From positions 1 to 39,489 of the IMG/VR virus record IMGVR_UViG_3300036832_000216: a stretch of DNA of 39,489 nucleotides, one strand, 5' to 3'. Below, one piece after another: positions 1 to 39,489 of this stretch. The stretch is from a virus. The number at the start of each line of letters is the position of its first letter. The stretch's first letter is position 1. The position numbers were made by a program, and so were the translations under genes. The notes under the pieces were generated by a model. That model ran no database searches. It saw only the letters and a list, made by a program, of their open reading frames with translations, and was not told the origin of the DNA.

Positions 1-1
1 T

Positions 2-73
2 TTGCAGGAGGAGGACAGAGACCCGTACTTGTCTGAAGTATCGCCAAGACCCTGTGGAACTTTGTCTACTTAG
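2..73 (+). CDS. 3' end of a gene cut by the window edge
   Basis: An open frame enters from the left edge and stops at TAG 71-73, just before the first early promoter, as other early genes here do. The last 23 residues (ending PRPCGTLST) show no domain. A second frame is open to position 110 but would run into the promoter, so this one is preferred. Function unknown; the call rests only on position and phase. Confidence 0.35.
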   Translation: MQEEDRDPYLSEVSPRPCGTLST

Positions 74-106
74 GGGCCGGCAGAAAAATAGCACCAATTC
101 GCACTC

Positions 107-136
107 TTGATTTGTCCTAACGTCCTGCTATATAAT
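107..136 (+). promoter_or_regulatory. Early promoter P1
   Basis: TTGATT (107-112), 18-bp spacer, TATAAT (131-136). It shares with the other eight copies an upstream AAAATAGCACCAA block, a GTCC-type half site in the spacer, TGC just before the -10 region and a TATAGTA-like discriminator. It drives the small zinc protein at 172. Confidence 0.9.
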
Positions 137-171
137 TATAGTAACAAACAAAAAAGGAGGCACAACACAAG

Positions 172-390
172 GTGATGCACAAACGGCGTAACGGCTCTTT
201 GGCAGTATGCTACCAGTGCAGAAATGGTAACCATGCCATGTGTTCGGGCGAGGACGAGATCTTGTCTGAGTCCTACTACTGCCACTGTTCATGCCAACCG
301 GAGTGCACACGACCTCAGTGCAGAGTCTCAGGTAAGAGAGCGCCATTCCGGTCCAAATCTTGGGCTCCGGACGACCCACGCTGGCAGTAA
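172..390 (+). CDS. Small Cys-rich zinc-binding protein
   Basis: A 72-residue protein behind P1. It carries closely packed Cys/His pairs (CYQCRNGNHAMC, then CHCSC and a further two Cys), a pattern expected to bind one or two zinc ions and seen in many small actinophage proteins. The shine-dalgarno AAGGAGG (154-160) lies 11 bases before GTG 172 and 14 before ATG 175, so either start is possible. The basic C-terminal tail (KRAPFRSKSW) would suit nucleic-acid binding. The role is unknown; an early host-takeover function is only inference. Confidence 0.7.
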   Translation: MMHKRRNGSLAVCYQCRNGNHAMCSGEDEILSESYYCHCSCQPECTRPQCRVSGKRAPFRSKSWAPDDPRWQ

Positions 391-415
391 CAAAAAATTG
401 GACCAATTTGGACGC

Positions 416-445
416 TTGATTGGTCCTTAGGACATGAGTTATAAT
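416..445 (+). promoter_or_regulatory. Early promoter P2
   Basis: TTGATT (416-421), 18-bp spacer, TATAAT (440-445). The spacer holds a perfect dyad, GTCC-TTA-GGAC (423-433), and a CCAATTTGG block sits just upstream of -35. It drives the genes at 477 and 704. Confidence 0.9.
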
Positions 446-476
446 TGTAGTAGAGGAGAGGAAAGGAGGTGAGAAC

Positions 477-665
477 ATGAAGATAGCACGTACACGTTAC
501 GTGATCGAGCACGCCAGTTGCTCGTCCTGCGGTGCGGAGTGCGATAAACCTTGCACGACCAGGAACGGGAACGTAATGTCACGCGTCCACGGGTTCCATA
601 CACCGAGGCTTACGGCTGCCGAGGCGTACGCACAGGCACACAGTGAGGAGATACCAATCGGGTAA
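477..665 (+). CDS. Small zinc-finger protein, CxxCGA..C type
   Basis: A 62-residue protein with CSSCGAECDKPCTT followed by a His-rich stretch (RVHGFHTPR). This is the compact finger common in actinophage and actinobacterial small proteins, in which three Cys and a His bind zinc. The start is fixed by a full-strength ribosome site AAAGGAGGTGA (463-473). It is the first gene after P2 and is followed after 38 bases by the 704 gene. Nucleic-acid binding is plausible but not shown by the sequence. Confidence 0.75.
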   Translation: MKIARTRYVIEHASCSSCGAECDKPCTTRNGNVMSRVHGFHTPRLTAAEAYAQAHSEEIPIG

Positions 666-703
666 CTTCACACACACACACACCCCTTCAGGAAGGAGGT
701 GAT

Positions 704-928
704 ATGGACTGGGACAACCCAGAGGCACAACGCCTAGCCGAGGCCGCACTCCTAATATGGTCCGGACTGAGTTACAGCGACTACACGGACACACTCAAAG
801 AGTTGGACTGGAGCCCTGGTGGGAACGCTCCGGCTGAGCCACTGACGAGAGAAGAGTGGACAGTGGCAGAGCAGTACGAGGAGTACGTCCACGAGGCAGT
901 AGCGCGTCTCATTGCCGGCTACATGTAG
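704..928 (+). CDS. Acidic hypothetical protein
   Basis: A 74-residue acidic, Trp/Tyr-rich, mostly helical protein with a strong ribosome site (GGAAGGAGGTGAT) before the ATG. No Cys/His cluster, membrane segment or known motif was recognised. It is the second gene of the P2 unit, and its stop is followed at once by P3. Acidic small early proteins can act as DNA mimics or inhibitors, but nothing in the sequence proves that here. Confidence 0.7.
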   Translation: MDWDNPEAQRLAEAALLIWSGLSYSDYTDTLKELDWSPGGNAPAEPLTREEWTVAEQYEEYVHEAVARLIAGYM

Positions 929-955
929 TGATCAAAATAGCACCAATTTGGACTC

Positions 956-985
956 TTGATTTGTCCTAACGTCCTGCATTATAAT
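956..985 (+). promoter_or_regulatory. Early promoter P3
   Basis: TTGATT (956-961), 18-bp spacer, TATAAT (980-985). The core from AAAATAGCACCAA through the spacer is almost the same as in P1, so the two are recent copies or under strong constraint. It drives 1016 and 1277. Confidence 0.9.
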
Positions 986-1015
986 AGAGGTAGAGTGAGA
1001 GAAAGGAGGTGAGAC

Positions 1016-1267
1016 ATGATAGTAGTACGTGTTTACAAAGTGGAAATGCCAGATCGGGGAACGGATGCATTCCGTAAACTGATGGACGCTGCCATTGAGG
1101 CAGGTGAGTTCGATGCAGAAGCTGACATGGAACAGCTTGCTGACACGGACGGTCTGCGTAGGGCAGTAGCCAATCACATGGTGGACCACTTCACAAGTGA
1201 TGCTGAGTACGCGATGCAAGTGTTCTTCATGCACAGTGAAGTACAAGAAGACCCTGAAGCGGAGTAG
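1016..1267 (+). CDS. Acidic hypothetical protein
   Basis: An 83-residue, strongly acidic protein, helical by composition, with no Cys cluster or membrane segment. The ribosome site AAAGGAGGTGAG lies just before the ATG. First gene of the P3 unit; its stop codon lies within the ribosome site of the next gene (TAGGAGGTG), so the two are probably translated together. Not recognised as any known family. Confidence 0.75.
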   Translation: MIVVRVYKVEMPDRGTDAFRKLMDAAIEAGEFDAEADMEQLADTDGLRRAVANHMVDHFTSDAEYAMQVFFMHSEVQEDPEAE

Positions 1268-1276
1268 GAGGTGAAC

Positions 1277-1459
1277 ATGCAACAAGATCAAGACGAGCCG
1301 GACGGCTATGTCATTCGGCACCGCCGCGCCACAGACACGTTGTGGTTCGGTCCATTCACTACGCAGGCGGAAGTACTCCAGTTCCTGCAGGCTAACCCAT
1401 CTGTGACGCCAGTTGTCATTCCGTGCTACAAGACGGTCGACTGGAACCGCATCGGCTAA
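1277..1459 (+). CDS. Hypothetical protein
   Basis: A 60-residue protein. ATG 1277 is chosen over GTG 1271, because GTG 1271 lies inside the AGGAGG ribosome site (1267-1272). The central part (GYVIRHRRATDTLWFGPF, then a helix and VTPVVIPCYK) looks like a small alpha/beta fold. No motif was recognised. Second gene of the P3 unit, coupled to the gene upstream. Confidence 0.7.
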   Translation: MQQDQDEPDGYVIRHRRATDTLWFGPFTTQAEVLQFLQANPSVTPVVIPCYKTVDWNRIG

Positions 1460-1486
1460 CCCCAAAAATAGCACCAAAGAGGACTC

Positions 1487-1516
1487 TTGATTTTCCCAGA
1501 GGACATGCTATATAAT
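1487..1516 (+). promoter_or_regulatory. Early promoter P4
   Basis: TTGATT (1487-1492), 18-bp spacer, TATAAT (1511-1516). The spacer contains TCCC-AGA-GGACA, an imperfect TCC/GGA dyad, then TGCTATATAAT. It drives the helix-turn-helix protein at 1561. Confidence 0.9.
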
Positions 1517-1560
1517 TGTAGTATCAAAGGAAAAAGGCAGACGGAAAGGAAAACCAAAAA

Positions 1561-1938
1561 ATGCCTGAAGAGATAGAAACCCCCGAGACCGAGGAGGTGA
1601 CGCCGGATGGGTTGCTCAAAGAGCTCCAGACCGGTTCGAACCTTCGCGGTATCGGAATCGAGAACCCGGATGACATCAAGCGCATCCAGGAACAACTAGA
1701 GGACGGGGTCATCAACCCCATTCTCTTGGCACGCTACATCGGCGTGCGACCGCAGATGATTTACCAAGCCATCCGCGACGGTAAGTTGACAACGACGTCA
1801 ACGAACAACACCCAGAAGAAGTTCATCCGGATTGGTGAAGCCGTCCGGTACGCTTCGTTGTACCTCAACAGGCGACAGCAGCGTGAGCTGGACAAGCTTC
1901 GTGAAGAGGCAATCCTCCAGCAGTACCGGGCAAGCTAA
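1561..1938 (+). CDS. Helix-turn-helix DNA-binding protein, copy A
   Basis: A 125-residue protein. An acidic N-terminus (about 1-45) is followed by a helix-turn-helix region at about 57-75 (ARYIGVRPQMIYQAIRDGKL), of the kind that reads like an excisionase/MerR-type recognition helix, and a basic C-terminal helix. The layout and several residues match the protein at 5817 (VRPQ-YQ versus VKPQ-YS, then a beta hairpin and I-EA-Y/W), so they look like paralogues. The ribosome site is weak (GGAAAGGAAAACC). It could regulate the nine shared promoters, but that is inference. A strong hairpin follows the gene. Confidence 0.75.
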   Translation: MPEEIETPETEEVTPDGLLKELQTGSNLRGIGIENPDDIKRIQEQLEDGVINPILLARYIGVRPQMIYQAIRDGKLTTTSTNNTQKKFIRIGEAVRYASLYLNRRQQRELDKLREEAILQQYRAS

Positions 1939-1945
1939 GATCGTT

Positions 1946-1981
1946 GCCGGAGCGTCGGTATTGTGTACTCGGCGCTCCGGC
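1946..1981 (+). terminator. Hairpin after the helix-turn-helix gene
   Basis: A perfect 9-bp inverted repeat, GCCGGAGCG (1946-1954) and CGCTCCGGC (1973-1981), lies seven bases after the stop codon. There is no real T-run after it, as often in actinobacterial terminators, so it may end or slow transcription before 2051 or simply stabilise the upstream message. Confidence 0.5.
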
Positions 1982-2050
1982 AGCGAATTTCCGAACAAGA
2001 ACAGAAAGGAGGTGAAAAAACGTCTTATTGGCAGCACATGGAGGTAATGC

Positions 2051-2437
2051 ATGAAACGCACTCAACGCCGATGGTTATGGGTATTGGCGTGTGCGCTTGC
2101 CATTGCAGTTGCCATTCCAGTTGGTTACAGTATCGTCGCATCCAACTTCTCGGCCAAGATCGTCCAACCGAACTTGGAGAAGCCTGCGGTGTTCGTTCCC
2201 AACCGGATCTGGTTCTGCAACACACTACGAAGTGTAGGTGGACTTCAGCACTTCGTTACTCAGGTTCAGGCCGACCCGTCGACCGACAACCTAGTGACGT
2301 TAAAGATTGCTGCAGTGAATGCGCCACTCTCGGTCGAAAGACTGATGGTGACCATCTACACAGATGTCAGGCAGCACACGCACAAAGCAGCCGTTCAGAC
2401 TGCGGTCAACCAAGTGAAGGAGATGGTTCCGTGTTAG
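2051..2437 (+). CDS. Single-pass membrane or secreted protein
   Basis: A 128-residue protein starting MKRTQRRWLW and followed by a hydrophobic segment (about 11-32), giving an N-terminal membrane anchor or uncleaved signal with the remainder outside. The ectodomain has two Cys (about residues 55 and 128) that could pair. A ribosome site GGAGGT (2040-2045) precedes the ATG; an unusually strong second site (AAAGGAGGTGA, 2005-2015) lies further up and could serve a very short leader peptide. It sits just before a lipoprotein gene, which suggests a shared cell-envelope role, perhaps exclusion of other phages. Confidence 0.7.
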   Translation: MKRTQRRWLWVLACALAIAVAIPVGYSIVASNFSAKIVQPNLEKPAVFVPNRIWFCNTLRSVGGLQHFVTQVQADPSTDNLVTLKIAAVNAPLSVERLMVTIYTDVRQHTHKAAVQTAVNQVKEMVPC

Positions 2438-2442
2438 GAGTG

Positions 2443-2919
2443 ATGAAGCGAGCGGTCGGCATTGCTATGGTGCCGGTGCTCTTTGGCGGATGCACGTTGT
2501 ACTCCAACACCTACGGCAACGCAGGAGTCGACGGCGTCTTGCAAGTCAAGTTTACCGTCAAGGAGGGGTTCAGTCAGGCGATGAGCAACATCCTCATCAA
2601 CACCTGCAACTGGAACTACCCGTGTTTTAGTTCCGACACTGACACGGTAGTCAAGGACCTGATCGGCCAGCAAGCGATCAATGACTGCGGAGTAGAAGTC
2701 TGTGACGGTGCGCCAGGAGGTCCAACGGATGCAATCGATGCCTTCTACAACCGGGCGTTTACCAACCCTGGCGGTTTTCCTTCTAAGGACTGGACGCAGC
2801 GTTGTGTAGCCTTCGAGGTACATACAGGCTTCCCAGACTTTTGGAACGAGAACGACGCCTACTACATCATCGGGACCTGGCAATGGTATCGACCAGGTAG
2901 TTGGAACTGCGGACCATGA
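2443..2919 (+). CDS. Predicted lipoprotein
   Basis: About 158 residues from ATG 2443. The N-terminus is short, basic and hydrophobic and ends in a lipobox (VLFGGC, Cys 17), so it is probably lipid-anchored on the cell surface. The mature part is Cys/Trp/Asn-rich, with six or more Cys, suggesting disulfides in an exported domain. GTG 2431 is an alternative start with a better-spaced site (AAGGAG 2417-2422). The open frame continues upstream to 1963 but that part overlaps the 2051 gene and is not expected to be coding. Function unknown; surface exclusion is inference. Confidence 0.65.
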   Translation: MKRAVGIAMVPVLFGGCTLYSNTYGNAGVDGVLQVKFTVKEGFSQAMSNILINTCNWNYPCFSSDTDTVVKDLIGQQAINDCGVEVCDGAPGGPTDAIDAFYNRAFTNPGGFPSKDWTQRCVAFEVHTGFPDFWNENDAYYIIGTWQWYRPGSWNCGP

Positions 2920-2947
2920 GCGATAAGGAGAAGTCCAAATAGGCCCC

Positions 2948-2976
2948 TTGATTTCGTCCAATTTCTGGGTTATAAT
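2948..2976 (+). promoter_or_regulatory. Early promoter P5
   Basis: TTGATT (2948-2953), 17-bp spacer, TATAAT (2971-2976). It is the most diverged copy upstream of -35 and lacks the TGC before -10. It is unusual in that no good gene follows for over 200 bases; transcription should start near 2983 and run into a strongly base-paired stretch. Confidence 0.85.
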
Positions 2977-2982
2977 AATAGT

Positions 2983-3178
2983 ATGACTCTGAGAAGGGGG
3001 CGCCTATGCCAAACCTTTGATGCACGGAATGCGTTTTGGCAAAGTCTGTGGCCTGCACTTTTCCTAGGAGCACAGGCCACCAGAGGTAGGGTGGGTGACT
3101 AGAGTCGGAGGAGAGCTCCGAACAGGGTCTTGGTTAAGCACCCGTCATTGAACACACCCACACTACTCCGGAAAGGAG
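2983..3178 (+). ncRNA. Candidate structured RNA or structured leader
   Basis: No open frame longer than about 19 codons is found here, yet promoter P5 sits right before it. Clear helices are 3007-3013/3035-3041 (7 bp), 3045-3055/3073-3084 (11 bp with one bulged C), 3086-3097/3155-3166 (11 of 12 pairs, one G-A mismatch) enclosing two hairpins, 3105-3110/3116-3121 (6 bp) and 3125-3131/3136-3143 (7 bp with one bulge). Helices follow each other with almost no gap, as in a folded RNA. No match to tRNA, tmRNA, group I or group II intron landmarks was seen. More inverted repeats continue to 3347. It could be a free RNA or the long leader of the next genes. Confidence 0.5.
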
Positions 3179-3250
3179 CGGACGTCGAGGATTGAACGGT
3201 TCGGTAGGGAGCCGGATTGGTGTCAAGTTTGGTATGCGTACAAGTGGCAC

Positions 3251-3424
3251 TTGATTAACGCCAGGAGACCGACAGTCCGAAAAATATTCCGTACCGGCTG
3301 CGGACTGTCAGTGCCAGTACTCACTAGAAGGTACGACGTATACTGGCCTTGGGACCGTCCACAAACTTGTAGGTCCTGTAAGCAGATCCTAGACGGCTGG
3401 ATGGAAGAGAGGATGAATGCCTAA
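3251..3424 (+). CDS. Small zinc-ribbon-like protein with unclear start
   Basis: The frame is open from 3152 to TAA 3422-3424 but has no ATG or GTG in its first part. TTG 3251 gives 57 residues; a rare ATT start at 3191 would give 77 and includes a convincing stretch (PDWCQVWYAYKWHL). The pattern T-x-CG, then WPWDRPQTCRSCKQIL, matches small zinc-ribbon proteins often found in actinophages. Its stop overlaps the ATG of the 3417 gene (ATGAATGCCTAA), which suggests coupled translation. Two perfect inverted repeats (3271-3279/3301-3309 and 3313-3319/3341-3347) lie inside it, so part of it may also be structured RNA. Confidence 0.5.
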   Translation: MINARRPTVRKIFRTGCGLSVPVLTRRYDVYWPWDRPQTCRSCKQILDGWMEERMNA

Positions 3425-3947
3425 CAAGTACGACGAGTACTGCGAAGTCGCTATGGACAAGATGTGGGAGCAGAGCATACCACACCCAGACGATGAGGAA
3501 GAGTCCGTTTGGTCCGGAGGACTGATCCACTACATTGAAGGGCTGTTCATGCCTACAAAAGTGAACGGGGGTAAGATCACAGCAATGCTACAGCAGAGTG
3601 GCGCTATTCACCAACTCGTTCGAGGAGGCGGCCCAACACCTTCTGTCTATCACCTACGTAGGCGTCACTATGCAACTAACGATGACGGAATGTCCGTAGA
3701 CGTAAGCAAGGCAGACCCGTACTACAGTACAACTACGGAGAGAAGGGAGAAGCAGTACTTGGGGCTGAACAATCGTCTGCACAAGCTGGAACAGTTCATA
3801 CCTATGTTGCTTGAGATCGCACTGGAACGCGCAGGAGATCCATCCGTTGCGGAACAGATCGCAGACGTATACGAAGAGGAAACGAAGAAGTCGATCGCGG
3901 AACAACTCGGCGTCCCGGACTACAATAGCACACAAGAGCACCCTTGA
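3417..3947 (+). CDS. Hypothetical protein
   Basis: A 176-residue protein with an acidic N-terminus and a helical C-terminal half (about 115-170) that looks like a coiled coil or helical bundle. No catalytic motif, zinc cluster or membrane segment was recognised. It starts inside the end of the preceding small frame, and its own stop TGA (3945-3947) lies inside the -35 element of P6, so gene and promoter share DNA. Function unknown. Confidence 0.75.
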   Translation: MPNKYDEYCEVAMDKMWEQSIPHPDDEEESVWSGGLIHYIEGLFMPTKVNGGKITAMLQQSGAIHQLVRGGGPTPSVYHLRRRHYATNDDGMSVDVSKADPYYSTTTERREKQYLGLNNRLHKLEQFIPMLLEIALERAGDPSVAEQIADVYEEETKKSIAEQLGVPDYNSTQEHP

Positions 3948-3973
3948 TTTACCTCTTGGACATGCTATATAAT
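3944..3973 (+). promoter_or_regulatory. Early promoter P6
   Basis: TTGATT (3944-3949), 18-bp spacer ending GGACATGC, TATAAT (3968-3973). The -35 element overlaps the stop codon of the gene upstream. It drives the tightly packed set from 4009 to 5738. Confidence 0.9.
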
Positions 3974-4008
3974 AGAAATATGATCAAAGAGAAAGGATGC
4001 TACGCAGC

Positions 4009-4203
4009 ATGATCAAATGGCAGGAAGTAGTTGAGGGTACAGAGTCCCTCGAAGAGGTGCTTAAGGAAGTGAAGCTCGTCATGACGCCGCAACAGTTCGT
4101 GGTGATGAACGAGATCATCATGGAGTACACCGGCAACAAGAACTGCGATCCTCGAGTGCACGACGTGCTGAACGAGATCAAGTTCGACTTCGTAAAGAAG
4201 TAG
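4009..4203 (+). CDS. Hypothetical protein
   Basis: A 64-residue helical protein. ATG 4009 is preferred over the in-frame ATG 3997, because the only ribosome site (AAAGGA, 3992-3997) overlaps the earlier ATG and lies 11 bases from the later one. Composition is acidic N-terminally and basic at the very end (FDFVKK). No family was recognised. First gene of the P6 unit, two bases before the next gene. Confidence 0.7.
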   Translation: MIKWQEVVEGTESLEEVLKEVKLVMTPQQFVVMNEIIMEYTGNKNCDPRVHDVLNEIKFDFVKK

Positions 4204-4205
4204 GG

Positions 4206-4394
4206 ATGAAAGCGTACCTACAAACATCCGAGTCAGGCTTCGAAAAAGAACTCGAAGTGTGCCACCCAGATCCCGAAGACGGAACGATCGTGATCCCAGT
4301 TAACTCGTACGACTTCTTGCAGGCGGAAGCATTCATTCTGGATAAGGGCGAAGAGGTCGAGCCGGGAACGATTTGGGTTCGAGTCATCCTATGA
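4206..4394 (+). CDS. Acidic hypothetical protein
   Basis: A 62-residue acidic, beta-rich protein (GTIVIPVNSYDFLQ, then PGTIWVRVIL). Not recognised. It overlaps the next gene by ATGA, so translation is coupled. Member of the P6 unit of small accessory genes. Confidence 0.7.
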   Translation: MKAYLQTSESGFEKELEVCHPDPEDGTIVIPVNSYDFLQAEAFILDKGEEVEPGTIWVRVIL

Positions 4395-4612
4395 GCGCCG
4401 AAATGACTCAGGCGGAAGCAGCAGCCATTTGGAACAACCTTAATCGTATGGACAAGGAAGACTTCGGTGGCGAGTATCCATTCGAGGTCATCGAGCAGGC
4501 GTGTGAAGCGGGCACCGTACTGGGCATAATGTACAAACAGACTATAGACGGAGAGGTACACTACAGCCTCACGGAGAGCGGAAGGAATAGGGAACTCGGA
4601 GAAGATGCCTAA
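4391..4612 (+). CDS. Hypothetical protein with winged-helix-like look
   Basis: A 73-residue protein. ATG 4391 is chosen because it overlaps the upstream stop as ATGA; an in-frame TTG at 4373 would add six residues. Helices followed by a beta hairpin (GEVHYSLTESGRNREL) are reminiscent of small winged-helix domains, but the match is too weak to assign. It overlaps the next gene by 8 bases. Confidence 0.65.
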   Translation: MSAEMTQAEAAAIWNNLNRMDKEDFGGEYPFEVIEQACEAGTVLGIMYKQTIDGEVHYSLTESGRNRELGEDA

Positions 4613-4808
4613 AGTCAGAACCAAAACTTGTCCCGGCTGTAATCAGTACGAGGAGATCGAAGTCACGTCCGAAGAACAAAAGAACCTGATGAGCGACATG
4701 CTAATCCAGAAAGCAGTACCTCGTCTCACACCAGGACAACGCGAACGCTTCATCAGCGGCTACTGCGACCCGTGCTGGGACAAACTCTTTCCGCCGGAGG
4801 AAGAATGA
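4605..4808 (+). CDS. Small zinc-ribbon protein
   Basis: A 67-residue protein with one CxxC near each end (CPGC at about 9-12 and CDPC at about 54-57), the layout of a treble-clef or zinc-ribbon fold binding one zinc. Actinophages often carry such proteins in early operons. Overlaps its upstream neighbour by 8 bases. Nucleic-acid or protein binding is likely, but the target is unknown. Confidence 0.7.
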   Translation: MPKVRTKTCPGCNQYEEIEVTSEEQKNLMSDMLIQKAVPRLTPGQRERFISGYCDPCWDKLFPPEEE

Positions 4809-4855
4809 ACGATCGACGCTTTATGCCTCCGACTCTCTTGTTCGACCGCATGTAG
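4805..4855 (+). CDS. Possible 16-residue peptide
   Basis: An ATG overlaps the stop of the zinc-ribbon gene (ATGA) and opens a short frame MNDRRFMPPTLLFDRM. It fills part of the 112-base gap before the PolX-like gene. The only support is the stop-start overlap, which is the rule for real genes in this unit. The rest of the gap (4856-4920) shows no promoter or strong hairpin. Confidence 0.25.
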   Translation: MNDRRFMPPTLLFDRM

Positions 4856-4920
4856 CGACCGTAACCGCTCTGCCGTTCTATTGTCCCCCTGCAGAAAACT
4901 GCGTCAGCGGAAGAGGTACT

Positions 4921-5634
4921 ATGACCAAAGAGCCTAACAAGTATCTTCCAGCTAAAGTCCGTAGAGTTCGAGAGGACTTGGCTCGCCCAGTCAAACAACT
5001 CGAACTGGCCGGACTAACAGTAGCCGGCAGCTGGAGGCGAGAGAAGGATACAGTCGGTGACCTCGATGCGCTTGTGCCACCCGAACTTGGTATGGAGAGA
5101 GCAGTACACTCCGCACAAGTGTTCTTTGGGTACGAGGAGATCCGAGGCGGTGCGATGAAGTCAGAAGGCATCGCGACCTATCGAGACCAACCACTCAACT
5201 TGAACTTCTGGTATGTACCGGATCCACATGCCTGGGCGGCCATGCTACTGTTCGCCACAGGGCCTCACGATCTGAACATCATGATGCGATCAAGAGCCAA
5301 GGGGCGAGGGCTTCTCCTATCGCAGTACGGCCTCTTTACACCTGGTAAAGAAGGTGAAGACAACACTCAACTCGACGACGGCGTGGAGGAGATCCAAATC
5401 TTTGAACTCCTCGGCCTTGTCTACCTTACCCCTGTGGAGCGCGAGCATTGGCGGGACTATTTGATCAAGACACCGAGCCAGAGCGTGGAAGTCCAAGTCC
5501 CAAGTTCGGATGGCGTAAACTTCTATACCGTTACGCTCAAAGACGGGAAGGGGTTCGACTGCAACTGCAAGGGCTTCGGGTACAGGAACCAGTGCCGCCA
5601 TCTCCAGGAAGCCGAGGAGTTGTACAAAGGGTGA
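4921..5634 (+). CDS. PolX-like nucleotidyltransferase fused to a SWIM zinc finger
   Basis: 237 residues. Residues about 15-185 match the palm and thumb of family X DNA polymerases: GS (36-37), D47-x-D49 in TVGDLDAL, then the LLFATG-HDLN block and an R-A-GRGLLLSQYGLF region followed by IFELLGL-YLTP. A SWIM finger follows (C214, C216, C225, H227; CxC-X8-CxH). At the place of the third metal-binding Asp of PolX the protein reads LNLNF (N93), so the usual polymerase metal site may be incomplete. The helix-hairpin-helix lyase domain is absent. It may be a non-canonical nucleotidyltransferase or DNA end-binding repair factor; SWIM fingers bind DNA or proteins. Downstream gene overlaps by GTGA. Confidence 0.75.
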   Translation: MTKEPNKYLPAKVRRVREDLARPVKQLELAGLTVAGSWRREKDTVGDLDALVPPELGMERAVHSAQVFFGYEEIRGGAMKSEGIATYRDQPLNLNFWYVPDPHAWAAMLLFATGPHDLNIMMRSRAKGRGLLLSQYGLFTPGKEGEDNTQLDDGVEEIQIFELLGLVYLTPVEREHWRDYLIKTPSQSVEVQVPSSDGVNFYTVTLKDGKGFDCNCKGFGYRNQCRHLQEAEELYKG

Positions 5635-5738
5635 GAGACCGCAGACGGAAACCGTTCGACGGGGCGAAGGAGTTCCCGAACATCTACTACACTCGTCGCT
5701 TGGTGGGTAGTTCGCGTGCTAAAAGAGTACCCAAATAG
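5631..5738 (+). CDS. Small very basic protein
   Basis: A 35-residue frame starting at a GTG that overlaps the stop of the PolX-like gene (GTGA) and ending just before P7. It is rich in Arg and Lys at both ends (VRDRRRKPF and RAKRVPK), with an aromatic centre. The exact stop-start overlap and the packing between a gene and the next promoter support it as real. Nucleic-acid binding is inferred from charge only. Confidence 0.5.
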   Translation: MRDRRRKPFDGAKEFPNIYYTRRLVGSSRAKRVPK

Positions 5739-5754
5739 CATCATAGGGACCTAC

Positions 5755-5784
5755 TTGATTTTCCACATGGACCTGCTATATAAT
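5755..5784 (+). promoter_or_regulatory. Early promoter P7
   Basis: TTGATT (5755-5760), 18-bp spacer with the dyad TCC-ACAT-GGA, TATAAT (5779-5784). Followed by AAAGGAGGTGATATAT and the second helix-turn-helix gene. Confidence 0.9.
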
Positions 5785-5816
5785 AGTAGGAGAACAAGAG
5801 AAAGGAGGTGATATAT

Positions 5817-6188
5817 ATGACAAACGTCGAAGGCGACATGCAGGAAGTGCATGCGGAAGACTTGGACGACGAAGAGGGTGGACCTAAGCCAGCCTCGATC
5901 GGCCGTAACTTCCAAGAGTTGCCTGAAGGGCACCTGACACTCGTCGGGTTCGCCAAGTTCCTGCAGAAGCCTCGTTCCCAGGGTGGGCGCTACGTGATCG
6001 TCAAGCCACAAGTGCTGTACAGCACGGCCAAGAACACGAAGTCGTTTCCCGTGAAGACTCACGTTGACGGTCGACAGATCGTGAACGTGGAAGAGGCCCT
6101 TCAGTGGTGGGATGAGAAGGAGCAGCGCAAGGCCGAGCGGGCCGCCGAACAGGCTCAGCAGCCAGAGCCTGAAGAGGAGGTCGGCTAG
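5817..6188 (+). CDS. Helix-turn-helix-like protein, copy B
   Basis: About 123 residues from ATG 5817, placed correctly behind AAAGGAGGTG (5801-5810); GTG 5808 lies inside that site. It has an acidic N-terminus, a central region (LVGFAKFLQK, then VKPQVLYSTAKNT) equivalent to the helix-turn-helix of the 1561 protein, a beta hairpin, then VEEALQWWDEKEQRK and an acidic tail. Both copies follow a shared-type promoter as first gene. A paralogous pair of DNA-binding regulators is likely, although the turn is less regular here. Its stop codon is the first base-paired part of a large hairpin. Confidence 0.7.
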   Translation: MTNVEGDMQEVHAEDLDDEEGGPKPASIGRNFQELPEGHLTLVGFAKFLQKPRSQGGRYVIVKPQVLYSTAKNTKSFPVKTHVDGRQIVNVEEALQWWDEKEQRKAERAAEQAQQPEPEEEVG

Positions 6189-6230
6189 TGAGGCGAGGGG
6201 AACCGTTGGAAAGGGTTCCCCTCCTCACTA
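6186..6230 (+). terminator. Large hairpin at the end of the helix-turn-helix gene
   Basis: 17 base pairs with one 2-base bulge: TAGTGAGG (6186-6193) pairs with CCTCACTA (6223-6230), and AGGGGAACC (6196-6204) with GGTTCCCCT (6214-6222). The stem begins with the stop codon itself. No T-run follows, so it could be a U-tract-less terminator, an RNA end protector or a processing site. Confidence 0.65.
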
Positions 6231-6266
6231 GGGTGCTACGGTGGAGTAACCGGCATCGTAGCACCC
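6231..6266 (+). terminator. Second hairpin directly after the first
   Basis: A perfect 10-bp stem, GGGTGCTACG (6231-6240) with CGTAGCACCC (6257-6266), starting at the base after the previous hairpin ends. No promoter is visible between it and the 6292 gene, so downstream genes rely on readthrough or on RNA processing here. Confidence 0.6.
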
Positions 6267-6291
6267 CAGTGAGGAAACGGAAGGAGGTGAT

Positions 6292-6477
6292 ATGAAGAAC
6301 GGAGAACTGCAGGAGCTCCTGAAACAATGGAGTGATACAGAAGAAGTCGTCGTGGTAATTGTTCTCAGCGACGACTACGAGCCTGAGGATGGTGACGTCC
6401 TCGACATCGAAACAGACGGTGATGTAGCCTTTCAATCTGGGAAGGTAACCATCACTGCAACGGCACCCGACAATTAA
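6292..6477 (+). CDS. Acidic hypothetical protein
   Basis: A 61-residue, very acidic, beta-rich protein with a ribosome site GGAAGGAGGTGAT just before the ATG. No motif was recognised. It comes right after two strong hairpins and begins a block of small genes that leads to the SNF2 helicase. Confidence 0.7.
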   Translation: MKNGELQELLKQWSDTEEVVVVIVLSDDYEPEDGDVLDIETDGDVAFQSGKVTITATAPDN

Positions 6478-6497
6478 ACGGAGAACGGAAAGGAATC

Positions 6498-6737
6498 ATG
6501 GCTGCAACACCAACCAGACAGGCGTGTCCTGAGTGCGGTAAGAAACTCAAGCACGTCGGGATGCACATGAAGAATGTGCACGGTATCGCCGGAGGCTTAT
6601 CCGGTAGAGTCCACAAAAGTAGGAACGGCGCCAAACCGGAGCCTACGTTTAAGACACGTGGGTTCACCCGAGTCGAGGAGTTTATAGTCCTCGAGGACGA
6701 CGACGGCGGAATGTGGCTTGCGGAGAAGATCCGGTAA
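6498..6737 (+). CDS. C2H2-type zinc-finger protein
   Basis: A 79-residue protein. A finger of the form CPECGKKLKHVGMHMKNVH lies at about 10-28 (two Cys, two His), so it should bind one zinc and probably DNA or RNA. A basic linker and an acidic C-terminal segment follow. The ribosome site is AAAGGA. Stop and next start overlap (TAATG). Confidence 0.75.
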   Translation: MAATPTRQACPECGKKLKHVGMHMKNVHGIAGGLSGRVHKSRNGAKPEPTFKTRGFTRVEEFIVLEDDDGGMWLAEKIR

Positions 6738-7060
6738 TGGCCAAGGAACTGATGGAGATCCACGAGCTCACGGATAAGTTCCTAATGTGCAGAGCATTAG
6801 GACATTCGTGGGATGACAATCCGAACCCTGAGATCGATAGTGATCTGTACCACAGTAGTCGAGCAGCAGTGTTCCTAAGGTGCACACGTTGCAGAACTGA
6901 ACGGTTCGACTACCTAGATCAGTCATTGCAGGTGTTCACAAGGTACTACAGGTACCCGAAGAAGTACACGACAATCCCCGGCTCCACACGACCAGATGTG
7001 CGAGCCGAAATGCTGAGCCGATCGTTACTGATCAGATCGAGGCGCAACGGCAAACGATGA
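6737..7060 (+). CDS. Actinophage-type zinc-ribbon protein
   Basis: A 107-residue protein. It shows the pattern C-x-LGHSW, then LRCTRCRTER, then RYYRYPKKY, which recurs in many actinophage early proteins: the Cys/His set binds zinc, and the Tyr/Pro block follows. ATG 6737 overlaps the upstream stop; an earlier in-frame codon at 6713 lies inside the neighbour. The family has no settled function to my knowledge. Confidence 0.75.
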   Translation: MAKELMEIHELTDKFLMCRALGHSWDDNPNPEIDSDLYHSSRAAVFLRCTRCRTERFDYLDQSLQVFTRYYRYPKKYTTIPGSTRPDVRAEMLSRSLLIRSRRNGKR

Positions 7061-7272
7061 AGGTGAACTTCAACACAACTGTACTGGGTGAGGCTATCGT
7101 CTGGAGGTCGGAAAGCGATACTCGCCCAGGCCTATTCCATTACACGTTCAAGTTACGTCACGGGGGAATGGTCTGCTCATGCGAGGGCTGGCAGTATAAC
7201 GCTTTCTGCAAGCACCTAGAACGTGCCCCGGTAGAAGCAATCGAAAGGCTAATGGCGAACTGGCGTGATTGA
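7057..7272 (+). CDS. Stand-alone SWIM zinc-finger protein
   Basis: A 71-residue protein that is little more than a SWIM finger: C40, C42, C51, H53 (CxC-X8-CxH), preceded by a beta-rich stretch. The spacing is the same as in the SWIM tail of the PolX-like protein. SWIM fingers occur in SWI2/SNF2 ATPases and other DNA-linked proteins, and the very next gene, overlapping by 8 bases, is a SNF2-type helicase. It may be the detached SWIM part of that helicase; that is inference. Confidence 0.8.
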   Translation: MKVNFNTTVLGEAIVWRSESDTRPGLFHYTFKLRHGGMVCSCEGWQYNAFCKHLERAPVEAIERLMANWRD

Positions 7273-8644
7273 TCTATTCCCATTCCAGAAGGAAGATGTC
7301 GACCACCTCGAGGGTGTTACAGGAGCATTAAATGCTAATGACATGGGAACTGGAAAAACGTATGAGGCGATCGAACGTGACGCGAGGATACGAGCAGCGA
7401 ACGGAGGACGAGGTGCTACACTCGTAGTCGCACCGCTGACGATCCTCGAAGACGTCTGGCAGGCACACTTCGAGGAACTGACAGACCTCAAGGTCGTTGT
7501 GTGCGATCCCAAAGACCGTAAGCGAAGCTGGTCAGCTTGGCATGTGATCAAAGGCGATGTCTTTGTCGTCCATTGGGAAGCACTGAGACTGATGCCAGAG
7601 TTAGCACAGGCACAGTGGCTCCACGTGATTGCTGACGAATGCCACAGGGCTAAGAACCGCAAGGCTCAACAGACAAAGGCCCTGAAGTCTATTCCGCACG
7701 TCGGCTACAAGACAGCGATGTCAGGTACACCAGTCATCAATCGTCCAGATGAGTTGTGGAGTATTCTGAACTGGCTACATCCAAGGGTCTATACTTCGTA
7801 CTGGAAGTTCTTCGGCAAGTACGTTGAGACTGAAACCAAATACTTCCGAGGTAGGACCGTACGAGTGGTTGTTGGTCCTAAGAACCTGCACAGACTTCGT
7901 GAGGAGCTGGAGCCCTTCTACGTTAGGCGGCGTAAAGAGGACGTGCTTCCAGACTTGCCGGAGAAGTACTACACAGAGATCAAGGTCGACCTTACACCAG
8001 TACAACGTCGAGCATACGACACAATGCGGAAGGAGATGATTGCCTGGATCGGTAATCAAGAAGCGGAGGTCTTAGCTGCCCCTGTGGTGATTGCGCAGCT
8101 CATCCGGCTGCAGCAGTTCGCCGTAGCGTTTGCCGAGTACGACGAAGATGGTGATCGTATTCGATTGTCAGAGCCGAGCTCGAAGCTTGACGCACTAATG
8201 GAGGTACTGGATGAATCCGAAGAACCGCTGGTCGTCTTCAGTCGGTTCAGGCAACTTGTCGACCTTGCAGCAGAACGTTTCCGTCAGGCGAATATTTCCT
8301 TTGTTACCCTTACGGGTGATACGAGCCACGCCGATCGACGGAGCAATGTCGAGAAGTTCCAGAAGGGTAACGTACGTGTTTTTATTGGGACGCTTGGAGC
8401 TGGGGGTGTCGGCATCACGCTCACAAGGGCTAGTACGGTGTGCTTTCTCGATCGGGACTGGTCACCAGCTCTCAACAGACAAGCCGAGGATAGACTCCAC
8501 CGTATCGGACAACAGAACGCAGTTCAGGTCATCGACATTACCGCCCGAAGAACCGTAGACCTAGGTAAGAAGCAGATGCTCGACCTGAAGGAATCCTGGA
8601 TCCGAGCCATCCTAGGCGATCCTCAAAATGACAATACGCATTGA
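7265..8644 (+). CDS. SNF2-family superfamily 2 helicase/translocase
   Basis: 459 residues from GTG 7265, a compact DEAD/DEAH-type ATPase with both RecA-like lobes. Visible motifs: Q-like FPFQKEDV, Walker A (DMGTGKT, K31), DECH box (IADECHRAKN), SGTP motif, and motif VI in the form DRLHRIGQ, which is the SNF2 signature. No extra chromatin domains are present. It should move along double-stranded DNA using ATP and may act in replication restart, recombination or displacing proteins. It starts inside the SWIM gene. Confidence 0.92.
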   Translation: MIDLFPFQKEDVDHLEGVTGALNANDMGTGKTYEAIERDARIRAANGGRGATLVVAPLTILEDVWQAHFEELTDLKVVVCDPKDRKRSWSAWHVIKGDVFVVHWEALRLMPELAQAQWLHVIADECHRAKNRKAQQTKALKSIPHVGYKTAMSGTPVINRPDELWSILNWLHPRVYTSYWKFFGKYVETETKYFRGRTVRVVVGPKNLHRLREELEPFYVRRRKEDVLPDLPEKYYTEIKVDLTPVQRRAYDTMRKEMIAWIGNQEAEVLAAPVVIAQLIRLQQFAVAFAEYDEDGDRIRLSEPSSKLDALMEVLDESEEPLVVFSRFRQLVDLAAERFRQANISFVTLTGDTSHADRRSNVEKFQKGNVRVFIGTLGAGGVGITLTRASTVCFLDRDWSPALNRQAEDRLHRIGQQNAVQVIDITARRTVDLGKKQMLDLKESWIRAILGDPQNDNTH

Positions 8645-8900
8645 GACGGGTGGTGATTACGGATCGGTCTGGGAGATCGACGAACTTGATATGCGGTACA
8701 GACGTTGGCCTAAGAATGAAGGACCAAGACCATCAGAGTACAGTAGTGACAACGGTGGTCCGCTGAAGGACTTCGTCTGGCATACTATGAGCGGCTGGCG
8801 TGTAGACGAACACTGGCTTCGAATCTACAACCCTGATGGTATGACAGACTATCAAGGTCGCGGCGGTAAGTCTCGTATCAAAGCACCTTACCCAAAATAG
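8628..8900 (+). CDS. Hypothetical protein
   Basis: A 90-residue, Trp/Tyr/Gly-rich protein overlapping the helicase end by 17 bases in another frame. A basic C-terminus (GGKSRIKAPYPK) leads to the stop, which is followed at once by P8. No motif was recognised. Last gene of the P7 unit. Confidence 0.65.
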   Translation: MTIRIETGGDYGSVWEIDELDMRYRRWPKNEGPRPSEYSSDNGGPLKDFVWHTMSGWRVDEHWLRIYNPDGMTDYQGRGGKSRIKAPYPK

Positions 8901-8905
8901 CACTC

Positions 8906-8935
8906 TTGCTTTTCCATATGGACTTGAGGTATAAT
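8906..8935 (+). promoter_or_regulatory. Early promoter P8
   Basis: TTGCTT (8906-8911), 18-bp spacer with a perfect TCCATATGGA dyad, TATAAT (8930-8935). The upstream AAAATAGCAC block is closer to -35 than in the other copies because about 12 bases are missing. It drives 8964, 9212 and the ligase. Confidence 0.85.
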
Positions 8936-8963
8936 AGTAGGAGAAGCTAGAGAAAGGCATCAG

Positions 8964-9215
8964 ATGACAAAGACTGGTGAATACGAGAAGGGCGAGACGT
9001 ACGTCTTGACCATACTCATTCCACCGAAGCGTTTACCACGACAGTCCTGTATGACCTACTTGGGTCGAGCACGTGATGGTTCAACACAATGGAACGCACG
9101 GCCAGCTGCAGGAACGCAGGAGTTGAAAGAGGACTGGATCCTCAAGGCAAGGCGAGTCGGTTCAAGTCCGGGTCGCGACAATCCAAAGCACTACGTCAAC
9201 AAGATCGTACGATGA
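8964..9215 (+). CDS. Hypothetical basic protein
   Basis: An 83-residue basic protein, beta-rich at the start (ETYVLTILIPPKRL), with a basic C-terminus. No family was recognised. First gene of the P8 unit; ATGA overlap with the next gene. Its DNA contains a GGTTCAAGTCC string that resembles a tRNA T-loop by chance. Confidence 0.7.
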   Translation: MTKTGEYEKGETYVLTILIPPKRLPRQSCMTYLGRARDGSTQWNARPAAGTQELKEDWILKARRVGSSPGRDNPKHYVNKIVR

Positions 9216-9421
9216 AACGTATCGATGCCAACACAGTCGAGCTGAACGACCAGGAGTGCCTGTTCAAGGAGCTATTCGACCTGCAGCTCGACCAGGGCTA
9301 TAATCAGTCTGATGCTCTCGGTAACCTCACCGGAAGTCGCGTTCCATTTGGCTTACGATCAGACACATCTACCCTCGACAGTCTGCTTACTAGTGACTTC
9401 GTAGCGTGGCTAACCATATAG
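9212..9421 (+). CDS. Acidic hypothetical protein
   Basis: A 69-residue protein from ATG 9212 (ATGA overlap). The longer frame from 9089 overlaps the neighbour and is not supported. Acidic and Leu/Asp-rich. Not recognised. Its stop lies beside the ribosome site of the ligase gene (TAGGAGGAGAGTG). Confidence 0.65.
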   Translation: MKRIDANTVELNDQECLFKELFDLQLDQGYNQSDALGNLTGSRVPFGLRSDTSTLDSLLTSDFVAWLTI

Positions 9422-9428
9422 GAGGAGA

Positions 9429-10286
9429 GTGAACAAAGATCCGTTTCCGTTAACGCAGTGTAAGACCCTCAAGTCAACTGACTTTCACAAACTGGATAAG
9501 CTTCGATTCGTTCAAGAGCCGAAGATCGACGGCTGGCGACTTCAGGTCGAAGCAGGCGAAGACGGTGTCCATGCGTGGACGAGAACCAACCACGACGCAA
9601 CGGGTAAGCTACCACTGGTCGAAGACGCTCTACGAGACCTTCTCGTCACAGACGTACGACTAGACGGAGAGGTAGTATACCTCGACAAGGAAGGTAACCC
9701 GGACTTCAACTTTACCAGTCGGTGTATGGGTAGTGGCGTCGACGTGTGTGTAGCAAAACAGATGGACGAAGAGCGTTACTTGTCCTACGTAGTGTTCGAC
9801 CTACTGCGCATAGGAGATCGAGACCTACGGTCGCAGCCATGGGAAGAGCGGCGAGCCACACTAGTCAAGCTCCTCGGCTTCCGGGACCACTACGTACATG
9901 TGATCGCTGCGACTGCACCAAGCGAGGAAGCGCACACCGCGAACATTGACAAGTTCGGAGAAGGATCGATTCTTAAGGACATGCGAGCACCGTACGCAGG
10001 TAAGCGACATAAGTCCTGGCTCAAGATGAAGGCAGAGGAGACGATGGACGTTCGTATCGTCAACTACAAACCAGGACAAGGAAAGTACACAGGTCTCATT
10101 GGTGCAATCACCTTCGTAGCACCTGACGGTTCGTTCGGCAACTGTAGTGGGATGGACGATGACACGCGGGTACACATTTCGAACCACCGGGAAAAGTTGA
10201 TCGGCTCCGTCATCGAGGTCAAGCATTACGGTAAGCTGGTAGACGGATGGAGACATCCTCAGTTCATCCGCTTCCGTGATGAATAA
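9429..10286 (+). CDS. ATP-dependent DNA ligase
   Basis: 285 residues, a compact phage-size ligase of adenylation plus OB-fold domains. Motif I is KIDG (K32, the residue that takes up AMP), with LDGEVVYL as motif III, VFDLLRI as IIIa, EGSILKD as motif IV and SWLKMKA as motif V, followed by an OB-fold C-terminus. It seals nicks during replication and repair. It starts at GTG 9429 with GGAGGA (9421-9426) upstream. Last gene before a 205-base structured gap. Confidence 0.93.
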   Translation: MNKDPFPLTQCKTLKSTDFHKLDKLRFVQEPKIDGWRLQVEAGEDGVHAWTRTNHDATGKLPLVEDALRDLLVTDVRLDGEVVYLDKEGNPDFNFTSRCMGSGVDVCVAKQMDEERYLSYVVFDLLRIGDRDLRSQPWEERRATLVKLLGFRDHYVHVIAATAPSEEAHTANIDKFGEGSILKDMRAPYAGKRHKSWLKMKAEETMDVRIVNYKPGQGKYTGLIGAITFVAPDGSFGNCSGMDDDTRVHISNHREKLIGSVIEVKHYGKLVDGWRHPQFIRFRDE

Positions 10287-10342
10287 AGAACGACTGGCTG
10301 AGGCTTGCGGGGTTAACCAACCGTGCCAAAATGCCTATCGTA

Positions 10343-10419
10343 GGGGAGGGGTAGTAGCTGCTCAGAGACAGTACCTCTGACTCACCGAAGGTAAAAGGGA
10401 AAACGCGAACCCCCTCCCC
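10343..10419 (+). other. Structured intergenic element after the ligase
   Basis: GGGGAGGGG (10343-10351) pairs perfectly with CCCCTCCCC (10411-10419), enclosing a 6-bp hairpin, TCAGAG (10362-10367) with CTCTGA (10375-10380). No T-run follows. It could be a terminator for the ligase unit or part of a regulatory RNA. The 205-base gap 10287-10491 contains no open frame of note. Confidence 0.5.
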
Positions 10420-10423
10420 GCAG

Positions 10424-10477
10424 TACGTTAAAACACCCATTGGACATTTAACGTAACTCGGGAGTTACGTTAAAACA
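10424..10477 (+). promoter_or_regulatory. Operator-like palindrome and direct repeat
   Basis: A perfect 12-bp inverted repeat TTAACGTAACTC (10448-10459) and GAGTTACGTTAA (10462-10473), two bases apart. The string TACGTTAAAACA occurs twice, at 10424-10435 and 10466-10477, the second within the palindrome's right arm. It lies 18 bases before the ATG of the secreted protein. It could bind a dimeric regulator or fold in the message; no matching -35/-10 pair is clear. Confidence 0.55.
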
Positions 10478-10491
10478 ACCAGGAGACAAAC

Positions 10492-11103
10492 ATGAAGAAG
10501 AGGTGGTACGTTACCGCAGGGGCAGTTGTAGCTACCGGAGTAGCATCGCTCACCATAAATGCTGGAGGTAGTGCAACACCGTCGAAGACTATCGATGCGA
10601 CCGGACTTGACAAGACACCACTGAACTGTCCTCCTGGTTCACATCTAGTTGCGTTGTTCACTATCAGTGACATCGACAACTCAGGTGATGTCCCGCTACT
10701 CATCAACGTAACCTTCACCGACGGAGATGGGTCTAGCTTCCCGAACTTCCGCTTCGACTCCATGGGCAAAGCGCCGGGCAACCCTCCGTGGGCTCGCTAC
10801 AAGGGTGACGTTTCGCCAACAGGTGTCAGTGGGGCTTCGACACAGATTTATTCGAGCTGGCAAGGTCAATTCGTACTAGAGGAGTACTTCTGTGGCAACC
10901 CAACACCGCCTACGACGACAACTACGAGTAGTAGCATTCCGCCTACTACCACCACGACAAGTTCGACAGTACCACCAACAACTACGGTACCAACGTCGGC
11001 TCCAGCGAGTACAACTACGACAGTACCGCACGCGCAGCCGTTGATACCAACAACGACAACCGTACCGCAAGTACAACCTCAGCCCGTATTCGTTACTGGG
11101 TAA
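10492..11103 (+). CDS. Secreted protein with Thr/Pro-rich stalk
   Basis: 203 residues. An N-terminal signal peptide (MKKRWYVTAGAVVATG, about 28 residues) is followed by a beta-rich domain with two Cys (about 44-135), then a tail of about 65 residues made of Thr runs broken by Pro, Ser and Val. Such tails are extended, often glycosylated stalks on actinobacterial surface proteins. The ribosome site is AGGAGA. It stands alone between a structured gap and the duplicated block. A similar PTTTTTEP stretch follows the signal peptide of the beta-helix protein. Role unknown; acting on the host surface is inference. Confidence 0.75.
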   Translation: MKKRWYVTAGAVVATGVASLTINAGGSATPSKTIDATGLDKTPLNCPPGSHLVALFTISDIDNSGDVPLLINVTFTDGDGSSFPNFRFDSMGKAPGNPPWARYKGDVSPTGVSGASTQIYSSWQGQFVLEEYFCGNPTPPTTTTTSSSIPPTTTTTSSTVPPTTTVPTSAPASTTTTVPHAQPLIPTTTTVPQVQPQPVFVTG

Positions 11104-11109
11104 CGCGAC

Positions 11110-11250
11110 GTGACTGATCACATAGAGGAAGAGAACAAGCGGCTGCGGGAGGCGTTGGGGCGGATTGCAACGTCATCTAAATACCGTGCCATGCCAAAGA
11201 TCGCAGAGGCTGCGCTCGACGCCGTGAGGGTCCCAAGGGAGGAAGGGTGA
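11110..11250 (+). CDS. Short coiled-coil protein, partial copy of the next gene
   Basis: A 46-residue frame from GTG 11110. It is nearly the same as the C-terminal part of the 11247 protein (ENKRLREAL versus ENERLREAL, and an identical AALDAVRVPREEG end). The last 43 bases are identical to those ending the next gene. It lacks that protein's N-terminal half and part of the middle, so it is either a trimmed duplicate or the source of a fusion. GTGA overlap with the next gene. Confidence 0.5.
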   Translation: MTDHIEEENKRLREALGRIATSSKYRAMPKIAEAALDAVRVPREEG

Positions 11251-11251
11251 G
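11209..11251 (+). repeat. 43-base direct repeat, copy 1
   Basis: Identical to 11571-11613. Each copy covers the last codons of a gene plus the GTGA overlap that starts the following gene, so duplication has carried the stop-start junction with it. The spacing between copies is 362 bases. Confidence 0.9.
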
Positions 11252-11612
11252 CCGTATAGAGGAGATACGCCAACGGGTTTCCGATTGCGAACGGTTTGAG
11301 TTGACCTACCCCGTAGACGTGGGGCGATGGTATGTGCCCGATGTCAACGAACTCCTCACAGCCCTAGACGAAGCAGAGCGGCAACGCGACGAGTGGAGAG
11401 AGGGGTGTCGTCTCCAAGTTTTACTCGGGGATAAACGGCTAGAGAAAGCAGAGCGGGAGAACGAGCGGCTGCGGGAGGCGCTGCACCAGATCGCCCACCT
11501 GACGATCCTGCCCACAGACAACGCAGCGATGGTCTACGGCCGCGCCGTTCGGATGACCGTACTGGCGGGTGCTGCGCTCGACGCCGTGAGGGTCCCAAGG
11601 GAGGAAGGGTGA
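11247..11612 (+). CDS. Coiled-coil hypothetical protein
   Basis: A 121-residue, highly charged helical protein (Glu/Arg-rich, ERENERLREALHQIA) starting at GTG 11247, which overlaps the upstream stop. Proteins with this N-E-R-L-R-E-A-L and AALDAVR pattern are widespread small actinophage proteins of unknown role. The block 11110-11612 looks more GC-rich in third positions than its neighbours, which together with the repeat hints at recent acquisition. Confidence 0.7.
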   Translation: MSRIEEIRQRVSDCERFELTYPVDVGRWYVPDVNELLTALDEAERQRDEWREGCRLQVLLGDKRLEKAERENERLREALHQIAHLTILPTDNAAMVYGRAVRMTVLAGAALDAVRVPREEG

Positions 11613-11613
11613 G
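11571..11613 (+). repeat. 43-base direct repeat, copy 2
   Basis: Second copy of the 11209-11251 sequence, ending with the GTGAG that starts the 11609 gene. Confidence 0.9.
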
Positions 11614-11875
11614 AACGTTCACGGGTTACAGGCCGGAGGTGCCAGAGCACTACATCGAAGGCGGCTACGGCAACCCCCCGGATGTAGCGCAGTTCCAGGG
11701 CGTTGAGTTTGACGATGGGACGGTCGCTGTCCGATGGCTGACGCAATATCGCTCCACGTCGATTTGGCCGGACTTTGCCGAGTTCCAGGCAGTCCACGGT
11801 CACGCTGACTATGGAACACGGATCGAATGGAGTGCCGTGAAGGAGACATCAAAAAATTCCGATCAGCACCCTTGA
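11609..11875 (+). CDS. Hypothetical protein of an actinophage family
   Basis: An 88-residue protein from GTG 11609, overlapping the upstream stop. The pattern VRWLTQYRSTSIWPDFAEF followed by VHGHADYGTRIEW is one I know from small actinophage accessory proteins without assigned function. Its stop lies just at the -35 element of P9. Confidence 0.7.
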   Translation: MRTFTGYRPEVPEHYIEGGYGNPPDVAQFQGVEFDDGTVAVRWLTQYRSTSIWPDFAEFQAVHGHADYGTRIEWSAVKETSKNSDQHP

Positions 11876-11900
11876 TTTCCAAGTTTGACTCCGTTATAAT
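11872..11900 (+). promoter_or_regulatory. Promoter P9 of the replication operon
   Basis: TTGATT (11872-11877), 17-bp spacer, TATAAT (11895-11900). It shares the GCACCCTTGATTTCC core with P6 but lacks a clean TCC/GGA dyad. No other promoter of this family is visible between here and 23.7 kb, so it may drive the whole replication and modification operon. Confidence 0.88.
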
Positions 11901-11934
11901 AGTATTATAACCTTTTTAACGGAATGAGAAACGG

Positions 11935-12924
11935 GTGCAGGTAATTCGTACCAGCGATCGTGGAATGTTCAAGAGATGTAGAGTACTCTGGGATTTTGGA
12001 AGTAAGATACGACAGAACTACGAACCAATCCAACGTATTGAAGCACTAGACTTCGGTACGGCGATGCATAAAGCCCTTGAGGCTTATTACCAACCGACAA
12101 CGTGGGGCAACCAAGGCCTGATGGAGCACAATGCTCGTCAGACCTTTCTTAATGCCTGTAAGGAAGTTGGTATGAGAGTCAAGCTCGGAGCACTCGAGTT
12201 CGAAGAACGGTGGGAGGAACTGCGTACGCTCGGTCTAGGCATGCTGGATTTTTATTTTGCCTACGCTCCAAACCAGGATTCCTTTACACCAAAGTTCGTC
12301 GAGGTCGAGTTCGAAGTACCGATACCAGGGCTACAAGATACAGTCTACCAAGGTCGGATCGATCTGATTGTGGAAGACGAGTACGGCTACTGGTTGATCG
12401 ACCACAAGACGACAGCACAACTGGCACAGACCGAGTGGCTCGCGTTGGATGATCAGTGTTCATCGTACGCTTGGGCTATCAAGATGAAGCTCGGACTAGA
12501 AGTACGTGGTGTCATCTACAACGAGCTTCGGAAGAAGGCGCCGAGCAAGCCTCGAGTACTACGTGACGGTACATTGAGTGTTGCCAAGAACCAGGACACG
12601 ACCTACGAAACGTACCTACAAGCGATCCGTGAGGGTGGGTATAGCGAGAAGGCATACCAGCCTATGTTGGATTATCTGAAGATGAACGCTCGTCAGTTCG
12701 TTCGTAGGACTAAAGTCATCTTCAGACCCGAGACGCTTCAAGTTGTTGAGAGGCGTATTCGTATGGAGGCGCTGGAGATGCTTGACAACCCTCTCATCTA
12801 CCCGACACCCTCAAGGATGAACTGTAACGGTTGTAGCTTCTTTGCACCCTGTCTAGCTCTACACGAAGGAAGAGATCCAGATACAATCCTCGATGAGAAC
12901 TATGAACGGAGAGCAAGTGCCTGA
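11935..12924 (+). CDS. Fe-S PD-(D/E)XK nuclease (Cas4/RecB-like exonuclease)
   Basis: 329 residues from GTG 11935. The nuclease core shows H45 in GTAMHKALEAYY, then D143 (GRIDLI) and D156-x-K158 (IDHKTT), the PD-(D/E)XK active site. A Cys near the start (C15) and three near the end (C297, C300, C306; CX2CX5C) match the split iron-sulfur staple of Cas4 and AddB. It probably digests DNA ends to feed the Sak4-like recombinase encoded next. The ribosome site is weak. It overlaps the next gene by over 20 bases. Confidence 0.85.
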   Translation: MQVIRTSDRGMFKRCRVLWDFGSKIRQNYEPIQRIEALDFGTAMHKALEAYYQPTTWGNQGLMEHNARQTFLNACKEVGMRVKLGALEFEERWEELRTLGLGMLDFYFAYAPNQDSFTPKFVEVEFEVPIPGLQDTVYQGRIDLIVEDEYGYWLIDHKTTAQLAQTEWLALDDQCSSYAWAIKMKLGLEVRGVIYNELRKKAPSKPRVLRDGTLSVAKNQDTTYETYLQAIREGGYSEKAYQPMLDYLKMNARQFVRRTKVIFRPETLQVVERRIRMEALEMLDNPLIYPTPSRMNCNGCSFFAPCLALHEGRDPDTILDENYERRASA

Positions 12925-13705
12925 AGCTAAAGACTTACTGGAGCCTATAGTCCTAACTCCAGATACGATTGCTGGCCTACGTATCGTGGCGCCGGCGGAG
13001 TACGAATGGATCAAGTTGCTGGTGTACGGAGACCCAGGCGTCGGCAAGACAAGATTCGCAGGCTCGTCAATCCTAGTACCAGAGATGCAGCCAGTACTGA
13101 TACTCGACTTCGAGGGCGGTACACTTTCACTTCGAGACATGCCTGATCTTAACATCGTTCGGTTGACCTCTTGGGAGAAGGTCGATAGACTATACGGTAG
13201 TCTGTATGACAAGAATCCATACAAGACGATCGTTGTGGACAGCCTGTCCGAACTACAGAAGTTCTCCATGTCAGAGATCATGCGAGTAGTAACAATGAAG
13301 GATTCGGATCGCGATCCTGACATAGCATCACTTCGGGAATGGGGTAAGAATAGCGAGCAAGTCAGGCGCTTCGTTAGGGCGTTCCGTGACTTACCTTGCA
13401 ACGTGATCTTTACAGCACTCGTTAGCGAGGACCGAGACGAGCGCACGAACACAATCAAGACCAGACCATCTCTGCCCGGTAAGTTGAAGGGCGAAGTGTC
13501 TGGATACGTTGACATTGTTCTGTATATGTACAGGAAGGAGGTACGCATCGAAGGGACCAGAGAAACGCACACGTTGGTACTAACAAACGGGACGGAACGG
13601 CAACAGGCAAAAGATAGAAGTGGCCGGCTGCCAGAACTAATGGAAATGCCAACGATGCAAACGGTTTACGACTACATTCAAGGAAGGGAATCAGGTGAGG
13701 GTTAA
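12902..13705 (+). CDS. RecA-fold ATPase, Sak4-like recombination protein
   Basis: About 267 residues. Walker A is GDPGVGKT (43-50), Walker B is TIVVDSLSEL, and there is a sensor-like FTALVSED strand; together they give a small RecA-core ATPase like phage Sak4 proteins, which aid single-strand annealing with an SSB partner. ATG 12902 is chosen because a weak GAG-type site precedes it; ATG 12893 is in frame. It sits between an exonuclease and an SSB-like gene, a typical phage recombination trio. Confidence 0.82.
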   Translation: MNGEQVPEAKDLLEPIVLTPDTIAGLRIVAPAEYEWIKLLVYGDPGVGKTRFAGSSILVPEMQPVLILDFEGGTLSLRDMPDLNIVRLTSWEKVDRLYGSLYDKNPYKTIVVDSLSELQKFSMSEIMRVVTMKDSDRDPDIASLREWGKNSEQVRRFVRAFRDLPCNVIFTALVSEDRDERTNTIKTRPSLPGKLKGEVSGYVDIVLYMYRKEVRIEGTRETHTLVLTNGTERQQAKDRSGRLPELMEMPTMQTVYDYIQGRESGEG

Positions 13706-14135
13706 CCTTACAGACATAGACGACCGATCGTTCGACCCACTACCTGGAGGACAATACCTCCTGAGAGTGACAGGCTACGAGCAGCGAGCCGTGAAGAACG
13801 ACGGCAAGGTACCAGCGGGTACTCCCATGCTGAACTGGGAGTTCACCGTCGTCTCAGACAAGTCAGGAGACGAGAAGTTCGCGAACCGTAAGGTGTGGAT
13901 GAACACCGTCATCCACGAACGGTCGCTTTTCAACCTCAAGGGGCTGTTGCGAGCCAGTGGGGTGTACTCGTCAGAGCAGCTCGACGGCGAGTTGGATTTC
14001 GAACCAGAGGACATCGTCAATTCGGTTGTCGTGGGCGCCGTTGTACAGCGTGAGTACAATGGCAACACAGTCAACGACATCAAGAGGATCTCAGCAGTCA
14101 ATGCCAACGAGGCTGCAGACTCTCTCCTGCCATAG
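13695..14135 (+). CDS. DUF669-like single-stranded-DNA-binding protein
   Basis: 146 residues from GTG 13695, overlapping its neighbour by 11 bases. The pattern LPGGQYLLRVTGYE, then MLNWEFTV, then FANRKVWMNTVIHERSLFNLKGLLRASG is that of DUF669 proteins, which act as phage SSBs or Sak4 partners. Beta-rich N-terminus, acidic linker. The strong hairpin that follows would separate it from the primase gene. Confidence 0.75.
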   Translation: MRVNLTDIDDRSFDPLPGGQYLLRVTGYEQRAVKNDGKVPAGTPMLNWEFTVVSDKSGDEKFANRKVWMNTVIHERSLFNLKGLLRASGVYSSEQLDGELDFEPEDIVNSVVVGAVVQREYNGNTVNDIKRISAVNANEAADSLLP

Positions 14136-14138
14136 CCG

Positions 14139-14195
14139 TCAGATCCTTGGGGGTAGGTGTTTGCCTACCCCCAAGGAACATTCAAGGGGATCTGA
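14139..14195 (+). terminator. Strong hairpin before the primase gene, overlapping its ribosome site
   Basis: CCTTGGGGGTAGG (14145-14157) pairs perfectly with CCTACCCCCAAGG (14164-14176) around a 6-base loop. An outer 6-bp arm, TCAGAT (14139-14144) with ATCTGA (14190-14195), would enclose the AAGGGGA ribosome site (14184-14190) and end at the base before the TTG start. It can act as terminator, attenuator or translational control of the primase. Confidence 0.65.
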
Positions 14196-16376
14196 TTGGC
14201 TGCAAGTCCCATTCTCGTTCTTTCCGAAGAGACTGCACTTCGGAGAGAAACATTCTTCAAGGTCGTATTCGATAGAGCGCATTCAGGCTACCTCTGCATT
14301 GCACGACGTGTCGCGGGTAAGGGCGCATTCGAAGAACGATTCTTCCAATGGCCAGATGATCTAGCTACGCTCGGCGAGTACATAAACGAATCGGTAATGA
14401 ATCACGATGTGTGGTTCTGTCCGATGCTATTCGATGCTCCTTCCAGAAAGAAGGAGCATGTTGATATTTGTACTTCCGTTTGGGCGGATCTCGATACATG
14501 TCCACCTGAGCAGCTGCTCATCGAGCCTACGGTCGTAATCGAATCTAGTCCGAATAGGTACCAAGCACTCTGGCTACTCGTTCAACCAGCGGAACCACTT
14601 GAGGCTGAAGATGCATCGAAGAAGGTAGCGTACTTCCATGCTGAGGCGGGAGCGGACAAGTCCGGTTGGGATCTAACTCAACTGCTTCGTGTTCCGTTCA
14701 CACTCAACTACAAGTACGCACCTCCTGCAACAGTACAAGTGAAAGCGGCAGGCGATTCTGTTGCACTAGTGGACTTCACTGTCTACCCTGTGGTGACAGA
14801 AGACATATCCGCAACGTGGCCGTTTCCTGATTCGATTGAGGATTCACAAACACTTCTGGATCAGTATAAGAATGACATCGACCAGACGGTGTGGCCACTG
14901 CTGCAACTCGAACCTCGAGAAGACTGGTCAAAGGCCCTTTGGAATCTCGAGATGTTACTCAGCGAGTCGGGACTGTCTCGAGAAGACGTCTTCAGTATCG
15001 CACGTGATGCAAAGTGCAATAAGTATAGGCGTGATGGTAGAAGCGAGAAGCTTCTGTGGCGTGAAGTATGCAAAGCATGGGATCGTGTACGGGAACGTCG
15101 CGACGTTATACCTGATACAACCGTCTACAAGAACCCTGATCTGTTGTCCGATGGTGACCTCCGTGCAGCAGAACAAGATAGGACGTTCGTAGAGGATTAC
15201 GTCGACTGGGCAAAGGGTGTCGGTGATGCAGCTGAAGTGTATCATCATGCTGGCGCATTCATTGCACTCAGTTGTCTGTTAGCAGGATCAGTACGATTGC
15301 AAACGTCGTTCGGTCCGATAGCACCTAACTTATGGTTCTTGTTATTAGCAGATACAACCCTGACGCGAAAGTCAACGGCATTAGACTTAGCAGTAGACCT
15401 ACTGACTGAGGTAGACTCCGACATCATCCTTGCAACAGACGGATCGATCGAAGGGTTGTTCTCAGCACTCGCAGGGAGACCAGGAAGACCTAGTCTGTTC
15501 CTACGAGATGAGTTCAGTGGCTTCATTGAGGTCATAACCAAACGGGACTACTATGCTGGTATGCCAGAGACGTTAACTAAGATGTACGACGGTAGGTTTC
15601 AGAAGAGGCAGTTGCGTCGGGAGATCATCGAGGTCAAAGAGCCTGTACTGATTCTGTTCGCAGGTGGTATCAAGAGCAAGATCCTGTCGCTGTTAGGCGA
15701 CGAGTTCGTCTACTCAGGGTTCCTGCCACGATTCGTCTTCGTAACGGCTAAGTCTAACTTAGGCAAGTTAAGGCCTCTAGGACCGCCGAACGATCGAACA
15801 ATATCTGGACGTGAGTTGCTGCGAGCTAGGCTGGCAACGATAAAGGCCCGGTATCAGCGGGAGATCGAAATCACCACAGGGTCGATTAAGATACCCGTAC
15901 AAGATAGACCTGACGTCCAGTTGACACCAGATGCTTGGAAGCTGTACAACAACATGGAACTACGACTACTAGAGTCAGGCATTAAGAGTCTTGCACAGGA
16001 CATGATGACACCAACGATGGACCGCCTAGCAAAGTCAGGACTAAAGGCATCGATCCTAATTGCAGGTAGTCGAATGCAAGATGGAATAGTAACAGTAACA
16101 GAGGGTGATATCCTGAAAGCGTTTCAGTACGTCACACAGTGGCGTGAGTTTGCAATGGAGGTGATGTCGAATATAGGAATAAGTGCACAGGAGAAGCACA
16201 TCGAGTTGATCTATGCAACTGTCAAACGTAGTCCTGGTGTAGCGCGAAGTGAGTTGATGAGAACGTATCATATGACTAAGCGTGAAGCCGACTTGATATT
16301 CGACACGTTAGAGCAGCGGGGATTGATCGCTCGAGTCAAGACAAAGGGAACAGAACGTCTAACAGCGCTGCTGTAG
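14196..16376 (+). CDS. Primase-helicase (PrimPol plus DUF3987)
   Basis: 726 residues from TTG 14196 with AAGGGGA at the right distance. The N-terminal third resembles RepB/PrimPol-type primases: a DLD metal motif at about 97-99 (VWADLDTCP), VIESSPN, and GWDLTQLLRVPFTLNYKY. The middle (about 340-570) is a DUF3987-type ATPase with ADTTLTRKST at the nucleotide-binding loop and FLRDEFSGF as a Walker B-like strand; the usual Gly residues of Walker A are missing. A winged helix ends the protein (about 665-726). It likely starts and unwinds phage DNA replication. Confidence 0.8.
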   Translation: MAASPILVLSEETALRRETFFKVVFDRAHSGYLCIARRVAGKGAFEERFFQWPDDLATLGEYINESVMNHDVWFCPMLFDAPSRKKEHVDICTSVWADLDTCPPEQLLIEPTVVIESSPNRYQALWLLVQPAEPLEAEDASKKVAYFHAEAGADKSGWDLTQLLRVPFTLNYKYAPPATVQVKAAGDSVALVDFTVYPVVTEDISATWPFPDSIEDSQTLLDQYKNDIDQTVWPLLQLEPREDWSKALWNLEMLLSESGLSREDVFSIARDAKCNKYRRDGRSEKLLWREVCKAWDRVRERRDVIPDTTVYKNPDLLSDGDLRAAEQDRTFVEDYVDWAKGVGDAAEVYHHAGAFIALSCLLAGSVRLQTSFGPIAPNLWFLLLADTTLTRKSTALDLAVDLLTEVDSDIILATDGSIEGLFSALAGRPGRPSLFLRDEFSGFIEVITKRDYYAGMPETLTKMYDGRFQKRQLRREIIEVKEPVLILFAGGIKSKILSLLGDEFVYSGFLPRFVFVTAKSNLGKLRPLGPPNDRTISGRELLRARLATIKARYQREIEITTGSIKIPVQDRPDVQLTPDAWKLYNNMELRLLESGIKSLAQDMMTPTMDRLAKSGLKASILIAGSRMQDGIVTVTEGDILKAFQYVTQWREFAMEVMSNIGISAQEKHIELIYATVKRSPGVARSELMRTYHMTKREADLIFDTLEQRGLIARVKTKGTERLTALL

Positions 16377-16383
16377 GAGGAAC

Positions 16384-17055
16384 ATGGAAAAAGGTATCGT
16401 AGTATTGTCGGGTGGTATGGATAGTGCGACACTAGCCTACTACCTAGCTGCACAGTTCGATATGGACTGGCACTACTTGTCGTTCGACTACGGTCAGCGG
16501 CACGTAAAGGAGTTGGCCTATGCGACTGAGATCGCGGAGGCACTAGAGGCTAAGCACAGCGTCATCAGCTTGTTATCGGTTGGGAAGCTGTTGGCTAACA
16601 GTCACAGCGTACTAGTAGATCACGACATAGACGTACCAGAAGGTCACTACGCAGAGGAGTCAATGCGAGCGACGGTGGTACCGAATAGGAACTCGATCAT
16701 GTTGGCGATAGCCTGTGGTGTAGCGGTAGCCGAGAGTGCTGAGTTCGTTGCAGCTGGTATGCATGCAGGGGATCACTTCATCTATCCGGACTGCAGACCA
16801 GAATTTATCACCAGCTTCGAAGAGGCCGAAGCACTAGCCAACAAAGGCTTCTGGGACGCGAAGATCTTCACACCGTTCATTGACAGCACAAAAGCGGACA
16901 TCGTAAGCCTCGGGACTAGAATTGGCGTTCCGTATGAGAAGACGTGGTCGTGCTACGTTGGAGGCGCGAAGCATTGTGGTAAGTGTGGCACGTGCACTGA
17001 AAGGAGAGAGGCATTCTCATTGGCAGGCGTAGTAGATCCTACAGACTATGAGTAG
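16384..17055 (+). CDS. queC: 7-cyano-7-deazaguanine synthase QueC
   Basis: 223 residues. It shows the PP-loop SGGMDS (9-14) that adenylates the carboxylate of 7-carboxy-7-deazaguanine, and the four zinc Cys C190, C198, C201, C204 in the normal CX8CX2CX2C layout. It makes preQ0 with ATP and ammonia, the last step of the pathway. The ribosome site GTAGGAGGAAC fixes the start. First of the deazaguanine genes; the residues needed for activity are present, so it should be active. Confidence 0.95.
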   Translation: MEKGIVVLSGGMDSATLAYYLAAQFDMDWHYLSFDYGQRHVKELAYATEIAEALEAKHSVISLLSVGKLLANSHSVLVDHDIDVPEGHYAEESMRATVVPNRNSIMLAIACGVAVAESAEFVAAGMHAGDHFIYPDCRPEFITSFEEAEALANKGFWDAKIFTPFIDSTKADIVSLGTRIGVPYEKTWSCYVGGAKHCGKCGTCTERREAFSLAGVVDPTDYE

Positions 17056-17245
17056 TCATTCCTTCGAAGCATGGTGCAGTCAACATGAGTGCCACCCCAT
17101 GGACTGCTGGGACATACACAACCCAACACACGCACTAAACAAAGCGAAAAAGGAAAAGGAAACGGAGGTGAGAGATGCAGACACTGAAAGTCAGGCACAA
17201 CATCGAGGTAGCGCACAGGCTAAGTCTACTGAGGGGGAAGTGTGA
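17048..17245 (+). CDS. Possible small Cys/His protein overlapping queD
   Basis: A 65-residue frame starting 8 bases before the queC stop and ending 71 bases inside queD. The first 25 residues are Cys/His/Trp-rich (WCSQHECHPMDCWDIH), possibly zinc-binding; the rest is charged and low in complexity. It fills the only sizeable gap among the que genes, but the deep out-of-frame overlap with queD weakens it. Confidence 0.35.
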   Translation: MSSHSFEAWCSQHECHPMDCWDIHNPTHALNKAKKEKETEVRDADTESQAQHRGSAQAKSTEGEV

Positions 17246-17612
17246 ACATATTCATGGACATAGTATGTGGACCGTCGTCGAGTTCGAAGGGCCAGTAGAT
17301 AACAGGGGCATACTACTGGGTCTCGACTTCCACGACGTCAAGGCTGTATACAGGCACCATCTGGATACAGTCTATGACCACCATCTACTGCTCAACAACG
17401 TCGACCCGCTACTAACGGATCTAGGTACGAGTGACTTGGAAGCTATCTACCCAGGACTCAAGACATGCGACGGAGATCCTACGACAGAGAACATCGCGAA
17501 ATGGATTGGTATCTGGTGCATGGAAGAGTTCGAAGTAAGTGACCTTGTTCGAGTCAAGGTTGAAGTTTGGGAGACGCAGGTAAACAGCGCAACATGGGAG
17601 GTGATAGCATGA
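17175..17612 (+). CDS. queD: 6-carboxytetrahydropterin synthase QueD
   Basis: 145 residues, normal for the family. Zinc-binding His14, His27 and His29 are present in AHRL and EHIHGH, with the catalytic Cys23 (GKCEH) between them and a DHH pair at about 68-70. It converts 7,8-dihydroneopterin triphosphate, the FolE product, into 6-carboxytetrahydropterin for QueE. It starts behind GGAGGTGAGAG and overlaps queE by ATGA. Confidence 0.94.
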   Translation: MQTLKVRHNIEVAHRLSLLRGKCEHIHGHSMWTVVEFEGPVDNRGILLGLDFHDVKAVYRHHLDTVYDHHLLLNNVDPLLTDLGTSDLEAIYPGLKTCDGDPTTENIAKWIGIWCMEEFEVSDLVRVKVEVWETQVNSATWEVIA

Positions 17613-18292
17613 AGAAGTTTAAGGTCAACGAAATATACTCTACCGTCCAAGGTGAAGGACCGAGAGTAGGGACGCCTACGACATTCGTCAGGTTCTCGGG
17701 ATGCAACATGAGATGTCCCGGTTGGCCTTGCGATACACCGTATGCGATCTTTCCTGAGATATGGAAGAACGATCCATCTATGGACGTAGGCGAGATCATG
17801 AGCAGAGTCGCCGAGATGCCAGGACAGAACATCTGCATCACAGGCGGAGAGCCAACGATGCAGCCGGAAGAGTTGCTCGAACAGTTAGTAGAGGTACTAC
17901 TTGCTGACGAATACACAATCGACATGTTCTCAAACGGCTCCTTGAAACCCTTCCCTGAGTGGGCAGCCGACAGCGACGTCAGTGTAATCATGGACTGGAA
18001 ACTCCAAGGGTCAGGAGAAGCAGAACGAGGACTTGATATACGAATCAACAACGTCAAGACACTGATACAAAAGGACGCTGTGAAGTTCGTAGTCGCAAGT
18101 GAAGAGGACCTCGAGGAAGCCTTCACCCTGTGGAAAGCTTGGAAAGTACACGCGCCTGTCTATGTCGGAGTCGCGTGGGGTCTGTATCAAGAAGCAGACC
18201 TCGTCAATTGGGTACTTCAGCGTGACCTACCATGGAGATTGAATGTACAGGTGCATAAGTACGTTTGGCCAAACCGCGATCGAGGTATCTAG
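17609..18292 (+). CDS. queE: QueE-like 7-carboxy-7-deazaguanine synthase (radical SAM)
   Basis: 227 residues from ATG 17609 (GGGAGGTGATAGC just upstream). The N-terminus (VNEIYSTVQGEGPRVGTP) and the ITGGEPTMQ strand are classic QueE. The three iron-sulfur Cys are spaced CX3CX4C (SGCNMRCPGWPCDT) rather than the radical SAM norm CX3CX2C; the DNA shows no frameshift there. It would make 7-carboxy-7-deazaguanine from the QueD product. The in-frame codon at 17567 lies inside queD and is unlikely to be used. Confidence 0.92.
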   Translation: MKKFKVNEIYSTVQGEGPRVGTPTTFVRFSGCNMRCPGWPCDTPYAIFPEIWKNDPSMDVGEIMSRVAEMPGQNICITGGEPTMQPEELLEQLVEVLLADEYTIDMFSNGSLKPFPEWAADSDVSVIMDWKLQGSGEAERGLDIRINNVKTLIQKDAVKFVVASEEDLEEAFTLWKAWKVHAPVYVGVAWGLYQEADLVNWVLQRDLPWRLNVQVHKYVWPNRDRGI

Positions 18293-18315
18293 TGTCCGAG
18301 AGAGGCGAACTATAT

Positions 18316-18864
18316 ATGTCTACTGACGAAGACTCAGTACAGTACATCCAACTCTTCCTATACAGAGAACGAGTAAGGCTGTCGAAGGAAGCGCAGATGA
18401 ACACGCCTAAGCGCTTCGTAGAGGCATTCCGAGAACTGATGGGGCAACGAGACGAGCAATGGAAGTTCACTACGTTCGAGTCCAACATCGACGAGATGGT
18501 GATGGTTCGAGACATATCGTTCGTGTCACTCTGTGAACACCACCTACTACCGTTTACAGGACGCGCACATGTGGCTTACATTCCCACAGGGAGGATAGCT
18601 GGTCTCAGCAAGATCGCACGTGCTGTCCGATCGAAGGCGAGAGGAGTCCATACACAAGAGAACCTAACAATGGACATAGCAGACTTCCTCGAGCAACAGT
18701 TGAAGCCTCGGGGAGTAGCAGTAGTACTAGAAGCTATGCATACATGTATGGCGATCAGAGGAGTGAAGGCAGACGGTACAGAAGCAACGACATCTGCAAT
18801 GCGGGGAGCGTTCAGAGAGGAAGGCAACAATGCACGAGCAGAGTTTCTGGGTCTGTTGAGATGA
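18316..18864 (+). CDS. folE: GTP cyclohydrolase I
   Basis: About 182 residues from ATG 18316; GTG 18292, overlapping the queE stop, is an alternative. Zinc ligands are seen in SLCEHHLLPF and in MHTCM, with AYIPTGRIAGLSKIAR typical of the family. It converts GTP to dihydroneopterin triphosphate, the first step toward preQ0, so the phage is independent of host supply. It overlaps the next gene by ATGA. Confidence 0.94.
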   Translation: MSTDEDSVQYIQLFLYRERVRLSKEAQMNTPKRFVEAFRELMGQRDEQWKFTTFESNIDEMVMVRDISFVSLCEHHLLPFTGRAHVAYIPTGRIAGLSKIARAVRSKARGVHTQENLTMDIADFLEQQLKPRGVAVVLEAMHTCMAIRGVKADGTEATTSAMRGAFREEGNNARAEFLGLLR

Positions 18865-19013
18865 CCTATTACCACCAGTTTGATCTGCGCGGTATATGCG
18901 TTCATTGTGGCGTCACCTACAAAGATGCGATCATGGCGCAACAGCCCATCGCGTGTTGGAGGAAAACATACTTAGTAGACGCGCCCGACACGGAGGAGGA
19001 GGCACAGTCATGA
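18861..19013 (+). CDS. Small zinc-binding protein
   Basis: A 50-residue protein from ATG 18861 (ATGA overlap with folE, ATGA overlap with the next gene). It contains H-x-F-x-L-x-GICVHCGVTYKD and a later Cys, an actinophage mini zinc-ribbon layout. The longer frame from 18744 lies inside folE. Role unknown. Confidence 0.7.
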   Translation: MTYYHQFDLRGICVHCGVTYKDAIMAQQPIACWRKTYLVDAPDTEEEAQS

Positions 19014-19330
19014 GGTCGATCGAGGACTACATCCAGGAGATGCAGGAAGACTCAGCGAGATGGTTTGAGTACGATGATTTCACGTCGGGACGGCTTCTAA
19101 CGTTCGTACTCGGTCTTTGTGGTGAGTCAGGCGAAGTAGCGGACCTACTCAAGAAGCACCTACGAGGCAGTAAGACGTACGAGGAGATGAAGGAGGAGAT
19201 GGTAGTGGAACTCATCGACGTGTTCCATTACTGGTGTCTTCTGATCGGACTTCTCGGGGTCGACGTTGACGCAGTATACCAACTCAAGAGGGAGTTCAAT
19301 GTTCAACGGTATGAGCGAGGAGCAGTATGA
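19010..19330 (+). CDS. MazG-like nucleotide pyrophosphohydrolase
   Basis: 106 residues from ATG 19010. The metal-binding motifs are clear: GESGEVADLLKK followed by EEMVVELIDVFHYW (E-x-x-E and E-x-x-D in paired helices). MazG folds hydrolyse nucleoside triphosphates to monophosphates. Set among deazaguanine genes it may tune dGTP or remove alarmones, but the substrate cannot be read from the sequence. Confidence 0.85.
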   Translation: MRSIEDYIQEMQEDSARWFEYDDFTSGRLLTFVLGLCGESGEVADLLKKHLRGSKTYEEMKEEMVVELIDVFHYWCLLIGLLGVDVDAVYQLKREFNVQRYERGAV

Positions 19331-19571
19331 AGTACTCAGTGAGGAGTTCTTCGTACTAGCAGATCGCCGAGCTAACCAAGGCGCGTCGGAATACGGCAAC
19401 TGGGGGTTCCTTACTAACAACACGTTTCGGATGATACACGAGGAACTGGCAGACATAGTGAACTACGCACTGTTCACTTACATCAAGGTGCGACTACTAG
19501 AAAGTAGGTTGGAGGATGAACTTCGCAGCCGTGGTACCAGTCTCCATGCTGAATCAGATCCAAACGGATGA
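19299..19571 (+). CDS. Second MazG-like protein
   Basis: About 90 residues from ATG 19299, which has AGGGAG at the right distance; ATG 19311 is also possible. The motifs GASEYGNWGF and EELADIVNYALF resemble the MazG-like dNTP pyrophosphohydrolases of phages. It follows the other MazG gene with a 32-base overlap, giving two all-alpha pyrophosphatase genes in tandem. Confidence 0.7.
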   Translation: MFNGMSEEQYEVLSEEFFVLADRRANQGASEYGNWGFLTNNTFRMIHEELADIVNYALFTYIKVRLLESRLEDELRSRGTSLHAESDPNG

Positions 19572-20220
19572 GTACCACCTTGTAGTAGCTCCTGTATGTT
19601 CGGACCAGGAGTACTTCAACTTCTACGTGCATATGAAGGGTCACATCATACTCGACAACGGTGTAGCAGAAGGCAAGACGATTCCATCCGAAGACCTATT
19701 GCAACTAGCGTACGCGATCGGGGCCGACGAAGTAATAGCGCCAGACGTGTACAACGACATGGAGCGTACACTGATACAGCTCAAAGAGTTCATGCCTATG
19801 GCACAGAACTACGACGTCATGGTGGTACTACACGCTATGTCGTGGAATGGGTTCGATCGTATTCTGAAGGCGTCGATACAAAAAGGCGTCGCGGCTCTGG
19901 CTCTACCACGAGTGATGACAACGTCGCTAGGCGGCAGAGCTAGGTTGATGGCAGCTGAGCGGATACGGAAAACGACGGACCTACCAATACATGCACTAGG
20001 CTCTACTATGTGGCTGACAGAGGGCATTGACCTAGCGCGCCAGGGGATCGTTCGTGGAATGGATTCGTCTGCCCCTGTGGTACTCGGTCTCGAAGGGCAA
20101 CACCTAAGCATACCGTACTCTGGACTAAGACCACCAGGGTACTTCTACTTACCACCGACACCACAAGCAACACGCAACTTGAATGAGTATCGGCACATGA
20201 TCCAGCGAGCAACAAAGTGA
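19516..20220 (+). CDS. dpdA: DpdA-like DNA deazaguanine transglycosylase
   Basis: 234 residues, TIM-barrel TGT superfamily of the short phage type. The LDNG strand (D47) corresponds to the first active-site Asp and RGMDSSAPV (D183) to the nucleophile Asp of DpdA proteins; IGADEVIAPDV is also typical. It would break the bond to guanine in DNA and insert preQ0. Its place after queC/queD/queE/folE and before the polymerase fits that role. It lacks the zinc site of tRNA-TGTs. GTGA overlap with the polymerase gene. Confidence 0.88.
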   Translation: MNFAAVVPVSMLNQIQTDEYHLVVAPVCSDQEYFNFYVHMKGHIILDNGVAEGKTIPSEDLLQLAYAIGADEVIAPDVYNDMERTLIQLKEFMPMAQNYDVMVVLHAMSWNGFDRILKASIQKGVAALALPRVMTTSLGGRARLMAAERIRKTTDLPIHALGSTMWLTEGIDLARQGIVRGMDSSAPVVLGLEGQHLSIPYSGLRPPGYFYLPPTPQATRNLNEYRHMIQRATK

Positions 20221-22511
20221 GACGGCATCCTTTGGCGAAGTGCGAAGAGTGTGGCCTCAACAACGACCGTAGCATATTCGTTCCGTCATACGGTTCGACT
20301 GAGAACCCGGAGGTGGTCATAATTGGAGAAGCACCCGGAGTTGCAGAAGCACGAAGAGGCGTTCCGTTTATTGGTCCAAGCGGCAAACTCCTGGACGTCG
20401 TACTCAGAGGCCATGGATTTAGTAGAGAGAGAACTTTTATCACCAACGCCTGCCTTTGCCGGCCAAAGGACAATGCTACGCCTACTGCAAGAGATGTCGC
20501 AGCATGCAGCCCAAGACTGCACAGTGAGGTGGCAGAGGCTACAAAAGGTGGAGCACCCATCATCACACTCGGAAACGTTGCCGCCGCAGCTGTATTCGAT
20601 ACCAAAATCGGAATCACCACTTTCCGAGTGGGGCCTGCACGGTACTCCCACCTCTATCCCGGAGTCAGAATAGTACCAACAGTACATCCAGCCTATGTGC
20701 TTCGAATGCCAGACGCATTTCCGCTTCTCGTCGACGACTTCAGAAAGGTTAAAGTAAGTGCAGACATACATTGGGAAGCCCCAGTCTTTAGGATCTATGA
20801 TGAAGGGCCTATCGCTATGCGCGCACTGTCCGAGCTGCGCAGAAGATCTGGCGACGTGGTCGTTGACATCGAAGTCGGAGCAGAGAAGGATGAAGCGTTC
20901 ATCCATCCAGATCAGCATCGGCTGCTGTGCGTTGGACTTTGTTACGCTCCTGGACGTGCAGTCGTTATTGGTGAGACCGCACTACAAGATACCGGAGTGC
21001 GGCTTATGCTCGGCAACCTCCTTAGAGATGAGGGGGTACGAGTCATCGCCCACAATGGCAAGTTTGATCTCGCGGGGATGCAGCACGCTATCGGTAAAGC
21101 CAAGCTCGGGTTTGATACCATGTTGGCCAGCTATGCCGTCGATGAACGGAGAGGTGTCCACGGACTTAAGTATCTTGCCAGAGAACGACTAGGCGCGCCT
21201 AACTACAGCCTCGAGATCCACAAGTACCTGAAGAACAAAGGCGACAACTTCGCACACGTACCCCGAGAGGTCCTGTATAAGTACAACGCATACGACGTTG
21301 TATGTACGTATCTACTAAAGGATATGTATGAAGACCAGATGAAGAGAGAGGGTGTTACACGTGTACATAACATGCTCGTGCGGGCCAGCGATATGCTTAT
21401 GGCTGCTGAGATGCGAGGCGTACGAGTTGATATGTCCTACATCGACGAACTGTCCGATGAGTTACAGTCGACCTTGTACTCCCTCAATAAGCGACTTGGA
21501 CGTTGGGTCGACAATGCACGAAGTCCTCTCCAAGTACGAAAGGCTTTGGCAGAGGCAGGTATTAATGTTTCGAGTACTAACGTAGAGACGTTGAACGCGA
21601 TCCTACAGCGTAGCGTGCCTGAGGATGTTAAAGCGTTCGTGAATCTCATGCTGGAGCATAGAAAGGAAGCGAAGCTGTATGGTACATATGTCAAAGGAAT
21701 ACTTAAGCGAATGTACAAGGGGCGAGTGCATCCGACGTTCTTACTTCATGGGACTACCACCGGTCGACTGGCATGCAGAAATCCTAATCTGCAGAACGTG
21801 CCAAGGGATTCGAGCATGCGGAGAATGTTCGTTCCGGATGAGGGCCGAACGTTTGTTCAGGCTGACTTCAAGGGTGCAGAGATACGTGTTATGGCTTGCG
21901 AAGCAAAAGACTCGTATCTTAGAAGCCTATTCGCAGACGGCCGAGACATCCACAACGAGGTCGCAACACGTTTCTACGGACCTCACTTTACCAAGGAACA
22001 GAGGATTCGAGCGAAGGCTGTAGTGTTCGGTTTGTCATACGGCAGAGAGGAATACTCGATCGCACAAGAGTATGGTATGTCAGTAGCCGAGGCGAAGCGG
22101 TACATCGAGACATTCTTCGAACTGATTCCAGACGTAGTCAAGTGGCGAGAAGGAATCAAGGAGCAGATCCTACACGGCGAAGAGGATCTGACGACAGCAT
22201 TCGGGAGACATCGTCACATCTGGTTGGTGACGAACGACAACAAGAACGAAGTAGTGAAGGAGGGTCTTGCATTTGTACCGCAATCGACAGCCTCGGACAT
22301 TTGTCTTAATGCCGCAATGGTACTGCACGAAAAGTATGGGTTAGATATTCGGCTCCTAGTACACGACAGCATTCTAGTCGAGACCGATCACCCTGTGGAG
22401 ACCGCGAAGCTGATGGAGGAGGTGATGCCTCAGGTTGCGAAGGAGGTCTATAGCGATTACGTACCATTCCCGGTGGATGTAGTAATAGGACCAAGTTGGG
22501 GGTCTTTGTAA
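20217..22511 (+). CDS. Uracil-DNA glycosylase fused to DNA polymerase I
   Basis: 764 residues from GTG 20217. Residues about 1-190 are a family 4/5-like UDG: C9 and C12 plus two later Cys for an Fe-S cluster, GEAPG-E at about 36, G-PFIGPSGKLLD and PTVHPAYVL. A 3'-5' exonuclease domain follows (DIE at about 216, HNGKFDL, YNAYDVVCTY), then a PolA domain with motif A QADFKGAEIRVMA (about 547), motif B KAVVFGLSYG (about 598) and motif C VHDSIL (about 714). Motif C has Ser where Pol I enzymes have the catalytic Glu of HDE. It should be the replicative polymerase with proofreading and built-in uracil removal. Confidence 0.9.
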   Translation: MRRHPLAKCEECGLNNDRSIFVPSYGSTENPEVVIIGEAPGVAEARRGVPFIGPSGKLLDVVLRGHGFSRERTFITNACLCRPKDNATPTARDVAACSPRLHSEVAEATKGGAPIITLGNVAAAAVFDTKIGITTFRVGPARYSHLYPGVRIVPTVHPAYVLRMPDAFPLLVDDFRKVKVSADIHWEAPVFRIYDEGPIAMRALSELRRRSGDVVVDIEVGAEKDEAFIHPDQHRLLCVGLCYAPGRAVVIGETALQDTGVRLMLGNLLRDEGVRVIAHNGKFDLAGMQHAIGKAKLGFDTMLASYAVDERRGVHGLKYLARERLGAPNYSLEIHKYLKNKGDNFAHVPREVLYKYNAYDVVCTYLLKDMYEDQMKREGVTRVHNMLVRASDMLMAAEMRGVRVDMSYIDELSDELQSTLYSLNKRLGRWVDNARSPLQVRKALAEAGINVSSTNVETLNAILQRSVPEDVKAFVNLMLEHRKEAKLYGTYVKGILKRMYKGRVHPTFLLHGTTTGRLACRNPNLQNVPRDSSMRRMFVPDEGRTFVQADFKGAEIRVMACEAKDSYLRSLFADGRDIHNEVATRFYGPHFTKEQRIRAKAVVFGLSYGREEYSIAQEYGMSVAEAKRYIETFFELIPDVVKWREGIKEQILHGEEDLTTAFGRHRHIWLVTNDNKNEVVKEGLAFVPQSTASDICLNAAMVLHEKYGLDIRLLVHDSILVETDHPVETAKLMEEVMPQVAKEVYSDYVPFPVDVVIGPSWGSL

Positions 22512-22753
22512 TGCCTACAATGTGTATAGGCGATAGCGTTGTTGATCGTTACGAAGCTCTTTGGATCAAGACGCGTACAGGCTGGCAGCAGCTAACGGGG
22601 AACAGAGCGTTTCGTGAGTGCTGCGAATGTCATCAAGTAAAGGATGGTGATCGGTTCTGTAGATGGTGGGACGTTAGGTATCAAGTCCTGAGATACCAGG
22701 GGGGACCTTATTGCTACGACTGTATTAGGAGGGCGAATGGCAAGGGGGCATAA
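22511..22753 (+). CDS. Small zinc-ribbon protein
   Basis: An 80-residue protein from ATG 22511, which overlaps the polymerase stop (TAATG). ECCECHQVKDGDRFC is followed by a YCYDC pair, giving two Cys knuckles able to bind zinc. Aromatic-rich. It overlaps the next gene by 17 bases. It may be an accessory factor of the polymerase, by position only. Confidence 0.7.
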   Translation: MPTMCIGDSVVDRYEALWIKTRTGWQQLTGNRAFRECCECHQVKDGDRFCRWWDVRYQVLRYQGGPYCYDCIRRANGKGA

Positions 22754-23132
22754 AGTACCCAACGGTACTAGACATAAGTTGAACAACGATCACTACATCG
22801 TTAAGGTAGACAGAGGGTGGATATCCGAACTGCGTGCGGTCGCAGAGGAGAAGTTAGGCCGCGAGCTTGAAGGGAATGAACGAGCCTTCCTTATCAATAA
22901 GACAGCCCTTGACCATCCGACACCCGATGACGTTGAAGTACGCAAGGTCGGAGACACGACTCAACGTCGCTCAAGTAAGGGTAATCGTTCTCATCCTCCA
23001 ACACAGAAATCTCGGATGCTAACCGAGATCGAAGACCTCAAGACCCAGATCGATAACAAGGACGACATCATAGCCGTACTACAGGAGCGAATCGACGCTC
23101 TTGAGGCTAAGTACGAAGGGCCAGATAGTTAA
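22737..23132 (+). CDS. Coiled-coil hypothetical protein
   Basis: 131 residues with a basic N-terminal half and a heptad-like coiled coil at about 95-128 (LTEIEDLKTQIDNKDD and on). No catalytic motif was recognised. The 152-base gap that follows contains a small ACCCC/GGGGT pair and a GTTAAA-C-TTTAAC palindrome but no clear promoter. Confidence 0.65.
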   Translation: MARGHKVPNGTRHKLNNDHYIVKVDRGWISELRAVAEEKLGRELEGNERAFLINKTALDHPTPDDVEVRKVGDTTQRRSSKGNRSHPPTQKSRMLTEIEDLKTQIDNKDDIIAVLQERIDALEAKYEGPDS

Positions 23133-23284
23133 TTGACCCCTCAGTGTTAACCTTAGTAGGGGGTATCGTTAGAACGAGATGTTAAACTTTAACTTACTGG
23201 TTGTCCAAGCTCTAACTATACCCTCACGGGCTATCTACCTAAATGAAGTTCTTTCAGTTAGATGCGAGAGTTAAAGCGAGGAAC

Positions 23285-23743
23285 ATGGTATACGCAATAG
23301 CACTTGACCCGGGCGGAACCACTGGTCTTGCTGTGATCAAAACCATACAGCATCCGTGGGACATAAGGACAGCTCAGATGTCCGGAGATCACCATCGAGA
23401 ACTATTTCGTCAACTTAACATTCTAGACCCGAGGTACATCATCTGTGAGACGTTCGAGAACCGAGGTATGAGCAATACACTTCTGGTCTCGAAGGAGTAC
23501 ATAGGAGTAGTGAAGCTGTACATTCAGCAAACAGGTGCAACCGGGGTATGGCAGTCAGCTTCCACAGGGAAGGCTTTCTGGAACGACGACAGACTCAAGC
23601 AGTATAGTCTCTACGTGCCAAGTCTAAAGCATGCTCGCGATGCTATTAGGCACTACGCAGCCTGGCGGACCTTTACGATGAAGGATCGGAGTCTGTTGGA
23701 GGGAGAGAAGAAGGCGACGATTGAGCGTGCTTCCCTCCGTTAA
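23285..23743 (+). CDS. RuvC-like Holliday-junction resolvase
   Basis: 152 residues from ATG 23285; ATG 23243 would add 14. RNase H fold with acidic residues in ALDPGGTTGLAV, ICETFENR and KHARDAIRHYAAW, the order expected for RuvC-type phage resolvases. It would cut branched DNA before packaging. The GAGGAA site close to ATG 23285 favours that start, but spacing is short. Its 3' end overlaps the opposing holin gene by 71 bases. Confidence 0.78.
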   Translation: MVYAIALDPGGTTGLAVIKTIQHPWDIRTAQMSGDHHRELFRQLNILDPRYIICETFENRGMSNTLLVSKEYIGVVKLYIQQTGATGVWQSASTGKAFWNDDRLKQYSLYVPSLKHARDAIRHYAAWRTFTMKDRSLLEGEKKATIERASLR

Positions 23744-23912
23744 GTCGCGTTAAGAAAGCGTCAACCGGTACGATGCCGACGAGAACTAAGCCGCAGATGA
23801 GGAATGGGATGTCGTGGCCCTGCGTGACTGCAGCGTACGTCATGATGGCAATGCCACCAAAGAACAAGAGGACCTGCCGAATAACCGGAAAGATCTTGTT
23901 CCACGTATTCAT
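23673..23912 (-). CDS. Holin candidate with two membrane segments
   Basis: 79 residues from an ATG that overlaps the stop of the beta-helix gene (ATGA). Two hydrophobic segments (about 8-26 and 33-49) joined by a short turn, and a hydrophilic Ser/Pro/Asp-rich tail, fit a class II holin. It lies last in the late operon, one gene away from the endolysin. The short frame extension up to 23939 lies inside its neighbour. Assigned from topology and position only. Confidence 0.65.
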   Translation of the reverse strand: MNTWNKIFPVIRQVLLFFGGIAIMTYAAVTQGHDIPFLICGLVLVGIVPVDAFLTRLNGGKHAQSSPSSLPPTDSDPSS

Positions 23913-25291
23913 GCTGGTAGCTGCACCGCGACTAGGCACTGCCCATCATTCTCGCCATGGAGTCCGTACCCGTTCTCACACTTCACAACGTTTTGGTTGT
24001 ACTTACCTCCGTAGACGACGCTCAACCCTCCGTGGAAGTTGTTGTGCGAGAGCTGTAGACCGGTGACGCTCTTCGGCTTGACGGCGTCCATGTAGAGCGT
24101 GTTCGGGTAGTAAGTAGCCGTTCCATGGAAGAGCGGGAAGTTGTTACCCGAGATATTCACGTCGGTAACGTACTGGAGCTGCATCGCTTGTCCAGCGTGA
24201 GGCTTCGTGATCGCGCCACCAAACAATGGACGTGCGGTCTGACTGTTAGTGTTGTTCGTGATGGTGAGTCCCTGATTAATGTACGGCTCGGTTGTCCAGT
24301 CTGGGTTCGTGCCAAGTACGTCTACGAGCCCGCCACTACCGTTCAGCGTATTGTCCTCTAGTGCGACGTTACGCTGTTGTACACCGCCACCCTCAGCACA
24401 AGGCTTAGTCGGATGTGGTTGACATTTCGTCTGTCCGTTCTTTGTCACGAACCACACCGCCTGCCAGTTATTGAACTTGTCGTGGTCGAACAAGATGTTG
24501 TCCATCGCAGCGAAGCGAGCCTGTCCGTTCTCAGCGTTCGCAGGAATGAACGACGAATAGATGTTGTACTCCATGTCGATCGAGTCAACGGACTTGCCGA
24601 TAGTGGTGTTCGTTACGCGGAGGCCGTTTACACTCTCGATGGAGAAGTTCACCCAACCACACTTCTTGAAGGATGAGTTCTCGATAGTAACGTTCCGGTT
24701 GAGTGCAGTGCCTGAGACGTTGATAGGATTACTCGTCACTGGAAACTGAATGCTAACGCAATCGCCTTGGATGTTAGCAACGTTGACACCGTCTAGCGTT
24801 AGGTTCTTAGACGAGACCGTCTCGATGCCGATGAAGTGTTCGTACTTGACGCCACCGTTGGTGCTGCCGTCGAACGCGCCGTTGATGTTCACGTCGGTCA
24901 TGGACGTGTCGATGTCCTTGGCGAACAGGATGATAGGATGTGGACTTGTGCCTGCTTCCGCTACAGTCCCAGCTTTTGGGGCGTTGATTGTCGCTCCATG
25001 TCCTTCGATGTGAATACTCTTGTCTCGGATCGCCAAGACACCGTTAGACTTATAACAGGACTGAGCATTGCCAAGGGAAACCGTAGCCCCCTGTGGAAGA
25101 CTGTTGAGATAGTCCTGTAGTGCAGCAGTGACGTTTGTCGTGCAGGTAGCATCGATGCTTGCCGGAAGAGCGTACTCGACTGCTGGTTCTGTTGTAGTCG
25201 TTGTTGGCTGAGCACTAGCTGGCTTCGGAAGGTTAACACCTACTAACACACCTAGTGTAGCGACAACAACAATCCTCGCGAGCCGTTTCAC
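23909..25291 (-). CDS. Secreted right-handed beta-helix protein
   Basis: 460 residues from GTG 25291 (overlapping the amidase stop). A signal peptide ends at about ASA-Q (27/28), followed by a short PTTTTTEP linker. The body has repeated N-x-T/S-I and V-N-I-S-G strands (about 90-430) typical of parallel beta-helices of the pectate-lyase-like family that phages use to bind or cut glycans. At least eight Cys suggest disulfides outside the cell. The signal peptide makes it unlikely to be an ordinary virion tail spike. It lies between endolysin and holin; a role on host envelope polysaccharide is inference. Confidence 0.75.
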   Translation of the reverse strand: MKRLARIVVVATLGVLVGVNLPKPASAQPTTTTTEPAVEYALPASIDATCTTNVTAALQDYLNSLPQGATVSLGNAQSCYKSNGVLAIRDKSIHIEGHGATINAPKAGTVAEAGTSPHPIILFAKDIDTSMTDVNINGAFDGSTNGGVKYEHFIGIETVSSKNLTLDGVNVANIQGDCVSIQFPVTSNPINVSGTALNRNVTIENSSFKKCGWVNFSIESVNGLRVTNTTIGKSVDSIDMEYNIYSSFIPANAENGQARFAAMDNILFDHDKFNNWQAVWFVTKNGQTKCQPHPTKPCAEGGGVQQRNVALEDNTLNGSGGLVDVLGTNPDWTTEPYINQGLTITNNTNSQTARPLFGGAITKPHAGQAMQLQYVTDVNISGNNFPLFHGTATYYPNTLYMDAVKPKSVTGLQLSHNNFHGGLSVVYGGKYNQNVVKCENGYGLHGENDGQCLVAVQLPA

Positions 25292-26001
25292 GAGGTCGGT
25301 AGGGCCTCTACGAACCAGTTGGTCTTCGGATTGTTACCCTTACCTGGTAGGAACTGCCACCAATGGTATGGCTGGTTACCGATCATCCCCCAAACGTGTA
25401 GGAATGTCTCATCTTCAAGACTAGTCACGTCTTCTCCATCCTTTCCGTGTATCACTTTTGGTTTTTTGGGTACAACTGGTTGCGGTGGCCCTTGTTGAGC
25501 CATACTCATGACGCGTGACCAAGGGAAGTTAGGCCCCGGATCCCAATGGCCGCCACCCGACGCGCCGAGATCCACGTGACCGCAAACGCCTGCGGCTCCG
25601 CCTTGAGCTTCGGAGGCAGACAACTTGCGTATTGGAATGCCGAAAGCTGCTGCTTCCTCAGCGATCCATGTCGCGCAGTTCTCTAACATCGTCGGGTGGC
25701 GATCCCAGTCCGCAGGCGCCCATTCAGCCATAGCGCACAACTCAGCAGCCACGCTGTATGGATTCGCATTTGCCTGCGTCCAAGCTTTCTTGTCCCTCTT
25801 GACGTACTCTCCAATAGCACCTGGTGTGTCATCAATACCTGTATGTGATGACACACCGGAGGCCGAATTGGCAAAGTAGTTACCAAGCGACCGGTACGTA
25901 TCGTTACCGCCCCCCTGCGTTGTATGGACTACGATCAATCTTACACCAGACCCTCGTGACGAGTAGTTCGGTGACGAGATCCAGTCTCGCCTAAGCGACA
26001 T
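25288..26001 (-). CDS. N-acetylmuramoyl-L-alanine amidase endolysin
   Basis: 237 residues. Amidase_2 (PGRP-like) domain at about 15-175: zinc His26 in LIVVHTT, a second His in VCGHVDLG and Asp in HWDPGPNFPW as third ligand; SSHTGID marks the substrate strand. A C-terminal domain (about 185-237, Trp-rich) may bind the cell wall. It has no signal peptide, so it depends on a holin. The ribosome site (GGAGGA) lies inside the end of the 31-residue peptide gene. Confidence 0.9.
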   Translation of the reverse strand: MSLRRDWISSPNYSSRGSGVRLIVVHTTQGGGNDTYRSLGNYFANSASGVSSHTGIDDTPGAIGEYVKRDKKAWTQANANPYSVAAELCAMAEWAPADWDRHPTMLENCATWIAEEAAAFGIPIRKLSASEAQGGAAGVCGHVDLGASGGGHWDPGPNFPWSRVMSMAQQGPPQPVVPKKPKVIHGKDGEDVTSLEDETFLHVWGMIGNQPYHWWQFLPGKGNNPKTNWFVEALPTS

Positions 26002-26086
26002 CGGGGTCCTCCGGTAGTTCCACAGGGTCGTGCGAAGGCTCCTCTTCAGGCTCCGGAGCCGGCTCTACTTCTTGATCTTCTTCCAT
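25991..26086 (-). CDS. 31-residue acidic peptide
   Basis: A short frame that starts on the stop of the baseplate gene (TAATG) and ends inside the start of the amidase gene. The sequence is nearly all Glu, Pro, Asp and Ala (MEEDQEVEPAPEPEEEP and on). The start has GAGGG upstream. The exact fit between two genes supports translation; its DNA also carries the amidase ribosome site. Function unknown, possibly mainly translational coupling. Confidence 0.55.
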   Translation of the reverse strand: MEEDQEVEPAPEPEEEPSHDPVELPEDPDVA

Positions 26087-27237
26087 TATGCCCTCTTCGC
26101 AATCTGCTCCAGCTTCTTCTCTTGCGTCGGAAGGCGCCGAAGCAACGAACCCATCCGACGGCCTACAGTGATAACGATCGTCTCTTCAGAGGCATTATCA
26201 CCTTGGTACAAATCAATCTCGGATACACGAGCACTAAACGTTTCGCCAAGACGTCCGTGCTGCATATTTAGAGTTACTATGTCGCCAAGCCAAATCTGTG
26301 TAGGGTCCCACCAGCCATGGGTAAGTGTCATCGAGTACGACGGTGTCATCGAGTAGGCAAAGACGAGACGTACTCTTGCAGCGATATCTAGCATCGGTTG
26401 AGTTGTAACGTTTGTGTCGCTCTGTTCTGTTTCCCAACGGCCTTCTGTACCAAACTGCGGCGCCAGACCCATAGATACGATGTTCTGATTGGACACCAAC
26501 GAACCTGCACCAGCGTAACGTACTACGTTAGCATACTGTGTAGTATCGAGAGATCGCAACGCAGCCATTACGTTGTCGCCATAAGTTAGCTGCATCCCGA
26601 TATTCTGTCCTCGCCCTAGCTGGTTGTATATGCCCTGCGACGGTATAGGCCAGATGTTGAACTTGAGAGTAGGATCGACCTCCCACTCGAATCCTGCGTC
26701 TACCTCCGCTATCTGGTTGATTGCACCCTCAACTAGCGAGCCAGGATCGCCTATCGGAAGAGTACGTTGAACGGAAGGTGTCCAGAGGCCGTGTGTAATA
26801 CCCCAGTCACCACCGGGTTGCGCCTGCGTTCGCTGAATAAGGTTCCACGCAATTTGACCCTGATCCTCGTTGTTCCATGGACCCCAAGCAGGCGAATCGG
26901 GAATGAGTCTGAAACCCAACATACCGCGGTAGTCAATAGCTGAGAACTGTACGGTATGTGTATCTGGATCTCCGCTACCTCCTCCCGTGTTAGGTGAACC
27001 TAACGTATCTTGACTCGATCCGATACGGCCTCGATACATAAGCCGTGTGTCGCGATAGAGCATTAGGTCAGTGAAGCCCTCATTCATCATAGCTGCCTGA
27101 GGGTCCATTGCATCCATCTGCCAAGAGACTGTACCAGCATCAACTAGGTACCAAGAAACTTGTCTAGCTGTAGCGTTCGTAATCTCGCCAATGGCGTTAC
27201 CATGTGTGTCAGCAACAACCCAATGCCAAGTAGCCAT
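26086..27237 (-). CDS. Minor tail / baseplate hub protein
   Basis: 383 residues. It opens with a beta-rich domain (MATWHWVVADTHGNAIGEI, with SWYLVDAGTVSWQMDA) like actinophage Gp37-type baseplate proteins and continues with long beta stretches. No enzyme motif was recognised. It lies where siphovirus tip proteins are expected, after the distal tail protein. TAATG overlap with the gene upstream. Confidence 0.75.
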   Translation of the reverse strand: MATWHWVVADTHGNAIGEITNATARQVSWYLVDAGTVSWQMDAMDPQAAMMNEGFTDLMLYRDTRLMYRGRIGSSQDTLGSPNTGGGSGDPDTHTVQFSAIDYRGMLGFRLIPDSPAWGPWNNEDQGQIAWNLIQRTQAQPGGDWGITHGLWTPSVQRTLPIGDPGSLVEGAINQIAEVDAGFEWEVDPTLKFNIWPIPSQGIYNQLGRGQNIGMQLTYGDNVMAALRSLDTTQYANVVRYAGAGSLVSNQNIVSMGLAPQFGTEGRWETEQSDTNVTTQPMLDIAARVRLVFAYSMTPSYSMTLTHGWWDPTQIWLGDIVTLNMQHGRLGETFSARVSEIDLYQGDNASEETIVITVGRRMGSLLRRLPTQEKKLEQIAKRA

Positions 27238-28244
27238 TATCCGGAACCAACGTACTCTACCTCAGCGATCGTGGGGTAGACACCCAAACCTAGGTTTATG
27301 CCCGTCTGTGCAACGCTCCCGGAGATCGCAGCCTGAAGTGTATCACCTACAGCACAGAACAAGACGAAGTCGATGATCGCATCGTAGCGCTGAGCCCCAC
27401 CAGCACAGGCTTGGTTGTTCGTGACTACCGTTCCATTCTGCCTAAGCGCTGCCGCTAGCGTGTTACCTGCAGCCACAGCAGTTGCAGCAAAGTTAGCCTT
27501 CATACGCCAGAACCCGGGAACCGGAACGGTCCAAGTGTTGTTCCCGGGTGCACGGAGCCCGTAAGCGTCCCGTATTATGTCTTCGAAGCCAAGTGGCGAT
27601 GAGGTCGTGGTTACACCCCAAGCAGCGTTACGACCCGCTGTCGAGACTAGAACGTCACGCGCTCTAAACCAAGCGCCTCCGTTAACACCCGCCTTCGCTA
27701 CCCATGTATCGTTATCGATGTCCTTACGACTGACAGTAGTAGCGGAGGTTGTAGCAGGCTCCGCGAGACCATTGATAAACGCTGGTCGCATGTCAGTGAT
27801 GTTGCCCGCGACAATCGAGGTGACGTTCGCACCAACCAGTACCTGCGAGAGTGCTACTTGACCCGCAGGTACTGTAGGCACAGCGGGTGACGCTGCAGCC
27901 GTTCCGGTGATCACGTTGAAGATGAAGTCGTTGTTCGTACCACCATCGATATCATTCGCGCGTGGCTGGCAAGTGATCACGTCGATCCGGTTAGTACCCG
28001 TACCAGGCGCTACAGCAAGCGTTACAACCTCGTTAGCATCGGACACGCACAGAGTACTACCCGTACTGTTCTGGGTTGGAACAACAACCGCTCCAGGCGC
28101 GATCACGCACGACATATTACCACCTTGGGGTGTTACGGCAACACCATTACAGGCGGCAACTGGGCAGAATGCACCAATGAGCCTGCGATCCAACGAGGCT
28201 GCGTACTGACCTTGCTGCTCCCATAGTGGTGTGTACCTAGTCAT
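27237..28244 (-). CDS. Baseplate protein, possible receptor-binding part
   Basis: 335 residues. The start (MTRYTPLWEQQGQYAASLDRR) resembles actinophage minor tail proteins placed after the distal tail protein. The body is beta-rich and Ala/Gly/Val-rich, with a C-terminal jelly-roll-like region (about 225-335). AGGAGGCGAA before the ATG is a good ribosome site. Host binding is inferred from order and fold type. Confidence 0.65.
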   Translation of the reverse strand: MTRYTPLWEQQGQYAASLDRRLIGAFCPVAACNGVAVTPQGGNMSCVIAPGAVVVPTQNSTGSTLCVSDANEVVTLAVAPGTGTNRIDVITCQPRANDIDGGTNNDFIFNVITGTAAASPAVPTVPAGQVALSQVLVGANVTSIVAGNITDMRPAFINGLAEPATTSATTVSRKDIDNDTWVAKAGVNGGAWFRARDVLVSTAGRNAAWGVTTTSSPLGFEDIIRDAYGLRAPGNNTWTVPVPGFWRMKANFAATAVAAGNTLAAALRQNGTVVTNNQACAGGAQRYDAIIDFVLFCAVGDTLQAAISGSVAQTGINLGLGVYPTIAEVEYVGSG

Positions 28245-28252
28245 TTCGCCTC

Positions 28253-29890
28253 CTATGATAAGAACGCATCACTCCACAACGTAGTAAGTGAGCACGGATT
28301 AGATGCAGCACCAGCTGTGAATGTGATTGTGTTGTTGCCAGGTTGAAGAGGTGCCCAAACCGTTTGGGGGAAGTTTACCGTATTATATCGAGAGGAACCA
28401 GTTGGTCCACCAAGCATGACGGTTCGAGCTAACGTATCTATCTCGACGTACTGTCCGGAGGCGATCGTAAGGTTCAAGACGACCAGGCCGGATTGCAATC
28501 CGTTTGCTGGTACAGACTGAACCTGAGGATTCGTACACGGTCCGTAAATACGGTAGATTGGCCACGTCTTGTACGTACCGTTAGAAACGGCAACACCGGG
28601 TGAGCTACCTGTTGCCGTTGGATACACACGGGGGAAGATCAATGAGTAAGTACGCCCAACACCAGTGAGACCTGTCGGTGTTAGCGTAATCGACGACTGC
28701 GAGGTGTCGTACGATACCGGATCAGCCTTCCACTGTACCTGAAAGTCGAACGCTGTTGGTGAACTTGCTAAACGTGTAAACTGGGCAATACGTAAGTTTC
28801 GTAACTCTCTATATCCACCGGCCTGGTCGCTATCGAACTGATACTGTAGCTTACACCGAGCCTGAGGGTCCAAGAATGGTGTGAGTAAGTCGAAGGCTGC
28901 AGTTCGCGAGCGTGATAGTGTATTGAAACACTTACCTGTAATAGCTACAACTCGTTGACCGAGATAACGAGTTTGATCGTCCGTACCATCTGACGCTGCG
29001 CGGTCATATGTTACTTCACGCACAGTAGGGGCACCCAAGTCCTTCTGGGAGATAGCAATTCCGTTCTGTGCGTACTGCATGAGATCTAGGCTCATACCAG
29101 AAGGTGTAAACAGTTTGAAGATAGGTTGCAACCAGCTAGACACTGTACCGAGTGGCGGTGGTGGAGGCGATGGAGACTGTGCAGCTGCGAGATGTGTCTG
29201 GATCTCTGATAGCGGTAGTGCTCGGTTGTAGTGTGCAACGTGGGATATGCTACCGTAGAACCACCCACCACGTGCGGTGTTGCCCGAACAACCGATCTGG
29301 ATTCGAAGGTTTACATCCACTTGAATAGCACCTGTGCACGTTACTTGTGCAACCTGCACACCGTCACGGTACACCGTGAGTATACTCGTACCATCAAAGG
29401 TGAATACGTAGTGGTGCCAGTTGTTGTCGTTAGACGCTACAGTCGGTGCGACCGTGTTCGGAGTTAGTCCCGCCGCGAATCCTGTCAGCATACCCGTAGA
29501 GGAGAAATAGATCGCAGGAGTGAACGTACCACCAGACACACCGACTGATGCGGTATCGGAGAAGCACATCGCACCAACTAGGGACTGGTTCGTCTTGGTC
29601 CACATCTCGATAGACCATGGAGCGTTGTTGACAGGGTTGTACGTTAGCTCATAGATGAACCCGGTCAAACCATCGAACACCGCGGCACCAGCACCTGCCC
29701 ACGGATCAGGTTGACCGAACGTAACTCCGCCAACCACCGTTCCGGAACGAGACCCAATCAACTCATGCGCGGAAGGCGATCCGGGAAGATCGTCGAGCGG
29801 CCAATAGACTCTAGGCCCTGACGCCAGAACAGCTGTCCGGTATCCGAGAACTGTACCAGCAGCGACAACAAGAGGGTTGATCATTGTCAT
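28253..29890 (-). CDS. Distal tail protein with N-terminal LamG domain
   Basis: 545 residues. A LamG/concanavalin-like beta-sandwich at about 28-230 (VYWPLDDLPGS, WSIEMWTKTN, NNWHHYVFTFDG, GSISHVAHYNRAL), then a Pro-rich hinge (SPSPPPPPLG) and a Dit-like tail domain that includes LDPQARCKLQYQF and a C-terminal galectin-like part. The LamG part could touch host sugars while the rest builds the tail tip. ATGA overlap with the tape measure. Confidence 0.8.
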   Translation of the reverse strand: MTMINPLVVAAGTVLGYRTAVLASGPRVYWPLDDLPGSPSAHELIGSRSGTVVGGVTFGQPDPWAGAGAAVFDGLTGFIYELTYNPVNNAPWSIEMWTKTNQSLVGAMCFSDTASVGVSGGTFTPAIYFSSTGMLTGFAAGLTPNTVAPTVASNDNNWHHYVFTFDGTSILTVYRDGVQVAQVTCTGAIQVDVNLRIQIGCSGNTARGGWFYGSISHVAHYNRALPLSEIQTHLAAAQSPSPPPPPLGTVSSWLQPIFKLFTPSGMSLDLMQYAQNGIAISQKDLGAPTVREVTYDRAASDGTDDQTRYLGQRVVAITGKCFNTLSRSRTAAFDLLTPFLDPQARCKLQYQFDSDQAGGYRELRNLRIAQFTRLASSPTAFDFQVQWKADPVSYDTSQSSITLTPTGLTGVGRTYSLIFPRVYPTATGSSPGVAVSNGTYKTWPIYRIYGPCTNPQVQSVPANGLQSGLVVLNLTIASGQYVEIDTLARTVMLGGPTGSSRYNTVNFPQTVWAPLQPGNNTITFTAGAASNPCSLTTLWSDAFLS

Positions 29891-32800
29891 GCTGTTCTCC
29901 TCTGCTGCAAGTAGAAGTCAGCCATATTCATGAAGGCTGCCATGTCTGTCTTGTCCTGGAAGTGTACATTCTCGATATGGATCATAGGACTAGACTGCCC
30001 TACAAGGGCGTTAGTAGCTGTACGGGCACCACTTCTTGCAGCTGGACCCAGACCCATTGTCATAGCACCAGTAGCGTCAGAGGCTAAGTACGCGTGATCG
30101 TTAATGCCGAGAGCTAGGCCTTGAGCTACGTTCCTACCTAGCTCGTAGAACACCATCGAAGGCGAGGCGGCTTTAAGACCGGTACGACCGGCAGTGATAA
30201 CCGTCTGTACGATACCTTGTACAGAGTTAATGACTACTCCGTTGCTAGATGTAATACCCGAAGCGAGACCCTGATCAACAGCTGCGCCGAGAGTAGCGCC
30301 GGCGTCATGTGCACCACCATACTGACTCGCAATAGCCCCAATGAAGTTTGCCGCCGCCGCGGCTCCTGAGTGCTGTAGTTCCCACTCGAGTGGTTGCAAC
30401 GATCCATGCACTGCGTCGTGCATCATACCCGCTGCGGTCTTCGCCTCTGGATGCCTCTTGACGTACTGCTGGATATACTGTGCTGCTGCGATGTTCCCCG
30501 AAGCTGCTAGACTTGTTTCTAGAGCGGCAAGAGGGTTCTTAATAGCGTCATGCATACCTTTCGAAGCTTTCTCTGCATCCGGATGATGTGCAATAAACTT
30601 CGCAATCATCTTGGCCGCAGACTTGTCACCAAGAGCTTCCAACTCGTACTCAAGAGGTAGAAGAGGACTGTGCATCTTATCGTGCATAGTCTTGGACGCC
30701 AACTCAGCCTTCGGAATGTTACCTACGAACGACGTTATAAGTGAGGCTGCAGCTTTGTCTCCAGTCTTGTTCAGGCTCGTCACCAGATTAAGCAGGTGTG
30801 GCTGAGTCGCTACGACCATATTACGAACAGAGGCAGTAACGTGAGGCATGTTTACTGCTGCCTTAGCGGACAGGAGCTCTAGGGAAGCCACAACGTGTGC
30901 ACCACCTTGTTGCCACTGCTGCCCCATAATACCTGCAGCGCCACCACTATCCTTGATGGCCTTAGTAAACGTATGTACCTTATCTGGAGTTAGTGCCTGA
31001 ACAAGATTGATACCAAGCTGATTCGCTAGGTTCTTAACATAAGGCGCAGCAAGCCCAGTCGCCGCTGAAAGCTCCTTGACGTTCGTATTATAGTCATACA
31101 GCTTTCCCTTAACCTTATCAATTTCCGTGCCAAGCTGACCTACCTGCTTCTCAATAAGCCCTCCAGCTAGACCCGGCTGTGGAAAGGCATAAGATGTAGT
31201 CGGTATATGCTTACGTAGCTCATCTTGTGCCTTCGTAAGAGCACCAAGCTTCTGTTCAAGCTGCGGAGCAGTGTTTTGAGACATGTGCTCAGAATGCTTG
31301 ATGAAATCACTTAGTGCGGGGTTCGTCTTACCCGAAAGTGCATTTCCAAGAGCAACGGCGGCAACAGTTATCCCAACAGCAGCAACTCCTATAGCTGCCA
31401 GCGGTAATGCAATTGCTCCTAAAGTAGTAGCGGCTGCTGCACCCTCTCCAGCAACTGCACCTCCTGCTACTTCCGCACCAGTGACAGCTCCAGCCGCTCC
31501 AGGAGCAGCTGCTCCAGCAGCCTTAGCTACCCCACCCTCTGCAAGTCCGCCCTGAGCAGCCGCAGCTTCCGCATACGCACCAGCCAACTCCTGAGTTGCG
31601 ACGGTCTGCTCCTGAATAGCAAGAGTAAGTTTTTCGGTATCTGTAACGCCTTTAGTACCCATCCTAGTGAGCCATCCGCCAATAACAGCGAAAGGACCAC
31701 CGAGTCTGGTCAAAACACCACCAAGAAGAACCAGACTTCCCCTAGCCAGATCCCCAATCAACCCGTTGAAGGCCTTGAGCATCGGTGTCAGGAAGGACAT
31801 GTGCCTGCCCATGAACTCAAAGGCAAGCGCCATTGCGAATAGCTTCCCGATCAGAGGCGTTTCGAGAATCCAGTGAGCCATGTCAGCCAGCGCTGCGACT
31901 ATATGCATGAGGTACGGAGACGCTAGAAGGTCGATTCGGCCAAAGATCGAAATGACCTGTGGTAGCAGTTGCAAGATAGCCAGAATCTCTTGCTTATGCG
32001 CCTCAAGTAGGTTGTGTATCGCTGTGCCGCCCTGAGCCGTTTGAATCCACGCGTTGAACTTGTCAATCATGTGGGTAAGTGCTGTAACGATAGACGTACC
32101 TGTCTGTGCGTCACGATGCCACAACTCATAGACCGCTGTTGCTGCGGCCTTAGCCAGTCCCTCCCACTGGCGAAAGACTCCGATAGCTGTGTTGAGTCCG
32201 CCAGTAAGTTTACCGAAGTCAGCCGTGTTAAGTAGCGTTACCCACTTGTCTATGGAGTCTAGTAGTCGGCCAGTGTAGGGAGCTAGGAAGCCAAAGACAC
32301 GTACTAGTAGCTCAACGCCTTGAGTCAGGGCGTGCATGGCTTCTGGCAGTCGCTGTTGGAAGGTACGTTCGAGTTCCTGGAATATCGACAGCCCTGGGCC
32401 TTGAATCCACGAGAACAGAGGCTGCAGGGCTCCTTGGATGATCGACATGTTCTGAGTAGCGTACTTGCCAACTGTTGGAAGGAACTTCTCCCCTACCTGT
32501 ACGACCTGCTGGATGATCTGTGCACCAGTCTTCTCCGCAGCACCAGTTGCGAAGTCAAACATTGCCTTGAACTGTTGAATGGTAGCAGACGCAGCTACAA
32601 CAGCGGTACGGGCTACTGGACTAAAGCCCGAGAGTACAGTATTCAACTGTGCTTGAGCTGTAGCAGCCTGTGTACTACTAGCGCCGTAAGTCTGAACTGC
32701 AGTGTTCAAAGCCGTCATCGCGGTAGTCGTAGCTCGAATGTCGCCAGCAGCTTGACCAATACCAGCAAGGTCGGTGCCCATACCTACACCGAGGACACCT

Positions 32801-33378
32801 GCAGTACCTAAACCAAGAGCACCAGCGCCAGCAGCCGCTCCGAGAGCGGAACCTGCAATACCGAGACCCGTAGTGAGCATCGACTGTACGCCAAGACCCG
32901 CGTAACTGCCAAGAGTACCGAATCCTGCTAGTCCACCACCAACTCCGCCTAGGAATGGAATACGACCGAATCCTCCAGACGCTGCTGCGCCGAACCCGAG
33001 CATATTCGCGAGACCACCGCCGAATCGTCCATCGCCTCCTCTACCGCCAGCCGCAGCTGCTGCAGCAGGTGCTACAAAACCAGCGGTACCAGCTCGACCA
33101 CCAGCAGCGGCAGCAGCCATCTGCGCTATGGTAGCACCAGCTGGACCCGCTACACGTACGGTAGCCTCGAGGTCTGCAGCAGCTAGCTCGGACTTCATCT
33201 CGGCGATGGTCGCGTCTACCTTGGCTAGCGCTGTCGCAGTGTCAAGATCCATCTTGGCGATGAACTCTTTACTAGCCCATTTGTCGCCCTCCGCCGTTGC
33301 CTCTTCTAGCCCACGGATGAAGGGATCCTTGTCTGCCTCGAGCTGGGCTATAATTTTGCCTGCGTCGAACTCAGCCAC
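29887..33378 (-). CDS. Tape measure protein
   Basis: 1163 residues from GTG 33378, by far the longest gene. It shows helical N-terminus, Ala/Gly-rich hydrophobic stretches (about 95-215 and 600-690), and repeated helical units around 880-1040 (KTMHDKMHSPLLPLEYELEALGDKSA-like, each about 45-47 residues). Length sets the tail tube; its size suggests a tail of roughly 170 nm by the usual 1.5 Angstrom per residue rule. It follows the tail chaperones as in siphoviruses. Confidence 0.92.
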   Translation of the reverse strand: MAEFDAGKIIAQLEADKDPFIRGLEEATAEGDKWASKEFIAKMDLDTATALAKVDATIAEMKSELAAADLEATVRVAGPAGATIAQMAAAAAGGRAGTAGFVAPAAAAAAGGRGGDGRFGGGLANMLGFGAAASGGFGRIPFLGGVGGGLAGFGTLGSYAGLGVQSMLTTGLGIAGSALGAAAGAGALGLGTAGVLGVGMGTDLAGIGQAAGDIRATTTAMTALNTAVQTYGASSTQAATAQAQLNTVLSGFSPVARTAVVAASATIQQFKAMFDFATGAAEKTGAQIIQQVVQVGEKFLPTVGKYATQNMSIIQGALQPLFSWIQGPGLSIFQELERTFQQRLPEAMHALTQGVELLVRVFGFLAPYTGRLLDSIDKWVTLLNTADFGKLTGGLNTAIGVFRQWEGLAKAAATAVYELWHRDAQTGTSIVTALTHMIDKFNAWIQTAQGGTAIHNLLEAHKQEILAILQLLPQVISIFGRIDLLASPYLMHIVAALADMAHWILETPLIGKLFAMALAFEFMGRHMSFLTPMLKAFNGLIGDLARGSLVLLGGVLTRLGGPFAVIGGWLTRMGTKGVTDTEKLTLAIQEQTVATQELAGAYAEAAAAQGGLAEGGVAKAAGAAAPGAAGAVTGAEVAGGAVAGEGAAAATTLGAIALPLAAIGVAAVGITVAAVALGNALSGKTNPALSDFIKHSEHMSQNTAPQLEQKLGALTKAQDELRKHIPTTSYAFPQPGLAGGLIEKQVGQLGTEIDKVKGKLYDYNTNVKELSAATGLAAPYVKNLANQLGINLVQALTPDKVHTFTKAIKDSGGAAGIMGQQWQQGGAHVVASLELLSAKAAVNMPHVTASVRNMVVATQPHLLNLVTSLNKTGDKAAASLITSFVGNIPKAELASKTMHDKMHSPLLPLEYELEALGDKSAAKMIAKFIAHHPDAEKASKGMHDAIKNPLAALETSLAASGNIAAAQYIQQYVKRHPEAKTAAGMMHDAVHGSLQPLEWELQHSGAAAAANFIGAIASQYGGAHDAGATLGAAVDQGLASGITSSNGVVINSVQGIVQTVITAGRTGLKAASPSMVFYELGRNVAQGLALGINDHAYLASDATGAMTMGLGPAARSGARTATNALVGQSSPMIHIENVHFQDKTDMAAFMNMADFYLQQRRTA

Positions 33379-33577
33379 CGTCGATCACCTTAAAGCCCGC
33401 TCCGCGAAACGATCCCAGGCCAGCTCCTGTAGGATCAAGTTCCCAATCCTCTAGCTCAGGACCTTCACGAAGCAGCTCCTCTTCAAACATACCCTCGATA
33501 TACACTTGGCGTACCCACCAAGGAATCTTTAACCACTCCTCGTGTGACATACCGAGATGACGTCTCGCTAAGTACAA
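33371..33577 (-). CDS. Tail assembly chaperone, -1 frameshift extension
   Basis: The -1 frame downstream of the 33604 gene stays open from about 33631 to 33371. The 68 residues from TTG 33577 (YLARRHLGMSHEEWLKIPWW and on) look like the T part of a lambda-type G-GT chaperone. There is no ribosome site at 33577, and the frame is continuous with the upstream gene in -1, so it is most likely made only as a fusion of about 209 residues. It overlaps the tape measure start by 8 bases. Confidence 0.75.
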   Translation of the reverse strand: MYLARRHLGMSHEEWLKIPWWVRQVYIEGMFEEELLREGPELEDWELDPTGAGLGSFRGAGFKVIDGG

Positions 33578-33591
33578 GAGTACTCGTTCTT

Positions 33592-33637
33592 GAGGCCCGC
33601 CACTCAGGTACTCGTAGCGGGCCTCTGTGCTTCCGGG
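33592..33637 (-). promoter_or_regulatory. Candidate -1 ribosomal frameshift signal
   Basis: On the minus strand, CCCGGAA (33637-33631; read as C CCG GAA) is followed by 5 bases and then a perfect 9-bp stem GAGGCCCGC/GCGGGCCTC (33625-33617 with 33600-33592) whose loop carries the frame-0 stop. Stem distance and position are those of known frameshift sites. The heptamer is not a textbook one, since the A-site codon re-pairs poorly. Confidence 0.65.
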
Positions 33638-33999
33638 ACTAATAGCGTCCCTGTCAGCCAGCCGAGAAAGGCTTGCCGTGCACGGAACGGCAGAGCTACC
33701 AAGTCATCGAACGACGGCTGACTCGAGCACACATCGGCTACAATGTGCAACAGCTTCTCGTCATCCTCCGTTGTGTCCTTACTCAGGAACTCCGACATCC
33801 TCTTCACATACCCTTCAGGATCTTCCTCCAAGCTCTTAGGCGTGTTGAGGTTGGCCGTTGCTTCATACAACTCGCCGAGGGCTTGGCGGAAGCCCTGAAT
33901 CTGCATAGCAGATGGTTCAGGAATGGTACCCCTACTACCGTAGGGTTCGAAGTTGTATTCGAGCTGACCAACTTCCTCTTGTAGATTGAACGTGCTCAA
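33604..33999 (-). CDS. Tail assembly chaperone (frame 0)
   Basis: 131 residues from TTG 33999 with AGGAGG eight bases upstream. Acidic and helical, lying between the major tail protein and the tape measure, the fixed place of the G-like chaperone. A -1 shift near residue 122 would extend it by 87 residues into the next frame. It helps tail proteins polymerise around the tape measure and is not part of the virion. Confidence 0.85.
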   Translation of the reverse strand: MSTFNLQEEVGQLEYNFEPYGSRGTIPEPSAMQIQGFRQALGELYEATANLNTPKSLEEDPEGYVKRMSEFLSKDTTEDDEKLLHIVADVCSSQPSFDDLVALPFRARQAFLGWLTGTLLVPEAQRPATST

Positions 34000-34011
34000 G
34001 GTTTCTACCTC

Positions 34012-34917
34012 CTACTGGTGCAGTGACGTGAAGTCGAAGATGGCGATATTGCCAATCGGGCAAACGGACGAGAACTCCGCCGTGTACATACGCTTCGCAG
34101 CTGCACGACGGAACACTCCACTAGCGTTAGCCAGACAAGTCGCCTGAGGAATGTACAACCACCTCGGGAAACCCAACCGGTTAGCCATAGTCAGTGCTAC
34201 GGCATACTGCAGAATGTTGTCCGTCGGGTTCAACGTTGTGTACCCAGGAACCGTCACCGTCGGTGCGGTTGCTGTCGCCAACATGTTGTACGCCATCGCG
34301 AGTACGGAACTGATGTCCTCAGACAACGCGCCTGAGATCATCAACGTCTGCGCCGTCATGGTTGTCATCACCGGAGTCGTCTGCTCTTCGATGTTGATCA
34401 CCTGCGTCGTCTTGTTCGATGCAAACGTCCAACCCTGGTCCGTGGCTCCTACTGGAGTCCACAGAGGTTGAGCTAGCGTCAACGTACCACCTGTGATTCC
34501 TGTAGGTGTCAACACCCACGTTCCTCCCAATAGCCTTTCGGCGAGGGCGATCGTGAATGGCGTTCCAGTAGCTGTCAGTGGGCCACCGGTAACAGCAACC
34601 TCCGCCGCTAGTGCTGGTCCTCCTGGGAACGCAGCTAACGCGTTAACGATTGCTGTCTGCAACGCAGCTGCCGTCGCGTTCCAGTTTACAGCAGCAGTTG
34701 TGTACACCGTACCCGAAACTGTGTACGCCAACACAAACGTACCCGCTGTCAGTGGACCGCTTGTGGTGATTGTTACACCAGCCCAGGGCGCAAGGGAAAA
34801 CGGATCAGTCATTACCGCAGTGACTGGCAGCGGACATGGTGTGTTCGCAGGAGCAACAAAGCACGCTGCCTGTCCAACAACGACGTTGTTACTGTTGTAC
34901 AACTGTCCAATAGCCAT
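34012..34917 (-). CDS. Major tail protein with inserted beta-sandwich domain
   Basis: 301 residues. The N-terminus (AIGQLYNSNNVVVGQAACFVAP) and C-terminal half (TTPVMTTMTAQTLMISGALSEDIS and on) form the tube protein. Residues about 48-150 are an inserted module with the actinobacterial pattern GTFVLAYTVSG-YTTAAVNWNATAAALQTAI, then VTGGPL-GTPFTI. That module probably projects from the tail surface. Followed by the chaperone pair. Confidence 0.85.
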   Translation of the reverse strand: MAIGQLYNSNNVVVGQAACFVAPANTPCPLPVTAVMTDPFSLAPWAGVTITTSGPLTAGTFVLAYTVSGTVYTTAAVNWNATAAALQTAIVNALAAFPGGPALAAEVAVTGGPLTATGTPFTIALAERLLGGTWVLTPTGITGGTLTLAQPLWTPVGATDQGWTFASNKTTQVINIEEQTTPVMTTMTAQTLMISGALSEDISSVLAMAYNMLATATAPTVTVPGYTTLNPTDNILQYAVALTMANRLGFPRWLYIPQATCLANASGVFRRAAAKRMYTAEFSSVCPIGNIAIFDFTSLHQ

Positions 34918-35135
34918 TAATTCACCTCCTCTACAAGTTGAATTCCGACGTTACTTGCTGCCGTACGCACGGCCTCAAGTGACTCTGGAGGAACGACCGT
35001 AGGGTCCGTGGTCACGGTAACTACGTTCGTTCCATCGTCGACGACCAGCCCTACGACGTAGGGCTGATCGACAATCTTCAGTACCACATCCGCGGGCGGT
35101 GCCTGTGCACGCGGCTTTACTTCCTCATCAGCCAT
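34917..35135 (-). CDS. Hypothetical late protein
   Basis: 72 residues from ATG 35135, with GGAGG six bases upstream; the longer frame to 35183 overlaps the tail terminator gene. Acidic N-terminus, then KIVDQPYVVGLVVDDGTNVVTVTTDP, a beta-rich part. TAATG overlap with the major tail gene. Not recognised; may be an adaptor or decoration of the tail. Confidence 0.65.
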   Translation of the reverse strand: MADEEVKPRAQAPPADVVLKIVDQPYVVGLVVDDGTNVVTVTTDPTVVPPESLEAVRTAASNVGIQLVEEVN

Positions 35136-35137
35136 AC

Positions 35138-35575
35138 TCAACCTCCTGTTGTAATATACTCGACTTCGAATATATAGTTGCACGTGAAGTGGTAACGATC
35201 TCCCTCATCCTTCAGTATAAGCGCCGGAGCACCTCCCGAACGGTAGACGGTTAGCCACCACTTCCCGTTGACATGTTGCGATACCTGAAAGTCGTAGCAC
35301 AAGGCTAGATCGATGTCGCCTGCTAGTCGCTCTGCCGTACCGTAGTCCATCTGCGGACCAACAGTTCGAATTAGCATGGGAGCTTTGTCAAACAACATCT
35401 CGCTGTCGAACCCTCCACCGGGACCTGGTCCAATGATGACCAACATATTCGGTGACACGTCCTGTGCATCAATGTTGACAGCGGGACCTGGATCGAAGAT
35501 AGGCAACGGATTGTAGCCTCTTGCCTGCAACTTCGGTGTCAGATACGCTACAACGTCGAGGTAGTCTAGGCCCAC
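35138..35575 (-). CDS. Tail terminator-like protein
   Basis: 145 residues from GTG 35575, which overlaps the upstream stop (TAGTG) and has AAAGGA upstream. DYLDVVAYLTPKLQARGY is followed by a central beta sheet and FEVEYITTGG at the end, a layout typical of the small alpha/beta proteins that cap the tail tube. Its place between the connector and major tail genes agrees. The frame is open back to 35626, but that part lies in the neighbour. Confidence 0.7.
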   Translation of the reverse strand: MGLDYLDVVAYLTPKLQARGYNPLPIFDPGPAVNIDAQDVSPNMLVIIGPGPGGGFDSEMLFDKAPMLIRTVGPQMDYGTAERLAGDIDLALCYDFQVSQHVNGKWWLTVYRSGGAPALILKDEGDRYHFTCNYIFEVEYITTGG

Positions 35576-36054
35576 TACGGTCCTTTCTCCGGATGCGGAG
35601 TACCAGGAGGATGTGTTATGTTCCACACCATCTCGTGCAGCGCATCTAGTACCTCGTCGGGTAGGCGAGGTACGTCAGGCGGTCGATCGTAGACCACTAC
35701 ACCGTTGTCCTCTACTGAAGGATGTACAGATCCGCGAAGTGTGCCGATCTCGATCGGGGCTAGAGACGCCGACTCACGAGCCAACAACTCCATAGATACA
35801 ATCATGCCCAGTCGAGGCCCACCTTCTTGTAGCGTGTGATCAGCAATCCTCTCCAAATAGCCATGCATGTTAGCCCAAAGTGGAATAGACAAGTAGTGTG
35901 CTTGTCCTCCGCGAGGATGCTTCCACGTTGTCTCTTCGTGTTGACGATGTGCGTAAGCTTGGTCATATGCAACCGTACCTATGAGCATACCGTCTCCAAC
36001 TGAGTCCATCAGAGCCTCTATACGGCCAGTAAAGGAACTAGCACCCGCAGCCAC
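35575..36054 (-). CDS. HK97 gp10-like head-tail connector
   Basis: 159 residues from GTG 36054. MHGYLERIADHTLQEGGPRLGMIVSMELLARESASLAPIEIGTLRGSVH looks like the helical and beta parts of HK97 gp10/minor capsid family proteins that join head and tail. The start lies 17 bases inside the end of the upstream gene without a strong ribosome site, so the exact start is uncertain. Confidence 0.65.
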   Translation of the reverse strand: MAAGASSFTGRIEALMDSVGDGMLIGTVAYDQAYAHRQHEETTWKHPRGGQAHYLSIPLWANMHGYLERIADHTLQEGGPRLGMIVSMELLARESASLAPIEIGTLRGSVHPSVEDNGVVVYDRPPDVPRLPDEVLDALHEMVWNITHPPGTPHPEKGP

Positions 36055-36568
36055 AGAACGCCAACGGATCTATCCACCAGTAGGAACACGAGCGGATTAT
36101 CGGCCACCCTGCCATAACTCCGGCTCCACCGCCTCGACCATATAGGTCAAACTGCCAGGGGTAGAACAAAGTCTGGGAGATTGGATTCACGATCGTACCT
36201 TCGTACACATCTGACGTTGGCATCTGTGTACTTGGCATCGCAGTAGTCCCGGCAAAGACGCCCGCAAGTCGTCCAAGTGCTTGCTGATACCGCAGTAGGA
36301 CAGGATCTAGTGGCTGGAAGTCTTTCGACTTCCTCCACGTACAGGTAGCTAGAAACGCTGCAACATCACGCGTCCAGTAGGTGACCATGTCTGGCACACT
36401 ATCAGTAGGCGCATATGGCCCACCGACGTATGTGTCGACAATCGTAGATGCTTCTGCAATCGCATCCTGGATTGTCTGGTCATCCATGTCGGCAGCAGTG
36501 TTGGTTCCTGTTGTCTGCCCATCTTGCACAAGTGCGTTACGGACGTCTGTCACCGAGCAGTAAATCAC
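36038..36568 (-). CDS. Gp6/Gp36-like head-tail adaptor
   Basis: 176 residues from GTG 36568 (GTGA overlap). The N-terminal half has the connector pattern Y-CSVTDVRNAL, then DQTIQDAIAEASTIVDTYVGGPY and a TRDVAAFLATCTW helix, as in Mu gp36-like or HK97 gp6-like adaptors. The C-terminus is Gly/Trp/Cys-rich. It would form a ring below the portal. Confidence 0.75.
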   Translation of the reverse strand: MIYCSVTDVRNALVQDGQTTGTNTAADMDDQTIQDAIAEASTIVDTYVGGPYAPTDSVPDMVTYWTRDVAAFLATCTWRKSKDFQPLDPVLLRYQQALGRLAGVFAGTTAMPSTQMPTSDVYEGTIVNPISQTLFYPWQFDLYGRGGGAGVMAGWPIIRSCSYWWIDPLAFCGCGC

Positions 36569-36810
36569 AGGTCGCTCTCTTCCTCACCTCCTGATGCTGG
36601 TGGAGCAGGAGCAGCTTCAGCTTCCACCTCGCTGGTGTCCTTGATCGCACCCGCGTCCTTCAGGACTTGGATACGCTCCTCGTCGACGTCAGCCAGATCG
36701 GTGGTGTCGCCCTTGTGGAGCTCCTCGATCACCTTCGGTCGGCCGTCAGGCCACTCGCCGGCGTCCTTGACTACGTGGTCAAGTACATCGGCCATCACTG
36801 TGTACGTCAT
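36565..36810 (-). CDS. Acidic hypothetical head protein
   Basis: 81 residues behind AAAAGGAGGTGAC. An N-terminal helical part (DVLDHVVKDAGEWPDG, then LADVDEERIQVLKDAGAI) resembles short helix-extension-helix domains placed beside capsid genes in phages; the tail is acidic and Ala/Pro-rich. It lies between major capsid and adaptor genes. Role unknown. Confidence 0.7.
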   Translation of the reverse strand: MTYTVMADVLDHVVKDAGEWPDGRPKVIEELHKGDTTDLADVDEERIQVLKDAGAIKDTSEVEAEAAPAPPASGGEEESDL

Positions 36811-36821
36811 GTCACCTCCTT

Positions 36822-37739
36822 TTACAGGCCCGTCATGATGAGAGCCGCGAACGGCTGGTCAAGACCCATCGCTGAACGACGGTTGGTGTCCGACCTCCAC
36901 GTGCGCCGCGGTTGATCACGGTACAGTGGTGTCGCTTGCAGCGGCTCCTCATCGGAGTAGAAGCCAACTGTCCCACGCTCGAGGACGACTGCAGATCCAT
37001 CAGGAAGCGAACCGCCCGACTTCACAACTAGCACGTCCAGGTTCAGGACCTTCTGAGGCATCGTGCCCGTGTACAACAGGTTCTGATCCGCCAAGTTACC
37101 TTGGAAGATGTTGTTGAACTGGGTGCTGCTCAGCAAGTTGTACTTCTGCAGTTCCGTGATGATCAACGTGTTGGCGTTGAAGTTTAGGAAGTTCTGCGCT
37201 TGCTGACCAGTGACCGCGTTGTTCACCAGTCTGGTTGCCTTCAGGATGTCCTGTCGGATCGTTGTCGATGTTGCCCACGCTGTTGGAACAGCGAACGTTG
37301 GCACACTCGGATTCGCCAGGAAAAGGGTGAAGAACGCAATGTCCCAGTCGCGGACAAGCGTATTCCTGATCTGAGTCGTCTGAATGTTGACCATGTCCAT
37401 CTTGTTCCGCATCCTCATCTCGTCTGAGATCAGGAGAGACAGACCGCGGTCAGCCGTCGTCGCAACTGTCGGGATGCCCAGGCTCGTCTGTGCGAATTGG
37501 TACTCGCCGAACTCCTGTCGCAGCGCTGCAGCCGTGTTAGCGAACAGCGGCGTCGATTGGTAGTACTCGACGAGACCCGAATCGTTGCCTCCCGCATTGC
37601 GAAGAATCGAGTCCACAATGAACTGGTTCGACGCAATTTGCAGAATACGCCGTGGGATAACAGTTGGGTTGTTGATGAGATCGTTTACTGTTACCCGCGG
37701 GCCATCTGACGAGGCCTGGATTGGCATAATTGCACTCAT
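36822..37739 (-). CDS. Major capsid protein (HK97 fold)
   Basis: 305 residues with a good ribosome site (GGAGGTGAGAAACC). The pattern VTVNDLINNPTVIPRRI, EY-QSTPLFANT, ISDEMRMRNKMD, FTLFLANPSVPT and the C-terminal VVLERGTVGFYSDEEPLQATPLYRD is typical of actinophage capsid proteins with HK97 folds. It follows protease and decoration genes, as expected. No delta domain is seen, since the scaffold appears to be fused to the protease. Confidence 0.88.
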   Translation of the reverse strand: MSAIMPIQASSDGPRVTVNDLINNPTVIPRRILQIASNQFIVDSILRNAGGNDSGLVEYYQSTPLFANTAAALRQEFGEYQFAQTSLGIPTVATTADRGLSLLISDEMRMRNKMDMVNIQTTQIRNTLVRDWDIAFFTLFLANPSVPTFAVPTAWATSTTIRQDILKATRLVNNAVTGQQAQNFLNFNANTLIITELQKYNLLSSTQFNNIFQGNLADQNLLYTGTMPQKVLNLDVLVVKSGGSLPDGSAVVLERGTVGFYSDEEPLQATPLYRDQPRRTWRSDTNRRSAMGLDQPFAALIMTGL

Positions 37740-37755
37740 GGTTTCTCACCTCCTC

Positions 37756-38190
37756 CTAGCTGATATCGAGGTTCACGGCACCAACGGCACCGATACCTAC
37801 TCCTGCAGGCTCGAAGCAGATACCGACGACCTGACGAGCGTCAGGCGTAGCAGCTGCTGGAGTCACCTGTCCGTTGGCAGCGGTTACAAGTCGCTGACCA
37901 AATGTCGCAGCAGCCGCATACGTTAAGGGCCAAACGCCCTCGTTGGCAACGGCTACCGTGCTTGGGTACGGCGCCAAGTTGACGGCCACTGGTGCTCCTG
38001 GCACCGTCGGCGTCTGGCTCGTTCCCGCTGGCAGGGCATCTGTCAGAGCAACACCAACGCACACGTTTGAAGCTGCGCCCGATGGCTGTACTCCTCCAGC
38101 TACCCCATCCACAAGCTGTCCGCCTGTGACTGCGGCAATCACTGCGAAGGTTACAGGACCTTCTTGGAACCGTGGAGTTACTGCTGGCAT
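37756..38190 (-). CDS. Capsid decoration protein (DUF2190-like)
   Basis: 144 residues, small and beta-rich with high Ala/Gly/Val content (TFAVIAAVTGGQLVDG, then VCVGVALTDALPAG and VAVANEGVWPLTYAAAATFGQRL). This is how DUF2190-type head decoration proteins look, and the gene is directly upstream of the major capsid gene. The ribosome site is AGGAGGTGAATA. Confidence 0.75.
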   Translation of the reverse strand: MPAVTPRFQEGPVTFAVIAAVTGGQLVDGVAGGVQPSGAASNVCVGVALTDALPAGTSQTPTVPGAPVAVNLAPYPSTVAVANEGVWPLTYAAAATFGQRLVTAANGQVTPAAATPDARQVVGICFEPAGVGIGAVGAVNLDIS

Positions 38191-38203
38191 TATTCACCTC
38201 CTC

Positions 38204-39223
38204 CTATTGCTTGGCCCAGGCGTCGAGAAGCGCTGCTTCGCGGTCGGCCTCGGAGTCCTTATCCGAGAACCCAGCACCGCGCTCAGTCGCCATCTCGATG
38301 AACCCTGTGGTCTCCTCGAGCATGTCCCGAAGCACCTTGGCCACGTCGATGGTATCTCCACCATGGTTGCTCAAGTCAATGACAGGAGCCTGAGGCAGCT
38401 CCAGAACTGGCTTGGCGAGCATGACCAACGTGGGCGGAACGCCCTTGTCAATCCACTGCCGCGCTTCGGCAGCAAATTCCTGCCTTGCCAGCTTGAGTTC
38501 CAGCTCCTCGATCCGCAGCAGATTTGGATCGACGACTGGCTGATCCGGCACCAGATCCATGAGGATCTCGTCCTCAGTCGGTGAATTCGACAAGTCCGGA
38601 GCACCTGGAACCGTATTTGGCTCCGGGTGTTCCGGTGGATCGGTGTCGCTACTGGGGGTAGTCTCCACAACTGTGGTTTCCCCTTGCGTCTGTGACATTT
38701 GCACCTCCTCGGTTGTCATATCGACTGTGTCGCCTACCTCCTCAGATAGCGACACCTCTTGCCAGGACGCCATCCCCGTGACCCTTGGGTCAAGCGTTCC
38801 TAACACGTGTTGAATCGCACGAGGGAACTTCGTCCCATCCGCACGATTCAGACCTTCGATGATGCGTGCGGAGACACCCAAACGAGGGTTCTTTCGCACT
38901 AGATCCGCAGCGTCTTCGGTCAAGTCAAGGAGTACATCGAGACCACTTGACGTGACCTCCATGCCCTTCACTTCACCCCTAAAGCGCTCCGGATCCATCG
39001 TGTGGCTGTTGTCGTCCTTGGCTAGCAAGAACGCTACCTGATCGAATGCATTTGCACGAAATGAGGCAGCCAGATCAGCCAAGTACTTGTCGTCGAAGCT
39101 GATCTTACGACCCTTGTAGTCGATGGTACCCCGCGGAAGGAGTTGCTTTCTCCACAGGGTGCTAGATAGTTCAACGGCCTCTTGCCGGTCCAGCGGAGCT
39201 AGCAACGCGACCTCGCCGGGCAT
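38204..39223 (-). CDS. Capsid maturation protease fused to scaffold
   Basis: 339 residues. The N-terminal protease part (about 20-165) has His74 in DDNSHTMDPER and Ser118 in LGVSARIIEG, the probable catalytic pair of Mu-I-like phage proteases. An acidic low-complexity linker (about 175-215) leads to a charged helical C-terminus (about 230-339) suited to scaffolding. It cleaves itself and scaffold during head maturation. Ribosome site AAGGAGGTATGAT. Confidence 0.82.
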   Translation of the reverse strand: MPGEVALLAPLDRQEAVELSSTLWRKQLLPRGTIDYKGRKISFDDKYLADLAASFRANAFDQVAFLLAKDDNSHTMDPERFRGEVKGMEVTSSGLDVLLDLTEDAADLVRKNPRLGVSARIIEGLNRADGTKFPRAIQHVLGTLDPRVTGMASWQEVSLSEEVGDTVDMTTEEVQMSQTQGETTVVETTPSSDTDPPEHPEPNTVPGAPDLSNSPTEDEILMDLVPDQPVVDPNLLRIEELELKLARQEFAAEARQWIDKGVPPTLVMLAKPVLELPQAPVIDLSNHGGDTIDVAKVLRDMLEETTGFIEMATERGAGFSDKDSEADREAALLDAWAKQ

Positions 39224-39235
39224 ATCATACCTCCT

Positions 39236-39489
39236 TCATGCTATCTTAGGCATTACTTGAAAGAACGTCAAGGGCGTTGTAGCTTGCCCTGCACCTGTAC
39301 TTATTGCTTGTACAGCATACAGTCCAGGCGCTGGAGTCGTGTCGTACCAGAACTCGTATGCGCCCTGATCTGTACGTGCTACAACGTTGACCGCGGGCAA
39401 AGTTGCGCCGGTGTAGTGATACGTTGTAGGCGCACCTTTAGCAATCTCAAGCGCGAACTCTACAGTAGCTGGGTCTACAGGGCCTGCGT
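39236..39489 (-). CDS. Ig-like head protein, cut by the window edge
   Basis: The 3' end of a leftward gene, with about 84 residues visible before TGA (39238-39236). The frame reads AGPVDPATVEFALEIAKGAP and later GAYEFWYDTTPAPGLYAVQA, a beta-sandwich pattern seen in short actinophage head-region proteins near the portal and protease. The start is outside the window. It lies just upstream of the protease gene. Confidence 0.65.
   Translation of the reverse strand, partial: AGPVDPATVEFALEIAKGAPTTYHYTGATLPAVNVVARTDQGAYEFWYDTTPAPGLYAVQAISTGAGQATTPLTFFQVMPKIA

Follow-up and report, generated by a model that had tools for sequence, protein, structure and literature searches.

The stretch from 2983 to 3347, which an earlier note had put forward as a candidate new structured RNA behind its own promoter, is probably the 5' leader and intercistronic stretch of a transcript from an early phage operon and carries one putatively cis-acting hairpin, which two related phages share. 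Beyond this hairpin, the flagged region is either gene sequence or structure found in this phage only. Since the region is mostly operon leader and gene, it ought not to be listed as a new class of noncoding RNA. Our reading is based on synteny, the loss of a gene, a conserved hairpin apex carried on stems that differ yet remain paired, and a protein gene that begins at about 3191. Comparison with related phages further shows that conserved hairpins are a feature of the early gene junctions in this phage group.

The window, i.e. the whole stretch of DNA analysed, is a 39,489-base IMG/VR virus record. The record is a phage contig, the plus strand of which carries the early and replication half (helicase, ligase, exonuclease, primase, and DNA polymerase) and the minus strand the structural half. 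No near DNA relatives of the window were found among annotated phage records, and the peptide patterns of the 176-aa and 90-aa proteins retrieved no close relatives. Syntenic relatives in IMG/VR were reached via the primase, namely G001, G003, and G002, together with the fragment G004 (Table 1). Most of the early genes have counterparts across the window, G001, G003, and G002. Elsewhere in the window, positions 4921–5634 encode a protein with matches to the thumb and palm of DNA polymerase beta and with a C-terminal cysteine/histidine motif. The family of this PolX-like protein is DNA polymerase beta/PolX (Pfam), and a genome scan with it returned only remote family members (28–37% identity), all of them from cellular genomes and none from a phage.

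Table 1. Features of the flagged region and its surroundings, and the relatives used for comparison.
Feature	Location	Strand	Description
Promoter P5	2948–2976	+	TTGATT, 17-nt spacer, TATAAT; predicted transcript start about 2983
Mini-ORF	3006–3020	+	Four codons ATG-CCA-AAC-CTT-TGA (MPNL), behind purine-rich AAGGGGG
Possible remnant of the lost Rpf-like gene (3' end)	3029–3048	+	TTGGCAAAGTCTG, compared with TTGGTAAAGTCTG at the G001 rpf stop
Conserved intercistronic hairpin	3045–3084	+	Apex CCUAGGAGC; no U-tract after
Predicted three-way junction	3086–3166	+	Closing helix of 11 of 12 bp; this phage only
Shine-Dalgarno-like site of downstream gene	3170–3178	+	GGAAAGGAG; placed like AGGAGG in G003 relative to the protein
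Conserved small protein gene	3191–3424	+	CGx(n)CxxC pattern; contains the repeats to 3347
Next operon gene	3417–3947	+	176 aa; kept in 3 of 3 relatives
Rpf/transglycosylase-like gene in early region of relatives	L012 1474–1878; L013 280–795; L015 2229–2645	(−) for L015	Threonine-rich linker
Relative G001	IMG/VR 3300036798_000143
Relative G003	IMG/VR 3300036791_000368
Relative G002	IMG/VR 3300043765_000015		Most divergent relative
Relative G004			Fragment, 5.4 kb

The helices named in the earlier note are present and are formed in the minimum-energy fold, including 3007–3013/3035–3041, 3045–3055/3073–3084, 3105–3110/3116–3121, and 3125–3131/3136–3143, and the helix 3086–3097/3155–3166 is paired at 11 of its 12 positions. 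Comparison with shuffled sequence, the check proposed in the same note, went against the region as a whole, the stability of which is not beyond chance (z-score of −1.45 for the 210-nt region, with 18 of 200 shuffles as good). In a fold scan of the whole window, z-scores place the test windows covering the region at ranks 35 to 105 of 329. Of the repeats described up to 3347, the 9-bp repeat 3271–3279/3301–3309 exists, and those from 3190 to 3347 lie within coding DNA because a conserved protein gene runs from about 3191. The supposed lack of a useful frame likewise ends at about 3191, since 3191–3424 is a conserved protein frame; the frames upstream are intermediate in codon score. Protein coding across 2983–3180 was considered and rejected, as two frames, one of 39 aa beginning at 2983 and one at 3103–3195, have codon scores between those of coding and non-coding sequence and have no relative. 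No terminator-like site (a G+C-rich hairpin with a U-tract) was found in 2800–3500, and the conserved hairpin, which has no U-tract after it, does not fit an intrinsic terminator. None of the Rfam 15 families scored above the gathering threshold over 1–8000, with sub-threshold chance matches only in 2940–3430. ARAGORN gave no tRNA or tmRNA match.

The promoter that had been placed ahead of the region was confirmed and is one of a family of near-identical promoters repeated in the window. Both G001 (L015 reverse complement 7295) and G003 (L012 1368) have a P5-type promoter at the orthologous position, where it serves an mRNA, and a pattern search with promoter variants gave matches only in G001, G003, and G004. 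In G001 and G003 the promoter is followed by an orthologous mini-ORF (ATGTACCCTGAGTGA and ATGACTCCAGATTGA, respectively, both behind AAAGGAG) and then by a GTG-started Rpf/transglycosylase-like gene (PF06737, E 1e-16). The mini-ORF of the window is a probable orphan leader peptide. The Rpf-like gene occurs in all three relatives, preceding the same downstream gene in G002, and is absent throughout the window. Because G002 has the gene despite being the most divergent relative, loss is the simpler direction, and the window phage has probably lost it. Its presence in the relatives suggests an actinobacterial host. In G001 and G003 the GGAG ribosome-binding site of the gene can be paired within a small hairpin, the stability of which does not exceed that of shuffles. 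As judged by local alignment with G001 (p 0.009, 1000 shuffles), positions 3029–3048 of the window may be a relic of the 3' end of rpf, the resemblance to TTGGTAAAGTCTG lying at 3036–3048.

The conserved hairpin is located directly 3' of the rpf stop in G001 and shortly 3' of it in G003. The apex CCUAGGAGC is common to the window, G001, and G003; CCTAGGAGC is present in the apex of all three hairpins, which reads CCCTAGGAGC in G001 and G003 and TTCCTAGGAGC in the window. The fold z-scores are −3.99, −5.80, and −2.38 for G001, G003, and the window, respectively. The stems vary in length and sequence among the three phages, yet pair in each. When aligned by hand, the inner five stem pairs are identical in all three, whereas the outer pairs vary with pairing kept, as in a U-A pair of the window that is G-C in G001 and G003 and another pair that is G-C in G001 and A-U in G003. 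In the automatic alignment fold, 1 of 15 pairs is changed on both sides. A covariance model built from G001 and G003, with the window left out, had its best window match at 3044–3089 (E 0.015). Only three sequences have the hairpin with CCUAGGAGC; across them, a conserved gene junction is combined with pair-preserving changes, though few pairs are compensated. The compensating changes expected for the helices in general are confined to the 3045–3084 set, as 3007–3041 and the multiloop 3086–3166 have no counterpart in the relatives. The covariance model of the hairpin gave no match in G002 or in more distant phages. The apex CCUAGGAGC is absent from G002, where this gene junction is occupied by another strong hairpin (z −5.56), and the hairpin is not present in distant phages with related small DNA-binding-like genes. 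A pattern search of all viral contigs returned 47 places, and those besides G001 and G003 lack the context and look like chance. From this comparison, the hairpin is most likely a cis-acting signal between genes and not a free-standing new RNA.

The three-way junction gave no match in the relatives or in phage records. Folded alone, with its ends chosen, 3086–3166 has a modest excess of stability (z −2.42). A Watson-Crick stem of 11 of 12 bp was obtained in 0 of 100 shuffles of the region and is present in 14 of 188 window tiles. Since this stem is locally unusual, a function of 3086–3166 that is particular to the window phage is conceivable. Positions 3091–3108 weakly resemble what follows rpf in G003 (p 0.002, one of about ten tests).

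From about 3191, the downstream protein is 67% identical to its counterpart in G003 and 51% identical to that in G002, and it belongs to no Pfam or PHROG family. The reading frame is open from 3152 to 3424, and the substitution rates (dN 0.23, dS 1.40, dN/dS about 0.16) indicate purifying selection on the protein from 3194 on. The TTG at 3251, given earlier as the start of this gene, cannot be the start, as the conserved residues FGREPDW precede it. Ahead of the conserved part, the frame contains no ATG, GTG, or TTG. The aligned start position is GTG in G002, CTG in G003 (six bases after AGGAGG), and TCG in the window (six bases after AAGGAG); the ATT at 3191 is a further start candidate.

These features can be arranged in a simple scheme. 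In the relatives, the transcript would run from the promoter through the leader mini-ORF, the Rpf-like gene, and the CCUAGGAGC hairpin to the conserved downstream genes. Loss of the Rpf-like gene in the window phage would have joined the mini-ORF to the hairpin, leaving a leader of about 200 nt ahead of the 3191 and 3417 genes. The hairpin would then most likely act in cis as punctuation between cistrons: it may stabilize the message or be cut, defining the end of the upstream message, and may damp or separate downstream expression. Both this action at the RNA level and its direction are what we infer from the arrangement. Strong hairpins without U-tracts are frequent at other gene junctions in these phages as well, as would be expected if such hairpins generally punctuated messages through stability, cutting, or damping. 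Of the two alternatives offered earlier, a leader for the 3251/3417 genes fits, whereas a separate noncoding RNA product of the phage does not.

Such an independent product would be a trans-acting phage RNA of about 190 nt, extending from 2983 through the three-way junction. It would account for the promoter of its own, the chain of helices with the unusual 11-of-12 stem, and the lack of an Rfam match, but the missing terminator-like site leaves it without a defined 3' end and the z-score of the whole region is weak. A Shine-Dalgarno-like site and conserved genes follow directly downstream, the same promoter drives an mRNA in the relatives, and among the parts of this RNA only 3045–3084 has counterparts, the junction having no relative. 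We therefore regard a free-standing RNA as very improbable. Also unlikely is a transcription attenuator, in which the 3045–3084 hairpin, alone or with an unrecognised factor, would stop some transcripts short of the 3191 and 3417 genes. Consistent with it are the strength of the stem at an operon junction, its kept position in G001 and G003, and the different strong hairpin at this junction in G002; the U-tract is missing, however, and an alternative antiterminator pairing was not found. Hairpins without U-tracts have been proposed as terminators in actinobacteria, but termination of this kind is disputed, which further weakens the attenuator.

The mini-ORF and 3086–3190 could also be unconstrained relics left by loss of the Rpf-like gene, with only the hairpin being old and the other helices due to chance. 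The missing Rpf-like gene, the lack of a standard start in the downstream gene where the relatives have GTG or CTG, the similarity of 3091–3108 to the G003 sequence after rpf, and the intermediate codon score of the frame 3103–3195 all point toward such a deletion scar. Against this, chance would not be expected to give the 11-of-12 stem at this composition, and the downstream protein is under purifying selection; we consider the scar unlikely. The operon leader with a cis-acting hairpin is the reading that we prefer.

A double hairpin at 6183–6280 (z −6.63) is positioned between the early genes 5808–6188 and 6292–6477. All four phages have the element; of its 29 pairs, 7 differ on both sides, and 99% of cells are paired. 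It has no Rfam match, i.e. it is undescribed in Rfam. The CCTCACT strand (6224–6230) has two possible AGTGAGG partners, one at 6187–6193, overlapping the stop codon of the upstream gene, and one at 6268–6274. The two foldings are mutually exclusive because both AGTGAGG copies compete for the same strand; as the AGTGAGG/CCTCACT pairs never vary, this switch is supported by sequence identity and not by covariation. The 6183–6280 element is a far better RNA element than the flagged region and reaches a standard of which the latter falls short; it is well supported, undescribed, and has two alternative folds that exclude each other. A weaker match to its model (E 4e-4) was found in a distant phage at L024 2371–2468, where tandem strong hairpins follow a related small gene of PQMVY type. 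It is a doubtful proposition that the apex CCUAGGAGC is the site of an RNA-binding protein, from phage or host, and that 3045–3084 and 3086–3166 together belong, as a single unit, to a set of cis-acting RNA devices that this phage group places at early gene junctions, of which 6183–6280 would be the clearest. Just before the TTG start of the primase, at 14142–14200, the window has a hairpin of 15 bp, enclosed by an AGATCC/GGATCT pairing that covers the ribosome-binding GGGGAT; the arrangement is similar in G001 and G003 and varied in G002. Strong intergenic hairpins are also observed after a MerR-like 125-aa gene, at 1938–1990 in the window and at the equivalent places in G001 and G003.

Several known systems resemble parts of this region. 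The SAS of cluster K mycobacteriophages (GGGATAGGAGCCC) is a 13-bp sequence present in 11–19 copies per genome, 3–7 bp from start codons, and RNA pairing of the ESAS repeats is not supported (PMC3203893). Shared with SAS/ESAS are the conserved motif containing TAGGAGC and the inverted repeats, which lie in gaps between actinophage-like non-structural genes (PMC3203893). In contrast to SAS, the hairpin motif occurs once per phage, in an apex, with no adjoining start codon, and in contrast to ESAS the stem of the 3045–3084 hairpin pairs; the hairpin falls outside the definition of SAS/ESAS, the resemblance being TAGGAGC only. GOLLD and ROOL (Rfam) are likewise structured phage RNAs, but these are several hundred nucleotides long and 2940–3430 has no Rfam match. 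In leader-peptide controlled translation, a short ORF opens a hairpin over the next ribosome-binding site. The mini-ORF of the relatives similarly stops just before the hairpin that covers the Rpf-like gene's GGAG; the window no longer has the gene that would be controlled, and the coupling is a putative one. In the early mRNAs of phage T7, RNase III sites are intercistronic processing and stability hairpins. Like these, the 3045–3084 element is a strong hairpin with an internal-loop-like apex, placed between early operon genes with no U-tract, whereas its sequence is unrelated and any cleavage is hypothetical. By analogy, T7-type RNase III sites and leader-peptide control appear to be the nearest functional models.
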